64,000 nt of DNA from Haladaptatus sp. R4 (GTDB taxonomy: Archaea; Halobacteriota; Halobacteria; Halobacteriales; Haladaptataceae). Position numbers and translations under genes: made by a program. The stretch is from the NCBI RefSeq assembly GCF_001625445.1, contig NZ_LWHG01000021.1:124001-188000 (forward strand), in the 5' to 3' direction. Below are positions 1 through 64,000 of this stretch, in pieces. The notes below the pieces were generated by a model that searched no databases, had not been told where the DNA came from, and saw nothing but the letters and a program-made list of their open reading frames with translations. The first letter of the stretch is position 1. Each line of letters begins with the position of its first letter.

Positions 1-858
1 TCAGCGGGACGCGGTGACCGAACGGAGGACGGCGAAGTCGAAGCGGTCGATCCGTCGGAGGCCGACGAACAACAGGACGGCGACCCCGACGGGGAGCCAG
101 TGGGTGAAGTAGGCGTTCATCGCCCCCCAGAGGATGACGAAGCTCACCATGTCGTCCAGCATAAATTCACAGGAATCGAGGCGGTCGCGGAGCGCCCGCC
201 AGTCGAAGCCGAGTTCGACCAGTCCGACCGCGACGGCGCCGCTGACGACCCAACCGAAGTAGTTCGAGAGCGGGACGCCGTAGTAGATACCGCCGCCGGG
301 GTACGTCCAAAACCGGAGCGCGACGGCCGCCGGGTCCAACACGAGGTCGATGACGACGACGACGGCGAGCGAGGCCGCGAAGCGGGCGAACCGCGAGTCC
401 GCACGCGGGCCGAGCAGGAGGAGACAGAGCAGGTAGCTGTTCAGTACGAGCGGGAAGAAGAAGACGGGAAGCCCCGCCGGAACCGTCCCGAACAGCATCG
501 GACCGAGTTCGAGGACGTAGTGGAACTGCCCGTACGGGAACCCCGTCGTCACGCCGACGAACTCGATGAGATAGGTGTAGACGGTCAACAACAACAGCGC
601 GATACCCGCCCGTCTGTCGATGAGCGGCAACAATCCGGCGACGAGCGGCGAGCGCATGACGACCGTACCGAAGATGATGAGGAAGGGGTTCCGTGCGAGC
701 CACGCCGGAACCCACGGCTCGGTGCCCGCGATGAACATCACGGCCCCGATGAGCGGAAAGACGACGGCGATGGTGAACCGGTTCTCGCGGACGAGCGCGG
801 AGAACCGGGCTTCGATTCTCCGCCTGTCCATCTCCCGCCAATCGGTTCCGCTATCCAT
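1..858 (-). CDS. cruF: Bisanhydrobacterioruberin hydratase, CruF-type carotenoid biosynthesis membrane protein
   Basis: Polytopic membrane protein of 285 residues from the ATG at 858. A GTG at 867 and an ATG at 831 are in-frame alternatives, and the shortest form begins like the usual family start (MDRRRIEARFSALV). The family hydrates the C-2'',3'' double bonds of bisanhydrobacterioruberin, the last step to the red C50 carotenoid bacterioruberin, in the membrane. Seven or so hydrophobic segments are visible, with the family-like stretch GVTTGFPYGQFHY near the middle. The start overlaps the stop of the upstream lyeJ gene and crtD precedes that, so the three form one operon. The assignment rests on this context plus the family pattern. 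Confidence 0.88.
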   Translation of the reverse strand: MDSGTDWREMDRRRIEARFSALVRENRFTIAVVFPLIGAVMFIAGTEPWVPAWLARNPFLIIFGTVVMRSPLVAGLLPLIDRRAGIALLLLTVYTYLIEFVGVTTGFPYGQFHYVLELGPMLFGTVPAGLPVFFFPLVLNSYLLCLLLLGPRADSRFARFAASLAVVVVIDLVLDPAAVALRFWTYPGGGIYYGVPLSNYFGWVVSGAVAVGLVELGFDWRALRDRLDSCEFMLDDMVSFVILWGAMNAYFTHWLPVGVAVLLFVGLRRIDRFDFAVLRSVTASR

Positions 859-1696
859 GCAGAACACCCCACAGGCCGCCCATCGTCAACACGGCCCCGA
901 CTGCGGTGTTGATGGCCGGATACCACCAGTAGGCCCGCGAGATGGTCACGTCGCGGGCGACCCACGCGAGGACGAGAAGGGGATAGACCAACAGGAGCAC
1001 GCCCGCTCGCACGTCGAGGAGCGCGAATAGCCCCGCCGCTGCCAGCCAGCAGGCCGCGCAGTACGCCAGCGTCCTCGACTCGCCGAGGATGGTTGCGGTG
1101 GTTCGAATTCCGGCCCGCCTGTCGGGTTCGATGTCGGGAATCGCCGAGAACGTGTGCATGCCCATCGCCCAGAGCCACCCGCCGAGGACGGCGAGGAACG
1201 GCGGCTGACTCCCGGACAGCGTGGCGTAGGCCATCGCGCCGGGAAGGACGTACAGCCCGTTCGAGACCGAATCCAGAATCGGCGTCGTCTTGAACCGCAG
1301 CGGCGGCGCGGAGTACTCCGCGCCGAGAACCAGAAAGCCGAGCAGCCACGGCCACGCGGCGGGCGGCGTGACGAGGAGGAACCCGAGGCCGAGGAGGGCA
1401 CAGACCGCGACGGCGACCGGAACCGTCCGGTCGCCCCGATACCGCGTTTCACGCTCGTCCTTCTTCGGGTTCTCCTCGTCGATGTCCGCATCGAACACGT
1501 CGTTGATGCCGTAGAGGAAGACGTTGGCCGGGAGCAGGAAGTAGACGAAGAGGGCGAGCGAAATCGGCGAGAGCAGATCACCGAGCGACGACGCGCCGTA
1601 GGCGAGACCCACCAGTACCGGCCCGGCGAGGTAGAGCCAGAATCGCGGCCGCGACAGTTTCAGTAGGGAGCGGATCATCGTTCGATAGTCGAGCAT
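851..1696 (-). CDS. lyeJ: Lycopene elongase/1,2-hydratase (UbiA-family prenyltransferase)
   Basis: UbiA-family integral membrane prenyltransferase of 281 residues. It carries the first Asp-rich motif (NDVFDADIDEENP, about residues 65-77) and a second one near DIEPDRRAG. In haloarchaea this enzyme adds two dimethylallyl C5 units to lycopene and hydrates the 1,2 double bonds, starting C50 carotenoid synthesis. It lies 16 nt downstream of crtD and overlaps cruF by a few nucleotides, so co-transcription is likely. The start at 1696 gives MLDYRTMIRSLLKLSRPRF; the ATG at 1678 (MIRSLLKLSRPRF) is equally possible. Generic UbiA enzymes look similar, but the carotenoid neighbours make this call firm. 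Confidence 0.9.
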   Translation of the reverse strand: MLDYRTMIRSLLKLSRPRFWLYLAGPVLVGLAYGASSLGDLLSPISLALFVYFLLPANVFLYGINDVFDADIDEENPKKDERETRYRGDRTVPVAVAVCALLGLGFLLVTPPAAWPWLLGFLVLGAEYSAPPLRFKTTPILDSVSNGLYVLPGAMAYATLSGSQPPFLAVLGGWLWAMGMHTFSAIPDIEPDRRAGIRTTATILGESRTLAYCAACWLAAAGLFALLDVRAGVLLLVYPLLVLAWVARDVTISRAYWWYPAINTAVGAVLTMGGLWGVLHG

Positions 1697-1712
1697 CGGT
1701 TGATACTCGAAG

Positions 1713-3200
1713 TTAGTAATCCTCGATCATGGCGTCTGCGGTGTGTTGGCCGCCGATGAGACACATCGGAACGCCGATGCCGGGGTTCGTGTACGACCCG
1801 GTGAAGTAGAGGCCGTCGACCTTCGAGGAGCGGTGGCGGGGGCGCATCGGACCGGTCTGCATGAGCGTGTGGGCGAGTCCCAGCGCCGTCCCCTTCGTGC
1901 TGTTGTAGCGGTCGGCGAACTCCGAGACGGAGAAGGACTTCTCGAAGACGATGCGGTCCTGGAGCGAGACGCCGGTGTTCTCCTCGATGTCGGCGAGGAC
2001 TTTCTCGCGGAAGTTCTCGCGGATGGCCGGACCGTCCGGCAGACCGGGTGCGATGGGGACGAGCGCGAACAGGTTGCTGTGTCCCTCGGGTGCGACGGAG
2101 TCGTCCGTCTTGCTCGGCACGCAGAGGTAGTAGGCCGGGTCGTCGGGCCACGCCGGTTCCTCGAAGATTTCGTCGAAATGTGAATTCCAGTCCTCGGGGA
2201 GGACGAGGGTGTGATGGGCGAGCGGTTCCACGTTCCCCTCGACGCCGAGATACAACAGGAACGCCGAGGGCGCGTACGTCCTCGATTCCCAGTAATCGGC
2301 GTCGTACTGGCGGGATTCCGGCGGCAGGAGTTCCTGTTCGGTGTGGGCGTAGTCGGCGTCGCTGACCACCAGGTCGGCCGCGATTCGAGAATCGCCGCTG
2401 TGGACGAAGAAGTCGCCCTCGTTGCCCGTGATGTCCGTCACCTCGTGGTCGGTTTCGAACTCGACGCCCAGTTCCTCCGCGAGTTCGACGATGCCGTCCA
2501 CGACGTCGCCGATGCCGTTTTCGGGGTAGTAGACGCCGAGGTTGAAATCGACGTGGCTCATCAGGTTGTAAATCGCGGGCGTGTTGTTCGGCGACCCGCC
2601 CAAGAAGACGAGCGTGTACTGCATGATTTGCTGGAGTCGCGGGTTCTCGAAGTAGCCCTCGACGTGTTCCTGCATCGACCCGAGGAGGTTCAAACCGCGC
2701 GCGTTTCTCGCCACGTCCATCGAGACGTAATCCCGAAACCGGGAGCGGTCGGTGTAGACGAAGTGTTCCATCCCGACGTCGTAGCTCTCCTCTGACTTGT
2801 CGAGGTAACGCTGAAGGGCCTCACCCGCCCCGTCCTCGTACGATTCGAACAACTCCTTGTTTCGCTCCAAATCGGGAACGATGTCGATGGAGTCGGTGGT
2901 TTCGTCGTCGGTTTTGAAGAAGATTCGATAATGCGGGTCGAGTTGCTGGAGTCGGTAGTAGTCGCTCGGCGTGCGGTCGAAGTGGCCGAAAAAGCGCTCG
3001 AACACGTCGGGCATCAGATACCACGACGGGCCCATGTCGAACCGGAAGCCGTCCGCTTCGAGCCTGCTGGCACGGCCGCCGAGCTGTTCGTTCTTCTCGA
3101 ACACCGTCACGTCCGCGCCAGCGTCCGCGAGATAGCACGCGGTCGAAAGACCGCCGAAGCCGCTGCCGACGACGACCACCGAGCAGTCAGCGAGATTCAT
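1713..3200 (-). CDS. crtD: Carotenoid 3,4-desaturase (phytoene desaturase family)
   Basis: FAD-dependent amine-oxidase/phytoene-desaturase family protein of 495 residues, normal length. The N-terminal dinucleotide-binding motif VVVVGSGFGGLSTACYLADAG begins near residue 8, and the C-terminal family signature (GLYFTGSYTNPGIGVPM) is present near residues 465-482. In the bacterioruberin pathway it introduces the 3,4 double bonds after C5 addition by LyeJ. It is the first gene of the crtD-lyeJ-cruF operon. The ATG at 3200 lies about 26 nt downstream of a TATA-like element, consistent with a leaderless transcript. A phytoene desaturase (crtI) role is the main alternative; the operon favours CrtD. 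Confidence 0.87.
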   Translation of the reverse strand: MNLADCSVVVVGSGFGGLSTACYLADAGADVTVFEKNEQLGGRASRLEADGFRFDMGPSWYLMPDVFERFFGHFDRTPSDYYRLQQLDPHYRIFFKTDDETTDSIDIVPDLERNKELFESYEDGAGEALQRYLDKSEESYDVGMEHFVYTDRSRFRDYVSMDVARNARGLNLLGSMQEHVEGYFENPRLQQIMQYTLVFLGGSPNNTPAIYNLMSHVDFNLGVYYPENGIGDVVDGIVELAEELGVEFETDHEVTDITGNEGDFFVHSGDSRIAADLVVSDADYAHTEQELLPPESRQYDADYWESRTYAPSAFLLYLGVEGNVEPLAHHTLVLPEDWNSHFDEIFEEPAWPDDPAYYLCVPSKTDDSVAPEGHSNLFALVPIAPGLPDGPAIRENFREKVLADIEENTGVSLQDRIVFEKSFSVSEFADRYNSTKGTALGLAHTLMQTGPMRPRHRSSKVDGLYFTGSYTNPGIGVPMCLIGGQHTADAMIEDY

Positions 3201-3220
3201 ACCGGACCTGGGGTTGGAAG

Positions 3221-3276
3221 ACTGATAAAAACAACCCCCCGACTGTTGGGTTTCATCACCGTATAAGGTCGGTTGT
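3221..3276 (-). promoter_or_regulatory. crtD promoter with upstream inverted repeat
   Basis: Reading the minus strand, a TATA-like TTTTATCAGT (3230-3221) sits about 26 nt before the crtD ATG. Directly upstream, ACAACC...GAC at 3231-3243 is matched by GTCGGTTGT at 3268-3276, an interrupted inverted repeat that could be an operator. The rest of 3277-3551 has no recognisable gene. Binding by a regulator is inferred only from position and symmetry. Confidence 0.45.
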
Positions 3277-3551
3277 TCGGGGGTTTAGCTGGCGTATAAC
3301 AAAGGTACGGGGTGTACTAGGAGTAAGTGCGCCCAACTTCTGACTCGGGCGCGTCAGTGTGTCAGTGTGAGCGCGCGTATGTCGGCGGTGCCAGAGGCTC
3401 TGGCGGAGGGATGGCTTCCTTCCAAAGTGTCACCAAACCTCTCACGTAAGTTCTCATCCCGAGATACCGTAGACCCCCACACTGCACCACCCCTCCCTTG
3501 CTTTCATCTCTTTTCATATCGTTCGATAGACTTATACTCCAGTATCACACC

Positions 3552-3884
3552 GTGAGTACCAACAGGGTCGAACGAATGGAGTTAGACGCATTCTTTCTGT
3601 TGTTGGGTGTCGCCGTCCTCTCGTTTCTCCTCGTCGCCTCGCTGTACGTCGTCTGGTCACGGGTCGTCGGTCTCGACCCGACGTTAGTCCGGAAGTTCGC
3701 CTCCTTCACCGGTATCAAACGGTTTTTCACGGCGTTGGTGTCCGGCGCACTGCTCGGAACCGCCGTCGTCGTCGCGCCGTCCGTCCCGGTCGGTATCGCG
3801 GCTATCGTCATGCTCGCGGCGAGCGTCTTCGCCGGTCTCATGCTGTTCGAGTTGCTGCAGAAGCGACGGACGAACGAGATGTAG
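3552..3884 (+). CDS. Small two- to three-TM membrane protein, unknown function
   Basis: Hypothetical membrane protein of 110 residues from the GTG at 3552 (MSTNRVERMELD), or 102 from the ATG at 3576. An N-terminal hydrophobic helix (FFLLLGVAVLSFLLVASLYVVW) is followed by a short basic loop with FTGIKRFF and then two closely spaced hydrophobic segments, ending in the polar tail KRRTNEM. A TATA-like run (CTTATACT) lies near 3531-3538. I recognise no enzymatic motif. It is transcribed away from crtD and toward the minus-strand btuD gene, so it is monocistronic. Which start is used cannot be decided from the sequence. Confidence 0.7.
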   Translation: MSTNRVERMELDAFFLLLGVAVLSFLLVASLYVVWSRVVGLDPTLVRKFASFTGIKRFFTALVSGALLGTAVVVAPSVPVGIAAIVMLAASVFAGLMLFELLQKRRTNEM

Positions 3885-3949
3885 CGCCGTCGTGCGGTGA
3901 CAGGAATCGGTACCGGTACCCTTTCGACAAAATCCGGATCGGCTACCGT

Positions 3950-5218
3950 TCAGATCACTCTGGAAACGGTCGAGAGGAGGTCGTCGGGGGTAACGACCGC
4001 GCCCCGTTCGCAGAGGGATCGATACTGCACCGCCGCGTCGCTTCCGGCGTAGTTCCGCTCCGCGAACGGTCGCTCCTCCACGACGACGACCGAATCGGCT
4101 TCCGCGACCGCCTCCAGGTTCGCCAGGTTGCCCGCTCCGATTTCCACGTCGGCGAGGACGGTCACGTCCGCCTCGCGAATTCGTCGCTCGACGGCCTCCC
4201 GCGCTTCCGTTCCTATCGGCGCGAACGGGTCCTCGGTGACGGCGTCGAGTCCGAGAAGCCGAGCGGTTTCGAGGTCCGAATCACCCTCGTTCAGCACGCC
4301 GACGGACACCTCGTAGCCCGCCGCGGAAAGCAGGTAGAGCAGTCGGGAGACGGTTCCACCGCCGCCGACGACGTGTATCCGACCGCCCGTTTCCCCCGTT
4401 CCCCCGTTTTGCGCGGGTCGGTCGGGGAGCGCGGTGACGTACGTCGAACCGGTGACCGGATGGCTGGAAACGACCGCACGGGCGTCGAACGCCTCGCGTA
4501 GCGTCTCCTCGGCCAGCACTTCCGTCGGCGGTCCGGACGCGAGCACCGACCCGCCAGCGAGCAATAGGAGTTCGTCGCAGTAGTGGGCCGCGAGGTTCAG
4601 GTCGTGAATCGCGGCGACGACGGTTTTCCCGTCCGCGACGAGTTCGCGGACGAGTTCGAAGGTTCGGACCTGGTGATTGATGTCGAGGCTGGCCGTCGGT
4701 TCGTCCAGCAGGAGGACGGGCGTGTCCTGTGCGAGCGCCCGCGCGAGCAGGACGCGCTGGCGCTCGCCGCCGCTGATTTCGGTGATCGAACGGTCGGCGA
4801 ATCTCGAAACCTCGGTTCGGGCCATCGCACGCTCGACGAGGTCGGTTCCGGTTTCGGCGCTCGTCCCGTCGTTCGATCCGTCGCCGAGTTCGCTGCCGAA
4901 CCGCGAGCGGTACGGGTTTCGACCCATCGCGACCACGTCGCGCACCGAGAAATCGAACGACAACGTGGTGTCCTGTGGAACCGTCGCCACACGGCGACTG
5001 GCGGCCTTCGAGGAGAGGTCGGCGATGGCGTCGTCCGCGACGACCACCCGGCCGGAATTCGGCGTGAGAACGCCGTTCATGGCGCGGAGGAGGGTGGTCT
5101 TGCCTGCGCCGTTCGGGCCGACGAGGCCGACGAACTGCCCGTTCTCGATGGTCGCGGAAACGCCGTCGAGGATTTCGCTGTCGCCGAGCGTTATCGCCAC
5201 GTCCTCGATTCGGATCAC
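3950..5218 (-). CDS. btuD: Cobalamin/corrinoid ABC transporter ATP-binding protein with C-terminal extension
   Basis: ABC ATPase of 422 residues starting at the GTG at 5218, whose GTGA overlaps the stop of btuC, so translation is coupled. Walker A is GPNGAGKTT at residues 34-42; the signature SGGERQRVLLARAL and Walker B VLLLDEPTASLD follow, then the His switch (AIHDLN). After about residue 255 a Pro/Gly linker leads into an extra domain of roughly 150 residues that begins with a Gly-rich strand-loop (HVVGGGGTVSRLL) and looks Rossmann-like. Such extended BtuD proteins occur in haloarchaea. With btuC and divergent btuF it forms a B12 importer; heme or siderophore transport is less likely. Confidence 0.88.
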   Translation of the reverse strand: MIRIEDVAITLGDSEILDGVSATIENGQFVGLVGPNGAGKTTLLRAMNGVLTPNSGRVVVADDAIADLSSKAASRRVATVPQDTTLSFDFSVRDVVAMGRNPYRSRFGSELGDGSNDGTSAETGTDLVERAMARTEVSRFADRSITEISGGERQRVLLARALAQDTPVLLLDEPTASLDINHQVRTFELVRELVADGKTVVAAIHDLNLAAHYCDELLLLAGGSVLASGPPTEVLAEETLREAFDARAVVSSHPVTGSTYVTALPDRPAQNGGTGETGGRIHVVGGGGTVSRLLYLLSAAGYEVSVGVLNEGDSDLETARLLGLDAVTEDPFAPIGTEAREAVERRIREADVTVLADVEIGAGNLANLEAVAEADSVVVVEERPFAERNYAGSDAAVQYRSLCERGAVVTPDDLLSTVSRVI

Positions 5219-6324
5219 AGCGAACGCACCTCGCGTTTCCGCAGGAGATAGAGGAAGAAGGGCGCGCCGAGGAAGGCGGTGACGATGCCGACCGGGAGTT
5301 CCGCCGCGCCGACGGCGGACCGGGCCACGGTGTCCGTCGCAACCAGAAAGACCGCACCGGCGAGCGCGCTGGTCGGGAGCAGGATTCGGTGGTCCGGACC
5401 GACCAGCAGGCGCATGATGTGCGGGACGACGAGGCCGACGAAGCCGATGACGCCCGAAACCGCGACGGCGGCGGCGGTGACGACGCTGGAGACGATCAAC
5501 AGAAGCCGCTTGGTTCGTTCGACTTCGACGCCGAGGTTGTGGGCGTCCTCCTCGCCGAGCAAGAGGACGTTGAGGTCGGAAGCGAAGAGGAGCAGGACGA
5601 CGAAACCGAGAACCGTGACGGGAAGCGCGATTCCGAATTTCGTCCACGACGCGTTGTTCAGGTGGCCCATCAGCCAGAAAACCGCCTCGCGCAGGCTTCG
5701 CCCGCTCCGGAGCAGGAGGTAGGAGACGACCGCGCCGAGGAGGGTTTGGATCGCGACGCCAGCGAGCAGGAGGGTTGCGACGGGTGTTCTGCCGTTCTGG
5801 GTCGCCAGCAGGTAGACGGCGAACGCCGCGAGAATCGCGCCGACGAACGAACAGACGGGGAGCGCGAACGGGATCGAAATCGAGAGCGCGATGGTCGCCA
5901 CCGCGCCGACGGCCGCGCCCGAGGAGACGCCGATGATGGAGGGGTCCGCCATCGGGTTTCGGAAGAAGCCCTGCATCACGACGCCCGCGGTGGCGAGGGC
6001 GAACCCGACCACGGCGGCGAGGGCGATTCGCGGCATCCGGAGCCGCATGACGATGATCGTGGCGGTTTCCGGGACGGCGAAGGAGAAGAGGTGGCTGTAC
6101 TGCAGATCGAACGACGGGAACGTGATGACGAGTCCGCCGGGAACCGTGAGCGCCCCGCTCACGAACCGGATTCCGGTCGGAACGGCCAGCGCGTTGAGCA
6201 GCGCCTTTCCGACGACGAGCGGCGAGAGCGACGTCGGGCCGATGGCCGCGCTCACCAACACGACGGCGACCAGCGCCGCTACCAACCCCGCACACCACGT
6301 CGTCACTCGCGTCCCGTATCGCAT
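5215..6324 (-). CDS. btuC: Cobalamin ABC transporter permease, FecCD family
   Basis: FecCD-family permease of 369 residues with about ten transmembrane helices and family motifs such as LRMPRIALAAVVGFALATAG near residues 95-113, the region contacting the partner ATPase (GVMQGFFRNPMADPSIIGVSSGA), and GFVGLVVPHIMRLLVGPDHR in the C-terminal half. It forms the membrane channel of a type II importer with BtuD and takes substrate from BtuF. It overlaps btuD by 4 nt. The ATG at 6324 lies 27 nt from the palindromic TATA box shared with btuF, so a leaderless mRNA is expected. Confidence 0.92.
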   Translation of the reverse strand: MRYGTRVTTWCAGLVAALVAVVLVSAAIGPTSLSPLVVGKALLNALAVPTGIRFVSGALTVPGGLVITFPSFDLQYSHLFSFAVPETATIIVMRLRMPRIALAAVVGFALATAGVVMQGFFRNPMADPSIIGVSSGAAVGAVATIALSISIPFALPVCSFVGAILAAFAVYLLATQNGRTPVATLLLAGVAIQTLLGAVVSYLLLRSGRSLREAVFWLMGHLNNASWTKFGIALPVTVLGFVVLLLFASDLNVLLLGEEDAHNLGVEVERTKRLLLIVSSVVTAAAVAVSGVIGFVGLVVPHIMRLLVGPDHRILLPTSALAGAVFLVATDTVARSAVGAAELPVGIVTAFLGAPFFLYLLRKREVRSL

Positions 6325-6386
6325 CTATCTGAAAGTGAAATTGCTTTAGGTAAATATTTATTGAATACGGCCGACGTGCCGACTAC
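6325..6386. promoter_or_regulatory. Bidirectional btuC/btuF promoter with one palindromic TATA element
   Basis: The 62-nt divergent spacer contains TAAATATTTA at 6351-6360, a perfect palindrome. Exactly 26 nt separate it from each start codon (btuC ATG ending at 6324, btuF ATG beginning at 6387). A single TATA box could therefore serve both genes as leaderless transcripts. No archaeal B12 riboswitch is recognisable in so short a spacer. The spacing and symmetry are read directly; dual use is inferred. Confidence 0.65.
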
Positions 6387-7481
6387 ATGAGACACCGACT
6401 GTTGTCGGCGCTGTTGCTCGTTACCGTCGTCGTCAGCTCCCTCGGAGCTGGCGTCGGTGCGGGCGTCGCGGGCGCTGCTGACGCACAGACCACCTGCAAG
6501 TTCCCGGTCACGAAAACCGACGCGACGGGAGCGAAGGTGACGATAAACGAAGCGCCGAAGCGGATCGTCACGCTCTCGCCGAGCGCGGCCCAGACGATGT
6601 GGAAGATCGGCGGTAAGGACAAGGTCGTCGGCGTATCGAAGTACTCGGCGTACCTCGACGGCGCGAGCGAGAAGACGAACGTTTCGGGTGCCGGGATGAC
6701 CGCCGTCGTCCCGGAGAAGGTCGTCTCGCTGAATCCCGACCTCGTCCTCGCCCCGAACATCATCTCCGACGAGACGGTCAAAAAGCTCCGGAACGCCGGG
6801 CTGACCGTCTACAAGTTCCGCGAGGCCAAATCCATCGACGACATCTACGCCAAGACGAACCTCACCGGCAAACTCACGGGCGAGTGCGGCGGTGCGAAGG
6901 AGACCGTCTCGTGGATGAAAGACCGAATCGAGACCGTCCATCAGGCCGTCGAGGGTGAGGACAGTCCCTCGGTCATGTACGTGATGAGCGGCGGGTACAC
7001 CGCCGGGAACGGCACGTTCATGGACACCATCATCACGCAGGCTGGCGGGACGAACGTCGCCGCGGAGGCAGGAATCTCCGGCTACCAGCCCATCAGTAAC
7101 GAGGTCGTCGTCGAGCAGAAACCCCAGTGGTTCATCGTCTCGACGGGCGCGAAGATACCCGACGCTTACAGCAGCACCCCCGCCGCGAAGAAGAACCAGA
7201 CCGTCTCGCTGAACCCCAACTACGTCAGCCAGCCAGCCCCACAGATCGTCAAACCGATCGCGAAACTGGCCAAGACGCTCCACCCGAAGGCCTATCAGAA
7301 GGCCAACGTCACGACGACGACCGAGCAGACGATGACTTCAGCCGACTCGGGTTCGAGGACGACCACGACCACCGCCGACTCGGCCACCAGCACGAGCGAA
7401 TCCGGCGGCCAACCCGGATTCGGCGTTCCGATTGCGGTCGTAGCACTCGGACTCGTTGGACTGTTGACGCGGCGTTTCTGA
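6387..7481 (+). CDS. btuF: Cobalamin-binding substrate-binding protein with PGF-CTERM anchor
   Basis: Extracellular solute-binding protein of 364 residues. A Sec signal peptide (residues 1 to about 33, ending AGAADA) is followed by a periplasmic-binding-protein-III fold: PKRIVTLSPSAAQTMWKIGG, then VVSLNPDLVLAP near residue 112. A Thr/Ser-rich linker (about 305-340) leads to a tail QPGFGVPIAVVALGLVGLL ending in RRF, the tripartite PGF-CTERM signal processed by archaeosortase, so the mature protein is probably lipid-anchored outside the cell. It delivers cobalamin/corrinoids to BtuC-BtuD, transcribed divergently. Heme binding cannot be fully excluded. Confidence 0.88.
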   Translation: MRHRLLSALLLVTVVVSSLGAGVGAGVAGAADAQTTCKFPVTKTDATGAKVTINEAPKRIVTLSPSAAQTMWKIGGKDKVVGVSKYSAYLDGASEKTNVSGAGMTAVVPEKVVSLNPDLVLAPNIISDETVKKLRNAGLTVYKFREAKSIDDIYAKTNLTGKLTGECGGAKETVSWMKDRIETVHQAVEGEDSPSVMYVMSGGYTAGNGTFMDTIITQAGGTNVAAEAGISGYQPISNEVVVEQKPQWFIVSTGAKIPDAYSSTPAAKKNQTVSLNPNYVSQPAPQIVKPIAKLAKTLHPKAYQKANVTTTTEQTMTSADSGSRTTTTTADSATSTSESGGQPGFGVPIAVVALGLVGLLTRRF

Positions 7482-7512
7482 ACGGATTTTTCGTCTTTCG
7501 TTTTTCGAAGGG
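7482..7512 (+). terminator. T-tract terminator after btuF
   Basis: Immediately after the btuF stop the plus strand has three T runs (GGATTTTTCG, TCTTTCG and TTTTTCG) within about 25 nt. This matches the oligo-U archaeal intrinsic termination signal. Confidence 0.45.
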
Positions 7513-7864
7513 GACCAACCGCACGGCGCGCGAAAAGGCGCACGGTAGTGCGCCCGCGCGAGGGATGACCGAACGTAGTGAGGGAATCGGTTGGGGAGGA
7601 GTGTGGCACGGTGCGGTAGCGGAGCGGTGCGGGGTGGGATTGAAAGGGGCCGCCTGGTCCCGCGAACACAGTGAGGGGGACGTTGTCGGAACTCGTTTCC
7701 GACTGAACTCGCGCAACGCGTGGGCGTCTGCACGGGCCAGTATTTTAGCCGTGCGGTGTCCTCGTGAGCGAAGCGAACGAGGGCTTGGAAGAGCTTCGCT
7801 CTTCCAGCGCGGGGAGGCCAAAATATCCCGTGCAACGACCACGAGCGGGCGGGGGCTTTCGAGG
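7513..7864 (+). repeat. Dispersed structured element, copy 1 (possible ncRNA)
   Basis: This non-coding stretch matches 45881-46220 in inverted orientation. Block A (7513-7651) runs from GACCAACCG through a hairpin GGCGCAC-GGTA-GTGCGCC (7537-7554) nested in CGCGCG arms to GGGATTGAAAGGGGCC. Block B (7842-7864) contains GGCGGGGGCTTTCG. Between them TGCACGGG (7729-7736) pairs with CCCGTGCA (7827-7834) and TATTTTAGCC (7741-7750) with GGCCAAAATA (7816-7825), enclosing hairpins at 7761-7781 and 7787-7805 (GGAAGAGC-TTC-GCTCTTCC). Long open frames here are by-products of high G+C. From 7865 to 8045 there is an AT-rich promoter-like tract and no gene. Confidence 0.7.
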
Positions 7865-8045
7865 CGGTCTGCTCCCCAGCGATTCCACTCTCCTTCTAAC
7901 AAAACACCTCTCCGCGTAGCGAGTGGTGAGATACTAAATAATACTATTTTATACTGATTTCCACCAAAATCCACTATCCTCCACGAACACCTCCTCGTCG
8001 GCGTGACACGAAAAGGAGTTTAACGCCGGACTGTGGAGTGACGGT

Positions 8046-8327
8046 ATGGTCGAAATAGTCATCTGGCCCGCCTACATCGACGCGGGGTTGACTCGCGGAC
8101 AAGGGCGACGGGTACCGGAAGGGATGGCCGTCGAGGAACCGACGGTGGACGAAATCGCACGGGCGGTACAGCAAGTCGGCTACGACACGGTGATCGAACG
8201 CGACAAGGCGTACTCCCGCGAGGGATGGGAGGAACGCGGACGCGTGCTGGTACAGAACGCGGACGATTCCGCGAAGAACGACGTCGTACAGGCCGTCGCC
8301 GCATACGTCACGGCCATGCGCGAGTGA
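8046..8327 (+). CDS. srp19: Signal recognition particle 19 kDa protein
   Basis: SRP19 of 93 residues, the normal archaeal length. It begins [20 protein letters not shown], and the family pattern of WPAYIDA followed by the basic RRVP segment is clear; the [17 protein letters not shown] region matches the C-terminal half. It binds SRP 7S RNA helices 6 and 8 and primes assembly of SRP54 in the cytoplasm. A TATA-like GTTTAACG lies about 25 nt upstream, so a leaderless start is likely. Its stop overlaps the ATG of gar1 (TGATG), so the two are translationally coupled. Confidence 0.95.
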
Positions 8328-8554
8328 TGCAGCGACTCGGACAGGTCGTCCGGACGGCCCAAGGACTGGCCATCGTTCGCTCGCCGAGCGAGGAGTACCC
8401 GGACATCGGCACGATGGTGGTGGACGAGGGACTGACGACGGTCGGACGGGTCGTGGACGTGTTCGGGCCGGTGTCAAAGCCCTACGTCGCGGTGTCGCCG
8501 GACGACGAGACACCGCTCCCGACGCTCGTCGGGGCGAAACTCTACGCCCGGTAA
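8327..8554 (+). CDS. gar1: H/ACA ribonucleoprotein subunit Gar1
   Basis: Gar1/Naf1-like protein of 75 residues, a compact beta-barrel lacking the eukaryotic RGG tails. Recognisable segments are LGQVVRTAQGLAIVRS near the N-terminus and VGRVVDVFGPVSKPYVAV in the middle, the family hallmark. It binds Cbf5 and helps release substrate in H/ACA guide-RNA pseudouridylation of rRNA. It overlaps srp19 by one nucleotide, and the srp19-gar1 linkage is common in haloarchaea as far as I recall. The ATG at 8327 is the only reasonable start. Confidence 0.93.
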   Translation: MQRLGQVVRTAQGLAIVRSPSEEYPDIGTMVVDEGLTTVGRVVDVFGPVSKPYVAVSPDDETPLPTLVGAKLYAR

Positions 8555-8633
8555 GCTTCCGTTCGGTTCTGAAAACCCCTAATCGATCCGACGAACCCAA
8601 AACCACAAAGAGGGGTCACTTCTATCTCCCGAC

Positions 8634-9665
8634 ATGGACAATCGAACGCGGGAGTTCTTCGCGTCCGGGTTGACCGTCGCCATCTTTCTGGCGGTGCAAC
8701 TCGGCGCGCTGGCGCTGGTGAAGCCGTTCAAGACGGCGGGGTACCAGACGGTCAGCGACCCGTCGGACCCGACGAACAGCCTCGTCTACATCGGCGTCAT
8801 CCTCGTCTTCACGGCGGGAATGCTCGTCGTCATCAAACTCGGCGTGCAATGGATTCTGCGCGCGGTTATCATCCTCACCAGCGGGATGATTTCGCTGTAC
8901 GTGTTCAGCGTCGTGATTCCGGCGGTCGTCACGGTGACGGTCTCCGATTCGCAAGTCAACGTGCTCGCGTGGGTCTTCGCCGCGCTCGTTTCACTCGCGC
9001 TGGCAGTGTATCCGGAGTGGTACGTCATCGACGCCGCGGGCGTCCTGATGGGTGCCGGGTCGGCGGGACTGTTCGGCATCAGCTTTGGCTTGCTCCCCGC
9101 TATCCTCCTACTCACCGTGCTGGCCGTCTACGACGCCATCAGCGTCTACGGCACGGAACACATGCTCACGCTCGCCTCCGGCGTGATGGACCTGAAGATA
9201 CCTGTCATCCTCGTAATTCCGCTGTCGCTCTCCTATTCGTTCCTCGAAGACGCCGTGCAGGCGACGAGCGAAGGCGCGGTCAGCGAGAACGACGACGAAC
9301 TGGTCGGCGATGGGGACGGCGAGTTCGACGATTCCGAGAGCCTCGGCGAAGCAGTCGGAGATGAAGGGGAAGCGAATCGGGACGCCTTCTTCATCGGTCT
9401 CGGCGACGCGGTCATGCCGACCGTGATGGTCGCCAGCGCGGCCTTCTTCTCCCCGGCGAACGCGCTCCTCTCCGGAATCGCGCTCAACCTGCCCGCGCTG
9501 ACCGCGATGATCGGAACGATAGCCGGACTACTCGTCCTGCTGTGGATGGTGATGAAGGGCCGAGCACACGCCGGACTGCCGCTCCTGAACGGCGGCGCAA
9601 TCGGCGGCTACCTCGTCGGCGCGCTGGCGAGCGGCATTCCGTTGATGAAAGCGCTCGGATTGTAA
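8634..9665 (+). CDS. Presenilin/signal-peptide-peptidase-type intramembrane aspartyl protease (A22 family)
   Basis: Polytopic protein of 343 residues with about nine transmembrane segments. The catalytic motifs are all visible: Tyr-Asp with Asp167 (LAVYDAISVYG), Gly-Leu-Gly-Asp with Asp258 (FIGLGDAVMP) and the PAL motif at 287-289 (NLPALTAM). These define the GxGD intramembrane proteases that cleave transmembrane helices of signal peptides or membrane proteins. An acidic loop (about residues 215-250) separates the two catalytic Asp-bearing helices, as in the exon-9 loop region of presenilins. It follows srp19-gar1 in the same direction, 79 nt downstream. The substrate is unknown. Confidence 0.9.
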   Translation: MDNRTREFFASGLTVAIFLAVQLGALALVKPFKTAGYQTVSDPSDPTNSLVYIGVILVFTAGMLVVIKLGVQWILRAVIILTSGMISLYVFSVVIPAVVTVTVSDSQVNVLAWVFAALVSLALAVYPEWYVIDAAGVLMGAGSAGLFGISFGLLPAILLLTVLAVYDAISVYGTEHMLTLASGVMDLKIPVILVIPLSLSYSFLEDAVQATSEGAVSENDDELVGDGDGEFDDSESLGEAVGDEGEANRDAFFIGLGDAVMPTVMVASAAFFSPANALLSGIALNLPALTAMIGTIAGLLVLLWMVMKGRAHAGLPLLNGGAIGGYLVGALASGIPLMKALGL

Positions 9666-9738
9666 CACGACCGTTCTCGGACCTCTCAGGGTTTCGTACC
9701 GACGAAACGGACAGGCCCGTCCCTCGCGTAGGGATGCC

Positions 9739-11076
9739 ATGACTCCTCTCGGCGAAGGAACGCCTTCCCCGCACGATGAACCCGTTCGTGTCGGCGTCCT
9801 CAGTTTTCACAACAGCAAGGAGACGAAGGCGATTTTGAACGCGATAGACGATTTGGGCCACGTTCCCGTCTGGCTTCGGAAGGGAAACACCCGCGTCCAG
9901 ATCATCGGGGACGAACCGCGACTCGACCCCGACGTGGATATCGTCGTCAACCGACTGCTGTTGACGACCGCCGAACATCCGCTCGAACACCTCGAAATCG
10001 CCAACACGCTCGCCGGACATCGACCGATGGTCAACCCGCCTCCGGCCGTGCTGACGGCGATTCACAAGTACGCGACAGCGGTTCGACTCGCCAACCAAGG
10101 CGTGAGAACGCCGGATTCGTATCTGGGATTGTCCGCCGCCACGTTTGCCGAGGGGAGTCGGTACGTCGGCGGATCGATGCTCCAAAAGGCCGGTATCGGG
10201 ACCCACGGTGACGCGGCGTGGAAGGTGGCGCGAAACGAGCGACCGACGCCGGTCGTCGGCCACAGGCACACGTTCCTCCAGCGATTTCTGGACCAACGGG
10301 GCAAACAGTCCGACGTGCGGGTGTACGTCGTCGGCGACGAGGTCGTCGGCGCGATGCGGCGGTTGGCCCCGAACGGCGACTGGCGGACGAACGTCGCGCG
10401 TGGCGGCACCCCGGAGGACGTAACGGACGAACTCCCGAGGGAAGTCGGGTCCATCGCCCTCGATGCGACACACGCCCTCGGTCTCGACGTTGCGGGCGTG
10501 GACGTGATGGAGTGGCGCGGGGACTGGTACGTCCTCGAAATAAACCCGACGGCGGGGTTCACCGGCTTGTTCGACGCGACTGGCAAAAGCGCTGCCCCGT
10601 ACATCGCCCGGTACGCCATCGAGCGGGCGGGTGGTGAGGTGCCCCCCGGACAGGTCGCGGAGATCGCCCAGTCGCTGGATGACTCGGTTCCCGCTTGTAA
10701 ACCACGTCGGGCGGGCGGGACGAACCGCCACCGAACAGTCGGCTACACGGAACTGGTGGTCGTCAACGGAATGCGGACGTCGGAGTCGGTCGTCGCCAAG
10801 GCCGACACGGGTGCGACCCGGACGAGCATCGGTATCGACCTCGCGTCGGCGGTCGGCGCGGGTCCCATCAAGAGCAGCGCCGCCGTGAAGTTCGGCAGCG
10901 GGAAGGCGAGCAAGACGCGGCCACTGGTGGACGTGGACATCGGTATCGGCGAACGGTGGCACAGGGTGACGGCCAGCGTGGAGGACCGAAGCCACATGCG
11001 TCATCCGCTCATCCTCGGACGGGACGTGCTCTCGGACTATCGCATCGACATCCGCCGTCGGGCGGGCGAGGAGTAG
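9739..11076 (+). CDS. RimK-type ATP-grasp ligase fused to a RimB/retropepsin-like domain
   Basis: Two-domain protein of 445 residues. Residues about 12-300 are a RimK-like ATP-grasp ligase: the pre-ATP-grasp fold VGVLSFHNSKE, lysines in YATAVRLANQG and MLQKAGIGTHG, and the Mg/ATP motif YVLEINPTAGFTG near residue 270. Residues about 335-445 are an ATP-dependent zinc-protease/RimB-like domain with retropepsin motif KADTGATRTS (Asp356) and a C-terminal HPLILGRDVLSDYRI. RimK-type enzymes add Glu or similar amino acids to a protein or cofactor, and RimB-type domains trim such additions, so one chain may carry both activities. The substrate is unknown. Confidence 0.85.
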   Translation: MTPLGEGTPSPHDEPVRVGVLSFHNSKETKAILNAIDDLGHVPVWLRKGNTRVQIIGDEPRLDPDVDIVVNRLLLTTAEHPLEHLEIANTLAGHRPMVNPPPAVLTAIHKYATAVRLANQGVRTPDSYLGLSAATFAEGSRYVGGSMLQKAGIGTHGDAAWKVARNERPTPVVGHRHTFLQRFLDQRGKQSDVRVYVVGDEVVGAMRRLAPNGDWRTNVARGGTPEDVTDELPREVGSIALDATHALGLDVAGVDVMEWRGDWYVLEINPTAGFTGLFDATGKSAAPYIARYAIERAGGEVPPGQVAEIAQSLDDSVPACKPRRAGGTNRHRTVGYTELVVVNGMRTSESVVAKADTGATRTSIGIDLASAVGAGPIKSSAAVKFGSGKASKTRPLVDVDIGIGERWHRVTASVEDRSHMRHPLILGRDVLSDYRIDIRRRAGEE

Positions 11077-11123
11077 GGAAACGGCCAAAGGAAGTTTCCG
11101 TTCACTCTCCGCAGGCACGAACG

Positions 11124-11393
11124 ATGCCAGAGATGCCAGACACGGGCACGGCGACCATCGTCTACGACGACCCGGAGGGAGAGGTAATCGAACGAGAAGC
11201 CGAGAACGACGACATCGTCTACTTCGACGACCACTGGCTGATCAAGGTCGGGGTCAACGACGAGGGCGACGACATGGTCCGACGCGTTCCACGCGAACGC
11301 GTCCACTACGTCGAACGCTCCATCGACGAACTCGAAAAGAAGGTCGAAAGCGCAGTCGAGAAGGCGAAAGAGCAGTTCGGCTGGTCGGTGTAA
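11124..11393 (+). CDS. Small acidic haloarchaeal protein, unknown function
   Basis: Predicted cytosolic protein of 89 residues, rich in Asp and Glu. The N-terminal half forms beta-like strands (TATIVYDDPEGEVIERE, IVYFDDHWLIKVGV), and the C-terminal third (about residues 63-84) is a charged amphipathic helix with coiled-coil character (IDELEKKVESAVEKAKEQ). No cysteines or catalytic motif are visible. It is 47 nt downstream of the RimK/RimB-type gene in the same direction. I chose the ATG at 11124 because it begins the acidic reading; an upstream extension overlaps the previous gene. Confidence 0.75.
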   Translation: MPEMPDTGTATIVYDDPEGEVIEREAENDDIVYFDDHWLIKVGVNDEGDDMVRRVPRERVHYVERSIDELEKKVESAVEKAKEQFGWSV

Positions 11394-11447
11394 TCGTCGA
11401 TTCGGGTGCCGTCACAACTATTCGTACCGCCGCTGTGAGCCTACTCC

Positions 11448-11869
11448 ATGGCTTCGAACGCAACGAACGGGTTCGTGGGTGGATTGTTCAGTACCGTCGT
11501 CATGACGGCATTCCGTGAGTCGATTTCGCTGTCGTATCCGCCGACGGCCGAGTTTTGCGCGAAGTTCCTCGGCGGCGAACCGAACGACCATCCCGTGGGT
11601 GCAATCGCACTCCACCTCCTGTACGGCGGATTCGCCGGTAGCCTCTTCGCCATCGCGTTCGGAGATGGGTCGAACTCGGCACTCGACGCCGAAACGGAGG
11701 GAACAATCGGCGGTCTCGGCTACGGCCTCCTGCTCTCCCTCTTCGGGGAACGGGTCATGCTCGGTCGGTTGTTGGACATGACCCTCGAAGAGGACGAATC
11801 CATTATTTTTCACGCCGGACACGCGATGTACGCGTCGCGCTCGGGGCGTGGGTCGGTTCGCGGTCGTAA
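11448..11869 (+). pseudogene. Membrane protein of unknown function, frameshifted near its 3' end
   Basis: As written, the frame runs to 11948 and overlaps the convergent downstream gene by 79 nt. After FHAGHAMY (about residue 128) its sequence becomes basic and atypical. Adding one base near 11831-11833 (TACGCG to TACGGCG) restores MYGVALGAWVGSRS and a TAA at 11867-11869, exactly abutting the convergent stop at 11870. The restored 140-residue protein has hydrophobic helices with Gly-rich packing motifs (NGFVGGLFSTVVM, LLYGGFAGSLFAIAFG), but I do not know its function. Either the gene is recently broken or one base is missing in the assembly. Confidence 0.75.
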
Positions 11870-12868
11870 CTATTCGCCGGTCAGCGCCTCGCTCGCGGGC
11901 GAGAACGAGATCGTCGAGCCCAATCCGTCCTCGCAGGCTTTCTGGTAGAGCATGTACGCCGAAGCGACGGTTTCGATGCCCGTTCCGCCGCTGTCGAAGA
12001 CGGTTATCTCCTCGGCCGATTCGCGGCCCGGTTTCTCGCCCGCGACCACCTCGCCGAGTTCGGCGTGGATGTCCTCTTCCGTCACGTCGCCCGACTCCAT
12101 CGCCAGGAGGAACGACCCCGCGTCCGACGTCGCGCGCTCCCGCAGGTCGGGGACGTACGTCGAGCGCGCTATCGTCGTCGCGTCGAGTTCGCGCTTTTTC
12201 GGGTGATACTGACCCATCGCGGTGACGTGTGCACCGTCCTTGAGCAGGTCGCCGTCGAACACCGGTTCGCTGGCCGTCGTCGCGGTGATGACGATATCGG
12301 CGTCCTCGACGGCCGCGGCACTGCTGGCGACGGCGGCGACCGAGGCGTCGTACGCCTCGTTCATCTCGCCCGCGAACGACTCCCGGTTCTCCTTCGTCGG
12401 CGAGTAGACCCAGACGGTTTCGATGTCCCGGACCGTCATCGCCGCTTTCAGTTGTCCGCGTGCCTGCGCGCCGGTACCGATGAGAGCGAGCGAGGTTGCG
12501 TCCTCGCGCGCGAGTGCGTCGAGTCCGACCGCACCCGCCGCACCGGTCTTGAACGGATTCATGCTCGCGCCGTCGATGAGCGCGAGGGGTTCGCCGGTCT
12601 CGGCGTCGAACAGCGGCGTCATGAACCACGCATCGCCCGCGCTGAACCCGGCGGGATACATGTAGCCGCCCATCGCGCCCGTTTCTGGGAGGATCGCGGA
12701 GTAACTCGTCAGCATCCCCGCCGGTTCGTCGTTCACCAGCGTCGTCCGGGGTTTCGCGGGCGCTCCCAGTCCTCGCTGACGATAGCCGTCACGCACGGCA
12801 TCGACGAACTCGTCGATCTCTGCCAGTCCAGCGACGTCGTCGCTCGTCAAAAACAGCGTCTCGGTCAT
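11870..12868 (-). CDS. Ornithine cyclodeaminase / alanine dehydrogenase (mu-crystallin) family
   Basis: NAD(P)-dependent enzyme of 332 residues from the ATG at 12868 (MTETLFLTSDDVAGL); the in-frame extension to 12895 is unlikely. The N-terminal substrate domain contains RTTLVNDEPAGMLTSYSAIL with the conserved lysine/arginine region, and the Rossmann motif is LALIGTGAQARGQLKAA near residue 130, followed by VWVYSPTKENRE and the TATTASEPVFDGDLLKDGAH segment. Family members act as ornithine cyclodeaminases, alanine dehydrogenases or ketimine reductases; the substrate cannot be told from motifs alone. It converges with the frameshifted membrane-protein gene with no spacer. Confidence 0.88.
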   Translation of the reverse strand: MTETLFLTSDDVAGLAEIDEFVDAVRDGYRQRGLGAPAKPRTTLVNDEPAGMLTSYSAILPETGAMGGYMYPAGFSAGDAWFMTPLFDAETGEPLALIDGASMNPFKTGAAGAVGLDALAREDATSLALIGTGAQARGQLKAAMTVRDIETVWVYSPTKENRESFAGEMNEAYDASVAAVASSAAAVEDADIVITATTASEPVFDGDLLKDGAHVTAMGQYHPKKRELDATTIARSTYVPDLRERATSDAGSFLLAMESGDVTEEDIHAELGEVVAGEKPGRESAEEITVFDSGGTGIETVASAYMLYQKACEDGLGSTISFSPASEALTGE

Positions 12869-12997
12869 GGCTGGACGAACGGAAGCCAGCGACAAAACCG
12901 TTGAGGAACGGAAACGGTAGCCGTCGGGAATGAAGGGTGAAAATAAACTGCGAACGTGAAACGAACGGAGAAAGGAGAGGGAAAAGAGAGACGAAAA

Positions 12998-13219
12998 TTA
13001 CTCAGCGGAATTGACTGGCGCGGATGACTGGGGGTTCGGGGCAGATGCTTCATCGACGGGTCCGTTTACGAACAGTGCGTGTCCGATGAGGAGCACGGAA
13101 ACGAACGCTCCAAGGGGTACAGCGGTCGTTAGCGCGAGTCCAGCGATGCTGAACGCTCCGGTTACACCGACCAATGCGAGTGGGATCAGGCCAAGAATGA
13201 GGTCATAGTATCCAGTCAT
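12998..13219 (-). CDS. Small two-TM membrane protein
   Basis: Protein of 73 residues with two hydrophobic helices (LILGLIPLALVGVTGAF and TTAVPLGAFVSVLLIGHALFV) and a polar Pro/Ser/Ala-rich tail (ASAPNPQSSAPVNSAE). Function unknown; small proteins of this style are common in haloarchaea. The ATG at 13219 has a strong TATA-like CAGTTATATACC about 25-30 nt upstream on the minus strand (near 13242-13253), which supports this leaderless start over the longer reading from 13264. Confidence 0.75.
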   Translation of the reverse strand: MTGYYDLILGLIPLALVGVTGAFSIAGLALTTAVPLGAFVSVLLIGHALFVNGPVDEASAPNPQSSAPVNSAE

Positions 13220-13321
13220 AATGTATTCAATAATATGCGGTGTAGGTATATAACTGTTTCCCATAGGCGAAGCAGCTGATTCCTGTATGGATTGAGAATG
13301 CTCTAAGGAATCTACCGGTTA

Positions 13322-13344
13322 CATCTTCATAACTTATGAAGATG
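13322..13344. promoter_or_regulatory. Perfect 11-bp inverted repeat, operator-like palindrome
   Basis: CATCTTCATAA (13322-13332), a single C, and TTATGAAGATG (13334-13344) form a perfect 23-bp palindrome. It lies in a 324-nt gap (13220-13543) between a small membrane gene promoter and the 3' end of the MFS gene. Nothing else in that gap is recognisable as a gene. It may be a dimer-binding site or the relic of a mobile-element end; no direct evidence decides. Confidence 0.55.
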
Positions 13345-13543
13345 CGACTAGGATACAGGGACCCCAGACCGAGAATTCTGCACTCTCAGGGGGGTGTGAA
13401 ATGCCCGAGAGTAATTCATTCTGCCACAAAGCCATGTTAACGATGCTCATGATAGGCGTTGTCTGAATTTTTCGAGGGAGAATTACCGGCGATAATTGAG
13501 GTAGGGCGTCGATGATCGACGACCGAACGGCGGTATTCACCGA

Positions 13544-14791
13544 TCAGTCGTGCGTCGGGGGACGAAGGAGCAACGCACCGAGCGCCGCCACGATTGCGAG
13601 AACACCGCCGATGAGGAACGCGACCGTCCATCCCATGGCCGTAACGAGAAACCCTGTGACTGCCCCGCCGAACACGCCACCCCACATCTTCCCCGAATAG
13701 AGCAGTGCGTAGTTCGCCGAGGAATGTTCCCGCCCGTAGTAGTCGCCGACGACGCTCGGGAACAGCGTGTACTGTGGACTCCAGAAGAACGTGGCGACGA
13801 TGACGGCGAGGACGAACCCGATGTCGGAGTTCACGTTCGCGAACCAAACGACGGCGAACAGACCGACGCCGCACAGGAAAAAGGAGACCGCCATCGCGCG
13901 CTCCCTGTCGATCCGGTCGGACGCGTCGCCGACGATCAACCGCCCCGCGCCACCCGAAAGCGGTAGGACGATGGCGGAGACGGTTGCGATCATCGCCGCC
14001 AGTCCGAAGTGCTCGGCGAAGGAGACGACCTTCGCGGTCAGCATCAACCCCGCCCCGCTCGCGCAGACGAACATCACGTACATCACCCAGAACTGCCACG
14101 TTCCGGCCATCTCGCGCCACGTGTACTGCGGACCCGAGACCATCTCCGTCGCCTCGTCGCCGCCGTCGGCCGTCGCTTCGAGCCACCCCTTCGGCGGGTC
14201 GCGGAGCACGACCGCTCCGACGATGATTCCGATACCGATGAGCAGTCCCATGTTCCAGAGGACGCCCGGGTAACTCGACGCCGTCGCGTTAGTGCGCACG
14301 TACGGAACCACGAGCGCACTTCCCGCGGCGAACGCCATCGTCCCCAGCCCGGTCGTCAGGCCGCGCCGGTCGGGGAACCATTTCAGCGCCGTGTTCACCG
14401 CGACGGTGTAGACGATACCGACCCCGATGGCCCCGAGCGAGTAGAAGAGATACAGTTGCCAGACGCTCGTCGCACGCGACAGGGCGAGATAGCCACCCCC
14501 GGCGAGGATTCCCGCGAGGAGCGTCAGCGCCCGTGGGCCGTGTCTGTCACGCCACCAACCGACGGGGAACTGTGACCCCGCCTGAAAGATGACGAAGAGG
14601 GTGAACACCGCGCCGAGCGCCGCCGGGTCGATGGCGAGGCGATTCGCGATCGGCGAGCGGAGGGACGACCACACGTACTGATACGGACTGACCAACCCCA
14701 TCATCACGACAGCAGCGGCGACCTGCCACCATCTGGAGAACCCGAGCACGTCCTTGGCACGGGCAGAATAATCGACATCGGTAGTACTCAT
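13544..14791 (-). CDS. MFS transporter, oxalate/formate antiporter-like (OFA) family
   Basis: Twelve-helix major facilitator protein of 415 residues. It starts at the ATG at 14791 (MSTTDVDYSARAKDVLGFSRWW), preferred to 14806. The inter-helix 2/3 motif GWWRDRHGPRALTLLAG is the MFS motif A variant, and the early YQYVWSSLRSPIANRL and later GRLIVGDASDRIDRERAM are typical of the OFA/monocarboxylate group. The transported substrate is probably a small carboxylate, by family only. A central loop of about 40 residues (KGWLEATADGGDEATE) separates the two halves. It appears monocistronic. Confidence 0.85.
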   Translation of the reverse strand: MSTTDVDYSARAKDVLGFSRWWQVAAAVVMMGLVSPYQYVWSSLRSPIANRLAIDPAALGAVFTLFVIFQAGSQFPVGWWRDRHGPRALTLLAGILAGGGYLALSRATSVWQLYLFYSLGAIGVGIVYTVAVNTALKWFPDRRGLTTGLGTMAFAAGSALVVPYVRTNATASSYPGVLWNMGLLIGIGIIVGAVVLRDPPKGWLEATADGGDEATEMVSGPQYTWREMAGTWQFWVMYVMFVCASGAGLMLTAKVVSFAEHFGLAAMIATVSAIVLPLSGGAGRLIVGDASDRIDRERAMAVSFFLCGVGLFAVVWFANVNSDIGFVLAVIVATFFWSPQYTLFPSVVGDYYGREHSSANYALLYSGKMWGGVFGGAVTGFLVTAMGWTVAFLIGGVLAIVAALGALLLRPPTHD

Positions 14792-14878
14792 GGCGCAACC
14801 GACCAACCGGATAACAATCAGAGTTGGGTTTGGGGAAACCCGCGTACGTTTATGAGGGAATACGAACTATTATCCTCC

Positions 14879-15520
14879 ATGAAGGGGAGAAAATCGTATC
14901 TCGTCGCGCTCGCACTCGTCGCCGTTTCGTTCGCCCTGGGCGTGTACTACTATCCCCGCATGCCGGACCAAATCGCGTCCCACTGGAACGCGAGCGGGAA
15001 CGCCGACGGCACGATGCCAAAGCTGTGGGGACTGTTCCTGATCCCGACGATGACCGCGGGACTGCTCGTGCTCTTCGCCGCGATTCCGCGGATCGACCCG
15101 CTCCGGGAGAACATCGCGGAGTTCCGGCGGTATTACGATCTGTTCATCGTCCTGTTCGTCGCGTTCATGCTGTACATGCAGGCGCTGATCGTCCTCTGGA
15201 ACCTCGGCTACCGGTTCGACTTCACCATGGTGCTGTCGCCAGCCATCGGCGTGCTGTATTATTTCATCGGCGCGCTGATGAGCCGCGTCGAGCGGAACTG
15301 GTTCATCGGCGTTCGGACGCCGTGGACGCTCTCGGACGACAGGGTGTGGAAACGAACTCACGCGCGTGCGGGGCCGCTGTTCAAACTCGCGGGGATCATC
15401 GCCATCCTCGGCGCGTTCGTCCCCCGATATGCGATTTACCTCGTGGTGGGCCCGGTCCTCCTCGCCGCGGCCTATCTCATGCTGTACTCGTACGTCGAGT
15501 ACCGGCGTGTCGCCGCGTAA
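14879..15520 (+). CDS. SdpI/DUF1648-type membrane protein
   Basis: Protein of 213 residues. Its first half is the DUF1648 module: an N-terminal helix followed by YYPRMPDQIASHWNASGNAD, the family hallmark, then LWGLFLIPTMTAG. The second half resembles the SdpI immunity-protein region, with NWFIGVRTPWTLSDDRVWKRTH. In Bacillus SdpI confers immunity to a killing toxin and acts in signalling; in archaea the role is unknown. Six hydrophobic segments are visible. A TATA-like GTTTATG near 14849 favours the start at 14879 as leaderless rather than 14852. Confidence 0.85.
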   Translation: MKGRKSYLVALALVAVSFALGVYYYPRMPDQIASHWNASGNADGTMPKLWGLFLIPTMTAGLLVLFAAIPRIDPLRENIAEFRRYYDLFIVLFVAFMLYMQALIVLWNLGYRFDFTMVLSPAIGVLYYFIGALMSRVERNWFIGVRTPWTLSDDRVWKRTHARAGPLFKLAGIIAILGAFVPRYAIYLVVGPVLLAAAYLMLYSYVEYRRVAA

Positions 15521-15544
15521 AAACGCTATTTTCGCCGTTTCCGA

Positions 15545-15943
15545 TCACCCGCCGTGCGCGATGACCTCGTCCGGACGGATTTTGAGCAGGACTCGCGCCG
15601 TCCGAATCTCCGGCTGATACTCCTCCCCCGTGTAGCGCTGAGATAGTTCGTCGATGTGCTCGCGGGCACCCTCCTCGGTCATCTCGTCGACTTCACCGAG
15701 GACGGACAGCGCCCGATAGCGGTTGTCCGGGTCGGTCATTCCCATCCCGACCTTCGGATTCTCCCGCACGTTTCGTTCCTTGCGCCGACCGCGTTCGGTG
15801 TTGACGAGCACCCTGTCCTCGTCGGCGTCGTAATCGACCCACACCGGGGTGACGTGCGGCAGTCCCTCCGGCGTGAGCGTGGCGAAGTACGCGAAGACGG
15901 GCTTCTCGAACAGTTCGTGGAACTCGGATGGAATGGACGACAT
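15545..15943 (-). CDS. Pyridoxamine 5'-phosphate oxidase-like (FMN/F420-binding split-barrel) protein
   Basis: Protein of 132 residues from the ATG at 15943 (MSSIPSEFHELFEKP). The split beta-barrel pattern is clear: FAYFATLTPEGLPHVTPVWVDYD, then RVLVNTERGRRKERNVRENPKVGM, where the Arg/Lys cluster typically contacts flavin or F420 phosphate. Family members bind FMN, F420 or heme and reduce small molecules; the specific reaction is unknown. It converges with the SdpI-type gene; the 24-nt spacer has short A and T runs that may terminate both. Confidence 0.85.
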   Translation of the reverse strand: MSSIPSEFHELFEKPVFAYFATLTPEGLPHVTPVWVDYDADEDRVLVNTERGRRKERNVRENPKVGMGMTDPDNRYRALSVLGEVDEMTEEGAREHIDELSQRYTGEEYQPEIRTARVLLKIRPDEVIAHGG

Positions 15944-16015
15944 CAGGAACGGACGACAACCGGGAATCACTTTACGCTACGGGCCACGGCGTTCGGCGAC
16001 GGAAAAGTGACCGCG

Positions 16016-16435
16016 TTAGCGAATCGCGAACGTAACCCCAGCCAGGATTCGCCAGACGGTCAAAAACAGGATGCCGAAGCCAAGCATCACGAGGACGAAA
16101 CTGACCGGTGACTCGCCGTGGAAGAACGACGTCGCACGGAGCGCGGCACCGATGAGCGCGGCGGTAATCCACGTTCCGTCCGCGAACAGCACCGAGGTTC
16201 GAATCGAGCGGCGGGCGCGGGAACTGTACAGGCCGACCATGAACGCGGATATCAACCACCCGATGAGGAACGGTGCGACGGTGTTAGCGAAGTAAAGTGG
16301 TTCTTGGAAAATCGGATCGTGATGGCGAAGGCTCCCGACTGCCAAGAGCACCAACAGAACCACGATATCGCCGATGAAGAGTCCGGCCGTCGTTCCCGAG
16401 CGGTCGAATCGCCGAGTTACGAACGCACTGCTCAT
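16016..16435 (-). CDS. DUF3054 family membrane protein
   Basis: Integral membrane protein of 139 residues with four hydrophobic helices, matching my recollection of DUF3054: AGLFIGDIVVLLVLLAVGSLRHH at the N-terminus, TVAPFLIGWLISAFMVGLY, then WITAALIGAALRATSFFHGE and a final helix with FVLVMLGFGILFLTVWR. No function is established. The start at 16435 lies 22 nt downstream of the methyltransferase stop in the same direction, so the two may be co-transcribed. The longer upstream reading overlaps that gene and lacks hydrophobic or acidic character. Confidence 0.8.
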   Translation of the reverse strand: MSSAFVTRRFDRSGTTAGLFIGDIVVLLVLLAVGSLRHHDPIFQEPLYFANTVAPFLIGWLISAFMVGLYSSRARRSIRTSVLFADGTWITAALIGAALRATSFFHGESPVSFVLVMLGFGILFLTVWRILAGVTFAIR

Positions 16436-16457
16436 ACGGTTCGTTGCACGGCCGGGG

Positions 16458-17048
16458 TTATGTCGTTCCCGATGTGCGTTTGATACCCGCGACGGTGTAA
16501 TCGAAGCCACGGCCCCGAACTCGCGGGACGAGGTCCGCCGCGTGTAGAAGACGAGCCAGTTCGTCCGGCGTGAAAAACGACGACCGCATTCCCAGCAGAT
16601 GTTCGCCACGGACGAGCAACTGGCCCCGAACTGTCGCCGGATTGAACTCGCGGATGATCACCACGCCGCCGGGCCGCAACACGCGCTCGACTTCCGAAAG
16701 AGTCGCCTTCGCGTCGCCGATGTGATGGAGCGCGTCCGAGATGACGACGGCATCGACGGATTCGGCGTCGAGCGGCAGTCGGGTCGCGTCCCCGCGCACG
16801 CAATCGAGTCCGCGTGCGTGTGCCTGTGCGAGCATCCCCGAGGAGGCATCGACGACGAAGCGCTCGTCCACGTCGAACGCGCGCACGGCACGGCCTGTTC
16901 CGCCCGCCACGTCCGCGATTCGCTCGACCCGTCGTTCGGCCTGTTGGAGGCCTTCGCGCAGAATGTCGTAATCCGAATCGGGCGAGAAGTAGTCGTACAA
17001 CTGTGCGATGCGGTCGAAGTGACCGATATCGCCGTTCGTGGGGGACAT
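16458..17048 (-). CDS. Class I SAM-dependent methyltransferase
   Basis: Protein of 196 residues with the UbiE/Methyltransf_11 pattern. Motif I is IADVAGGTGRAVRAF near residues 43-57, the acidic motif II region is VVDASSGMLAQAHARG, and VDAVVISDALHHIGD and RVLRPGGVVIIREF mark motifs post-II and III. It transfers a methyl group from S-adenosylmethionine to an unknown acceptor; quinone or small-molecule methylation is typical. It is head-to-head with a GNAT acetyltransferase whose start lies only 5 nt away, so the two share a very tight divergent promoter. The DUF3054 gene follows downstream. Confidence 0.87.
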   Translation of the reverse strand: MSPTNGDIGHFDRIAQLYDYFSPDSDYDILREGLQQAERRVERIADVAGGTGRAVRAFDVDERFVVDASSGMLAQAHARGLDCVRGDATRLPLDAESVDAVVISDALHHIGDAKATLSEVERVLRPGGVVIIREFNPATVRGQLLVRGEHLLGMRSSFFTPDELARLLHAADLVPRVRGRGFDYTVAGIKRTSGTT

Positions 17049-17053
17049 ATCGG

Positions 17054-17719
17054 ATGAACGCGACCCATCGCATAAAATTCGACGGCGGGAACGGGCGACC
17101 CGATGGAGGGATGTGGGTCGCGCCGAAACGGATGGGCATGGAGTACGCGGTACTGGGATGGCCGGACGAGGGGCCGAAACTGCGACTCGATTACGAACGG
17201 TTCAGCTACGCGGGCAAGTTCGTGATGTCGAACACGGGGAAGGCCGTCGCCCGCATCTCACGGGATGCGGTGGGGCTTCCGGTGAACTACGGCGACGACC
17301 GTCTCGTGGCCGCCATCGCGTTCAACGAGGACCGCACCGATGACGGGACGATGTGGCTCCGGTACGTGACGGTGCACGCCGACCGCCGCGGCGAGGGAAT
17401 CGGTTCCGAACTCGCGCGATTCACGACGAGACGGATTCACGAGCGTGATTATCAGCGTGTTAAAATCGCGGTAAACAATCCCTACGCGTACCACGCGCTC
17501 TATCGAGCGGGGTTCGGGTTCACCGGCGAGGAGACGGGACTGGCGGAACTGGTCTTGGAACACCCGAATCCCGAAACGGAGCGCTATCAGGACGGATTGG
17601 ACGTGTATCGTGCCCGTGACCTCTCCACGAACGAGGAGGAGTTTCTGGCCGCGAAGGAGGGTCGTCGGCCACCGCAATCGGACGACTCTCGGCCGGTTGA
17701 ACGCTCGGAAGATCGATGA
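17054..17719 (+). CDS. GNAT family N-acetyltransferase
   Basis: Protein of 221 residues from the ATG at 17054. The GNAT core is residues about 85-165: MWLRYVTVHADRRGEGIGSEL contains the acetyl-CoA-binding Rx2GxGxE/L-type loop (RRGEGIGSEL), followed by VKIAVNNPYAYHALYRAGF, motif B. The N-terminal portion (GGMWVAPKRMGMEYAVLGWP) is not a typical GNAT start and may be a lineage-specific addition. The polar C-terminal tail is probably disordered. The acceptor is unknown. The divergent methyltransferase start is 5 nt away. Confidence 0.85.
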   Translation: MNATHRIKFDGGNGRPDGGMWVAPKRMGMEYAVLGWPDEGPKLRLDYERFSYAGKFVMSNTGKAVARISRDAVGLPVNYGDDRLVAAIAFNEDRTDDGTMWLRYVTVHADRRGEGIGSELARFTTRRIHERDYQRVKIAVNNPYAYHALYRAGFGFTGEETGLAELVLEHPNPETERYQDGLDVYRARDLSTNEEEFLAAKEGRRPPQSDDSRPVERSEDR

Positions 17720-17764
17720 TTTCACGGAGAGGATCTCTTCGTTTAGTACACCGTTCATTCAGCC

Positions 17765-17798
17765 GTTAATGACCTATTAACGAAGGTTTAGTATCGCT
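17765..17798 (+). promoter_or_regulatory. Inverted repeat and TATA element before the DsbA-like lipoprotein gene
   Basis: GTTAAT-GACCT-ATTAAC (17765-17781) is a perfect 6-bp dyad immediately upstream of a TATA-like GGTTTAGTAT (17785-17794), which lies about 15-20 nt before the ATG at 17805. A repressor or activator bound here would touch the BRE/TATA region. A copy of GTTTAGTA also occurs at 17743-17750. Function is inferred from position. Confidence 0.4.
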
Positions 17799-17804
17799 TC
17801 GTGT

Positions 17805-18893
17805 ATGGCAGTGAGAGACGATAGAAGAAGAGTGCTCGGACTCATCGGGTCGGGCCTGACGGTCGGAATCGCCGGTTGCTCGGCGTTTTCGAAGAACGAG
17901 TCCTCGGAGAATTCGAGCGGACGGAACGGCGCACAGACGACGGAGACCATTCAATTCCCGACGACGAGCACGACGGACACCGAAGACGGAACGGAGACGG
18001 AGACAGAGACGGAGACGACGTCGGAGGTCGAACCCGTGGACCCGGAGGACCTTGAACCCGCACCGAAAGCCTATCGGTCGGTGTCACGCCCGGAAAAGGC
18101 GGATGAGCACAAGTATGCGACGATGGGGTCGGAGGACGCATCGGTGACGGCACGGTTCTACGGCGCGTGGAAGTGTCCCTACACGCGTCACTTCGTCCTC
18201 GACATCCTGCCGACGCTCATCGAGGAGTACGTCAAACCCGGCGACGTGGCGATCGAGTTCCGCGCCGTCGCCTACGAGGACGGCGAAGGGTTCCACGGCC
18301 CCGACTCACCCCGTGCGGCGCGGGCCGGGTTGGTCGTCTGGAATCAGGAACCCGACCAGTTCTGGACGTACTTCGGCACCGTGTTCAAAAACCAGAACAG
18401 TGCGCCGGGGTGGGCGACGACGGAGACGCTTCTCAACCTGGCCGAGAAGGCAGACGTGAGCGACCGCTCGGATATCGCCTCGCTCATCGAGTCGGGTAAG
18501 TACCAGTCCCAGATCGAGAAGACGATGGACCAAGTACACGATATCCCGATCACGCGCGTCCCCCGCATCGTCGTCGGCGACACCGTAACCGCGCCGACTG
18601 TGTCACCGAAGAAGACGAAGGCACAACTCGACGCGGCGCTCGGGAAAGGGTCGGGATCGAAAACGACGACCACGACGGACGATTCCAAAACGACCACCAC
18701 GAAGGATGACGGTTCGGGGACGACCACCACGAAGGGAGATTCCGGGACCACCACGAAGGGAGATTCCGGAACCACCACGTCCGGGACGACGAGCACCACC
18801 AAGACGTCCGGCGATTCGACCACGAGCACCACGGGAACGAAAACCACGACGAACTCGACCAGCACGACGACCGGCACGAAATCCGGGAACTGA
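17805..18893 (+). CDS. DsbA/thioredoxin-fold lipoprotein with Thr-rich repeat stalk
   Basis: Protein of 362 residues. Residues 1-25 hold a signal ending in the lipobox GIAGC, so it is likely lipid-anchored outside the cell. A Thr/Glu-rich linker is followed by a DsbA-like domain (about residues 100-280): VTARFYGAWKCPYTRHFVLD carries a CPYT motif in which the second redox cysteine is replaced by Thr, and the cis-Pro region is ITRVPRIVVGD. The C-terminal 80 residues are TTTKGDSG-type repeats (18661-18885), probably an extended, possibly O-glycosylated stalk. It may act in extracytoplasmic thiol chemistry; a single cysteine argues against simple disulfide oxidation. Confidence 0.82.
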   Translation: MAVRDDRRRVLGLIGSGLTVGIAGCSAFSKNESSENSSGRNGAQTTETIQFPTTSTTDTEDGTETETETETTSEVEPVDPEDLEPAPKAYRSVSRPEKADEHKYATMGSEDASVTARFYGAWKCPYTRHFVLDILPTLIEEYVKPGDVAIEFRAVAYEDGEGFHGPDSPRAARAGLVVWNQEPDQFWTYFGTVFKNQNSAPGWATTETLLNLAEKADVSDRSDIASLIESGKYQSQIEKTMDQVHDIPITRVPRIVVGDTVTAPTVSPKKTKAQLDAALGKGSGSKTTTTTDDSKTTTTKDDGSGTTTTKGDSGTTTKGDSGTTTSGTTSTTKTSGDSTTSTTGTKTTTNSTSTTTGTKSGN

Positions 18894-19004
18894 TCGGCGT
18901 TCGTCGTGAACCCGATGTTCCACTCTTCTCTCACCGCTCTCTTTGTCACACTGGTCGAACACAGACTCACGAGCGAGTGCTACACCGAAGAGAAGTACGG
19001 GGAG

Positions 19005-19436
19005 TCATCGGTTTTCGAAACAGCCGGTTCCCTCGTTGCTCGAAAAAATGGATAGCGAACTGTCCGAGTCTATCCAAATTTGTACTCTCGCACACGCGTT
19101 CTTCATCACGTCCGTGAGGTTCGCCTCCGCACTGTCATTCCTTATCTTCGCACGAATCACGACTTCTCCGGGATCACTAGGAAAGTCGACAGTAATCTCC
19201 TTCCCACCGAGAACGTTGCCCTCCTTCGCTGTGACCTCGTGTCTCTCTGAATAAACGCTTTTGCCATCGTAGAGCACATCGACTGCGACTGTTTGCGGGT
19301 TTTCGCTATCGTTCTCGATGGACAATTTCGTCAGGACGACGCCGCTATCCCGAGATTTCGAACCGAGGGATCCAACACACCCAGCGAGTGCGAGTAGAGA
19401 ACCGGCGGTCATGGTGAGGACGGCTCTTCGTTTCAT
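19005..19436 (-). CDS. Putative lipoprotein, unknown function
   Basis: Protein of 143 residues from the ATG at 19436, MKRRAVLTMTAGSLLALAGC, an Arg-rich signal ending in a lipobox with Cys20. The mature part reads as an immunoglobulin-like beta-sandwich: VVLTKLSIENDSENPQTVAVDV, YDGKSVYSERHEV, and EVVIRAKIRND. Such small secreted beta proteins are frequent in haloarchaea but have no known role. Two further cysteines (CARVQIW and CFENR) could form a disulfide. It converges with the DsbA-like lipoprotein gene 111 nt away, an intergenic stretch without another gene. Confidence 0.78.
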   Translation of the reverse strand: MKRRAVLTMTAGSLLALAGCVGSLGSKSRDSGVVLTKLSIENDSENPQTVAVDVLYDGKSVYSERHEVTAKEGNVLGGKEITVDFPSDPGEVVIRAKIRNDSAEANLTDVMKNACARVQIWIDSDSSLSIFSSNEGTGCFENR

Positions 19437-19540
19437 ACGCTTCGTTTCAAATCGGGTTCTAATACACTTTTCTCCGACAGATAGCTCGATGTCGTCCCGG
19501 ACGGGAGCTTTCAAGCCGTTCCCGCCCTTAGCGTCGCCAA

Positions 19541-20521
19541 ATGGGTAATTCCGCACTGCGGCAACTCGCATCCCTGGAGGAGGTCAGCTTCGACGACATC
19601 GAAGGCTCGGTCGTCGCCATCGACGCCCACAACTGGCTCTATCGCTATCTCACGACGACGGTCAAGTGGACCAGCGACGAGGTGTACACCACCGAGGACG
19701 GCACCGAGGTTGCCAATCTCGTTGGGGTCGTCCAAGGCCTCCCGAAGTTCTTCGAACACGACCTGGTTCCCGTCTTCGTCTTCGACGGCCACGTCACGGA
19801 CCTGAAGAGCGACGAGATCGAGAACCGACGCGAACAGCGCGAGAAACTGGAGGACCAACTGGAGGACGCACGCGAGGAGGGCGACGCCATCGAAGTCGCC
19901 CGACTCGAAGCCCACACCCAGCGGCTCACGCCCGTCATTCAGGAAACGACGCGGGAACTGCTCGAACTGCTCGACGTGCCCGTCATCGAGGCCCCCGCCG
20001 AAGGGGAAGCACAGGCGGCGCACATGGCGCGAACGGGAGCGGTCGATTACGCCGGAACGGAGGACTACGACGCGCTCCTCCTCGGCGCGCCGCTCACGCT
20101 CCGCCAACTGACGAGCAAGGGCGACCCGGAGTTGATGGACTTCGAGGCGACGCTCGAAGAACACGACATCACGTGGGAACAGTTGGTCGATATCGCCATC
20201 CTCTGTGGCACCGACTTCAACGAGGGCGTCTCCGGTGTCGGCCCGAAAACGGCACTCAAGGGCGTCAAGGAACACGGCGACCTCTTCGGCGTCCTCGAAG
20301 GGCGCGACGCGTACATCGAAAACGTGGACATCATCCGCGGGATGTTTCTGGACCCTGACGTGACCGACGAGTACGAGTTCGACGCGTCGATGGACCCCGA
20401 CATCGCGGCGGCCCGCGAGTACGTCGTCGACGAGTGGAAGGTCCACGAGGACGAGGTGGCACGGGGGTTCGAGCGCATCGAGGAGAGCATCACCCAGACC
20501 GGTCTCGACCAGTGGACGTAG
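19541..20521 (+). CDS. fen: Flap endonuclease 1
   Basis: Structure-specific nuclease of 326 residues, normal for archaeal FEN-1. The N region has [14 protein letters not shown] with the first metal-binding Asp, then VFVFDGHV with the second; the I region is [16 protein letters not shown] with the catalytic Glu pair, and LLLGAPLTL follows. [18 protein letters not shown] is the helix-hairpin-helix DNA-binding motif. The tail TQTGLDQW is a PCNA-interacting (PIP) box. It removes 5' flaps from Okazaki fragments and in repair. A small membrane gene and then dna2 follow in the same orientation. Confidence 0.95.
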
Positions 20522-20567
20522 CTCTGCTTTCGAAGGATTCTTGCCCCCCTCGTTCGACCTCCCGCCA

Positions 20568-20762
20568 ATGGACGTGGAGCAGCAACGTACGCTAGCCGTC
20601 TGGTTGATTTTCGTGGTTCCCTTCGTCTTCCTCTTCGGCTTTCTCCTGTTGTACGACAGCCTCACGCTGGAAATCATCGCCATCTACTGGTTCCCGGCCA
20701 TCATTCTCACCATGATCGGCGTTATCGACCCGCCGTGGACCCTCGTCTCGGATGCGGAATGA
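20568..20762 (+). CDS. Small two-TM membrane protein
   Basis: Protein of 64 residues with two hydrophobic helices, VWLIFVVPFVFLFGFLLLY and IIAIYWFPAIILTMIGVI, and a short polar N-terminus (MDVEQQRT) and C-terminus (PPWTLVSDAE). I recognise no motif. It sits 46 nt after fen and 152 nt before dna2 on the same strand; that later gap holds no recognisable gene. The ATG at 20568 gives a compact membrane protein, better than the longer reading from 20541. Confidence 0.7.
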   Translation: MDVEQQRTLAVWLIFVVPFVFLFGFLLLYDSLTLEIIAIYWFPAIILTMIGVIDPPWTLVSDAE

Positions 20763-20914
20763 GTCCGGAGTTGGAACTGATTTTGGCGAAAACCGAGCGC
20801 GTCCGTTCGTGGCGAGACGGGAAAACGAACCTCGAAACCACACCGAACTCGTCCAACCAGTCTTCGCCGTCGTAATCGACAGTATTTTTCCGCGAGGGCA
20901 AGTACGAACTGTTC

Positions 20915-23563
20915 GTGAATATACGGGGGACGGTCACCGAGCCGGGAGAGGTGCGGACCGTGAGTACGCAGTACGGGGAGCGCGACCTCGTGGAAGTCGT
21001 CGTACAACCGGACGACGACGTGCCGGAGACGGTGACGCTGTGGGGGAAGTGGACGGAGACGGCGGAGTATCTCGAAGCGGGGATGGAACTGCTGGTGACG
21101 GACGTCGAGGAGTCCGAATACCAAGGCGAGACGAGCTACGCGACGAGCAAGGAGTCCTACGTCGTGGTCGAACCGGCGTTCCTCGTGAACGTGACGGACG
21201 TTCGCTCGTGGGTGCAGTGCCCCCGGATGTACTACCTGAACAAACTGTCGGGGATTCCGCTGAACTACCCCGTCGTCAAAGGAACCATCGTCCACGAGGT
21301 GTTCGGCGACCTGCTCCGCGGTCGGGAACTGGACGAATCCATCGAAGAGCGCGTCGAGGAGGTCGGCCTGCAACTCGGCCTGCTCGGACGCGAGGCGGAC
21401 GAGGTGGCGGGTGAGGTACGCCAGAACGCCAGCGCCATCGAGGGCTGGTTGGAACAGGGCGTCCTCGACGACACGGACGACTGGCGAAGCGAGTACACGC
21501 TCATCAGCGAACGCTTCGGCATCAAGGGTCGGTGTGACGCGCTCCGTCGCGGGATGCCGGTCGAACTGAAGACGGGCAAGAACACGAACCGCGACCCGCG
21601 CTTTCAGGACAAGATTCAGGCGGCCTGCTACGCCCTCCTCCTGCAAGAACGCGACGTTCCGGCCGACACGGGGACCCTGCTGTACACGAAGAACTCGGCG
21701 CTGGACCGCGCCGAGGAGTCGGGCGACCTCTCGCCCGCGAAGGAGTTCGCCATCGCCAAGGGACTGCTGGAATTCGTCGTCCGAACTCGCAACGAGATAG
21801 CCGCGGCGGAGTTCGACATGAGCGTTCCGACGGGGTACGAGGCGAACGCAAAATGCGAGTACTGCTTCGAGAAGGACACTTGCATGGTCGTTTCGGGGCG
21901 TCTGGATCAGGAGTCGAAGGCGGGCCAGATAGGCCGCCCCATCTCCGAGGACGAGCGCGAGTACTTCCGGGAGAAGTACGAGCAGATAGAGAAGGAGCGG
22001 CGGGCGACCCACCGCGAGTACGCCAAACTCTGGGAACAGACGGCCGAGGAGCGGGCGGACGACGACCGCGCGCTCATCGGCTTGGAACCCGCGGGGCAAA
22101 CACAGATCGAAGGCGAGCGCTGGGAACTCCGCGCCCGACGAACCGACGATGCCGTCTCGAAGATTCGGGAAGGCGACGTCGTCCTCGCCAGCAACGGCCA
22201 CCCGGTCAGCGGGCACGCGGAACTGGCGCGGGTCGTGGAGTTGGGCGACGAAATCGTCGTCACGACGGACGAACCCGTCGAACTTCGCAGACTGGACGTG
22301 TACCCCTCGGAGTTCTCGTCCGACGCGATGTTGACCGCGCTGCACGACGCCCTGCTGAAGGGCGACGAGCGGCGGAAGGACGTGCTGTTCGGTCGGGAAG
22401 AACCGGAGTTCGAGGACGGGATGCAACCCTTCATCGAGAACAACGACGCCCAGAACGAGGCGGTCAACCTCGCGGTGAACGCGAAGGACTGCGCGCTCAT
22501 CCACGGCCCGCCCGGAACGGGGAAGACCTACACCATCGCGCGGACCATTCGGGCGCTGGTGGAGGACGGCAACCGTGTCCTGCTGTCGGCGTTCACGAAC
22601 CGCGCCGTGGACAACGCGCTCGAAGCGCTCCGGGAGCAAGGGTTCGGAGAAATCGTTCGCGTCGGCACGGAGACCGGCGTCCGCGCGGACATGCAGGACG
22701 TTCGTCTGGAGCGGAGCGGCGACCCCGGCGCGCGCGTCGCCGAACTCAAGGGGGCGAGCGTCGTCGCCGCCACGACGTCGACCTGCGGTTCGCGGATCAT
22801 GCGCGAGGAGGCGTTCGACGTGGCGCTCGTGGACGAGGCCTCGCAGTTGACCGAACCCGCGACACACGCGGCCATCAACCTCGCCGAACGATTCGTCCTC
22901 GTCGGCGACCATCATCAACTGCCGCCCGTGGTGAGAGCTGAAACCGAGCTTTCCAAATCGCTGTTCCAGCGACTGGTCGAACGGTACCCCGAGGCGTCCG
23001 TCATGCTCGACCGACAGTACCGGATGGCACAGCGGATTCAGGCGTTCTCCTCGCGGGAGTTCTACGACGGCGCGCTCCGTCCGGCCAGCGGCGAGGTTGC
23101 GGCCCAACGGATCGAGAACCTCCCGACGGTCGATCCGGACGCCCTTTCACCGAAACTCCGGACGGGGGTCAGCTTCTTCGACCCCGGCGGGAAGACGGCG
23201 GGCAACACGAACCCCGTCGAGGCCGAGCGCGTGACCGAACTCGTCTCGGAGTTCGTGGAGGCGGGCGTCGCCCGCGAGGACATCGGCGTCATCGCGCCGT
23301 TCCGGGCGCAGGTCGCCGAGATTTCTCGAAGGGTTCCGGATTCGGTCGCGGTCGATACGGTGGATCGGTTCCAGGGGTCGAGCAAGGAGGTCATCATCGT
23401 TTCGTTCGTCGCCACGGGCGACTTGGACAGTCCCATCTTCGACGACTATCGCCGGGTGAACGTCGCGCTGACCCGGGCCAAGAAATCCCTCGTCCTCGTC
23501 GGTGACGAGCGCGCCCTGCGCTCGTCGCCCTTGTACGACCGAATGGTCGAGTGGGCGACCTGA
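20915..23563 (+). CDS. dna2: Dna2-type nuclease-helicase (Cas4-like nuclease fused to SF1B helicase)
   Basis: Protein of 882 residues starting at a GTG. An N-terminal OB-like region (1-80) precedes a Cas4/RecB-like nuclease (about 90-330): W-VQCPRMYYL with the first Fe-S cysteine, KGTIVHEVFGD, GRCDALRRGMPVELKTGK with the PD-(D/E)xK residues, and CEYCFEKDTC supplying the remaining iron-sulfur cysteines. The helicase half has Walker A HGPPGTGKTYT near residue 530, VALVDEASQLTEP (motif II), GDHHQLPPVV, DRQYRM and VDRFQGSSKEVIIVS. It resects or trims DNA flaps, acting after FEN-1 in Okazaki processing. Confidence 0.92.
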   Translation: MNIRGTVTEPGEVRTVSTQYGERDLVEVVVQPDDDVPETVTLWGKWTETAEYLEAGMELLVTDVEESEYQGETSYATSKESYVVVEPAFLVNVTDVRSWVQCPRMYYLNKLSGIPLNYPVVKGTIVHEVFGDLLRGRELDESIEERVEEVGLQLGLLGREADEVAGEVRQNASAIEGWLEQGVLDDTDDWRSEYTLISERFGIKGRCDALRRGMPVELKTGKNTNRDPRFQDKIQAACYALLLQERDVPADTGTLLYTKNSALDRAEESGDLSPAKEFAIAKGLLEFVVRTRNEIAAAEFDMSVPTGYEANAKCEYCFEKDTCMVVSGRLDQESKAGQIGRPISEDEREYFREKYEQIEKERRATHREYAKLWEQTAEERADDDRALIGLEPAGQTQIEGERWELRARRTDDAVSKIREGDVVLASNGHPVSGHAELARVVELGDEIVVTTDEPVELRRLDVYPSEFSSDAMLTALHDALLKGDERRKDVLFGREEPEFEDGMQPFIENNDAQNEAVNLAVNAKDCALIHGPPGTGKTYTIARTIRALVEDGNRVLLSAFTNRAVDNALEALREQGFGEIVRVGTETGVRADMQDVRLERSGDPGARVAELKGASVVAATTSTCGSRIMREEAFDVALVDEASQLTEPATHAAINLAERFVLVGDHHQLPPVVRAETELSKSLFQRLVERYPEASVMLDRQYRMAQRIQAFSSREFYDGALRPASGEVAAQRIENLPTVDPDALSPKLRTGVSFFDPGGKTAGNTNPVEAERVTELVSEFVEAGVAREDIGVIAPFRAQVAEISRRVPDSVAVDTVDRFQGSSKEVIIVSFVATGDLDSPIFDDYRRVNVALTRAKKSLVLVGDERALRSSPLYDRMVEWAT

Positions 23564-23596
23564 GGACTTTCCTCCCCGGCGTTCGTACCGCGACTC

Positions 23597-24826
23597 ATGG
23601 ACGACTCGCTTCCGGACTACTCCCTGCCCGACTGCGACGTGACCGTTCTTTCTCCGCCGGGAGGTACCGCGATATCCCCTCGGACCGCCGCCGATCGAGC
23701 GGTCACGGACCCGCACGGCCCGAATCTCCACGACCTCGTGTCCCCTGACGAGACGGTCGCGGTCGTCGTGACGGACGTGACGCGGGCCACGCCGGACGAC
23801 GTGCTGTTGGACGTGTTGCTCGCGGAACTGGCGGAGGCGGACGTGCGTCGCGGAAACGTCTCGGTCGTTTTGGGGCTCGGTCTCCACCGCCCGATGACCG
23901 ACGAGGAAATCGAGGACGCGCTCGGCGAGCACGCGGACCTCGCCGAGAATCACGACGCGGAGGCGGTGATGGAGGTCGGAACGGTCGAGGCACCTGATGG
24001 GGTAGCGGTCTCCATCGAACTCAACCCGACCGTCGCGGACGCGGACCGCGTCCTTGCGACCGGGATGGTCGAACCGCACCAGTACGCTGGCTTTTCCGGC
24101 GGGGCGAAAACCGTGGCCATCGGCGCGGGTGGCGAGTCGCTCATCCGGTACACGCACGGGCCGGACATGCTCTCCCGGGACGGCGTCAGACTCGGCCGGG
24201 TCGAGGACAACCCGTTCCGAGAACTGCTGAACGACGCGGGCGACGTGATCGGAATCGACTTCTGTCTGAACGTCACGCACGGGCCACAGGGGATTCTCGG
24301 GGCCAGTGCCGGATACCACCGCGACGTGGTCGCCGACCTCGCCGAAGTCGCAAATGAGGCGCTGTCGGTTCCGGTCGAAGGGGGCTACGACGCGGTCATC
24401 ACGGGCGTTCCGGAAGCCAAAGCCGCGAACCTCTATCAGGCGACCCGCGCCGCGACGTACGTCGTCCTCGGCGACCGAAACCCGCTCCGTTCGGGCGGAC
24501 GGGTCGTCGTCCCCGCCGACATGCCCGAAGGCGCTGGCGAGGGAAAAGGCGAACAGCGATTTTACGACCGACTCGATGGCGCGAACGACCCCGATAGTCT
24601 CTACGAGGAGATGCGAACCGGCTACGAACCGGGGGCACAACGAGCCTTCGTCGTGGCCCGCGTCTTGCGGGACCACGACGTGTACGTGACCGGGAGCGAA
24701 CATCCCGAAATCGTCGAGGACTGTCTGATGCACGCCCGGGACTCCGTCGAGGACGCCGTCGAACCCGGCAGCGACGTGCTCGTCGTTCCGGACGCGCTCG
24801 ATACACTGTTGGTTCGACCGGAGTGA
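23597..24826 (+). CDS. larA: LarA-type (nickel-dependent lactate racemase family) protein, DUF2088
   Basis: Protein of 409 residues related to LarA. Visible family elements are VTDVTRATPDD near residue 60, LGLGLHRPMTDEEI with the catalytic-type His near residue 97, and VEPHQYAGFSGGAKTVAIG near residue 160, which carries the second His and the conserved Gly-rich loop. LarA interconverts L- and D-lactate with a pincer nickel cofactor; related proteins racemise other alpha-hydroxy acids. I see no larB/larC/larE cofactor genes in the window. It lies 33 nt downstream of dna2 and converges with a SLC13 transporter. Confidence 0.85.
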   Translation: MDDSLPDYSLPDCDVTVLSPPGGTAISPRTAADRAVTDPHGPNLHDLVSPDETVAVVVTDVTRATPDDVLLDVLLAELAEADVRRGNVSVVLGLGLHRPMTDEEIEDALGEHADLAENHDAEAVMEVGTVEAPDGVAVSIELNPTVADADRVLATGMVEPHQYAGFSGGAKTVAIGAGGESLIRYTHGPDMLSRDGVRLGRVEDNPFRELLNDAGDVIGIDFCLNVTHGPQGILGASAGYHRDVVADLAEVANEALSVPVEGGYDAVITGVPEAKAANLYQATRAATYVVLGDRNPLRSGGRVVVPADMPEGAGEGKGEQRFYDRLDGANDPDSLYEEMRTGYEPGAQRAFVVARVLRDHDVYVTGSEHPEIVEDCLMHARDSVEDAVEPGSDVLVVPDALDTLLVRPE

Positions 24827-24838
24827 AAACGGGTTACC

Positions 24839-26462
24839 TCACCAGAGGACGTGCGGCCAGACGAACTGGAACAGCACCCAGATGAGTCCGGTGAGGATGA
24901 CGGTCATTATCAGGTTCAACACGACCCCGGCGCGCATCATCTGTTCCTGCTTGAGATAGCCGCTCCCGAAGACGATGGCGTTCGGCGGGGTCGCGACGGG
25001 GAGCGCGAACGCGAAACTCGCCGCGATGGCCCCCGAAACGGAGAGAAAGACGGCGGCGGCGACGTCCGTCAGTCCGAGCGTGGCCGCGAAGACGCTCCCG
25101 ATGCTGATGAGGATAGGAATGATGATGGTCGCCGTGGCGGTGTTCGAGGTCATCTCCGTCAGGAAGATGACGAGGAGGACGACCACGCCGACGACGAGGA
25201 CGATGGCGCGCGCCGGTGAGCGATTTGAAGACCGAGTTCGATATCCACTCGGTCGCGCCCGTCGTCGCCAGCGCGTCGGCGAGCGCGATGCCGCCGCCGA
25301 ACAGGAGGATGGTCCCCCAGTCGATGTCCACGAGGTCGTCCCACTCCATCGTGTCCGCCAGCACGAGCGCCGGAACCGAGGCGAGGCCGACGACGACGTA
25401 GTAGAGCATGCCCTGGTGGCCGTCGATGCCGAAGACGCTCGTTCCCTCTCCGCCGAACAGCGTGACCGCCCACGACGACGGCAAGTACCCGCCGATGAAG
25501 TCGCCCAACCCGCCGACGACCCACAGGAGGGCGGTCGCGGTGAAGATGAGCGCGACGCGCTTGCCGCGCGGACTCAACTCGCCTTCCTCTTCGAGGTACT
25601 GACTGGCCATCTCCTGAGCGTCGCTCACGTCGTCTATCTGCGGCGGATAGAGGAGATACGTCAGGACGTACCAGACGATGGGGAGCGTGATGGCGACGAC
25701 CGGAACGCCGATGATCAACCACTGGGCGAAACCTATCTCGTAGCCCAGAATCTCGTTCAGTTGCGAGGCCAGCACCGCGTTGGGCGGCGTCCCGATGAGC
25801 GTCCCGACGCCGCCGACGCTGGCCGCGTAGGCGGTTCCGAGAAGCATCGAGACGTGGAGGTTGGTGAACGGTTCGTCCCCGCCTTCAACAGCGACGGTCC
25901 CGCCGTCGGGGGCGGGCGACGAGTCGGACGACCCTCCTGGAACTGCCGAACCCGCCGCTTCGACCGTCTCGCGGCCCAGTACCTGCGAGAGGACGCCGAG
26001 CGCGATGGGCGTCATCATCGCCGCCGTCGCCGTGTTCGACACCCACATCGAGAGGAACGCCGTCGCCAGCATTACGGAGAGGACGAGTCGGCGCGGCGAG
26101 GACCCCATCACGGACATTATCCAGAGGGCGATCCGGCGGTCGATGTCGTACTTCTGGAGCGCGTTCGCCAGCATGAACCCGGCGATGAACAGGAATATGA
26201 GGTGGTTCGCGAAACCCGCCAGCGCGTCGTCGAGATCGGCGTACACGCCGAACATCGTGAGCACGACGGGGATCGATAGCGCCGTCACCGCCAGCGGAAG
26301 CGTCCCTGTCACCCAGAGAAAGCCCGCGAAGAACATCGTTGCGAACGCGAACTGCCCGCGGACCGAAAGCCCGGCGGGCGTCGGGGCGGCGGCGATTACC
26401 GCCGTCCCGATAAGCGCGATAACGAAGAGAACGAGTCGCCTGCGTGGATCCGTCTGTGTCAT
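24839..26462 (-). pseudogene. SLC13/DASS-family anion transporter, frameshifted
   Basis: From the ATG at 26462 the frame encodes a divalent-anion:Na+ symporter with the N-terminal repeat motif SNTATAAMMTPIA and GTPPNAVLASQL. After SNSVFKSLTGA (near 25215) the frame turns into an Arg/His-rich nonsense tail. The proper C-terminal repeat (TEMTSNTATATIIIPI and VATPPNAIVFGSG) continues in another frame to the stop at 24839. The break lies in the alternating GCGCGCG at 25206-25213, so loss of a CG pair or gain of one base explains it. Substrates of the family are di- or tricarboxylates or sulfate. It converges with larA. Confidence 0.85.
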
Positions 26463-26486
26463 TGGCAAGCAGACGCATGGATTCGG

Positions 26487-26517
26487 CACGATTAATTCTT
26501 TCTCAGATTTGTGAGAA
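26487..26517 (-). promoter_or_regulatory. Promoter of the SLC13 transporter with adjacent inverted repeat
   Basis: On the minus strand a TATA-like GAATTAAT (about 26498-26491) is placed for a leaderless start at 26462. Directly upstream, TTCTCA (26500-26505) and TGAGAA (26512-26517) form a perfect 6-bp dyad with a 6-nt spacer, a likely regulator site. The remaining sequence up to 26694 shows no gene. Confidence 0.45.
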
Positions 26518-26694
26518 TTATAACTGAATCGGAACTTACGGTTGTACTTTTAGATTATATCGTATGGATCCGAAGATTTCCGTCGATGTCTGAAGTTATC
26601 TCAGTAATCGTGTTCCGCGACGTCTCCACCGAACTGAATATCGAAGTTATTCCGATTGGCCGAGGTTTATGTCCGGCGTGGGAGAAGCCCCAAC

Positions 26695-26868
26695 ATGGAA
26701 GAAGCACAGAGGCCTAACGTTCACGGCGAACTATGGAGGGGCATCGGCGTCGGCCTGCCGCTCGGGACCGGCGTCGGAATCGTCACTGGGGAGTTGGCCG
26801 TGTGGATGGCCATCGGTTCGGCAGCGGGTATCGCGCTCGGTACTATCCTGACCCGAAGACAGGGATAG
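26695..26868 (+). CDS. Small glycine-rich membrane protein
   Basis: Protein of 57 residues: a polar N-terminus (MEEAQRPNVHGELWRG), then two Gly-rich hydrophobic segments (IGVGLPLGTGVGIVTGELA and VWMAIGSAAGIALGTIL) and a basic end (TRRQG). The Gly spacing suggests tightly packed helices, like other small haloarchaeal membrane proteins. No function is known. It converges with the Lhr-type helicase gene, 7 nt away. Confidence 0.65.
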   Translation: MEEAQRPNVHGELWRGIGVGLPLGTGVGIVTGELAVWMAIGSAAGIALGTILTRRQG

Positions 26869-26875
26869 GAAGAAG

Positions 26876-29581
26876 TCATTCCTCCGCAATCAAATCCATG
26901 ACGCGGTCGTGGAACTCCTGTAACACGGCGCTCTCGTCCTCCGCGAGCACCACGTCGCTGGCCATCAGCGTCGCCAACCCGAACGCACGCGGGGTCGGCG
27001 ATTCGACGCGGTGTTGAACGACGTCGATGTCGCCGTCCTGTACCTTCCCCAGAATCTCCTCGACGGATTCGAGCGCGAGTTTGTCCTCCACGATTTCGCG
27101 GTACGTTTCCTCCATGACGGCGAACTCGTCCAACTCGTCGGCGAACCCGAGCAGCATCTCGCTCGACACCTGCTGTTCGCTGGCGGACTTCTCGTAGCCC
27201 TTGTAGCGCTTGAGGATCATCAGCGAGCGCGTCGCGTTGATGCGGAAGTAACGCTGGAGCAGGTCGGTACCCGAGAGCGCGGCGCGCAAATCCCCACGCA
27301 CTTCGTCGGGGTCGATGTCCGCGAGGATTCCCGGCACGTCCACCTTCCGGTTCAGCGGCATCGAGACCGTGAAGCCGTTGTCCGCGACGGCGACCCCGAC
27401 GTTCGTGTTGGCGGCCTGCGCACAGCGGTAGGCGACCACGCGCGAGAGGCCGTCGTTGAACTTCCTGCCGTAGTTCGAGTGGACGTAGTAGTGGCGCTGG
27501 TACTCCTCTCTGTCCATCACGATTTCTATCGTCAACCGCGTATCCGTGCTCACGCTTTCCGGTCCGGCGTACCGGACCTGCTCGTCGAACATCCGCGCGA
27601 GCGCCCGGACGCTGTTCTCGTCCAGCGGGAACTCCCGGAGCCACACCCGAACCGCTGGTTTTCCACGGTCGGTCAACCGCGAGAGCAGTTCGCCCTGAAA
27701 TGCGGCGATTTCCCGTCCCAAATCGTACGAGAGCGGCAGGCGCTCGGAGAACCACGACGGTACCGTCGGGCGGGCGCTGGTACGGTCGGCGTACACCTTG
27801 GACCCGCGACGGTACTTGTACTCGAAGTGCTGACCGCCGAGGACGAACACGTCTCCCTTCTCCAGCGTGTCGAGGTACCCCTCGTCCAGATCACCGACCC
27901 ACTCGTTGTCCGCGCGGGTGAACACGTCGCAGGTGAACGAGTCCGGAATCGTCCCGATGTTGGTCATGTAGATGACGCGGGCGAGTCGGCCACGTTTGCC
28001 CATCAACGGTTCGTCGACCGGGTACTCGGGGTAATGGTACTCGCCGTCCGGCGGGTCGTTCTCGTCGCGCCAGACTTTCGCGTACACGTTCCTGTCCTCC
28101 ATTCCCTCGTAGCCAGCCGTGAGATACTGCAAAAGCGACTCCCACTTTTCGTCCGAGTAATCCCGGTACGGATACGCTCGCCGAAGGGTGGCCTTCACGT
28201 CCGACTCCGGGCGCACCTCGTTGATGGCCATCCCGTACACCTGCTGGGCCGCCACGTCCTGTGCGTTCTCGGGGATGAACACGCGGTCCACGAACCCCTC
28301 CTCGGCCTTCTTCAGCATGACCGCACACTCGACCAGTTCGTCCCGGTCCAGCGCGACGACGCGTCCGATGACGGTCTGTCCGAGTCGGTGACCCGCCCGT
28401 CCGACCCGCTGGAGCAGTGAGGCCACGCTCTTCGGCGAACCGACCTGCACCACCAAATCGATGTGCGGCATGTCGATACCGAGTTCGAGGCTGGTCGAGG
28501 TCGTCACCACGTCCAGTTCGCCGTCCTTCAGTTGTCCCTCGATCCGTTGGCGAGACTCCTTCGAGAGGCTACCGTGGTGACAGCCGGAATTCTCCTCGTC
28601 GTACTCGGAGAACTTCTCGCGCAGGTTCTGCAGGACGCGCTCGGCCCCCGACCGCGTGTTCGTGAAGACGAGCGTGTTGGTGTGCGACTGGATCAGTTCG
28701 TGCAGTTGGTCGTAAAATCGCTCCTGCACGACGGCCCGCGGCGTGTGCACGAGGTCGTCGGTCGGACACTGGAGTTCGAGGTCGAACTCGCGGACGAACC
28801 GCGTGTCAACTATCTCGTACTCTCGGCTTTCCCCGCCGGGTTCCGCCCTGCCGACGAGGAACTCCGCGATGTCCGACAGCGGTTCGACCGTCGCGGAACA
28901 ACCGATTCTCGTCGGCGAGTCGGCGATGTTCTCCAGTCGTTCGAGACTGACGGAGAGATGCGTGCCGCGTTTGCCGTCGGCGAGGCTGTGGATTTCGTCC
29001 ACGATGACGTACTCGACGGTTCTGAGTTTGTCGCGGAACTTCGGCGAGTTGAGCAGGATGGCGAGCGTTTCCGGGGTGGTGTTGAGGATGTGGGGCGTCT
29101 CGTCGAGCATCTTCTGTCGCGCCGCCGAATCGGTGTCCCCGTGTCGGATGGCGTGGCGGACCTCGCTCACGTCGTCCATCTTGTCCTCGATTCCCGAAAG
29201 TGGGAGTTCGAGGTTGCGGTGGATATCGTTCGCCAACGACTTCAGCGGCGAGACGTACAGACAGTAGACCGAATTGTCCAGCCCGGAATCCTGCTCGCGG
29301 CGAAACAGTTCGTTCACGATGGCGGTGAACGACGCGAGCGTCTTCCCGCTCCCGGTCGGCGACGCGATGAGGGCGTTCTCGTGGGAGTGAATCAGCGGAA
29401 TCGCCTCGCGCTGTGGCGGCGTGAAGAACCCGCCGTTCCCGGGGACGAATTCGCCGAACTGTTCGACCCACCACTCCCGCACTGCCGGTTCGAGGAGACC
29501 GAGGGTTTCCTCGTCGGCGATTTCGACCGTCTCGGGGTCGAAATCCAACTCCTCGCGGGCCAACAGCCCTCTCGCATCCAT
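26876..29581 (-). CDS. Lhr-family ATP-dependent DNA helicase
   Basis: Superfamily 2 helicase of 901 residues from the ATG at 29581 (MDARGLLAREELDFD); the 29-residue upstream extension to 29668 is unlikely. Motif Q/I are FFTPPQREAIPLI and ASPTGSGKTLASF, motif II is VIVDEIHSLADGKRGTHL (DEIH, Lhr type), motif III CSAT, motif IV-V TSTSLELGIDMPHIDLVVQ and motif VI QRVGRAGHRLG. The long C-terminal region beyond about residue 430 matches the Lhr winged-helix and beta-sheet domains. Archaeal Lhr proteins act in repair of stalled or damaged DNA and prefer 3'-tailed or forked substrates. Confidence 0.92.
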   Translation of the reverse strand: MDARGLLAREELDFDPETVEIADEETLGLLEPAVREWWVEQFGEFVPGNGGFFTPPQREAIPLIHSHENALIASPTGSGKTLASFTAIVNELFRREQDSGLDNSVYCLYVSPLKSLANDIHRNLELPLSGIEDKMDDVSEVRHAIRHGDTDSAARQKMLDETPHILNTTPETLAILLNSPKFRDKLRTVEYVIVDEIHSLADGKRGTHLSVSLERLENIADSPTRIGCSATVEPLSDIAEFLVGRAEPGGESREYEIVDTRFVREFDLELQCPTDDLVHTPRAVVQERFYDQLHELIQSHTNTLVFTNTRSGAERVLQNLREKFSEYDEENSGCHHGSLSKESRQRIEGQLKDGELDVVTTSTSLELGIDMPHIDLVVQVGSPKSVASLLQRVGRAGHRLGQTVIGRVVALDRDELVECAVMLKKAEEGFVDRVFIPENAQDVAAQQVYGMAINEVRPESDVKATLRRAYPYRDYSDEKWESLLQYLTAGYEGMEDRNVYAKVWRDENDPPDGEYHYPEYPVDEPLMGKRGRLARVIYMTNIGTIPDSFTCDVFTRADNEWVGDLDEGYLDTLEKGDVFVLGGQHFEYKYRRGSKVYADRTSARPTVPSWFSERLPLSYDLGREIAAFQGELLSRLTDRGKPAVRVWLREFPLDENSVRALARMFDEQVRYAGPESVSTDTRLTIEIVMDREEYQRHYYVHSNYGRKFNDGLSRVVAYRCAQAANTNVGVAVADNGFTVSMPLNRKVDVPGILADIDPDEVRGDLRAALSGTDLLQRYFRINATRSLMILKRYKGYEKSASEQQVSSEMLLGFADELDEFAVMEETYREIVEDKLALESVEEILGKVQDGDIDVVQHRVESPTPRAFGLATLMASDVVLAEDESAVLQEFHDRVMDLIAEE

Positions 29582-29642
29582 TTGTTCCGCGTTGGTAGCG
29601 GGCGGCAAAGAGGGTTGTGCCAGCGGGGTGAAAGTGAAATCG

Positions 29643-30773
29643 TTACTCGAACTCCACGACGCCCTCACGATACCGCTTTACCGTTTTATCCGTGTCCGGA
29701 ATCGAGAGCGACGACGCGTCGGTCGTCCCGTTCGTTCCGGCGCTCGTGTTGTTCGTCCCGCCGGAAGCGCCGGAACTCCCGTCGCTCGTCCGCTCCACGA
29801 TGGTTCCGCCAGCGCCGACGGCGACGTCGACGCCGTTGGACCCGTTCGAGACGCCGAGCAGTTTGGTCGAAACGGGGGTCCGGTACCGCGTCCACTGTCC
29901 TGCCGACTGACGTTCGTACACCTTCCCGCCGTTGCCCGCGGCCAGTCCGTTCTCGCCGTCGCGGTCGATGGCGCGGATTCCCTGCTTGTCGTCGTCGATG
30001 ACGTGCGGCGTCCAGCGGAACCCGTCGTAGCGGTAGACGGTGCCGCCGCCCGCCGAGACGTTCACGTCCTTCGGGCCGACGCTGGCGATGTCGAAGAACG
30101 CGCCGCCCGCGAAGTCGATGCCGATTCTCGACCACTTCCCTCCACCGTCGGTCGTCTTCGCGACGAACTGGCTCGTGCTACAGACGTGGCCCTTCTTCCG
30201 CGAATGGAAGTCGATGCCGGGGATGGTCGAACCGCCGCCGGGTTTGATGACTTTCTTGTACTTTATCACGCCGCTGTCCTGCCGGATGCCGACGAGCAGT
30301 TCGCCCGACCCGTTGACGAAGTAGAGTCGTTCGTCCGTGTCCGCGTTTCCGGTGACGGCGACGTCCTCCCACGTGCTCGTCTTGCCCTTCGGCGCGGAGT
30401 AGTTGGTCAGCGTCTCGGTCGCGACGTTGTACTCGCCGATGACGCCGCTCCCGCCGACGAACCAGATGGCCTTCCCGTCGTCGGTGACGTCCACGCCCGT
30501 CAGCGGGCGACTCCGCGCCTGTGGCCCGTATTCGACCACCTTCTGCCAGCCACTCGCACGGCGGGCGAGGACGTCCCCGCCAGCGCCGACCGCGAACGGC
30601 CCTTCGACCGTCTCGACCGCACCGTGGAGCGTCTTCGTCGTCGGCGACTCGACTTCCGACCAGCCGTTCTCCGCCGATTTTGCTCGCGCCGCACCGAGAA
30701 CCGTACCGCCGACCGCCGTCGCCGTTACTGCCGATACCTGCACGAACTTCCGCCGGGAGAGTCGTTGGGACAT
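29643..30773 (-). CDS. Tat-exported Ycf48-like beta-propeller protein
   Basis: Secreted protein of 376 residues. The N-terminus MSQRLSRRKFVQVSAVTATA is a twin-arginine signal. The mature part consists of repeated four-stranded blades of about 45 residues with motifs such as GPFAVGAGGDVLAR, IWFVGGSGVIGEYN and GLAAGNGGKVYER, typical of Ycf48/sortilin-type propellers. A Ser/Gly/Thr linker (about residues 330-355) precedes a short polar end. Plant and cyanobacterial Ycf48 help assemble photosystem II; haloarchaeal relatives have unknown roles, perhaps as extracellular scaffolds. An AT-rich tract near 30801-30860 holds its promoter. Confidence 0.8.
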   Translation of the reverse strand: MSQRLSRRKFVQVSAVTATAVGGTVLGAARAKSAENGWSEVESPTTKTLHGAVETVEGPFAVGAGGDVLARRASGWQKVVEYGPQARSRPLTGVDVTDDGKAIWFVGGSGVIGEYNVATETLTNYSAPKGKTSTWEDVAVTGNADTDERLYFVNGSGELLVGIRQDSGVIKYKKVIKPGGGSTIPGIDFHSRKKGHVCSTSQFVAKTTDGGGKWSRIGIDFAGGAFFDIASVGPKDVNVSAGGGTVYRYDGFRWTPHVIDDDKQGIRAIDRDGENGLAAGNGGKVYERQSAGQWTRYRTPVSTKLLGVSNGSNGVDVAVGAGGTIVERTSDGSSGASGGTNNTSAGTNGTTDASSLSIPDTDKTVKRYREGVVEFE

Positions 30774-30941
30774 AGCCGAGTAAACGATCGGTACGAATAG
30801 TGTTAATTATGATACAAAGTATGGGAAAATAGAGTGAATATATTGAATAATTCGAGATCATCTCGTCATTTGGACGAGAGTTGAGAAGAAACGGGGGTCA
30901 GGAATCGGGTGGAAGTCGTCCGTCGTCCTTCCCGTCGTCAG

Positions 30942-31348
30942 TCAGCCTTCGGCGAGCCGTTCGATTTCACCGAGCGCGCGCTGACAGATGGGCGCGTACG
31001 CCGTCGCCAGAATCGGGACCTCGAAGACGACGCAGCACCCGCCATCGAGCGCTTCGACGCGATGGCCGGTCGCCGAGACGTTCGCCACGTCCCACGTCCA
31101 GCGAAAGTCCTCACAGGAGGTGATTTCGAACGGAAGCGGCATGCCGAACGCGGTTTCGATTCTCCCCCTCGACCCCGCTCGAATCACCCGGTCGGCACAA
31201 TCGACGCCGGTGACGGACGGTCCCCACGCCGGCCAGTAGGTCGTGTCGGTCAGAATTTCCCACGCCGCATCCGGGGATGCGTCGATGTCCCGCGAGACGG
31301 CGAGATGACGACGTCGGGACCGCGTTCGAAACGAACCTCGCTGTCCAT
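30942..31348 (-). pseudogene. SRPBCC/START-fold protein, frameshifted
   Basis: The C-terminal frame reads SRDIDASPDAAWEILTDTTYW...WPAWGPSVTGV, the classic start of polyketide-cyclase/SRPBCC domains, but has no start codon in frame. A good start (MDSEVRFERGPDVVIS, ATG at 31348) lies just upstream in another frame. One missing base near 31299-31301 (TCGCCGTC to TCGGCCGTC on the minus strand) would join them into a 135-residue protein. The family binds hydrophobic ligands in a helix-grip cavity; the ligand is unknown. It is 74 nt downstream of the peptidase-like gene on the same strand. Confidence 0.75.
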
Positions 31349-31422
31349 ACGAAACCTGTGTGCTTATCCGGGAAATCGGTACCGACTACGAGCGTTCGGT
31401 CACGAGCGCCCGTCCCCGGATA

Positions 31423-32531
31423 TCAGTCGAACAACTGTCGAACCAGCTTTGCCCACTCTTCGTCCTCGTGTTCGTTCAGGACCACCCCGACCGATTCGTC
31501 GGAGCTTTCGGTCCCATCGCCCGACTGCCGTCTGAACCGGTCGAATCGTCGGACGAACTGTCGTCGGAATCGCTCGCGTCGGACGAGTTGTTGCCCGAAT
31601 CGCCATCACCCGAACTGCTATCGTCGGAACCGCTGTCATCCGAACTGCTGTCGTCGGAACTGCTGCCGTCGGAATCGGTCGTGTCGTTCGAATCGCCGCC
31701 GGAACCTCCCGAGGACCCCGAAACGTCGCGGATCGAATACTGGTCGAGGAGATACGCCACGACGTGAAGCGTCCAGTTCACCCGCGTTTCCAGGTCCGTC
31801 TCGTACCGCGTCGTTTCCACGATGAAGCCGGGTTTGTGGAGGTCGGCGTCCACCTTGTGTATCAACAGGGGACGGGTCCCGTCGATCAGGTTCCCGCGCT
31901 TGAACCGGTAGTAGTCCTTCCGGTCGCCCAGATAGTTCTCGTTCACGTATTTCGCGGCCTTCGTCGCGTTTCCTCTCGCCCCTTTCACCGTCGTGGGGTA
32001 GATGGCCTGACCGACGCCGTCCGGGCCGACGTTCTCCTTATAAATGCCCTGTGAGCTATGGAGGTTGAACACCAAATCGGCGTCGTGGTCGGTGATGACG
32101 CCCCAGATGGCTCGCGCGAGCGGTGTCGATGGCGTCTTTCCGGGCGGGAACTGTCGGTTGAGGTTCCCCTTCTCGTTCGAGTAGGTGTCCTTCTCGATGG
32201 CGACCGGGTTCGATTTGGGAATCAAAACGAGTGTTCCCCTGTCGATGGACCACTCGCTCATCCGCTCGGCCGCTTTGTATCCTGCCGGTTCGTTGCCGTG
32301 CATCCCGCCGACAACGACCGCGGTTGGGCCGGACGACCCCGAATCGATGACGACGACTTCCGTCTCGTCGGGTGTTCCCTCACGAATCTTGTACGTATCC
32401 CTCGAACTCGCGGCTCCGAGACCGGTTGTCGAGTAGCCGAGCGCCGTGGCCGCGACCGCTGTCGTCCCCAGTTGCAGGAACGTTCGCCGACTCGTCTGCC
32501 TGTCCGAAGTATCGTTCGTTGATTTTGTCAT
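31423..32531 (-). pseudogene. Tat-exported aspartoacylase/M14-like zinc hydrolase with Ser/Asp-rich tail, frameshifted
   Basis: From the ATG at 32531 a Tat signal (SRRTFLQLGTTAVAATALG) precedes a succinylglutamate-desuccinylase/M14-type domain with zinc ligands in VVVGGMHGNEPAGY (HxxE) and FNLHSSQGIY (His). A Ser/Asp-rich region follows from about residue 275. As written, the frame ends abruptly at 31476 after RAMGPKAPTNRSGWS. Adding a G to the GGG run at 31520-31522 restores an acidic tail with DESVGVVLNEHEDEEW and FD before a TGA at 31423, which fits halophilic composition better. The hydrolase substrate outside the cell is unknown. Confidence 0.72.
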
Positions 32532-33223
32532 GAAGCACCCATTCCTACACCACCATTGACATTTTGTTATAGACTCCCTGTAGGGTAAATCAGTAAGAAA
32601 AACGTTCTGAACGGTTCCCGACGCGAAGCGCAACCGGTCGTACACGCCCCCAGACTTCGCTGTACGGGAGGAGTTGGTCGGTGCTACATTTCATACTGAT
32701 TGGATATCGGGAGCGTTTCGATAGTCGCATCAAGCGGGTCCTCGCCCACGAGTACGTCGCTCCTCACGTCACGGACGGAAAGCATCTATTCCGCCGAAAT
32801 ACGTCCCTCTCGACCGGTTATCGCCGTTCGGGATTTGATGTCCACTGACGACGTTCAGATCCAATCATCTTCATTCAGATGCAATCGTCTTCACTATCAC
32901 CGCGGACGGGGCGTTTCGTCCACGAGATGCGAGCAGACGGTGTCGCACACTCATCGACCGGCGACGAAGGATGGTCGAAGACGCTCCCGACGAATCTCGG
33001 ACGGAATCCCCGACAACGACGCTGAAATCGCCGTCCTCGCCGGAATACTCGTCCGTGCTGTTCCCGGGGTAGTCGTCCCGGTCCACCCCTGCGGTCGAAC
33101 TCCGGCCTGCGAGTTCGACATCGAGCGACGGCCGTTCCACATAGATATGTGACTATCAACCATCCTCACTGCTACCGTTTTTCACTGCTGAAGCTTTTTC
33201 ACCTTCCCGACGAGAGGGTACGT
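32532..33223. other. 692-nt region without a confident gene
   Basis: No open frame here has a recognised motif. A minus-strand frame 32871-33140 (89 residues, D/S-rich in places) and two overlapping frames on the same strand are all comparably unconvincing. The promoter of the secreted hydrolase lies near 32560-32590 (AT-rich TTGACATTTTGTTATAG). The plus-strand MBL gene promoter probably lies at 33175-33200 (TTTTTCACTGC...TTTTTCACC). The middle could hold a decayed gene. Confidence 0.4.
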
Positions 33224-33958
33224 ATGCGAATCACGTTTCTCGGCACGGGAAGCGCGATGCCGACCGGGAGTCGGTTTCAATCGGGCATCGTCGTCGAAGC
33301 GGACGGGCGTCGCGTCCTCGTGGACTGCGGCAGTGGCGTCATCCACCGCCTCCAGCAGTCCGGCGTCGGCTACGAAAACATCTCGACCGTCCTCCTGACT
33401 CACCACCACGTCGACCACGTTTCGGACCTCATGCCCCTCCTGAAGGCCCGGTGGCTTGCCGGGGAGGAACACCTCGAAGTCGTCGGCCCCACCGGAACGA
33501 AACGCCTCCTCGACGGGTTGCTCTCCGTACACGACTATCTCGACGGGAAAATCGACCTGCAAGTACGCGAAATCACCCCCGACGAGGAGTTCGACGTCGC
33601 GGGATTCAGCGTCGAAGGGTTCGAGACGCGCCACTCGATGGACTGTCTGGCGTACAAGTTCGAGGACGAGTTCACGTTCAGCGGCGACAGCGAGGCGTTT
33701 TCCGGGTTGGCGAACTTCGCCGACGGCAGCGCCGTCCTCGTCCACGACTGTTCGTTCCCCGACGAGGTGGACGTGTCGAACCACCCGACGCCGTCGCAAC
33801 TCGGCGAGGCGCTCTCCGGGACGGACATCGGACGCGTGTATCTCACCCACCTCTACCCGCACACGGACGGCAAACACGAAGCGATGTTGAAGTCGATTGC
33901 GGCGGAGTACGACGGCGATGTCGGATTCGCGGAAGACCTGCTGTCCGTCGAAATCTAA
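33224..33958 (+). CDS. Metallo-beta-lactamase fold hydrolase, ribonuclease Z-like
   Basis: Protein of 244 residues from the ATG at 33224. The MBL signature is LLTHHHVDHVSDLMPL (HxHxDH) near residues 65-70, preceded by the N-terminal MRITFLGTGSAMPTGSRFQS and VLVDCGSGVIHRL, typical of RNase Z/ElaC-type proteins. Later ligands are in ETRHSMDC, FSGDSEAF and YLTHLYPH. It lacks the long exosite arm of true tRNase Z and is shorter than RNase Z (about 300 residues), so it may be another phosphodiesterase. It converges with the next gene, overlapping by 4 nt. Confidence 0.85.
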   Translation: MRITFLGTGSAMPTGSRFQSGIVVEADGRRVLVDCGSGVIHRLQQSGVGYENISTVLLTHHHVDHVSDLMPLLKARWLAGEEHLEVVGPTGTKRLLDGLLSVHDYLDGKIDLQVREITPDEEFDVAGFSVEGFETRHSMDCLAYKFEDEFTFSGDSEAFSGLANFADGSAVLVHDCSFPDEVDVSNHPTPSQLGEALSGTDIGRVYLTHLYPHTDGKHEAMLKSIAAEYDGDVGFAEDLLSVEI

Positions 33959-34491
33959 CTTTCGACCGCCGACCGCTCCGCGGTATCGTGTGATCCGACC
34001 GAAACCGATTTTTCCGGCAGCGAAAAGTTGGCGACGCCGAGCGGCATCTCGCGTCCCCGAACCGTGAACACGCGGCGCAACCGAAGTTCGCCATCCATCC
34101 ACACGTCGTCGCTATCGACGCAGTGTTCGAGGCGAAGCGTTCCGCTCCCCTCGCCGCCGATTTTCTTGGCTTCGACGTTCTTCGGCAGCGTATCGAAGTG
34201 TTCGGTCCAGACGAACGAACAGACCGTCTCGCCCGCTTGCGTGTTCCCCCACCGAACGGCACCGCCGACGATGTGCGCGTCGAGCGTGCTGTCGTTGTCG
34301 AGTTCGAGTTCGACGGAAACCGACCCGTTCGACCGCTCCGCGGTTATCTCGCCGACGGAGACGTCGTTGACGAGCGGACCGAACATCTGGTCTTCGTACC
34401 GGTCGGAGAGTTTCAGGCCGACGACGGGAATCAGTCTGACGAAGTAGTAAACCGCGACGATAGCCAGTTTCCCCGCCAGATACAGAAACAT
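33955..34491 (-). CDS. Membrane-anchored protein of unknown function
   Basis: Protein of 178 residues from the ATG at 34491 (MFLYLAGKLAIVAVYYFVRLIP); the upstream TTG at 34500 is a less likely start. One N-terminal hydrophobic helix anchors a soluble beta-rich part with strands such as VSVELELDNDSTLDAHIVGG and VRWGNTQAGETVCSFVW, resembling a late-embryogenesis or immunoglobulin-like fold. Two cysteines are present. No homologous function comes to mind. It converges with the MBL gene by a 4-nt overlap and lies downstream of pelA on the same strand (65 nt gap). Confidence 0.72.
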   Translation of the reverse strand: MFLYLAGKLAIVAVYYFVRLIPVVGLKLSDRYEDQMFGPLVNDVSVGEITAERSNGSVSVELELDNDSTLDAHIVGGAVRWGNTQAGETVCSFVWTEHFDTLPKNVEAKKIGGEGSGTLRLEHCVDSDDVWMDGELRLRRVFTVRGREMPLGVANFSLPEKSVSVGSHDTAERSAVES

Positions 34492-34556
34492 CTGCGCCAA
34501 AATTCGCGGGGACGATGGTTAAGCGTTCTTGCCGGAACCCAAAAACCAGGTCGAGT

Positions 34557-35641
34557 TCAGTTCAGCCGATAGCGGAGAAGCGCGGCGATTCCGCCGAGGT
34601 TCGAAAGCTGTTCGCCCGGCGCGAACTCGTGGGAGAAGACGGTTACTTCGCCGCCCTTCCGCTCCACGTCCGTGATGATCTCGTTCACGTCGATTTCCCA
34701 CTCGCCGCCCGCTTCGTCCTCGCCGAGCGCGCCGCGTTCCTTCCGAAGTCGCTCGTCGAGGATGAGCAGTTGCTCGACGCCCCGAAATCGGTCGCCTGTT
34801 TGACCTCCTCGATTCCGTAGGCGGCTTTTGCACCCTCGCCGATCTGTTTCATCAGTTGGTCGATGAGTTCTGCCTCCTCGGCGATTCGCGTTTCCGCCTG
34901 TACTTCGTCCACAGCGCCGCGTTTCAGCACCTCGTGGACGCCCCGGTCGCCCGACGAACTCACGTCCACCATCGATATCATCTCGGTCAGTTCGGGGTAG
35001 TTCTCCTCGATGTGGTCGTAGGCGTCCTGTTTGGTAAAGCCCGGTCCGGCGAGGATGATGGCGTCCACGTCGAGATGCGACAGCGCCGACGCCAACTGCT
35101 CGAACAGTTCGGTCCGGCCGCCCGCGTACTCGCCCTTTCCGGTCGTCCCCGAGAAGGAAGTGTACTCGTCGGCACCGTACTGGGCGACGGTGTGGATGTA
35201 CGCTTCGCCCTCCTCGACGGTTGCGATGGCGATGTCCGGGTTGTCGGTGGCTTCGACGGCGTCGTCGAGGCGGTCCAACTGGTCGCGTTTCCACTCCTTG
35301 ACGATGGTGAGTTTCTCCCGTTCCTCGACGTTGAGCGTGTGGTGGAGGCCTAACTGGTCCTCCCGCGAGCAGTCGGTGATGACCCCGCCGACGCGAACGC
35401 GGTTGGCGAAGCGGTGGAACTCCACGTCCTCCACCTTCAGCGTGATGTGCATGTGTTCGCGCTCGCCGCCCGTATCCCGCATCTGGTCGTCGGCGCGCTG
35501 GATGCGGCGGGTCGTATCGCCCGCCACTTCGTCGCCCGGTTCGAGGAGATACGTCAGATGCCAGAGGTCGTCCAGACTCTCGGGAACGAGCGTGATCCGC
35601 TCGCGGTTCCCGTCGAGGGACGTTCGGTCGTGTATCTGCAT
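34557..35641 (-). pseudogene. pelA: mRNA surveillance protein Pelota, frameshifted
   Basis: From the ATG at 35641 the frame gives the Pelota N-terminal domain ([20 protein letters not shown]) and the eRF1-like central domain ([21 protein letters not shown]). After [10 protein letters not shown] (near 34780) the frame enters nonsense, while another frame continues with [19 protein letters not shown] and [12 protein letters not shown]-type Pelota C-terminus to the stop at 34557. One missing base in GGGGCGTC (34776-34783) explains the break; the restored protein has 361 residues. Pelota with aIF1A/ABCE1-type partners rescues ribosomes stalled on defective mRNA. A real loss would be surprising. 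Confidence 0.88.
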
Positions 35642-35748
35642 GGGTAGGAGTGTGTTTTCCGGCGGTAAGTGCCCTGCTATTCGGGCGTTCGTTCGTCGTC
35701 GAAATTATCAGATAGGATTAAAGCCCTGCCATCTGATATCCGACCACG

Positions 35749-36441
35749 ATGCTCGAAGAAGCGATAGGATACCCGACGAAGGGAGACAGCGGAATTGCAC
35801 GGATCATCATTGGCGGAACGTTGGCGTTCTTCTCCTTCCTCCTCATTCCCGGCATCTTCGTCGGGGGATACATGATGCAGGTGTTGGCGGCGACGTCGCG
35901 AGACGAGGAACTACCGCCCGACTTCACGGATTGGGGGGTGATGTTCGTGGACGGACTCAAAGGATTCGTCGTCGGGTTCGTGTACGCGCTCGTTCCCATC
36001 ATCATCATGATCGTGATGTTCGCCCTCATCGGTCTCGGTAACTCGGGCGATTCTACCGGGGTGCTTAGCGGCATCGGTGTGCTCGGCCTCCTCGTCACCT
36101 TCGTTCTCGCGTTCGCGGTTCAGTATCTCCTCCCCGCTGCGTTAACGAACCTCGCCCGAACGGGGAACGTCGGCGCGGCGTTCGATTTCGAAACCCTCGG
36201 CCCGGTACTGAAGAGCACGGAGTACATCACCGCCGTCGTGCTGACGCTGCTCGTGGCAATCGCTGGAGGCATGTTCTTCGGGGTCTTCGTCGCGGTCACG
36301 CTCGGATTCGGAGTCATACTGGCCCCGTTCTTCTACTTCTGGCTCTATCTCGCTGGGTGCTACATGTTCGGAACGGCGTTCGGTAAAGAGGTCACTCCCC
36401 GACAGGAATCGACCGACCGGGCCGCGACGTCGATGGATTGA
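35749..36441 (+). CDS. DUF4013 family membrane protein (copy 1)
   Basis: Membrane protein of 230 residues. Typical DUF4013 elements are MLEEAIGYPTKGDSGIARIIIGG followed by FFSFLLIPGIFVGGYMMQVL, the DWGVMFVDGLKGFVVGFVYALVP segment, and LPAALTNLARTGNVGAAFDF near residue 135. Six helices are predicted. The family has no assigned function; it is abundant in haloarchaea and some Firmicutes. A second copy (36480-37172) converges on this one from the other strand, 38 nt away, suggesting an inverted duplication of diverged paralogues. Confidence 0.87.
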   Translation: MLEEAIGYPTKGDSGIARIIIGGTLAFFSFLLIPGIFVGGYMMQVLAATSRDEELPPDFTDWGVMFVDGLKGFVVGFVYALVPIIIMIVMFALIGLGNSGDSTGVLSGIGVLGLLVTFVLAFAVQYLLPAALTNLARTGNVGAAFDFETLGPVLKSTEYITAVVLTLLVAIAGGMFFGVFVAVTLGFGVILAPFFYFWLYLAGCYMFGTAFGKEVTPRQESTDRAATSMD

Positions 36442-36479
36442 TCGGCTAAAAACAATCAGATCGGATAAATAGCGGAGAA

Positions 36480-37172
36480 TTAGACCGCCGGTCGTCCCTC
36501 TTCGACTTCCGGTCCCTCGCGCAGTCGGTGTTCGTCGGCTTCCGCGTAGGCGGTGCCGTAGATGAACGCCACCATCACGTGGGCGTAGAAGGCGACGAAC
36601 GCGCCGACCACCCATCCGACGATCGGAACCGCGGCGATGGCGCTCACGACGACACCGGCGACGACCACGACGGCCAGCGCGATGAGCCATCCCGTGGCGT
36701 AGTCGCGGTCACGGAGGATGGGCAGGTACGATTCGTACTCGAACGCCGACCCCATCGTGTTCTTCTCGGCGAATCGGACGAGCGCGGCGGGCAGCGTGTA
36801 CCACACGGCGATTCCGGCCAGGAACGTCAACACGCTTCCGACGACCGCCACGAATCCCCCCACGAACGTGGAGTTGTTCGCGAGCGCCGCACCGCCGCCG
36901 ATGAAGACGAAGGCGATCACCGTCGGGACGAGGAGATAGATGAACGTGATGACCAGCGCCTTCAGTCCATCCACGAACAATTCCGTCCATTCGTCGAACA
37001 TCGGTGCCTCCGTGTCGCCCTCCGAAACCTCACGGAGGACGCGGATCATGTACCCCTCCAGCACGATGGCCGGGATGATCAGGAAGCTAAAGATGACGAG
37101 TAGCCCCCCGACGAGCACTTTCGTCACCGCGTCGTCACTGTCTTTCAGATACTGAACGCTTTCGTTGAACAT
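36480..37172 (-). CDS. DUF4013 family membrane protein (copy 2)
   Basis: Also 230 residues, a paralogue of the neighbouring gene. Shared landmarks are ESVQYLKDSDDAVTKVLVGGLLV, FLIIPAIVLEGYMIRVLREVS, the WTELFVDGLKALVITFIYLLVP segment and LPAALVRFAEKNTMGSAFEY. Sequence identity to copy 1 looks modest although the lengths match exactly, so the duplication is old. The acidic C-terminus (EEGRPAV) differs from the copy 1 end. The ATG at 37172 has an AT-rich upstream region (GAGCTTAATCG near 37235). Function unknown. Confidence 0.87.
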   Translation of the reverse strand: MFNESVQYLKDSDDAVTKVLVGGLLVIFSFLIIPAIVLEGYMIRVLREVSEGDTEAPMFDEWTELFVDGLKALVITFIYLLVPTVIAFVFIGGGAALANNSTFVGGFVAVVGSVLTFLAGIAVWYTLPAALVRFAEKNTMGSAFEYESYLPILRDRDYATGWLIALAVVVVAGVVVSAIAAVPIVGWVVGAFVAFYAHVMVAFIYGTAYAEADEHRLREGPEVEEGRPAV

Positions 37173-37344
37173 TGTTTTCCCCCTCGGGTCGAGCCCCCCG
37201 GCTCACCCGATACAGGGCCCTAGACGCCGTATGAGAGCTTAATCGTTTGCTCTGAAAAGAGGACATGTCCGCACCGTTCGAACGACCAGTCCGGACCGTT
37301 GGAACGATCACCGATCCGATTTCCCGGGAGCAGAACTACGGACG

Positions 37345-38235
37345 ATGAAACCGTGGTATCGTGACATGGTCCCCGAGTCCCGAACCGTGAAGCGGACGAT
37401 TCCGTGGATCGTTCCGAGTACGCTCGTCGCCGTCCTCGCCGTTATCGTCGGTCGGCGTCGGTTCGACCACGAAATCCAACGCCATCTCGACGAGTTACGC
37501 TCGGATGCGAACGCCCCCGAGCGGCGGGTGTTCACCGAAGCGGACATCGACGGACTTCCGGACCCTGTCAGGCGGTACTTCGAATCGGTGCTCGCGGAGG
37601 GACAACCGTACGTCAGGACGGTTCGTCTCGACCAACGCGGTCAGTTTCGCCTCGGCGGGAGGGATGCACAGTGGCGGCCGCTCGACGCGACACAGCACTT
37701 CTCGGTCCGTCCGCCCGCGTTCGTCTGGGACGCAGAGATCGGGGTGCTTCCGCTACTTTCGGTCCACGTTCTGGATCTGTACAAACGCCGTCAGGGGTTC
37801 TTGCGCGCTCGACTCCTCTCCGCGATTCCCGTCGCCAGCGCCGGTCCGAGTCCCGAGATGAACGCGGGCGAGTTGGTCCGCTATCTCGCCGAGGCCGTCT
37901 GGTTCCCGACTGCACTGTTGCCCGCGAGCGGGGTCGAGTGGGAGGCAGTCGACGAACGCTCCGCGAGGGCGACGCTCGAACACGACGGCGTATCGGCGTC
38001 GCTGGTCTTTCATTTCAACGAGCGGGGCGAAGTGGAACGCGTCACGACCGAGCGCTATCGACAGGAGGACGATTCGTTCGTCCCGTGGACCGGACGGTTC
38101 TCCGACTACGAGGTCCGGAACGGCCTCCGTATTCCGACCGACGCAACCGTCGAGTGGAACCTGTCCGAGGAGGACCTGCGCTACTGGCGAGCCAGCATCG
38201 AACGGATCGAACATCACACGGAACCGATGGTGTGA
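37345..38235 (+). CDS. Conserved hypothetical protein, DUF6544-like
   Basis: Protein of 296 residues. One N-terminal hydrophobic segment (WIVPSTLVAVLAVIVG) precedes a soluble region with GLPDPVRRYFESVLAEGQPYV, FVWDAEIGVLPLLSVHVLDLY and ELVRYLAEAVWFPTALLPASG, a pattern I recall from DUF6544-type proteins; the exact family name is uncertain. Those proteins look like lipid-binding or lipoprotein-localisation folds (a long beta-sheet wrapped around a helix), but no activity is established. A second in-frame ATG at 37366 (MVPESRTVKR) is possible. It is monocistronic. Confidence 0.72.
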   Translation: MKPWYRDMVPESRTVKRTIPWIVPSTLVAVLAVIVGRRRFDHEIQRHLDELRSDANAPERRVFTEADIDGLPDPVRRYFESVLAEGQPYVRTVRLDQRGQFRLGGRDAQWRPLDATQHFSVRPPAFVWDAEIGVLPLLSVHVLDLYKRRQGFLRARLLSAIPVASAGPSPEMNAGELVRYLAEAVWFPTALLPASGVEWEAVDERSARATLEHDGVSASLVFHFNERGEVERVTTERYRQEDDSFVPWTGRFSDYEVRNGLRIPTDATVEWNLSEEDLRYWRASIERIEHHTEPMV

Positions 38236-38299
38236 GAGCCAGCATCGATGGACGGACATCGAATTCTTAAAATAAAACTCATTTCAAAGTAGAATAACA

Positions 38300-38764
38300 A
38301 TGTATTCTGCCCGGAGGATGTTTATCGGCTCTTTAGTGGGAGTGATCGGTGCAGTGGCTGGTTGCAACGCACTCTCGGACTCCGACGACGAAACGAGCAG
38401 CACGACAAAATCGCACAGCAGCACGGCGAAATCATCACACGATACCATCCCGATTTACGCAGTCAACAACACCGACGAGGAACAAACACTCTCAATCACC
38501 ATTTCCGGGGGTAAGGAAGTCGTATCAAAGAGTTTCACCCTCGAAGCAGGAGAACGAAAACGGATTTCCTCGGTCAGTAGTTCCAACCAGCCAATCACGG
38601 CCGAAACCCGGAGCGGCCTGAAAAACAGCAAGCCTGCAAAACCCGGTGCACTGTCCGTGACCATCCACATCCGAACCGATTCAATCGACATTCGGTCAAA
38701 CGTTTTCGAACAAAAACTGAATCAGTCTCTCATCCGACTGCCGCCCGCCGGGAGGAACTCCTGA
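38300..38764 (+). CDS. Putative lipoprotein, unknown function
   Basis: Protein of 154 residues with a signal ending in lipobox AVAGC (Cys22), a Ser/Thr-rich linker (SSTTKSHSSTAKSS) and a small beta domain (YAVNNTDEEQTLSITISGG, SKSFTLEAGERKRISSV). It resembles other haloarchaeal secreted beta-sandwich lipoproteins with no known function. A TATA-like TAAAATAAAAC lies about 25-30 nt before the ATG, giving a leaderless start. The 3' end overlaps the convergent rqcH gene by 43 nt, so its last 14 residues may not be conserved. Confidence 0.68.
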   Translation: MYSARRMFIGSLVGVIGAVAGCNALSDSDDETSSTTKSHSSTAKSSHDTIPIYAVNNTDEEQTLSITISGGKEVVSKSFTLEAGERKRISSVSSSNQPITAETRSGLKNSKPAKPGALSVTIHIRTDSIDIRSNVFEQKLNQSLIRLPPAGRNS

Positions 38765-40803
38765 ATCAGGTCCGGACTCGCCACCTTGCGGACGAACGAC
38801 GTGTCCTCGAACCGCTCGCGGAACTCCCGGTAGAGTCGCTTCGCCGCATCGTTTTGGGCGTACTGGCCCGGTTCGACCTCGATGACTGTCTCGGCCTGCT
38901 TTTCGATGGCCGACGGCGGGCCGCCGATGACGCGGGTGTTCGGTTCGACGGTGATGCCGACCGCCACGCCGACCTCGGTGTCGTCGAAGTACGTCCGGTC
39001 GCCGCGAATCGTGAACGCGCCCTTTTCGAGGTATTCGCCGCTCTCGGGCGTCTTCGACACCTGGTCGGGGTTGACCATGTAGGCCTCTCCGGCAAAGCGG
39101 CCGTCCTTCCAAACGGACGAGTAGGAGACTGCGAACTGGGCGGCCTCCCGTTTGCTCTCCTCCGGAACGTCGACGTCCTTCGACGGCTCGCTCGGGTCGG
39201 ACGTTTTCAGGATGGTGATGGGACCGCCGTGTGCCTGCGAGTGGAAGAACAGGTCGTTTCGGTCCATGTACTTCTTGACGAGTTCCTCGTTCTCGTCGGC
39301 GTTGCGTCCGCCGAGGACGAGAAACCCGTCCGAAGTGCGGAACCAGCGGAACCGCTCGTACCACTGCTCCTGCTTTCGGACCGGAATCGACGCCCGCGAG
39401 AGCCAGTCGATGTTCTCCGGTTCCGTCCGCTCCTCTTCAGGTTCGGCCTCCCACTCCTCGGCGCGCTGTTTGACCTCCTCCAACTCCTCTCGGGTGTCCT
39501 CGATGGCGGCCAACGCACCCTCCTTTTTGGACTCGATTCGCTTGGCCTCCTGATAGAGGCGGTTGGCGTTCTTCTCGACGCCGTCGTCCGGGAACAGCGT
39601 GATGTCGGTGTCGTCGATTCGAACCGTGACGGTTCCCTCGCTCGGGTCGATTCCCTGCACGGCCTCGGCCTGTTCGATGCCGCGCTCGGCACCTTCCTCG
39701 AACCGCGCTTCGATGTCGGCCCACGGCGTGTCCTCGGCGCGGGCGCTCCGCACCGTCGAGAGGATTTCGTCCACGAAACCGTAGTTGGCGTACAGCAGTT
39801 CGGCCTTCTCGCGCTCGGCGTCCGCCTGCTGTTCGAAGCCCTCGATAGCGCCCTCCTGTTGGTCGATGATGCGCTGTTGTTTCTCGATCTGGGCTTGGAA
39901 ATCCGGTTTCTGTGGTTCGCCCGCGTCCTCGTTCTCGGAGAGGTCGAGGTTGGTGAAGTAGTCGTCGACGGCCGCGTTGAACGAGTCGAACGCCTCCGAG
40001 TCCTTGTCCTCGTACTCTTCGAGCGGGAACGGCGTCACGTCGGTACGCACGTCGTCCTCGTAGTAGACGCGGGGGTCGAAGTCGCCGGTCTCCAGCGGTT
40101 CTTTGACTCGTTCGATAGCGGCGAAGACGCGTTCGTACTCCTCCTCCGTCGCGTCCGCGATGTCCTTCGCCTTCTCGACACCCGCACGGGTGCAGACTTC
40201 CTCGGCGTACAGGCCGCCGAAGTTGAGTTGCGTCGCCAGCGTCCGAACGATGTCGGTGTCCGAGTCGTTCATCCGGTACTCGAACTCCTCGTAGTCGATG
40301 TCGAGCGGGTTCACCCGCGAACTGGGGAACTCGTACTGTGACCCCGGCGCGACGGTACGGGATTTGAGCCGTACGGTGTCGAGACAGTCGATGACCTCGT
40401 TGTTCTCGTCCAGCACCGCGACGTTGCCCTGTCCGAACAGTTCCGCGACGATGGTCGTGTCGCCGTCCTCGCGTTTGAAGTGGAACTGGAGGATGCGGTC
40501 GAACTCGAACTGTTCGACGCCCGCGAAATCCGCCCCTGAAAGGCGGTTTCGCAGCATCATGGCGAAGTTCGGCGGCCTGCCCGGCGCGGGCGGGACGTGT
40601 TCCGGTGCGACTGTGTGGGCGCGTTTTATCTCGCCCACTTCCACGAGCAGTTCGAGGCGACCGCGGTCGAAATCGCGCATCTTCAGGCGCAACAGGTCGT
40701 CGCCGTAGAGATACGCTTTATCGACCTTCGCACCCTCGAAGGAGTTCAACTCCCGCGAGACCGCGGCGAGGTCGATGCTCGAAAGCTCCCGCTTTCTGTC
40801 CAT
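38722..40803 (-). CDS. rqcH: Rqc2/RqcH (NEMF) family ribosome quality control protein
   Basis: Protein of 693 residues from the ATG at 40803 (MDRKRELSSIDLAAVSREL). The NFACT-N domain covers roughly 1-270 with FDRILQFHFKREDGDTTIVAELF, a long coiled coil occupies about 310-480 with many Glu/Arg heptads, and the NFACT-R domain contains GGRNADENEELVKKYM and DLFFHSQAHGGPITIL near residues 515-545. Homologues bind the obstructed 60S/50S subunit and recruit tRNA(Ala) to add C-terminal alanine tails to stalled chains. With Pelota, about 3 kb away, this window holds two ribosome-rescue genes. The extension to 40944 is not supported. Confidence 0.92.
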   Translation of the reverse strand: MDRKRELSSIDLAAVSRELNSFEGAKVDKAYLYGDDLLRLKMRDFDRGRLELLVEVGEIKRAHTVAPEHVPPAPGRPPNFAMMLRNRLSGADFAGVEQFEFDRILQFHFKREDGDTTIVAELFGQGNVAVLDENNEVIDCLDTVRLKSRTVAPGSQYEFPSSRVNPLDIDYEEFEYRMNDSDTDIVRTLATQLNFGGLYAEEVCTRAGVEKAKDIADATEEEYERVFAAIERVKEPLETGDFDPRVYYEDDVRTDVTPFPLEEYEDKDSEAFDSFNAAVDDYFTNLDLSENEDAGEPQKPDFQAQIEKQQRIIDQQEGAIEGFEQQADAEREKAELLYANYGFVDEILSTVRSARAEDTPWADIEARFEEGAERGIEQAEAVQGIDPSEGTVTVRIDDTDITLFPDDGVEKNANRLYQEAKRIESKKEGALAAIEDTREELEEVKQRAEEWEAEPEEERTEPENIDWLSRASIPVRKQEQWYERFRWFRTSDGFLVLGGRNADENEELVKKYMDRNDLFFHSQAHGGPITILKTSDPSEPSKDVDVPEESKREAAQFAVSYSSVWKDGRFAGEAYMVNPDQVSKTPESGEYLEKGAFTIRGDRTYFDDTEVGVAVGITVEPNTRVIGGPPSAIEKQAETVIEVEPGQYAQNDAAKRLYREFRERFEDTSFVRKVASPDLIQEFLPAGGSRMRD

Positions 40804-40847
40804 GCCCGTGGATTTCTCGGGCGGCAGGAAAGGCGTGTCGTTCGACG

Positions 40848-41261
40848 TTACGGCGGCGAGACGATTCGTCGGGCAATCGAACCAACGAGATACGCAGGCA
40901 CGCCGAGGACCAGCGCCGCTGCGACGCCGGTTTCGATGCCCCACGCGAGCGACGAACTCGGATACACGAGGTCGAACGCGGCGAGGGGAACGAAAAATCC
41001 GACCGTCGGTGCCGCCGCGAGAACGAGACTCACGAGCAAACCGTCGTTCCAGTAGACGGCCACAAGCGGGGGAACGACCGCCAGCAGGAAGAGGATTCGA
41101 AGGTCCAATCCGAACGGAAACGTGATCGGGAACAGGTCTGGAGGTGTGTGCGCGAGGAACGTGAGGGCAAAGATGCCGACTGCAACCGCCAGCAGTCGCT
41201 TCGAGAGACGTGTGCTCCGACCGAACATGATACCGCCGTGCTCGCGTTCGTCGGTTGCCAT
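40848..41261 (-). CDS. Four-TM membrane protein, unknown function
   Basis: Protein of 137 residues from the ATG at 41261 (MATDEREHGGIMFGRSTRL); an internal ATG (MFGRSTRLSKRLL) is an alternative start. Four hydrophobic helices are visible: LLAVAVGIFALTFLAHTPPD, ILFLLAVVPPLVAVYW, LLVSLVLAAAPTVGFFVP and GVAAALVLGVPAYLVGSI. The order suggests a small channel or regulatory membrane protein but nothing specific. It lies just upstream (44 nt) of rqcH on the same strand and could be co-transcribed with it. Confidence 0.72.
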   Translation of the reverse strand: MATDEREHGGIMFGRSTRLSKRLLAVAVGIFALTFLAHTPPDLFPITFPFGLDLRILFLLAVVPPLVAVYWNDGLLVSLVLAAAPTVGFFVPLAAFDLVYPSSSLAWGIETGVAAALVLGVPAYLVGSIARRIVSPP

Positions 41262-41302
41262 GGACGGAATATCACAGGGCCCAGAATAAGCTTTCAGGTC
41301 AG

Positions 41303-41767
41303 CTACTCCTCGACCGACCCCATCACGTCCCCGAAATCCCTGTCCGTCTCGGCCCGTTCCGAGAAGACGAGTTCGTAGCCGTCCGGGTCGTGAACCGTCG
41401 TTTCGCGCGTGTTCCAGTCGGTCTCGTGGGGAGAGACGGAAATCTCGATTCCGTTCTCCTCGGCCCGCTCCGCCACGTCGTCGACGGACTCGTCCTCGAC
41501 GGTGATGTACGTGGCGACGCCGTTCCCGCGAGCGGGCGTTTGCGGGGATTCCTCGTTCCAGGACCCGGATTCCTCGTCCCCGTCGTCCCGCTCCGCGACG
41601 AGCATGATGTCGGCGTACTTGCGGTACCGGACGTGGGACATCACGGGCATCGAGTAGATGACCTCGAATCCCAGCGTCTCGTACCACGCCGTGGATTCCT
41701 CGACGTTCGAGACGGTCAACTGCGGAAACAGCGGCATCGGATAGATATCGTGATCGGAATTCGACAT
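41303..41767 (-). CDS. VOC (glyoxalase/bleomycin-resistance) family protein
   Basis: Protein of 154 residues with two beta-alpha-beta-beta-beta modules. Module 1: FPQLTVSNVEESTAWYETLGFEV, VRYRKYADIMLVAE; module 2: VATYITVEDESVDDVAERAEENG, ETTVHDPDGYELVFSE, where the final Glu is a typical metal ligand. VOC proteins bind a divalent metal and act on glutathione-like or aromatic substrates; haloarchaea lack glutathione, so the substrate is open. An acidic insert (RDDGDEESGSWNEE) lies between the modules. It is monocistronic on the minus strand. Confidence 0.85.
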   Translation of the reverse strand: MSNSDHDIYPMPLFPQLTVSNVEESTAWYETLGFEVIYSMPVMSHVRYRKYADIMLVAERDDGDEESGSWNEESPQTPARGNGVATYITVEDESVDDVAERAEENGIEISVSPHETDWNTRETTVHDPDGYELVFSERAETDRDFGDVMGSVEE

Positions 41768-41860
41768 GGTGACCCGAGGTTTTCCGGGATGGAGGATAAG
41801 GATTGTCCGACCGAGAGAAGGGGTAGCACGCTCGAATCCGCGTCGAAGTACGCGGATTCG

Positions 41861-42100
41861 TTACTCCCCGGGCACCGCGTAGGGATGTCCACGCCGTGGC
41901 TTCCGTTTCCGGAGGTAGAAGGCGTAAACGATGATGGCACCGATGATGGGCGGAATGAAAAAGGCGAGAAACATGCCGACGGCCCACATGTCAGCCGTCT
42001 CCATACCGCGATCTTTCGCGTCCCGATAGATCCACACGGCACAGATAACGGCGAGCGGAATCGCGAGAAACCACGGGATGACGATGTGTACTCCGGCCAT
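41861..42100 (-). CDS. Small two-TM membrane protein
   Basis: Protein of 79 residues from the ATG at 42100 (MAGVHIVIPWFLAIPLAVICAVW). Two hydrophobic helices flank a cytoplasmic-looking loop YRDAKDRGMETADMW, and the C-terminus is basic (YLRKRKPRRGHPYAVPGE). The loop pattern is common in small haloarchaeal membrane proteins often found near SHOCT-domain genes, as here (next gene downstream is a SHOCT protein). The 25-residue upstream extension to 42175 overlaps that gene and is not preferred. Confidence 0.68.
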   Translation of the reverse strand: MAGVHIVIPWFLAIPLAVICAVWIYRDAKDRGMETADMWAVGMFLAFFIPPIIGAIIVYAFYLRKRKPRRGHPYAVPGE

Positions 42101-42171
42101 GAGAGACGGTCGAAACGATTGGCTATATGTCTTGTCGTCTCGTGACAACTTACGACTCCTTTGCGTATTCG

Positions 42172-42765
42172 TCACGATTCCGTTTCATACTCGTCCCCGG
42201 AGAACGTGCCCCGTTCGATCGACTCTTCGGCATTTTCGACGGTGCTCGTCGCTCGCAGTCGGTCGTACTTCCGGTCGAACTGCTCGTCGGTGAGTTCGCC
42301 GCGAGCGTACCGGTTCCGGAGCGCGACGACCGCCTCGTCTTGGCTGCCCTCGGCGGCGAGCAGTCGCTCGACGCCGTGTTCGAACTGGGCTTCGCTCATC
42401 GCGCCGTCGGCGTACCGACGGCGCAGGTGGGCGAGCGCGTTGTCCGTCGCGTGTGAGGGACGCGACGGCTTCGGAGAAGTCGATTCCGGTGAATTCGATA
42501 CAGACGATTCCGATTCTGGTGGGACCGATTCCGGGGAATCTCGTTTCGACTCGTCGTATCGAGTGTCCGTGAAACGAGCGGATCGTTCGTCATCTCCCCA
42601 GTCCATCGATACAAGAGACAGCATGACTGGGATAATCATGAGTATCCAAAACACCACAGCAAGCGTCAGATTCCCGGCGAGAAACGTCACGACTCCGAGA
42701 CCGAAGACGAAGAGCGTGGTGAACCCAAAGGATTGGAATCCGCTCTTGGTTGCCGAATCGGTCAT
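42172..42765 (-). CDS. SHOCT-domain protein with two SHOCT repeats
   Basis: Protein of 197 residues from the ATG at 42765 (MTDSATKSGFQSFGF). Two N-terminal hydrophobic helices (FTTLFVFGLGVVTFLAGNL and LAVVFWILMIIPVMLSLV) precede a Ser/Pro/Glu-rich linker and two SHOCT-type helical repeats near residues 125-185: LRRRYADGAMSEAQFEHGVERLL and LRNRYARGELTDEQFDRKYDRL. The SHOCT motif mediates oligomerisation or protein binding in many unrelated contexts. Membrane anchoring plus tandem SHOCT suggests a scaffold. The start at 42765 lies 44 nt upstream of the universal stress gene stop. Confidence 0.8.
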   Translation of the reverse strand: MTDSATKSGFQSFGFTTLFVFGLGVVTFLAGNLTLAVVFWILMIIPVMLSLVSMDWGDDERSARFTDTRYDESKRDSPESVPPESESSVSNSPESTSPKPSRPSHATDNALAHLRRRYADGAMSEAQFEHGVERLLAAEGSQDEAVVALRNRYARGELTDEQFDRKYDRLRATSTVENAEESIERGTFSGDEYETES

Positions 42766-42808
42766 TACCGAACCGTCAATGTGATTGGGTAAAAACGAAT
42801 CGGCGCGG

Positions 42809-43273
42809 TCACTCCTCACCCGAATCGCGCACGGTGAGCACGGGAATCGTCGCCCGTCGGAGCACCGTCTCGGCCACGCTTCCCATCACGAACCTGTCGA
42901 TGCCGGTTCGACCGTGGGTTCCCATGACGATGCAGTCTACGTCGTGGTCGTCTACGTAGTCGAGGATTTGCTCGGCGGGGCGTCCGTGACGGGTTTCCTG
43001 TCTGGCCTGTGCGCCCTCGCTCGTGACCCGCGAGACGGCGTCACCGCACGCGCGCTTGCTCTCGCTCTCCATGAGTTCCATGAGCGACCCCGACCGGGCG
43101 ACCCGCGAATCGATGACGTAGAGGACGTGGACGAACGCGTCGTACTCGGCGGCGAACTCGGCACACTCGTCGATCGCTCGCTCCGATCCTTGGGTTCCAT
43201 CTATCGGAAGGAGGACGTTCTCGTACTCCGTCGTCGTCGTTCGTCCGTCGTCCGAACCGTCAAGACGGGACAC
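42809..43273 (-). CDS. Universal stress protein domain (UspA), second of a pair
   Basis: Usp-fold domain of 154 residues read from the GTG at 43273 (MSRLDGSDDGRTTTTEYENVLL). The ATP-binding loop is VMGTHGRTGIDRFVMGSVAETVLRRA (GxxGxx9GSV) near residues 115-140, with strand VLLPIDGTQGSERAID at the start and VPVLTV-type end. Usp proteins bind ATP and respond to stress. It overlaps the preceding Usp gene by 73 nt, unusual for two genes. A single base lost in the overlap would instead join them into one tandem Usp protein of 288 residues (43674 to 42809), which I consider at least as likely. Confidence 0.7.
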   Translation of the reverse strand: MSRLDGSDDGRTTTTEYENVLLPIDGTQGSERAIDECAEFAAEYDAFVHVLYVIDSRVARSGSLMELMESESKRACGDAVSRVTSEGAQARQETRHGRPAEQILDYVDDHDVDCIVMGTHGRTGIDRFVMGSVAETVLRRATIPVLTVRDSGEE

Positions 43274-43674
43274 TCCGAGAGCCGACTCACTTTGCGCGCC
43301 GTGCTTCCGACGACGTAGGATTCGAGGCGACCGTGTTTGCCGGTCCCCATCGAAATCAGGCTGACGTCGTGGTCGTCGGCGTAGTCGAGGATTTCCCGGA
43401 AGGGAACGCCCGCCTCCATCGCTTCCGTCACCTGGACGTCGTACCCGCGTGCCCGCTCGGCGACCGCGGCCGTCGCCGCTTTCCCTTCCTCTTCGAGCAG
43501 ATCGACGAGGCCGGAAAGTCCCTCGTCGGCGTTCGCCACGCCCAGTTGCGGCATGTCGATGACGTACAACGCGTAGACCGTCGCGCCGGTTTTCGCCGCG
43601 AGTCGTAACCCGTGCTCGATTGCCGCGTCCGTCGTCTCCGCGCCGTCGGTCGGTATGAGAATCGAATCGTTCAT
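43201..43674 (-). CDS. Universal stress protein domain (UspA), first of a pair
   Basis: Usp-fold domain of 157 residues from the ATG at 43674 (MNDSILIPTDGAETTDAAIEHG). The nucleotide-binding segment is SMGTGKHGRLESYVVGSTARKVSRLS near residues 107-133, and the fold closes with CPVLTVR, after which the frame ends in a basic, atypical tail (TTDERRRRSTRTSSFR). That tail coincides with the start region of the second Usp frame, so a missing base between about 43232 and 43273 is suspected. Tandem Usp proteins of about 290 residues are common in haloarchaea. Confidence 0.78.
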   Translation of the reverse strand: MNDSILIPTDGAETTDAAIEHGLRLAAKTGATVYALYVIDMPQLGVANADEGLSGLVDLLEEEGKAATAAVAERARGYDVQVTEAMEAGVPFREILDYADDHDVSLISMGTGKHGRLESYVVGSTARKVSRLSECPVLTVRTTDERRRRSTRTSSFR

Positions 43675-43854
43675 CGTCGGCAATTCGACGGCGATGGACT
43701 TCAATCGATTTCCCCCGGTACGCGGGCGCCACGATACACCAACGAGCCTGCTCGATGGATTTTGTCGTCACACCGTGAACGATTGAGATAGGGATTTGTC
43801 CGGTTCCGTCGAATGAACAGTGGGGTGGCACGTGAGCAGTGCGGCGCGTCCACG

Positions 43855-43916
43855 GGGGTGTATAAATGTTGGTTCCACTTCAAACAGGAGTTCAAATTCC
43901 ACCGATAACGAACAGT
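43855..43916 (+). promoter_or_regulatory. Promoter of the SLC13 anion transporter gene
   Basis: A good TATA element, GTGTATAAATG, lies at 43857-43867 (center near 43862). A transcript would begin near 43887-43890, which makes the ATG at 43866 inside the promoter unlikely and the ATG at 43917 the probable start. Upstream, 43705-43854 carries no gene. Confidence 0.5.
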
Positions 43917-45704
43917 ATGCTCGTCGTCTTGGGAATCATCCTCCTCGCGTTCGTCCTCTTCGTCACCGAGTTGTTTCCCGTGGACGTGACGGCGCTCATC
44001 ATCCTCGTCCTCCTAATGGTGTTCGGCCACTGGACGAAGGTGTCCCCGACGGAGGGACTCACCGGGTTTTCCAACGAGGCGACGATCACGGTCCTCGCCA
44101 TGCTCATCCTCAGCGAGAGCGTGCGCCAAACGGGCGCAGTGCAACTGCTCGGCCATCGCGTCGCGGGCGTCGTCGGCGATAGCCAATTCAGACAGGTGTT
44201 CGCGACCGTCGGCATCGCCGGGTCCGTGTCGGGGTTCATCAACGACACGCCGGTCGTCGCCCTGCTCGTGCCCTTCGCCTCGGACCTGGCCCATCGTGGC
44301 AACACGTCGCCGTCGAAACTGATGATTCCGCTCTCCTACGCGGCCATGCTCGGCGGCACGCTCACTCTCATCGGCACCTCCACGAACCTGCTGGCGAGCG
44401 GCCTCGCACAGCAACTGTTGGGGCGCTCGCTCGGCATCTTCCAGTTCACGCCGGTTGGCGTCGTCGTCCTCATCACCGGGGCGCTCTACCTCGTCTTCGT
44501 CGCGCCACGTTTGCTTCCCGAGCGTGTTCGCCCGCGCGAAACGCTGTTGGAGGAGTACGAGGTCGAGGAGTATCTGGCCGAACTCGTCGCGCCGGAAAAC
44601 TCGCCGCTCGTCGGGACACCCATCGCGGACGTGCCGACGGAAGCCGGGTTCGGCGGCGAAGTGAAAGAGGTCGTCCGGGAGGACACCGTCCTCTCGCCGT
44701 TTTCCAGCAAGCCTGTGGAACCGGACGACCACTTTCTCATCACGGCGAGTCGGCCCGACCTCACGTCGCTCATCGAAGCCGAGGCGTTGAACCCGTTGCC
44801 GACGGTGGGACGCGAACCCGCTGTCACCGAAGAGATGCCGGACGACGGTGCGGAAAGCGTCCTCATCGAGGTCGTCGTCCCGACCGATTCCGCGCTCATC
44901 GGCGAGACCATCGCGACGAGCACGACGCTCCGGCGCTACGACGCGACGCTCGTCGCCCTCCAGCGCGGGGACGTTCGCCTGCCGCGCGTCCGCGAAGCCG
45001 AGTTCGCCGTCGGGGACCTGCTGTTGCTCCAACTGCCCGCCGACGAACTGGAGCGCGTGGCCGAAACGCGCGACCTCATCGTCGCCCGCGAACTCCCGCG
45101 GGAGGACTACCGCTACGACAAGATACCTGTCGCCATCGCCATCCTCGCGGCCGTCGTCGGGTTGGCGGCGCTCGGATTCCTCGAAATCCAGGTCGCCGCG
45201 CTGGCGGGCGTCGTGGCGATGGTCCTCTCCGGGACGCTCTCGCCGACCGAACTGTACGAGGGCGTGGACTGGACCGTCATCTTCCTGCTCGCGGGCGTGA
45301 TTCCGCTCGGCATCGCCATGGAGAACACCGGCACCGCCGCGTTCCTCGGTGCACTGGTCGCCACCTCCAGTCGGTTCCTCCCAACCATCGCCGTCCTCGG
45401 GGTGTTCTACCTGACGACCGTCGTCCTGACCAACATCATCAGCAACAACGCCACCGTCGCGCTCATGGTTCCCGTCGCCATCAACGCCGCCAGGGAGATC
45501 GGGGTGAATCCGCTCGCGTTCCTCCTCTCCGTGATGTTCGCCGCCAGCGCCGCGTTCATGAGCCCCGTCGGCTACCAGACCAACCTGTTCGTCTACGGCC
45601 CCGGTGGGTACCGATTCACCGACTTCGCCCGCGTCGGCGTGTGGTTGCAGATCATTTTGGCGATCGTGACGCCGATAACGATCGCGCTCTATTTCGGGCT
45701 GTGA
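43917..45704 (+). CDS. SLC13-family anion transporter with RCK/TrkA-C domains
   Basis: Protein of 595 residues from the ATG at 43917, chosen over 43866 because of the promoter position. The N-terminal half has GFSNEATITVLAMLILSESV, the SNT-like region (FINDTPVVALLVPFASDL, IGTSTNLLASGL), then about residues 195-385 contain two TrkA-C/RCK_C cytoplasmic domains (NSPLVGTPIADVP and DSALIGETIATSTTL), followed by the C-terminal repeat NIISNNATVALMVPVAIN and SPVGYQTNLFVYGPGGY. This architecture fits the sulfate/di-carboxylate permease subfamily with regulatory ligand-binding domains. The stop lies inside a tandem repeat array. Confidence 0.9.
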   Translation: MLVVLGIILLAFVLFVTELFPVDVTALIILVLLMVFGHWTKVSPTEGLTGFSNEATITVLAMLILSESVRQTGAVQLLGHRVAGVVGDSQFRQVFATVGIAGSVSGFINDTPVVALLVPFASDLAHRGNTSPSKLMIPLSYAAMLGGTLTLIGTSTNLLASGLAQQLLGRSLGIFQFTPVGVVVLITGALYLVFVAPRLLPERVRPRETLLEEYEVEEYLAELVAPENSPLVGTPIADVPTEAGFGGEVKEVVREDTVLSPFSSKPVEPDDHFLITASRPDLTSLIEAEALNPLPTVGREPAVTEEMPDDGAESVLIEVVVPTDSALIGETIATSTTLRRYDATLVALQRGDVRLPRVREAEFAVGDLLLLQLPADELERVAETRDLIVARELPREDYRYDKIPVAIAILAAVVGLAALGFLEIQVAALAGVVAMVLSGTLSPTELYEGVDWTVIFLLAGVIPLGIAMENTGTAAFLGALVATSSRFLPTIAVLGVFYLTTVVLTNIISNNATVALMVPVAINAAREIGVNPLAFLLSVMFAASAAFMSPVGYQTNLFVYGPGGYRFTDFARVGVWLQIILAIVTPITIALYFGL

Positions 45705-45767
45705 CGGCGAGTTGGGCTGTGACGACGGAGTGGGCTGTGACGGCGAGTTGGGCTGTGACGAGGGGTG
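45696..45767 (+). repeat. Four tandem 18-nt units spanning the transporter's stop codon
   Basis: Units start at 45696, 45714, 45732 and 45750, each reading approximately GGGCTGTGACGGCGAGTT with small changes (the second has GACGACGGAGT, the fourth GACGAGGGGTG). The transporter's stop codon TGA is inside the first unit and repeats in each later one, so the array duplicates the 3' end of the gene. Sequence 45768-45880 shows no gene. Confidence 0.7.
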
Positions 45768-45880
45768 GGTTCGGTTTTCTCGTGAGCGTCGCTGCCGGGA
45801 GAAACGGTTCGAAGAGTCACAGCGGTTCGCTACGAACCGGTGATTTTGATCGATTCACGGTTGCAATTACCGAGAATACT

Positions 45881-46220
45881 ACCCCGAAAGCCCCCGTCCG
45901 TTCGCTTTGTCGGAGTGGGTTTGGTTACTTTGTGAGTGTAGTGACTACGAAGATGGCCCAGAAAGCCCACCTCCGTTCGCGGTCGCTGTGCAGGATATCC
46001 GCGCTCTCCGCAACGGTCGCGCGGATAGAGCCTGTACAGACGACCATGTAAACGCGAACGGAGGGCCCCTTTCAATCCACCCACACCACCACAACCGCCC
46101 CGCTACTGCACCGCGCCACAATCCTCCCCAACCGATTCCTCCCATCGTCACTTCGTTCCTCGCTCGTCATCCCTCGCGCGGGCGCACTATCGTGCGCTTT
46201 CGCGCGCCGTTCGGTTGGTC
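45881..46220 (-). repeat. Dispersed structured element, copy 2 (possible ncRNA)
   Basis: Inverted relative to 7513-7864. On the minus strand block A covers 46220-46064 (GACCAACCGA, hairpin GCGCAC-GATA-GTGCGC, then GGATTGAAAGGGGCC) and block B covers 45904-45882 (GGACGGGGGCTTTCGGGG). The central stem is CTCCGTTCGCG (45971-45981) with CGCGAACGGAG (46053-46063), TGTGCAGG (45987-45994) with CCTGTACA (46031-46038; one mismatch) and TATCCGCGC (45996-46004) with GCGCGGATA (46019-46027). The single unpaired T next to the last stem matches copy 1. Apparent long frames here are shadows. The stretch 46221-46328 is otherwise featureless. Confidence 0.7.
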
Positions 46221-46328
46221 ACTCGAAGAGATTTCTGTCGACAATCGAATGTGTAAATGTGAAATGAATCCCACCTCCGAATCCGAGAAAGCGACACGTT
46301 AATCTCCTCGGCGTGACACGGTGTACCT

Positions 46329-46891
46329 ATGCGGGTTCGAGAATGGCAGGATGTCTTACAGGACGTTGTTGACCGCCGAGTCGATCCTGAAGGGTGGCGG
46401 GCCGCGGGGGGAAAGCGGGCAGGTGGTGTCGGCGAGGATCTGTATCTCGCCATCCGAAGGCTGGCCTCTACCATTTGAAGACGTACGCGAAAAACCCCTA
46501 CCAGGTCCGGGGCGTCGGCACGCAGGTCGCCCGGAAATTGGACGACGAAATCGGGAGCTTCCTCCCCGAAAAAGAGTACCGTGGCGGACGGTTCGCGGTC
46601 CAGAATCCCGAGGAGAAGCGTCCGGAGAAAGACGAGATGGAAGCGCGGGCAAAGCGCATCGAGGAAACAATCAAGGCGCACGCGGACGCGCCGACGTCCG
46701 GTGCCGACCTCTTCGACGACGTGATGGAGGCCCTGGAAAGCCCGGCGTTCGGACCGATGGAGTTCGACGGGTACGACCGCCCGGAGGCCGTCTCGGATCT
46801 GGAGGAGACGTTCGAGGAGTCCGAAAAGCTCCTGAACGAGGAACTGGACGACCTCATCGACGAGGACGAGGTCGGGCGCGGGTTCCAGTAG
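46329..46891 (+). pseudogene. Conserved haloarchaeal protein of unknown function, frameshifted
   Basis: The natural start is MRVREWQDVLQDVVDRRVDP at 46329, leading into GVGEDLYLA, but the frame then runs to a TGA within 40 codons. A second frame continues HPKAGLYHLKTYAKNPYQVRGVG to the stop at 46891. One missing base near 46449-46451 (CTCGCCATC to CTCGCGCATC-like) joins them into a 187-residue protein. Its second half is acidic and helical (LFDDVMEALESPAF, LEETFEESEKLLNEELDDL). I do not recognise an established domain. An assembly error is as likely as true decay. Confidence 0.75.
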
Positions 46892-46997
46892 TTCGGCGGG
46901 CCGAACGGATTTTCACTCGCGCAAAACAGGTCTGATTTCTCACTGGTGGCGAAACCGATAGTAGTGTCGAGCGAGTACGACACTCAGTGACCTTCGG

Positions 46998-47915
46998 ATG
47001 CGCGTGACTCCCCCCGACATCGCAGTGCCCGATGGAAGAAACGGCGGTCGAGTGATCGCACTCATCGGTATTCTGTTGTCCATCGTCGTCGTCATCGACC
47101 CGCTCGTTCGCTCCGGGTCGGTATGGTTCCCGGAGTTCATCATCGAGATGACGCTCTCGGCGATGCTGATATACGTGGGGTATCGACTCACGCGAAGCGA
47201 TATCGACGCGAAAACGCTCCAAAAAGTGGACGTTTCCTGTTTCAAGGGAATGCTCGCGCTCGGCGGGTTCGCGGCGGGCGTCATCGTCACCGCGAAAGTC
47301 TCGGGGTGGCACATCTCGAACCCCTATTTCCTCGTCCAAACGATGGTGACGAGCGGCGCGCTGTTGGGACTCGTTATCGGCGTCGCCGGGATGGTCGCAC
47401 CGCTTCGCACCGGGTCGAAAGGTGGGGCGTCGAACGAGTCGAGCGATAATTCGAACACCTCGGGTACTGGGGCCGGTTCGACGAACCCGAGCGGTTCGAC
47501 CGATTTGCCGAACTCGACCGGTTCGGCCGATTCGAACGATCCGAGGACCCCCTTTGCCGCCGACGCGGACAGTGCCGAACTTCCTGCCATTCCCGAGGGA
47601 GCTATCGCTACCGACGGGCTTCAAGCACCGTCCGGCGTGGTCGATGATTGGCTCGAAGTCCTCGCTGACAGGAACTGTCGGTACGTGCTTCGAATGGCGA
47701 TGAACGCACCGGACGGCGTGCTCACGATCGATGAACTGACCGCCACCGACGAACTACGAAAGCGCTCGCTCGAAACCAACCTCCGTCACATAACCCTGCC
47801 GAAGCTATGGGACCTTCACCTCATCGACTACGACGACCGGACGGGAACGATTCGCTACGATAGCAACCCCGCGTTCGAGGAACTGTTCGAGACCGTCGAA
47901 CGGTATCGACAGTAG
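46998..47915 (+). CDS. Membrane protein with C-terminal winged-helix domain (DUF7344-like)
   Basis: Protein of 305 residues. Four N-terminal hydrophobic segments (VIALIGILLSIVVVIDPLV, FIIEMTLSAMLIYVGYRL, MLALGGFAAGVIVTA, LLGLVIGVAGMVAPL) are followed by a Ser/Asn/Thr-rich linker (about residues 145-190) and a winged-helix domain near 215-300: LEVLADRNCRYVLRMAMNAPDGVLTIDEL and HITLPKLWDLHLIDYDD, the haloarchaeal DUF7344-type pattern. It may be a membrane-tethered transcriptional regulator. The ATG at 46998 is the first in a 106-nt gap from the previous gene. Confidence 0.8.
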   Translation: MRVTPPDIAVPDGRNGGRVIALIGILLSIVVVIDPLVRSGSVWFPEFIIEMTLSAMLIYVGYRLTRSDIDAKTLQKVDVSCFKGMLALGGFAAGVIVTAKVSGWHISNPYFLVQTMVTSGALLGLVIGVAGMVAPLRTGSKGGASNESSDNSNTSGTGAGSTNPSGSTDLPNSTGSADSNDPRTPFAADADSAELPAIPEGAIATDGLQAPSGVVDDWLEVLADRNCRYVLRMAMNAPDGVLTIDELTATDELRKRSLETNLRHITLPKLWDLHLIDYDDRTGTIRYDSNPAFEELFETVERYRQ

Positions 47916-48026
47916 TCCAATCCGCACCGTCTCGCCGGGATTTAAGCATCTCGCTCGCTCCGTTCCTTTCATGCGGGCAGCACACTCGGGTGACGACGTA
48001 CCACCAGTATCGATGGATCGGGTGCG

Positions 48027-48230
48027 ATGATGGTCGGACCGACTTCGAAGGAGGAACGCTCGTCCGCGATGTTACGACTGAAGATCGCCATCGTCCTGCT
48101 GGTCGGCGCGTCCGGCGGTCTCATCGCCTTCCACGGCGGGGCGACGCCGGTCGTTCTCGTCGGTGCGATCATCGGCGGTCTCATCCTCGGCGTTCTACTG
48201 ACGTGGTATCTGAGCAGAATCACACGCTGA
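48027..48230 (+). CDS. Small two-TM membrane protein
   Basis: Protein of 67 residues: polar N-terminus MMVGPTSKEERSSAM, then two adjacent hydrophobic helices (LKIAIVLLVGASGGLIAF and TPVVLVGAIIGGLILGVLL) and a basic end (TWYLSRITR). An internal start at 48069 (MLRLKIAIV) is possible. The Gly-x-x-Gly packing is similar to other tiny haloarchaeal membrane proteins. No function is known. It is separate from the following glycosyltransferase (66 nt gap, which holds an AT-rich TTTAAAACAAAAC promoter element). Confidence 0.65.
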   Translation: MMVGPTSKEERSSAMLRLKIAIVLLVGASGGLIAFHGGATPVVLVGAIIGGLILGVLLTWYLSRITR

Positions 48231-48296
48231 TTTCGGCGGACGAACCACCCGCCATCAATCCATAGATGTTTAAAACAAAACGCCCAACGATCGGAC

Positions 48297-49439
48297 ATGA
48301 ACCGGCTTGCAAAGGCCGCGGCGGTCGTCATCGCCGTCGCCGCGATTCCGTATTTTTGCTTCCTCGCCCTGTACGGGTACCTTCGCCCGGACGGCTCACC
48401 CGCCCGGAAACGGCAGGCTGAACCGACCGTAAGCATCATCCTTCCGACATACAACGAGGCGGATATCATCGAGAAGAAACTGGACGACCTGCTCGAACTC
48501 GACTACCCGATGGAGAAGGTCGAACTCGTCGTCGTGGATTCGAGCGACGACGAGACGCCCGAACTGATCCGCGAGTACTTCGCCGACCGCGAACACCCGT
48601 CGCTGAACCTCATCGAAGAGAGCGAGCGACGTGGACTCGCACCCGCGCTCAACGACGCTTACGCCGCCGCCGAGAACGAGATGGTGGTCAAGACCGACTG
48701 TGACTCTTACACCGCGAACGACGTGCTTCGCGTCGCGGCCGCGAACCTCGCCGACCCGGAGGTCGCCGCAGTGACCGGCCAGAACGCGGACGTGCTCGGC
48801 GGAAGCGAAGTCGAGGCGGGCTATCGCGGCGTCCAAGCACACATCCAGACGCTCGAATCGCATCTCGACTCGACGCTGATATTCCACGGACCGTTCTCTG
48901 CGTTCGAGAACGACGCCATCGTTCCCATCGACCCGGAGTCGCTCGCCGACGACACGGAACTCGCGTTGAAGATTCGTCGCAACGGCAAGCGCGTGATCTT
49001 CGACCCGGAGATCCGCTACAGCGAGGCCTCTCATTCGGACTTCCGAAAACGACGTCTCCAGAAGGATCGCCGCGGTATGGGATTGATTCGGCTACTCGCC
49101 CAACACCGCGATGCGCTCGGAAAACACGGAAAATACGGTGGCGTCGTGCTCCCCTTCAACTGGTGGTTCATGATCGTCTCGCCGTGGCTACTCGCGCTCG
49201 GAATCGGACTCCTGACCGGGGCTGCACTGGTCGCGGCGGGACCGTTCGGTCTCGTCGTCCCCGGTGGACTCGGTGCGTTCGTCAAACTCGGCGGGAGCGA
49301 TCGACTCGGCCCGCTTCAACCTGTGTACGCCATCTTCGACACGCAAGTCTCGCTGTTCCGCGCGAGTTTGGAGTTGTTACGTGGTGAAGGCGATGGAACG
49401 TGGGAAATAGACGAGGAGCTACGGGAGGCGTTCGAATAG
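48297..49439 (+). CDS. Glycosyltransferase family 2, membrane-associated
   Basis: Protein of 380 residues. An N-terminal hydrophobic helix precedes a GT-A domain: VSIILPTYNEADIIEKKLDDL, VELVVVDSSDDETPELI, and the metal-binding motif VVKTDCDSYTAND (DxD-like) near residue 140, with the acceptor-loop LADDTELALKIRRNGKRV at about 220. Three C-terminal helices (FNWWFMIVSPWLLALGIGLL etc.) anchor it. Such enzymes build or transfer sugars to dolichyl phosphate in archaeal N-glycosylation. It opens the glycan region that ends with aglB; a gap of 160 nt separates it from the next glycosyltransferase. Confidence 0.87.
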   Translation: MNRLAKAAAVVIAVAAIPYFCFLALYGYLRPDGSPARKRQAEPTVSIILPTYNEADIIEKKLDDLLELDYPMEKVELVVVDSSDDETPELIREYFADREHPSLNLIEESERRGLAPALNDAYAAAENEMVVKTDCDSYTANDVLRVAAANLADPEVAAVTGQNADVLGGSEVEAGYRGVQAHIQTLESHLDSTLIFHGPFSAFENDAIVPIDPESLADDTELALKIRRNGKRVIFDPEIRYSEASHSDFRKRRLQKDRRGMGLIRLLAQHRDALGKHGKYGGVVLPFNWWFMIVSPWLLALGIGLLTGAALVAAGPFGLVVPGGLGAFVKLGGSDRLGPLQPVYAIFDTQVSLFRASLELLRGEGDGTWEIDEELREAFE

Positions 49440-49598
49440 GTCGTACACTCCACGCAGGAAAACCACCAGTGTTCGTCGTCGTCACGGAGGGATAGTAATG
49501 AATCAACGAACCGTCATTCGCTGTGTCAATCCGAAATGAACGATCACGCATAGTACGAATACGCTGTACTTTTAACGAATCGTTCGGTAGTAGCGGTA

Positions 49599-50573
49599 AT
49601 GCCTCGTATATCGGTCATCATTCCAACATACAATGACGAGGATGATATCGGGAGAACGTTGGATTCCCTTCGAGCGCAAACATTCCAAGATTTCGAAGTG
49701 ATCGTCGTGGATGATGGTGACGATGGAACTGCGGACATCGTTCGCGAATCGCCGTATCGCGTCGTGGAACGGACGACTACCGGTATCGCGAGTGCACTGA
49801 ATCGCGGAATCGACGAAGCGGAAGGCGAGTACATCGCTCGTCACGATGCGGACGACACGTCGCACCCGGAACGGTTCGAGAAACAGACAGAGTTCCTCGA
49901 CGAACATCCCGATGTCGGTGTGCTTGGCACCGGTGCATACATCGTCGAAGACGGGGAGATACGTGCGCGACGACGGGTTTTAGAACGGGTTCCGCGGGAG
50001 GCGTTCTTCGAAAAGAACCATCTCGTCCACGGAAGCGTCATGATGCGACGTGACGTACTCGACGATGTCGATTATTACGATGAACGGCTTGACCATATCG
50101 AGGATCTTGACCTATGGGTTCGAATCGCCGAAACGTCGACCATCGCAAACATCGACGAACCGTTGTACGACTTCACCGTTCACGAGGAGAGCGTCTATGC
50201 GGAACGGTTCGAAGAGGTGCTGTTACTCCACAAATTTATCAAGGAACGTGAGTCGGGAATCCCGAAGGAAGTCGAACAAGCGGTCTACGACGGTGACCCG
50301 TCCGCAATCCTTCCCCACATGGAGAACGATATCGCCACGCTCCATCGAACGATGGCGATAGAACACCTCCGCTACGGCCGACTGCGGGAAGCGCGGAAGG
50401 TGATCTCCAACTCGATTACGGAGGGGATGAGCGCCATCGACCTCCCACTCTACATCCTTTCGCTCACCTCTCCTGCGACGGCCAAGCGTGTCGCCGACAT
50501 GTATCGAAAGATCCTCAATTGGCGGATAGCACGCCAAAACAAGCATTTGAGTCCAGTTTCGTCGCCCCGATAG
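49599..50573 (+). CDS. Glycosyltransferase family 2
   Basis: Protein of 324 residues with an N-terminal GT-A domain: MPRISVIIPTYNDEDDIGRTL, DFEVIVVDDGDDGTADIV and EYIARHDADDTSHPERF, where HDADD is the metal/nucleotide motif near residue 90. The second half contains HGSVMMRRDVLDDVDYYDERL, typical of acceptor-side loops. A long helical C-terminal extension follows. It resembles Agl-type glycosyltransferases that act on lipid-linked sugars. AT content here is visibly higher than in the neighbouring regions, suggesting recent transfer. It converges with the flippase gene. Confidence 0.88.
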   Translation: MPRISVIIPTYNDEDDIGRTLDSLRAQTFQDFEVIVVDDGDDGTADIVRESPYRVVERTTTGIASALNRGIDEAEGEYIARHDADDTSHPERFEKQTEFLDEHPDVGVLGTGAYIVEDGEIRARRRVLERVPREAFFEKNHLVHGSVMMRRDVLDDVDYYDERLDHIEDLDLWVRIAETSTIANIDEPLYDFTVHEESVYAERFEEVLLLHKFIKERESGIPKEVEQAVYDGDPSAILPHMENDIATLHRTMAIEHLRYGRLREARKVISNSITEGMSAIDLPLYILSLTSPATAKRVADMYRKILNWRIARQNKHLSPVSSPR

Positions 50574-50583
50574 CGGATCGATC

Positions 50584-52024
50584 TCACACCCATTCTCGGC
50601 CGCGTCCCGGTAGACCCCTAGAAGAGTGACACGCAAGTTGTCGCTCAGGAGTAACAGCACGCACCCGTAAATGACTGCGCCAACCGATATCACGCTGCCG
50701 ACCTTCCACCAAACGTCGAGCGTCAATAGGTTCGTAAGTATCTCTATGACTAGATACATGACGCCCCCCGCGAGCAACTGTTCAAGAAGCGTCCGGGGAA
50801 TGTGCGTGATGTTCGATAAAAGACGGTGTACCGTGAGCGCCCGGAAGACCCCACGAACGAATTCCGCTACTATCGTGGCGATTACGACGCCGATTCCGCC
50901 AAGGCTGGAAATCAACAGCAACCCCAATACGATGTTGATCGCCAACGTGACGACCGATATTCTGAGATCGAGATTCGGTTTGTCGAGTCCCGACAGTGTG
51001 CTCGAATAGATATCCGACTGTGTCTGGATGACACGGAAGAGTGCGAGCCCAACGAGAAACGTCGATGCATCCGCGTACTTCCCCCCGTAGGTCGTGACGA
51101 CCAGTTTTGAGCCATCGATAGCGCACCGAAAAAGATCGGAATGGAGACGATACTCGAATAGGAGAGTGCATTGGAGATATCCCCGGACGGGTCCCCTCGT
51201 CGGCTGTGAATGTTGGAGATCTTCGGCATCAGACCATTGGTGATCGCTCCCGTCAGGAATATCGCGGGGAGCGTGAGTTTCATCGCCACTTCGTAGTCGC
51301 TGACCACCGCCTGCGTTAGGATCGTTCCGAGGAGGAGGATGTCCAACCGGTCGTACGTCTCCCCGATGAGGAACGATGGCATCGTATATCTCGCGTAGGA
51401 CCAGACGGATTTCACGACGCCGAACGACGGGAGACTCGGAGAGAGATCTAGAAAATAGTACGTTATGGGGACCGTCAAGAAGGTCGCGGTAGCCAGTCCG
51501 AATCCCATCCCCGCGGCACCTAACCCAGCGAGAATGAACGCAATTTGCAGTGGAAGCGTCAGAACCGATCGAAGTGTGTCCAACCAGGTGGCGAGCGACG
51601 GGTTCCCTCGTGCTTTGAGGAGCCCCTGTAGCGGGAAGAAAAACGCGAGTGAGATCCAAATGGAGAAAAACACCCATCGAGCCATCGGGACGTTCGTATG
51701 GTCCACGACGAGATTCGTCGTTCCAACCACTGCTCCACAGAGGAAGAACAGGACAACGTTCAGGCAGAAGATCAGTCCCAGTAGTTCCGACTTCGCGCTC
51801 CCGTCCTCGGAGAACCGTTTTTTCACCGCGAAACCGATTCCACGAACTGGCTGATCGACGAGAAACACGATCGAGAGCAGGAAGTAAAAGCCGCCGAACG
51901 CGCTCGGGTCGAACAGACGAGCGAAAATGACCGTCCCAGCGAATCCAAAAGTCGCCATCACGCCTTTCGCAAGGAGTCCTTTGATTGACTCCCAGCCGAG
52001 AGACATCGTTTCTATTTCAGCCAT
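50584..52024 (-). pseudogene. Polysaccharide/lipid-linked oligosaccharide flippase (MATE/Wzx-like), frameshifted
   Basis: From the ATG at 52024 (MAEIETMSLGWESIKGLLAKG) the frame encodes a 12-14-helix MOP-superfamily flippase, with VIFARLFDPSAFGGFYFLLS and TMPSFLIGETYDRLDILLLG. At LSMAQNWSS (near 51112) it turns into nonsense; another frame continues with SKLVVTTYGGKYADASTFLVG and GGIGVVIATIVAEFVRG. One missing base (ATGGCT to ATGGGCT) joins them. The continuing frame then runs 350 nt through the antisense glycosyltransferase, so a second missing base near 50600 (AREWV, stop at 50584) is likely. It would flip the glycan for AglB. Confidence 0.8.
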
Positions 52025-52160
52025 GGAGAGGGGAAGCGATCGGTATTCTGGAAGTCGTGATAGTCCGACAGCCAAGAGATCCGCGGGTCGTTCGAACAGC
52101 TCCGTCGAAGCTGTATTCAGTCATTGCTACCGTGTAGAGACGAGATACGCTTATTCTTAG

Positions 52161-53240
52161 TCATAGGTATCCAAGGTCTTTCAGATCCTCTTCGACCGCA
52201 TCGGATTTTACGATTCCGGACGGTTCGAACCGACTCTGTTTGCGCTGTAATGCTGGTCGACTCACTTCGTCTCCATCGCAGTCGAACACGCCGTTCGGAT
52301 TCGCGATGAGCCCCTCCTCAATGGCAGCGGCCTTGTTTCCGTGACTCGCGTACGCGGTCGTCCGATCAAGCATCCCCTTCCGGTATTCTTCGCCGAGGAC
52401 GATGGACGGAATATCGATACTCGATACGAGTTCGCTCTCGACAGAGGCGGTCGTTGCGAACGGGACATGCAATATCTCCTCACGTAACAGACCGGGGTGA
52501 CCCCAGATTCCGTCCTCACCGAGCATCTCTCCATGATCCGCCGAGAATACGACGGTCGTGTCGTCGGAGATGATGTCCCAGAGTTCGGCAAGTTGCGCGT
52601 CCAGCTCGACCACCTCCTGTCTATACAACTCGCGAACCGTCTCGGCCTCCTCGCCATGAACGCCGTTAGCAATCGCTTGCCGACTGAGCTCTTGCGCTTC
52701 GCCCCGGGAGAGATCGGTATCGTCGGGATCGTAGGGGTGGTGTGGTTCCATGAAGTGGAGCCAAGCGAACCACTCGTCTCCCGCGACGTTCTTGAACTCT
52801 GAAACCACATCGTCGGCCGGTCGAAACGACTTCTGTACGGTAGTGGGAGAGAGCCGTTGGTAGAGCGAATAAAGACGTGCAATGGCCCCGTACACCGGTC
52901 CCTCAGGAAGGATCGAATCGACTCGCTGTTTCAATCCTTCCTCGCGGGACGGTGTTGGCGAACTGAAGTGGTCGAATCCAACGTCGTACCCGTATCGCTC
53001 CGAGATGAGTCGGTTCGTCGTAATGCCGATCGTCGGTACGTCGATCTCCTCGACAAACGATTCCGAAATCTCGTTCGACTTCGTATACGTCCCGGTGAAC
53101 ACGTTCGGAAACGTCCCGAGTGTCGCTGTCGCTGTTGCGTACGCGCGGCCGTGTGAGTCCCCGAGAAATTCCCGCGTTCGCTCCATATACTGGTAGTGAT
53201 CATATCGAAGCGAATCGACCGTTACAAGTAGCGTTTTCAT
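52161..53240 (-). CDS. Sulfatase-like, alkaline-phosphatase-superfamily hydrolase/transferase
   Basis: Protein of 359 residues with an N-terminal metal-site strand LLVTVDSLRYDHY, a nucleophile region ATATLGTFPNVFTG with Thr/Ser rather than the C/S-x-P-x-R formylglycine signature, FAWLHFMEPHHPYDP, and VVFSADHGEMLGEDGIWGHPG near residue 230, which supplies the second pair of metal ligands. These proteins are phosphatases, phosphoethanolamine- or phosphoglycerol-transferases; a true sulfatase is less likely without the Cys motif. It lies between two glycan genes and overlaps the next by 4 nt, so it probably decorates the glycan. Confidence 0.8.
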   Translation of the reverse strand: MKTLLVTVDSLRYDHYQYMERTREFLGDSHGRAYATATATLGTFPNVFTGTYTKSNEISESFVEEIDVPTIGITTNRLISERYGYDVGFDHFSSPTPSREEGLKQRVDSILPEGPVYGAIARLYSLYQRLSPTTVQKSFRPADDVVSEFKNVAGDEWFAWLHFMEPHHPYDPDDTDLSRGEAQELSRQAIANGVHGEEAETVRELYRQEVVELDAQLAELWDIISDDTTVVFSADHGEMLGEDGIWGHPGLLREEILHVPFATTASVESELVSSIDIPSIVLGEEYRKGMLDRTTAYASHGNKAAAIEEGLIANPNGVFDCDGDEVSRPALQRKQSRFEPSGIVKSDAVEEDLKDLGYL

Positions 53241-54061
53241 CGTATCTCACCAAATTCGTCTCGAAGTGGACCATCAAGTACGATGTCGCTGTTCTTGTCG
53301 ATTCCATACTCCCACGACGGGAACTCACGCCACGAGTGGCGTTTCCGGCCGTAATTTCGGAGCCCACGAGAATCCCACAATCCCTTCAACGCTATCGCAT
53401 CCGCAACGAGCGCCTTCGGGGGCGAAAATTCGTGGTGGTGAAACCGAGCGATCTGTCCGTACGAGAATCCACAACGAAGGTTATCGCGGGTACTTCGCGA
53501 CCACTTTTGCATCCGTTTCGGAAGCGTCGAGACGTCACGAGTCGGGATCTCTTCGCTCTTGTTTTCGGGATACAGACGTAGGGTAACTCCGTCCGTTCGA
53601 AGAGCCCTATCGACGAAGACACGTTCTTCCACACGTCCGAGAGGAGGCCACCCACCGATTTTCTCGTGGACATCTCGAGACGAGATGTATATCGAATCGA
53701 GCGTCATGAAAAAGAGATTTTCGTGTTCCTCGCGGAGAGACTGATATAGTTCGAGGTATTCCGTTAAGTCCTCGTATTGACGGTCCGTGTCGAGATGTTG
53801 AACGAGGATCTCTCCACTGCTCTCTTGGACAGCGATTTCCCTCCCCTCGCCGAGGTTCGATTCTTCAACTACGAACTCAACCGGTTCGTGCTTTTCTGAC
53901 AGATGTATCAATTCTTCTAGACTCTCGTCCGTACTTCCTCCGTCAACGACTATCAACTCGCTACTATCGGGGAGTGACTGTACCAACGACGTAATCGCTG
54001 TGTCGATACTGTCCCCTTTATTATAGTTAGTCGTCAGGAAGCTCCATTCGACAGACATCAT
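53237..54061 (-). CDS. Glycosyltransferase family 2
   Basis: GT-A protein of 274 residues: MMSVEWSFLTTNYNKGDSIDT, SSELIVVDGGSTDESLEELI, and IQHLDTDRQYEDL-like motif (ILVQHLDTDRQYED, DxD) near residue 95. The ATG at 54058 is an alternative start. The C-terminal half is helical and basic. It shares the reading strand and a 4-nt overlap with the downstream sulfatase-like gene, and an 87-nt gap separates it from the upstream one. AT-rich codon use marks the whole block 52161-55048. It likely adds one sugar to the lipid-linked glycan transferred by AglB. Confidence 0.87.
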   Translation of the reverse strand: MMSVEWSFLTTNYNKGDSIDTAITSLVQSLPDSSELIVVDGGSTDESLEELIHLSEKHEPVEFVVEESNLGEGREIAVQESSGEILVQHLDTDRQYEDLTEYLELYQSLREEHENLFFMTLDSIYISSRDVHEKIGGWPPLGRVEERVFVDRALRTDGVTLRLYPENKSEEIPTRDVSTLPKRMQKWSRSTRDNLRCGFSYGQIARFHHHEFSPPKALVADAIALKGLWDSRGLRNYGRKRHSWREFPSWEYGIDKNSDIVLDGPLRDEFGEIR

Positions 54062-54148
54062 TCGACTCCCTGAGCGCAGTTCGGTGTGTCTCGTGTTGCT
54101 GGATCGGTCGGCCGCTTCAGCCCTTTTGAATCTCCTCGCGGGAGTGTA

Positions 54149-55048
54149 TTACATATAACCAAGGTCATAGAGTCGGTCCTCAACTTCTGTTGCAGTTGCT
54201 TCATACTTTTCCGGTTCCGTCGTGGTGAACGTTCTCTCATCTGTACAATCGTAGACATCCCATGGTACCCTTCTGAGCTGTGGGATCGGATATCCTGCTG
54301 GATGACCGTAGGCGCCCCATTCACCGAACGCATTTCCGTGGTCCGCAGTGATAGCAACGGTACCAGTGACGTTTTCCATCAGTAGTTCGACCTCCTCGAA
54401 GACGTATTCGAGATTGTCGCGGTATGCTCTCCAAGCGTCCTTATCGGAGATACTTCCCAACCTCATTTCGAGCCAGAAGTCGCGTCCCGGATCGCCGAAC
54501 TTTGCTTTCTCTATCTTCCCACCGATATTGACGTCACTTCCGATGGCGGGGAAATGAGGTTGCATGTAGTGGATGATCATTCGTTCCGGGGTTTCTTGCC
54601 GCCACGTCCGAACAGCCTCGTTGGTAAGCGGTCGTGGTGGAATCGTCCCCTCGTCGTCATCCCACCCATACTCCCATACCTCTTCCAGCGCATAGAAATG
54701 GTTCTCGTCGAGATACTCACGCGAAAAGATATTGCCGGTGATATAGGCAGTTCCGGTCGTGTCCGCGTTGCCAAATGTATGTTGCATCCACTCCTCGGAT
54801 GAACTGCCGACCGACCAGATAGTGTCGGCATCCCCGTTGATAGTCTCTCGATAGAGGTCGAGACGGCAGGCATCAAGGATTACCAGTACGTCCCACTCTT
54901 TCTCATAAACGTTCGTCCCGAAACGATTTACGTACGGTGTTTTCGAGATAGCACTGGTGAAGAAATCCTTCGATATGTCCGGTATCGATTTCAGACCCTC
55001 CCGTTGAAAGTGCCTATCAGACTTCTCGATGAAATCCTTGAGTGTCAT
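54149..55048 (-). CDS. Alkaline-phosphatase-superfamily (sulfatase-like) protein
   Basis: Protein of 299 residues from the ATG at 55048 (MTLKDFIEKSDRHFQREGLKS). Metal-site motifs are VLVILDACRLDLYRET near residues 60-75, a Ser-rich putative nucleophile in SVGSSSEEWMQ, IIHYMQPHFPAIGSD, and TVAITADHGNAFGEWGAYGHP around residue 235-255. It lacks the C/SxPxR formylglycine motif. The family hydrolyses or transfers phosphate, phosphonate or sulfate groups. Together with the other sulfatase-like gene it flanks a glycosyltransferase, so the glycan probably carries an acidic substituent. The longer start at 55105 is not supported. Confidence 0.78.
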   Translation of the reverse strand: MTLKDFIEKSDRHFQREGLKSIPDISKDFFTSAISKTPYVNRFGTNVYEKEWDVLVILDACRLDLYRETINGDADTIWSVGSSSEEWMQHTFGNADTTGTAYITGNIFSREYLDENHFYALEEVWEYGWDDDEGTIPPRPLTNEAVRTWRQETPERMIIHYMQPHFPAIGSDVNIGGKIEKAKFGDPGRDFWLEMRLGSISDKDAWRAYRDNLEYVFEEVELLMENVTGTVAITADHGNAFGEWGAYGHPAGYPIPQLRRVPWDVYDCTDERTFTTTEPEKYEATATEVEDRLYDLGYM

Positions 55049-55292
55049 TCTACTTTCCCGCTTGTTCCTACGGGGAATAGAAGAACTTGTCGGTAGATGG
55101 GGCATTATAAACGTTCATAGAATTACCGTAGATGGGAATCATGAACCATCGCTGGTGGTGATTTTCCCGTTTTCAGAAACGGTTCAGCGCAGATAGTTAC
55201 AGAATATTTCATGTTTTCCAACACGTTACCATTCCGAATTCGAAAACACGCTATCATAAGGCTTATGCGCGTTTTGCCAAATTCTCCACCAG
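55049..55292. promoter_or_regulatory. Divergent promoter region of the sulfatase-like gene and aglB
   Basis: The 244-nt spacer holds no gene. For aglB a TATA-like GGCTTATGCG (about 55258-55267) lies roughly 26-31 nt before the ATG at 55293, consistent with a leaderless mRNA. The minus-strand promoter is less clear, within an AT-rich part near 55100-55140. This is where expression of the glycan genes and of the transferase could be coordinated. Confidence 0.45.
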
Positions 55293-58200
55293 ATGAGCCA
55301 AGGCACCGAACAGGTCGAGGACACCTCCACGTCGGCTACTTCAGTCCTCGACTATATCGAACACTGGTACCACATTCCCGTACTCGTACTGTTACTGGGA
55401 TTCATGTTGTGGGTACGCCTCCAATCGTACGGCAACTTCCTCATCAACGGGAAGGTGTACCTCTCCGGTAACGACGCGTGGTATCATCTCAGACAAGTAC
55501 AGTATACAGTCAATCATTGGCCCGCGACGATGCCGTTCGACCCCTGGACGTACTATCCGTTCGGGACGAGCGTCGGCCAGTTCGGGACGTTTTACGACCA
55601 ACTCGTCGCCACGGCGGCGCTGATCGTTGGGCTGGGGGACCCGTCCCACCACACGGTTTCACTGACGCTCCTCGTCGCCCCAGCGGTCTTCGGCACGCTC
55701 GTCGCCATCCCGACGTATCTCATCGGGAAGCGACTGGGCGGCCGACTGGGCGGCCTCTTCGGCGTTCTCGTGTTGGCGCTCATTCCGGGAGTCTTCTTGA
55801 ACCGTGGTTTGGTCGGATTCTCGGACCACAACATCGTCGAGCCGTTCTTCCAGACGTTCGCCGTGCTGGCGATGATGATCGCGATTTCGGCCGCGGAACG
55901 GGAACGCCCCGTCTACGAACTCCTCTTGGACCGTGATTTCGCGTCGGTCCGCCGACCGCTCGGCTACAGCGTCCTCGCGGGAATCGCGACCGCGATGTAT
56001 CTCTGGGTGTGGCCACCGGGCGTCCTCCTCATCGGCATCATCGGCGTGTTCTTCCTGCTGAAACTGACGGCGGACTACGTGCGCGGTGTCAGTCCCGACC
56101 ACCTCGCTTTCGTCGCCTCGATCAGCATGGGTGTGGCCGGGTTCCTCTTGCTCGTCCCGCTCGGAACGATCGCGTTCAGCGCGACGAAGTTCTCCCTGCT
56201 CCAACCGTTCATGGCGTTCGCCATCGCAATCGGCGCGGGATTCATGACGTGGCTGGCACGCGAATGGGACGACCGAAACCTCATGACCACGGGCTACCCG
56301 CTGGCGATCTTCGGTATTATCGCCGTTGGCGCCCTCGTCGTCTCCGTCGTCCTACCGAATCTGTTCCACCTGATTCAGGAGAACCTCGTTCGCTTCGTCG
56401 GGTTCAACGCGGGCGCGGCACAGCGCACCATCGGTGAGGCGAAACCGTTCCTGAGTAGCGGCGACTCGCTGACGTCGGCGGTCGTCCCCCAGTACGGTTT
56501 GATGTTCTTCACGGCCATCATCGGCGCGTTGGTGATGGTGTGGCGGTCGGTGTCGTCGAACGAGAACGACGCCGAAAAGATGCTCGTGCTCGTGTGGTCG
56601 GCTTTCATCCTCGCCGCCGCGTTCACGCAGGTGCGCTTTAACTACTACCTCGCGGTTCCGGTCGCGGTGTTGAACGCCTACCTCTTCGGGTGGGTGCTCG
56701 GACTCGTCGGCTTCGGAAAATCGACCAGTCAAACGATCCGAAACGCCGAACTGTATCAAGTGCTCGCCATCTGTTTCGTCTTCCTGCTGGTCGTCCCCGG
56801 ACTCGTCATGCCGATGTCGGTCGGGGGGTCACAGACCTACACGGCACAGACGGTCGGTAACAACACCGGACCCGGTGCGATCACGCAGTGGGAAGGCAGC
56901 CTGCAGTGGATGCAGGGCAACACGCCACAGGAAGGCAACTACGGTGCCGGAAACAACAGCTCGATGGCCTATTACGGCACGTACACGCAAGGTGACGGCG
57001 ACTACGACTATCCGAACGGGTCGTACGGCGTCATGTCGTGGTGGGACTACGGCCACTGGATCACCACCAACGGGGAACGGATTCCGGACGCCAATCCGTT
57101 CCAGGAAGGTGCGACCACCGCTGCGAACTATCTGCTCGCCCAGAACGAGTCACAGGCCAACGCCATCCTCGACAACATGGGCGATTCGAACGAGCAGACC
57201 CGCTACGTGATGGTCGATTGGAAGATGGTCGAGACGAAGGGACAGAGTGGGAACGTCAAGTTCTTCGCGCCGACCGTCTTCGACGACAACGTCTCGTCGA
57301 GTGACTTTGTCGACTACATCTACACCAACAGCAGTTACATCACCCAACACAAGCAGGCGTACTACAACAGCACGATGGTTCGCCTGTACAAGTACGACGG
57401 GAGTTCCGTCGATGCGCAACCCGTCGTGTTGGACTGGGATCTGACCACGTACCAGGGTCAGACGTACAAGATCAATCCGCAGGTGAAGAAGTTCGACACG
57501 ATGAAGGAAGCCCGTCAGTACGTCAAACAGGACGGCTCCTCGCAGATAGGCGGTATCGGACCATATGCGAGCGAGGATATCCCGGCGCTTCAGCACTACC
57601 GTGTCGTCCACGAGAGCCAATCCACCGCGCTGCGCTACGGATCGACGCACTACCAGGTGTTCGCACAGCGGGCACAACTCCTGCAACAGGCTAACGTCTC
57701 CGTTCAGGATTACTTCCGCACGTCACCCTCGTGGGTGAAGACGTACGAGCGCGTTCCCGGCGCGACGGTGCAGGGAACCGGTCCGGCGAACACCGAGATC
57801 ACCGCGTCGGTGAAGATGAAATCCGCCACCGGCGGCACGTTCACCTACACCCAGAAGGCGACGACGGACGCGAACGGGAAGTTCACCATGACGCTCCCGT
57901 ACTCCACGACCGGCTACGACAAGTGGGGAACGGACGAGGGGTACACGAACACCAGCGTTCGTGCCACCGGTCCGTACGAGTTCTCGACACCGAAAACGCT
58001 CGGCGACGGCGGGGTCACGTTCAAGAACGCGACCGCGCAGGTCTCGGAGGGCAAGGTCATCGGCGAGGATAACTCGCCGGTGACGGTGTCGGTCACGAAC
58101 CAGCAGACGGTTCCGGTCGAGGGCGCGAACAACTCGTCCAGCAACAACTCTTCGGCCGGTTCCGCACCGAACAACGCGACGGGCGGCAACTCCTCGGCCG

Positions 58201-58340
58201 GAAACGGTTCGGTCGGCGCGAACAACTCGACTAACAGTTCGACCAACAGCAGTTCGCTCCCGAGTCCCGCGGCACCATCGACGCGCGCCGGTCTCGTCGG
58301 CACCTTCGCGGCCGCGATGGTCGTCTCGCGTCGGGACTGA
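55293..58340 (+). CDS. aglB: Dolichyl-diphosphooligosaccharide-protein glycosyltransferase AglB
   Basis: Oligosaccharyltransferase of 1015 residues, the STT3 family. Thirteen or so N-terminal helices contain the first acidic motif region NDAWYHLRQVQYTVN (near residue 65) and later FSDHNIVEPFFQ; the catalytic WWDYG motif (SWWDYGHWI) lies near residue 583. It transfers the lipid-linked glycan to Asn of N-X-S/T sequons on exported proteins. After the C-terminal domain there is a Ser/Asn-rich stretch (about residues 945-995) with many overlapping sequons and then a short hydrophobic tail ending in SRRD. Neighbouring glycosyltransferases and the flippase supply its glycan. Confidence 0.95.
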   Translation: MSQGTEQVEDTSTSATSVLDYIEHWYHIPVLVLLLGFMLWVRLQSYGNFLINGKVYLSGNDAWYHLRQVQYTVNHWPATMPFDPWTYYPFGTSVGQFGTFYDQLVATAALIVGLGDPSHHTVSLTLLVAPAVFGTLVAIPTYLIGKRLGGRLGGLFGVLVLALIPGVFLNRGLVGFSDHNIVEPFFQTFAVLAMMIAISAAERERPVYELLLDRDFASVRRPLGYSVLAGIATAMYLWVWPPGVLLIGIIGVFFLLKLTADYVRGVSPDHLAFVASISMGVAGFLLLVPLGTIAFSATKFSLLQPFMAFAIAIGAGFMTWLAREWDDRNLMTTGYPLAIFGIIAVGALVVSVVLPNLFHLIQENLVRFVGFNAGAAQRTIGEAKPFLSSGDSLTSAVVPQYGLMFFTAIIGALVMVWRSVSSNENDAEKMLVLVWSAFILAAAFTQVRFNYYLAVPVAVLNAYLFGWVLGLVGFGKSTSQTIRNAELYQVLAICFVFLLVVPGLVMPMSVGGSQTYTAQTVGNNTGPGAITQWEGSLQWMQGNTPQEGNYGAGNNSSMAYYGTYTQGDGDYDYPNGSYGVMSWWDYGHWITTNGERIPDANPFQEGATTAANYLLAQNESQANAILDNMGDSNEQTRYVMVDWKMVETKGQSGNVKFFAPTVFDDNVSSSDFVDYIYTNSSYITQHKQAYYNSTMVRLYKYDGSSVDAQPVVLDWDLTTYQGQTYKINPQVKKFDTMKEARQYVKQDGSSQIGGIGPYASEDIPALQHYRVVHESQSTALRYGSTHYQVFAQRAQLLQQANVSVQDYFRTSPSWVKTYERVPGATVQGTGPANTEITASVKMKSATGGTFTYTQKATTDANGKFTMTLPYSTTGYDKWGTDEGYTNTSVRATGPYEFSTPKTLGDGGVTFKNATAQVSEGKVIGEDNSPVTVSVTNQQTVPVEGANNSSSNNSSAGSAPNNATGGNSSAGNGSVGANNSTNSSTNSSSLPSPAAPSTRAGLVGTFAAAMVVSRRD

Positions 58341-58420
58341 ATCGGATTTCGCGTTTTTCGTTCGTCTCGATTTTCGTTCGGTTTTCCCGTTGTTTCCCGT
58401 CGTTTTCCCTTGTCTCTCGG
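58341..58420 (+). terminator. T-tract terminator after aglB
   Basis: Several T-runs (TTTTTCG, ATTTTCG, GGTTTTCCC, GTTTCCC, GTTTTCCC) follow the aglB stop within 80 nt on the plus strand, a strong oligo-U termination pattern for archaea. No hairpin is needed. From 58421 to 58553 nothing else is seen apart from a TATA-like GTTTTTTGATT near 58522-58532 for the next gene. Confidence 0.5.
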
Positions 58421-58553
58421 CTCACACGTTCCAGCCCACATTCTCATATCGGAGCGTGTCGTAGACTTCGACGTGACTGGTGACGAACGCGAGTCCGGTA
58501 GCGTCGAGCGCGGATGGGAATCGTTTTTTGATTCGACCGGAAACCCCGGGGCA

Positions 58554-59485
58554 ATGCGTGGCCTGCTGACTATCTACCTGAAAGGAGTCTGCATGGGGTC
58601 CGCCGACGCGGTCCCCGGCGTCTCCGGCGGAACGATCGCCCTCATCACGGGAATCTACGAACGACTCATCTCCGCCGTCGCGTCCTTCGACCCACGAATC
58701 GTGCCGAGCATCCTTCGAGCGTACGACCCGGACGAGCGTGCCGCCGTCCGCGGGATGCTGTCGGAGATGGATCTCCCGTTTCTGCTCGCCCTGGGTGCGG
58801 GAATCGCAACGGCGGTCGTGGCGGTGACGGGTGCCGTCACGTGGGGAAGCAAACACCATCCCGTGATCCTCTACGGCTTCTTCTTCGGCCTGATCGCCGC
58901 GTCGGCCATCGTCCTCTACAGCGAGGTGTCGATAAACACGCCGGGGCAAGTCGGTGCCGCAATCGCGGGCTTCGCCGTCGCGTTCCTCATCGCCGGTGCG
59001 ACCGAATCGGCGACCGGTTCGACGCCGCTTCCGTTCGTCTTCCTGACCGGGATGGTCGCCATCAGCGCGATGATGTCCCCGGCGTCTCCGGGGCGCTCAT
59101 CCTCATGCTCCTCGGGCAGTACAACTACCTCTCCGAGAGCCTGCACGGGTTCAAGGACGCGCTCGTCGGCCTCCTCGACGGTGGATCGATCGCGTCCGTC
59201 GTCACGCCCGGCGCGGTCGTGGTGACGTTCATGATCGGTGCGCTCGTCGGGTTGTTGACCATCTCCCGAATCGTGTCGTGGGCGCTCGAACACTACCGGG
59301 CGGCGACGCTGACGTTCCTCGTCAGCCTGATGGTCGGAGCGCTTCGCTACCCCGTCGAGAAGACGTTCTCGTCGGCGTCGTTCGCGTGGACGCCGACGGT
59401 ACTCGGCGCTGCAATCGTCGCCGCGCTCGTCGGTGGGGGTGCCGTCCTCCTGCTCGACTACACCACCGACGACCTCGACTACTGA
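58554..59485 (+). pseudogene. DUF368 polyprenyl-phosphate translocase candidate, frameshifted
   Basis: From the ATG at 58554 (MRGLLTIYLKGVCMGSADAV) the frame shows the first DUF368 repeat motif SADAVPGVSGGTIALITG, then enters nonsense after VAISAMM (near 59076). Another frame continues with PGVSGALILMLLGQYNYL, the second repeat motif, and ends at 59485. One missing base (ATGATGTCCCC to ATGATGCTCCCC-like) restores MLPGVSG and a 310-residue protein. DUF368 proteins were shown in bacteria to recycle undecaprenyl phosphate across the membrane; next to aglB, a role in returning dolichyl phosphate is plausible. Confidence 0.87.
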
Positions 59486-59526
59486 GTGGGACAAACGTTA
59501 ACTTACTGCATGGCATAGGACGCTCG

Positions 59527-59643
59527 ATGACCGCGACATACGAATGTGAACAGTGTGGTAACCGCGTGAGCGCGCTCCAGCACCCGGGTGAATGCCCGGA
59601 CTGTGGTGCCGAGTTGCGAAACGTCAGCGTCCCGCGCGAGTAA
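59527..59643 (+). CDS. Rubrerythrin-like zinc-ribbon microprotein
   Basis: Protein of only 38 residues with a complete treble of metal ligands: YECEQCGNRVSAL and GECPDCGAEL form two CxxC knuckles about 16 residues apart, a zinc-ribbon/rubredoxin-like module. Such microproteins are widespread in haloarchaea and several affect adaptation to carbon source or biofilm formation; the exact role here is unknown. The ATG at 59527 follows a short AT-rich GTTAACTTACTG stretch. It overlaps the convergent regulator gene by 20 nt. Confidence 0.8.
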   Translation: MTATYECEQCGNRVSALQHPGECPDCGAELRNVSVPRE

Positions 59644-59935
59644 TTTCCTTCGAGAGGGTGGGGAGCGAATCGAGGCTCTCCGTCACGGCGTCGATGTCGT
59701 CGTCCACCTCGATCAGATAATTCCCGGCATCGGCGGTCGTGACCGCGCCGTCCGGCGTCGATTCGATGTATCCCTCCTCCTCCAGAAGCCGAAGGGACGC
59801 ACGAATCTCGTGGTGTTCCCGTTCGGCGGTCCGCGATAGCCGTCGAATCCCTATCGGACCGTGTTCCCCCACGAGAAGGAGAACCCGATGGGTCCGCTCG
59901 ATTATCTCGATTTCGTGGTAGAGGGAGTCAAACAT
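59624..59935 (-). CDS. Winged-helix transcriptional regulator
   Basis: Protein of 103 residues. Helices EIEIIERTHRVLLLVGEHGPIGIRRLS and REHHEIRASLRLLEEEGYIES form a winged helix: the sequence GIRRLSRTAEREHHEIRASLRLLEEEGYIE reads as helix-turn-helix with the wing EST-PDGAVTTAD. The acidic C-terminal helix (DDDIDAVTESLDSL) may dimerise. It resembles haloarchaeal MarR/ArsR-like phenotype regulators but no target is known. It overlaps the zinc-ribbon gene by 20 nt at their 3' ends and lies upstream of the cupredoxin gene on the same strand (32 nt from its own start to nothing else notable). Confidence 0.75.
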   Translation of the reverse strand: MFDSLYHEIEIIERTHRVLLLVGEHGPIGIRRLSRTAEREHHEIRASLRLLEEEGYIESTPDGAVTTADAGNYLIEVDDDIDAVTESLDSLPTLSKEITRAGR

Positions 59936-60015
59936 GTCTGAAGACTACCGTCGCCCCACAAAAGCGTTCCTCCGAAGCGACACTGTGTGAAACAGTACCG
60001 TTCGTAGTCGCGTGG

Positions 60016-60591
60016 CTACCCCGACGGTCGCACCCCATCATCGGGCCCGACCCGCATCAACAGCAACGCGAAGAGTAGCGGCGAGAAAACCGCAAGGATG
60101 ATCGCGGCGGCGAAGACGTACGCGTCGGTCGGAATGTTCGCGTTCGAACTCGTCGCTTCCTTTTTCGCACCCTGAATCTGCACCTTCCCGACCATCGTCG
60201 TCGGATGGACCACACACCGGTACTGCACCATCTCGGGCGTGGCGGTGAACGTCAGCGACTGCGTCGCTCCCTTCTGGGACATCTTTTCCGTCGCTTTGAT
60301 GACGTTGCCCGAGGAGTCCAGCAGTTCGAAATTGTGCGGTTGGCCGTCGAGGTTCGTCCAGATGACCTCGTACTTCTGTCCGGCCTTGAGCTTCAACGTC
60401 GGGTTCTTCTTCCCGGAAATGCTGGACGGTTGCTGTCCCTGCCAGCCCATGACTTCGCCGCCGAGTTTGATGGTCTTGGTCTTCGTCCCCTGTGCATCGG
60501 CGGTCCCGCTGCTCGCGGCGGCGACGGTCCCCGCCGCCGCCGTCGTGAGAAAGGCTCGCCTCGTCTGGGTCCTCGTTTGCTGTCGTGACAT
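60016..60591 (-). CDS. Tat-exported cupredoxin (halocyanin-like) with C-terminal TM anchor
   Basis: Protein of 191 residues from the ATG at 60591, MSRQQTRTQTRRAFLTTAA, a twin-arginine signal. The cupredoxin domain (about 45-140) has the first copper His in QPHNFELLD and the C-x2-H-x3-M cluster in YRCVVHPTTM, a complete type 1 copper site. A hydrophobic helix near residues 160-182 (AYVFAAAIILAVFSPLLFALL) anchors the C-terminus, an arrangement seen in membrane-bound halocyanins and in some oxidase- or nitrous-oxide-related proteins. It probably shuttles electrons at the cell surface; its partner is not in the window. Confidence 0.85.
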   Translation of the reverse strand: MSRQQTRTQTRRAFLTTAAAGTVAAASSGTADAQGTKTKTIKLGGEVMGWQGQQPSSISGKKNPTLKLKAGQKYEVIWTNLDGQPHNFELLDSSGNVIKATEKMSQKGATQSLTFTATPEMVQYRCVVHPTTMVGKVQIQGAKKEATSSNANIPTDAYVFAAAIILAVFSPLLFALLLMRVGPDDGVRPSG

Positions 60592-60704
60592 CGTACCCCC
60601 TCTTCCGTTCACGACGGGAACCGGCAAGAAGGTTCAGGGTCCCGAATCTCGGCTCGAATGTGCGTACAAAAAACTATTCAGCGGTGAGGAGTGTACTCGT
60701 CACG

Positions 60705-61343
60705 ATGAACGAGGACACGGTGGGAGAGGTGAGCACGTTCCTGTGGTGGCTCGGCTGGCGACCCTTCGCCGGGATTTTGCTCGGCGTCATCCTCGCGGGC
60801 CTCTTCGTCGTTGCGAACCCGACCCTCGCCAGTCTGGCCGTCGGCGCACTGATCGGACTCGGCCTGTGGTACACCGGGACGAAGGAGGTAGACCGGACGT
60901 ACTGGACCCTCCTCGACGACCACGCGGAGTACACGAAACGGGTCGCCGAGGGGCTACGGGACGACCGGCCCCACGGGACCTGCTACACGCTGAACTACAG
61001 TTCCGGTACGTCGCTGTGGGTGAAACCGGACGAGCGATACTTCACGACCCACGCCCTCGTCGGCGACGAGTCGGTCGCGTTTCACGAGGGCGTCGGCGTC
61101 GATATGAAACGTCGGATTCCGTACGTCAGGAACGAAATCACCGAAATCCGTTACGAGTGGCTCTCCTCGATACAGTACGAACGGCCGTACGTGCGACTCG
61201 AACTGACGAGCGGGAAGTCGATCCGCTACCGTGCGAACGACGCGCCCGACGCCCTGTTCGACGATGTGCGCGCACACATGCAACGCCGTCCGCAGGATAC
61301 CGCCGAGAAAAAGGGTGAGGCGATTCAGCGCGAGTTCGACTGA
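60705..61343 (+). CDS. Membrane-anchored protein of unknown function (PH-like region)
   Basis: Protein of 212 residues from the ATG at 60705. Two close hydrophobic segments near residues 20-55 (FAGILLGVILAGLFVVANPTL, LASLAVGALIGLGLW) form a hairpin anchor; the remainder is soluble with beta strands (RYFTTHALVGDESVAFHEG, IRYEWLSSIQYERPYVRLEL). That arrangement, two helices then a PH-like beta barrel, occurs in bacterial PH/DUF304-like membrane proteins, but the match is not decisive. It sits between the cupredoxin and glpC, transcribed plus; the glycerol genes are convergent. Function unknown. Confidence 0.75.
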   Translation: MNEDTVGEVSTFLWWLGWRPFAGILLGVILAGLFVVANPTLASLAVGALIGLGLWYTGTKEVDRTYWTLLDDHAEYTKRVAEGLRDDRPHGTCYTLNYSSGTSLWVKPDERYFTTHALVGDESVAFHEGVGVDMKRRIPYVRNEITEIRYEWLSSIQYERPYVRLELTSGKSIRYRANDAPDALFDDVRAHMQRRPQDTAEKKGEAIQREFD

Positions 61344-61363
61344 CCAACGCCGTATCCTGCACT

Positions 61364-62692
61364 TCAACTGACCAGCGCCGCGTCCAGCACTTCCAGCGGG
61401 TGGCGAATATCGTAGCCCGTCCCGTGTTCCATCTGCATCGCGCAGGTCGGACACTCGGTCATGCCGGTTTCGCCGTCGGCGTCCTCCATGTGCTCGAACA
61501 TCTCCTCGCCGATTTTCATGGACTTGTCGTACTTCTCCTCCTTCCAGCCGTACGTGCCGCTGATGCCGGAACAGGAGTCGCCAACGTCCACCGGGTCCGT
61601 GCCGTCGAGCGCCGACAGCAGTTCGACGGCCTGTCCGGCGAGTCCCTGATTCCTGGCGTGACACGGCGCGTGGTAGGACAGCGTTCCGAACTCGGACTCC
61701 GGAACCGACGACTCCGCGAGCGCGCCGTCCAGGTCCTCGTTGACACGGAGGTATTCGAGCGCCTCGTAGGTGTTCGACGAGACTTTCTCGGTGCCGTCGA
61801 ACGAGTAGAGTTCCGGGTACTCCTGCCGGAGCGACATCGAACAGGACGTACACGAGCAGATGACGTCGTACCCCTGCTCGACCAGCGCGGCGAACGTCTC
61901 GATGTTGAACTTCGCCGCGCGCTCGGCGTCGTCCAGCATCCCGTTCGCGTACATCGGCGTGCCCGAACAGCGCTGGTCGGGTACGACGACCTCGTAGCCA
62001 AACTCCTCGAACACCCGGATCATCGATTTTGCGACCTCGGGCGTGTTGAAGTTCGAGTAGTCGCCGTGGAAGTAGGCGACCTTCTTATCGGCGTCCTCGC
62101 CGTCGTCCCTATTTCGCTCGGCTCGTCGCTTCGAGGCGGCGTCCCCGCCACGTTCGTCCCACCAACTGGTGAACGTCTGCTCGGCGAAGGCGGGGAACTC
62201 GCGTTCGCCCGCGATGCCGAGCAGTTTCTCGTAGACGGTCTTCGTCACGTCGAGGCCCATCACGAAGTTGGTGATCCGGGGGAACATCGCGCCGAGCGGC
62301 GCGAGTCGGCCGTAGTTCGCCAGGATGCGGTTGCGGATGTACTCCCGCGAGAACTTCGACATCTGCTTGTCCACGTAGTCGCCGCGTGCGGTGTTGTGCA
62401 TGCCCGAGAGGGGCACGTTCGACGGGCAGGCGCTGTCACAGCGCATGCAGTTCGAACACGACATGATCGAATCGTCGATGTCGTGGTCGTCCTTGCGCTT
62501 GAGTCGCCACTGTTCCGGCCCCTGGAACTTCGGCCCCGGGAAGTCGTCGTCCACTTCCGCGACGGGACACTCCGTGTCGCACGTCGAGCACTTGTAGCAG
62601 TCGTCGGACCCCGGTCTGAGGTCGAGCGGTTCGCCTGTAAACACGTCGCGTAGTTCGGCCGCCTCTCGGCTGCCCGTTTCCTTCTCACTCAT
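61364..62692 (-). CDS. glpC: Anaerobic-type glycerol-3-phosphate dehydrogenase subunit C
   Basis: Iron-sulfur subunit of 442 residues. Two ferredoxin-like clusters are in CYKCSTCDTECPV (near residue 34) and CSNCMRCDSACPSNVP (near residue 78); the C-terminal part carries CCG-type cysteine-rich repeats (CSCTSCSMSLRQEYP and CHARNQGLAGQAVE, CSGISGTYGWKEEKYD, CPTCAMQMEHGTGYD). GlpABC oxidises glycerol-3-phosphate to DHAP and passes electrons to quinones at the membrane; in haloarchaea it is the main glycerol catabolic dehydrogenase. Its ATGA overlaps the stop of glpB by 4 nt, so the two are translationally coupled. A glycerol kinase gene would be expected upstream, beyond this window. Confidence 0.93.
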   Translation of the reverse strand: MSEKETGSREAAELRDVFTGEPLDLRPGSDDCYKCSTCDTECPVAEVDDDFPGPKFQGPEQWRLKRKDDHDIDDSIMSCSNCMRCDSACPSNVPLSGMHNTARGDYVDKQMSKFSREYIRNRILANYGRLAPLGAMFPRITNFVMGLDVTKTVYEKLLGIAGEREFPAFAEQTFTSWWDERGGDAASKRRAERNRDDGEDADKKVAYFHGDYSNFNTPEVAKSMIRVFEEFGYEVVVPDQRCSGTPMYANGMLDDAERAAKFNIETFAALVEQGYDVICSCTSCSMSLRQEYPELYSFDGTEKVSSNTYEALEYLRVNEDLDGALAESSVPESEFGTLSYHAPCHARNQGLAGQAVELLSALDGTDPVDVGDSCSGISGTYGWKEEKYDKSMKIGEEMFEHMEDADGETGMTECPTCAMQMEHGTGYDIRHPLEVLDAALVS

Positions 62693-63981
62693 GGATTGGT
62701 ATTCACCTGTTCGCCCGCAAGTCGTCCGGCGACGACGCCCGTCGAAAGCGAGACGCCGCTGCCCGATTTCTCCGCCGCGAAGTCGTAGCCGCCGAGAACC
62801 CCACCGGCCGCGCGAAGGTTCCCGAACTCCGGTTCGCCCGCCGAATCGAGTGGGCGCAGTTCGTCGTCCACGTCCACGCCGAACCGCGGGAAGGCGTGGT
62901 CGCCGAACGCCTCCTCGTCCGACCAGTCGTAGCGGTCGTCCGGTGCGGGGACGTCGCAGTCGAAAATCGGTTCGGAGACGCGTTCCCGCGTCGAGTCGAT
63001 ACCCTTCCCGACCAAGCCCCCGGTCGCCAACACGAACTGCTCGCCGTGGAACGGGATTGCCGCGCCGTTTCGCTCCACGACGACGGCCTCGATATCGCCG
63101 TCATCGCCCGTCTCGAAATCCACGACCGGGTTTCCGGACGTGGTTCGAACGCCCGCCTCGACGAGAGCCTCGTGAAACGCCGTTTCCAGGCGCATTCCCG
63201 GAATGCTCGGCGGTCCCATCGGCACCTCGAACACGGCCGCGTCGAGTTCGGATTCGAGGCTGGCGATCACTTCTCCGGTCCGCTCCTCGCCGAGCAACGC
63301 CGGGAAGCCGACGCGCTCCGCGCCGTCGAGGTACGGTTCGACCGCATCGGCGAGCGCGGTTCGGATGGGGAGTGACGCGGATACGCCGTCTCTCGGTTCC
63401 TCGATTCGCTCGTTTTCGTCCAGCGCGTGGGCGAGCCGCGTGATTCGAGCGTCGGTCCTGAAATCGCCCGGAAACGCGACCGTCGCGCCGTGGACATCGA
63501 ACGGAACGTCGGCCGAGAGAGCCTCGGAGGCCAGTGGTGCGTCGAAGTCCACCACCGTCTCGAAACCGACGAGCAGGGTGTCCCGGTCGTCGCTGGCGAG
63601 TCCCGCGGCGGTCGCGGGCGGGTACCGTGCGGTCGGTTTGATTTTCCCCCCGAAGGTGGGAACGAGGGCGTTTCGGTCGGTGTGTGCCCCCTCGTAATCG
63701 GCCACCGAATCGAAGAGGTCGAGGCCGTCGCGGACGCCGTCCTCGCCGACGATTCGGTAGGGGTGCTCGTCCGGAAGCCCCGAAATCGCGTCGAACGGGT
63801 CCGAGACGAGTCCGTCGGCGTCCGTGTACCCCAGCACGTCCACGAGGCCGCTCGCGTGCCGGAGCGTGCTTTCCTTGTGCGAGAGCAGACGGACCTGTGC
63901 GCCATCGCGGGCGGCCGAAAGCGCGGCGCTCATCCCGGCGATGCCGCCGCCGATGACCACCACGTCGTCCTCAATCGCCAC
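62689..63981 (-). CDS. glpB: Anaerobic-type glycerol-3-phosphate dehydrogenase subunit B
   Basis: FAD-binding subunit of 430 residues starting with a GTG at 63981. The dinucleotide motif is VVVIGGGIAGMSAALSAARDG at residues 7-27; HASGLVDVLGYTDADG and GFPALLGEERTGEVIASLE-like segments match GlpB, and the end GGYDFAAEKSGSGVSLSTG contains the final FAD-binding stretch. It joins the GlpA catalytic subunit to the GlpC electron-transfer subunit. The GTG start overlaps the last codons of glpA. Its 3' end overlaps glpC by 4 nt. Confidence 0.93.
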   Translation of the reverse strand: MAIEDDVVVIGGGIAGMSAALSAARDGAQVRLLSHKESTLRHASGLVDVLGYTDADGLVSDPFDAISGLPDEHPYRIVGEDGVRDGLDLFDSVADYEGAHTDRNALVPTFGGKIKPTARYPPATAAGLASDDRDTLLVGFETVVDFDAPLASEALSADVPFDVHGATVAFPGDFRTDARITRLAHALDENERIEEPRDGVSASLPIRTALADAVEPYLDGAERVGFPALLGEERTGEVIASLESELDAAVFEVPMGPPSIPGMRLETAFHEALVEAGVRTTSGNPVVDFETGDDGDIEAVVVERNGAAIPFHGEQFVLATGGLVGKGIDSTRERVSEPIFDCDVPAPDDRYDWSDEEAFGDHAFPRFGVDVDDELRPLDSAGEPEFGNLRAAGGVLGGYDFAAEKSGSGVSLSTGVVAGRLAGEQVNTNP

Positions 63982-64000
63982 GCTGGCCTCCGTCGAACGC
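63971..64000 (-). CDS. glpA: C-terminal end of glycerol-3-phosphate dehydrogenase subunit A, partial
   Basis: Only the last 30 nt lie in the window. On the minus strand they read AFDGGQRGD followed by TGA at 63973-63971, overlapping the GTG of glpB by 11 nt. The glpABC order is universal where all three occur, so this is most likely the GlpA end; identity rests on context alone. Confidence 0.5.
   Translation of the reverse strand, partial: AFDGGQRGD

Follow-up and report, generated by a model that had tools for sequence, protein, structure and literature searches.

A conserved composite element in the btuC-btuF gap of Halobacteria is a probable bidirectional promoter

Results

The vitamin B12 transporter genes of Haladaptatus sp. 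R4 diverge from a short gap. We analyzed a 64,000-nucleotide stretch of DNA from this archaeon (hereafter, the window; contig NZ_LWHG01000021.1, positions 124,001 to 188,000), in which the divergent genes btuC and btuF are separated by 62 nt (6325-6386; Table 1). These gene names, given in a sequence-only reading made before database searches, were borne out. BtuC scored 570.4 bits against the NCBIfam equivalog NF007081, 'vitamin B12 ABC transporter permease BtuC' (cut-off 461), and its closest named relative is a protein of Haladaptatus sp. DYF46 (89% identity). BtuF scored 452.7 bits against TIGR04281 (cut-off 325). The score of BtuD against the corrinoid ABC ATPase model NF007082 was 488.7 bits, below the cut-off of 537. 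Downstream from btuF, at 8634-9665 of the window, is a presenilin/signal-peptide-peptidase protein (Pfam SPP, 305.8 bits). The G+C content at 50001-56000 is 0.535-0.552, compared to ~0.59-0.68 in the remainder of the window, and this region was possibly acquired.

Table 1. Genes and sequence features at the btu locus (window coordinates).
Feature	Position	Strand	Description
btuD	3950..5218	-	ATPase of a corrinoid ABC transporter; lies second in the btuCD unit, overlapping the end of btuC
btuC	5215..6324	-	B12 ABC transporter permease; ATG at 6324 (start CAT 6322-6324)
Upstream block [CA]AA-N6-TTG	6332..6343	+	AA 6333-6334, TTG 6341-6343; proposed operator/activator site
Conserved TAG adjoining the box	6347..6349	+	T 80, A 79, G 79 of 80 homologous gaps
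Palindrome TAAATATTTA	6351..6360	both	consensus YAARTAYTTR; read as two overlapping opposed BRE-TATA units
Left arm	6351..6354	-	TTTA on the minus strand; proposed btuC TATA core, -30..-27
Left arm AAA	6352-6354	+	proposed btuF BRE, -35..-33
Right arm plus TT	6357..6362	+	TTTATT; proposed btuF TATA core (TTTA -30..-27); complement is the proposed btuC BRE
Conserved TTG, btuF side of the box	6361..6363	+	T 79, T 80, G 80 of 80 homologous gaps
btuF	6387..7481	+	PGF-CTERM-anchored substrate-binding protein; ATG at 6387

The gap contains a perfect 10-nt palindrome. As had been claimed, and as direct reading confirmed, TAAATATTTA is identical to its own reverse complement and is exactly 26 nt from the ATG of btuC and from that of btuF. 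It occurs once in the window (mean of 0.01 in shuffled sequence) and at a single place, read on both strands, in the whole genome (4,896,694 bases). The block on the btuC side of the palindrome is at -55 to -44 relative to btuF and at -8 to -19 relative to btuC.

The position of the palindrome fits that of leaderless BRE-TATA promoters on both strands. In Haloferax volcanii, the BRE is 'CGAAA', the TATA box is 'TTWT', and 72% of protein-coding transcripts are leaderless; short leaders of 1-5 nt occur in 317 cases (PMC4983044). We calibrated promoter position on 135 annotated genes with an upstream gap of at least 60 nt from four Haladaptatus plasmid stretches and found peaks, relative to the start codon, at -29 for TTTA, at -28 for TTWT, and at -36 to -34 for AAA. 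On both strands of the btu gap, TTTA is at -30 to -27 and AAA is at -35 to -33, in agreement with this calibration; the full CGAAA is absent. With its AAA followed by TTT, a BRE-TATA unit of haloarchaea is inherently close to a palindrome, and this accounts for the ability of a single short palindrome to serve two leaderless genes. No AT-rich stretch other than the palindrome was seen at -25 to -35 of btuC or btuF. As in archaeal bidirectional core promoters, a symmetric AT-rich core lies between divergent genes at promoter distance from both. The sequence-only reading had described one TATA box; the geometry is better matched by a pair of opposed cores, one in each arm, displaced from each other by ~6-7 bp.

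We also looked for known regulatory elements of other types. There were no Rfam matches at the gathering score in window positions 5900-6800, either to a cobalamin riboswitch or to another known RNA, and there were no sigma-70-type sites or terminators, which are not expected in an archaeon, at 6200-6500. The TrmB motif is TACT-N7-GAGTA, and inspection by eye found no such site.

The element is conserved, and directional, across Halobacteria. A first collection comprised 103 loci, 85 of which had both btuC and btuF as determined by tblastn, giving 80 distinct gaps. The element was present in all 85 loci with both genes, and the 80 gaps had the consensus [CA]AA-N4-N-R-N-TTG-N3-TAG-N-YAARTAYTTR-TTG. 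In the upstream block, AA was found in 79 of 79 homologues and the two T residues of TTG in 80 of 80 and 79 of 80. On the btuC side, conservation continues for 19 bp beyond the box, and on the btuF side it ends straight after TTG; for this reason, we regard the element as directional. The earlier description of a symmetric promoter does not hold for the conserved element as a whole, which is strongly one-sided, with [CA]AA-N6-TTG-N3-TAG on the btuC side versus only TTG on the btuF side.

The two start codons keep similar distances from the box. In homologues, both are typically 24-27 nt away. The perfect centring emphasized in the sequence-only reading is exact in the window and only mildly special among homologous gaps: 55 of the 80 distinct gaps had both spacers at 22-29 nt, and among these the spacers were equal in 21 (15.9 expected if independent) and differed by no more than 1 nt in 44. 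The box is nearly centred because both genes share the same box-to-start distance.

The form of the palindrome was conserved more than its exact sequence. TAAATATTTA itself was present in 24 of the 80 homologous gaps. Conservation of the palindrome in related genomes, which the sequence-only reading had singled out as a check, was partial: 94 of 101 distinct paired elements fit YAARTAYTTR and 34 were exact dyads, counts that are biased upward because the anchor used for this set favours elements with the upstream block. The first and last bases of the 10-mer were associated (10, 13, 6, 51; Fisher 0.0018), and the fourth and seventh bases were not significantly so (2, 8, 35, 35; p 0.10), indicating that there is no consistent compensation that preserves the dyad.

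There is essentially one site per genome, which is unusual for a regulon. The 23-base core pattern TTGNNNTAGNYAARTAYTTRTTG, with up to one mismatch, was found in 229 of 242 genomes of the class (one copy in 220 and two copies in 9), versus 4 genomes for the same pattern written backwards. A sequence profile of 41 positions, built from 56 elements and used with matches at E up to 0.05, gave 57 matches in 55 of 59 class genomes. Most of these (54) were directly upstream of a BtuF match, two others (L212 and L230) adjoin btuF, and the last (in G028) was outside the neighbour check. With up to three mismatches, a search for a wider regulon in the element's own genome found only the btu site and one site with three mismatches (L105), whose neighbours did not look like cobalamin genes by eye; a profile search of nine genomes of the genus found only btuF loci and one match at E 0.29. 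By eye, no regulator gene adjacent to btuCDF was recognised among the reading frames of the window. In three genomes of genus g68 (L147, L148, and L149, around 1501-1523), a related motif, TTGGTC[CA]AG-N-TAAATATTTG-TTG, is found away from btu genes, with a reading frame of ~392 aa beginning ~300 nt downstream, and is possibly a second target.

The left arm was retained more often where a divergent gene starts nearby. A left arm that serves the divergent gene is expected to decay where no gene starts ~25 nt away. We compared elements that have such a gene (paired) with those that do not (unpaired), counting identical elements once per context and leaving out L055 (at a contig edge), L080, and L088. 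The left arm YAAR was intact in 103 of 105 paired elements and in 13 of 19 unpaired elements (Fisher 1.4e-4, an optimistic value since the losses cluster in few lineages and perhaps represent only three independent events). Four of the six unpaired losses (L150, L169, L172, and L181) were from one family, f4, and the others were L048 and L155; the left arm was broken in two paired elements (L074 and L182). In L048, L150, and L155, the AAA of this arm reads ACA. The whole palindrome was kept in 97 of 105 paired versus 9 of 19 unpaired elements, and the upstream block was kept in 102 of 105 versus 17 of 19, a difference that was not significant. Retention of the right arm was also lower in unpaired elements (15 of 19, versus 104 of 105 in paired elements), and some of the decay thus reflects btuF paralogues degenerating in general.

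Assignment to the two groups involved several choices. L097 and L098, in which the btuC match begins at residue 80, were counted as paired, as were L142, L163, and L167, in which the box is 23-26 nt from the start of a long divergent reading frame. The copy near btuF in L048 was counted as unpaired. Six of the unpaired elements have a short frame whose ATG is 22-25 nt to the left; in a stricter version without these six, 8 of the remaining 13 kept the left arm. Several elements on Haladaptatus plasmids (L153, L156, and L160) count against such a role of the left arm, since their palindrome is still perfect with the annotated divergent gene at a distance of over 80 nt. Taken as comparative evidence, retention of the left arm by context supports real two-way use.

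The element follows btuF-family genes even at loci that lack btuC or have a cobalamin-synthesis gene in its place, and such new arrangements come with second copies of the element. In L142, L163, and L167, it is between a btuF-like gene and a divergent gene resembling precorrin methyltransferases (cbiE-like; function read by eye from sequence) that starts 26, 24, and 23 nt from the box, respectively. In L163 and L167, with the divergent gene at 23-24 nt, the centre of the palindrome has changed (CAAAGTTTTA) and the arms are kept. In L145, the element is upstream of a btuF-like gene, and the next gene upstream is CobT-like as judged by eye. On Haladaptatus plasmids L152, L153, and L156, a btuF paralogue is 24-25 nt from the element and, in the opposite direction, the annotated cobyrinate synthase gene begins at a distance of over 100 nt; L155 has no cobyrinate synthase partner on the far side. 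In L152 and L153, frames of 28 and 33 aa, whose N-termini are alike (MNCR...), begin with an ATG located exactly 25 nt left of the box. These short frames sit between the box and the cobyrinate synthase gene and are perhaps leaderless on a divergent transcript. In L080, btuC carries the element and tblastn found no btuF match at the locus.

One locus has separated the two halves. In L048 (Salinibaculum litoreum), the gap is 142 nt and contains, by eye, two tandem copies of the element, one by each gene. The copy near btuF is without the left arm (CACA), and the copy near btuC is without the right arm (CCTG) and without TAG. This is a natural split of the two-way promoter, in which the damaged arm of each copy is the one that would serve the other gene.

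Discussion

We believe that the gap between btuC and btuF is probably a composite bidirectional control element, made up of two overlapping, opposed BRE-TATA units and an asymmetric site for a putative regulator. On each strand, one arm of the palindrome would be the TATA core (YTTR, at about -30 to -27) and the other would be the BRE-like AAA (-35 to -33). Since each arm is then the TATA core of one gene and the BRE of the other, TBP and TFB could load in either orientation, never both together, and would yield leaderless btuF and btuCD transcripts. The transcription start sites, the use of both arms by TBP, and the existence and ligand of the regulator are predictions from sequence. The sequence-only reading had also proposed bidirectional use, and the spacers to both starts, the geometry on the two strands, and the decay of the left arm where no divergent gene is present all support this. 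The accompanying proposal that the arrangement keeps transporter stoichiometry constant found no support here: use of the two overlapping cores would be mutually exclusive, and the site beside them lacks symmetry.

The two-way element could instead be one TATA box used both ways, with TBP on the centre of the palindrome, flanking BREs or a regulator setting the orientation, and leaders of 3-6 nt. The dyad in the window is perfect, the PF1918 promoter of Pyrococcus furiosus fires both ways from one TATA box with start sites 49 bp apart (PMC6640164), and short leaders do exist in H. volcanii, as described above. However, a TATA box centred on the palindrome (6355.5) would be ~31 nt away from both start codons, exceeding the Haladaptatus norm by 3-4 nt, the palindrome's centre varies in L163 and L167 while the arms are kept, and the arms have been lost separately in L048. 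We consider this alternative unlikely.

Two other explanations take promoter function away from one or both arms. A protein-binding operator that takes up all of the 32-bp block (for example, two CAA/TTG dyads 20 bp apart), with the palindrome inside it and the promoter of one or both genes elsewhere, is quite improbable. The two TTG triplets are exactly 20 bp apart and conservation across the class is extreme, as such an operator might have, but neither gene has another AT-rich stretch at -25 to -35, and most of the six unpaired elements that lost the left arm kept the upstream block, indicating that the left arm is not needed for the upstream site. Least probable of all, and by our estimate hardly credible, is that the promoter serves only btuF and has an activator site upstream of it, that btuC is expressed by spill-over or from a promoter inside the btuF region, and that the palindrome is incidental. 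That the asymmetric block follows btuF paralogues agrees with this, as does the AAA-TTTA spacing, which is the genome norm, so that a BRE-TATA unit is naturally near-palindromic. It does not account for the btuC start keeping 24-27 nt to the box in most homologues, for the left arm being kept when a gene starts there and less often otherwise, or for L080, which has btuC and the element with no btuF match at the locus.

In the composite element that we favour, the asymmetric block is a candidate site for a regulator. [CA]AA-N6-TTG-N3-TAG would be upstream of the btuF core and next to the BRE-like AAA, a place for an activator or operator, and downstream of the btuC core and before the start codon, a blocking position. 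One putative regulator could act on both genes and would most plausibly sense corrinoid or cobalamin status, a suggestion drawn from the partner genes only. More tentatively, and with less than even confidence, we suggest that Halobacteria share a dedicated, essentially single-site control of B12 uptake, in which the candidate regulator site is fused to the two-way core, and that this module moved intact with btuF-family genes to cbiE-like, CobT-like, and cobyrinate synthase partners. If so, the same site would be upstream for btuF (activating or blocking) and downstream for btuC (blocking), and the choice of direction could itself be regulated.

For the question of what sets the direction of an archaeal promoter, the btu element is an experiment that nature has replicated. 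Its core occurs with and without a divergent partner, with exchanged partners, and divided in two (L048), and comparison of these cases can reveal what each arm does. The element also suggests that nearly all haloarchaea have in common a putative regulator that controls B12 uptake. As far as our searches show, the novelty lies in a class-wide composite element at the genes for B12 transport and in the reappearance of this element beside other cobalamin genes. The papers listed by our searches, which covered the openly licensed literature, included none that names a haloarchaeal btuC/btuF promoter, and this is not proof of absence. The CBL-box, attributed to Rodionov in 2003, is reportedly a candidate site for an archaeal B12 regulator; none of the papers listed by our search of the openly licensed literature had this term. 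By description only, the btu element is like the CBL-box in being a proposed cobalamin-regulatory DNA site in archaea.

Symmetry of a core promoter element can give divergent transcription in bacteria as well. Bacterial bidirectional promoters rest on symmetry of the -10 element (PMC12825309, citing Warman 2021), which belongs to sigma-70, whereas the btu element would be used by TBP and TFB.

Archaeal bidirectional TATA promoters are already known. The TATA box of a promoter of halovirus HF2 also works in the opposite direction (PMC8707807), and like the btu element it is a single haloarchaeal TATA for divergent transcripts. It differs in being viral and not serving a transporter pair, and the passages that deal with it describe no shared asymmetric block. 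The P. furiosus promoters have a bidirectional BRE-TATA-BRE arrangement, with in vitro proof at PF1918 (PMC6640164). In these, too, one AT-rich core is read both ways with starts at a fixed distance on either side, and the output, as presented in the sections concerned, is mostly sense and antisense, with no conserved partner gene. The btu element, in contrast, serves two genes of one transporter and has leaderless geometry, offset cores, and an asymmetric site conserved across the class. The gvpA and gvpD genes are likewise haloarchaeal divergent genes under one regulator (putative in the case of btu) with a site next to the BRE: their promoters have overlapping sites for the activator GvpE that adjoin the BRE, and separate TATA-BRE elements 35 bp apart, each with its own activator site (PMC4390858). 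The btu gap lacks this GvpE-type arrangement. Its two cores overlap as one, and a single asymmetric block, on one side only, lies between one core and its gene.
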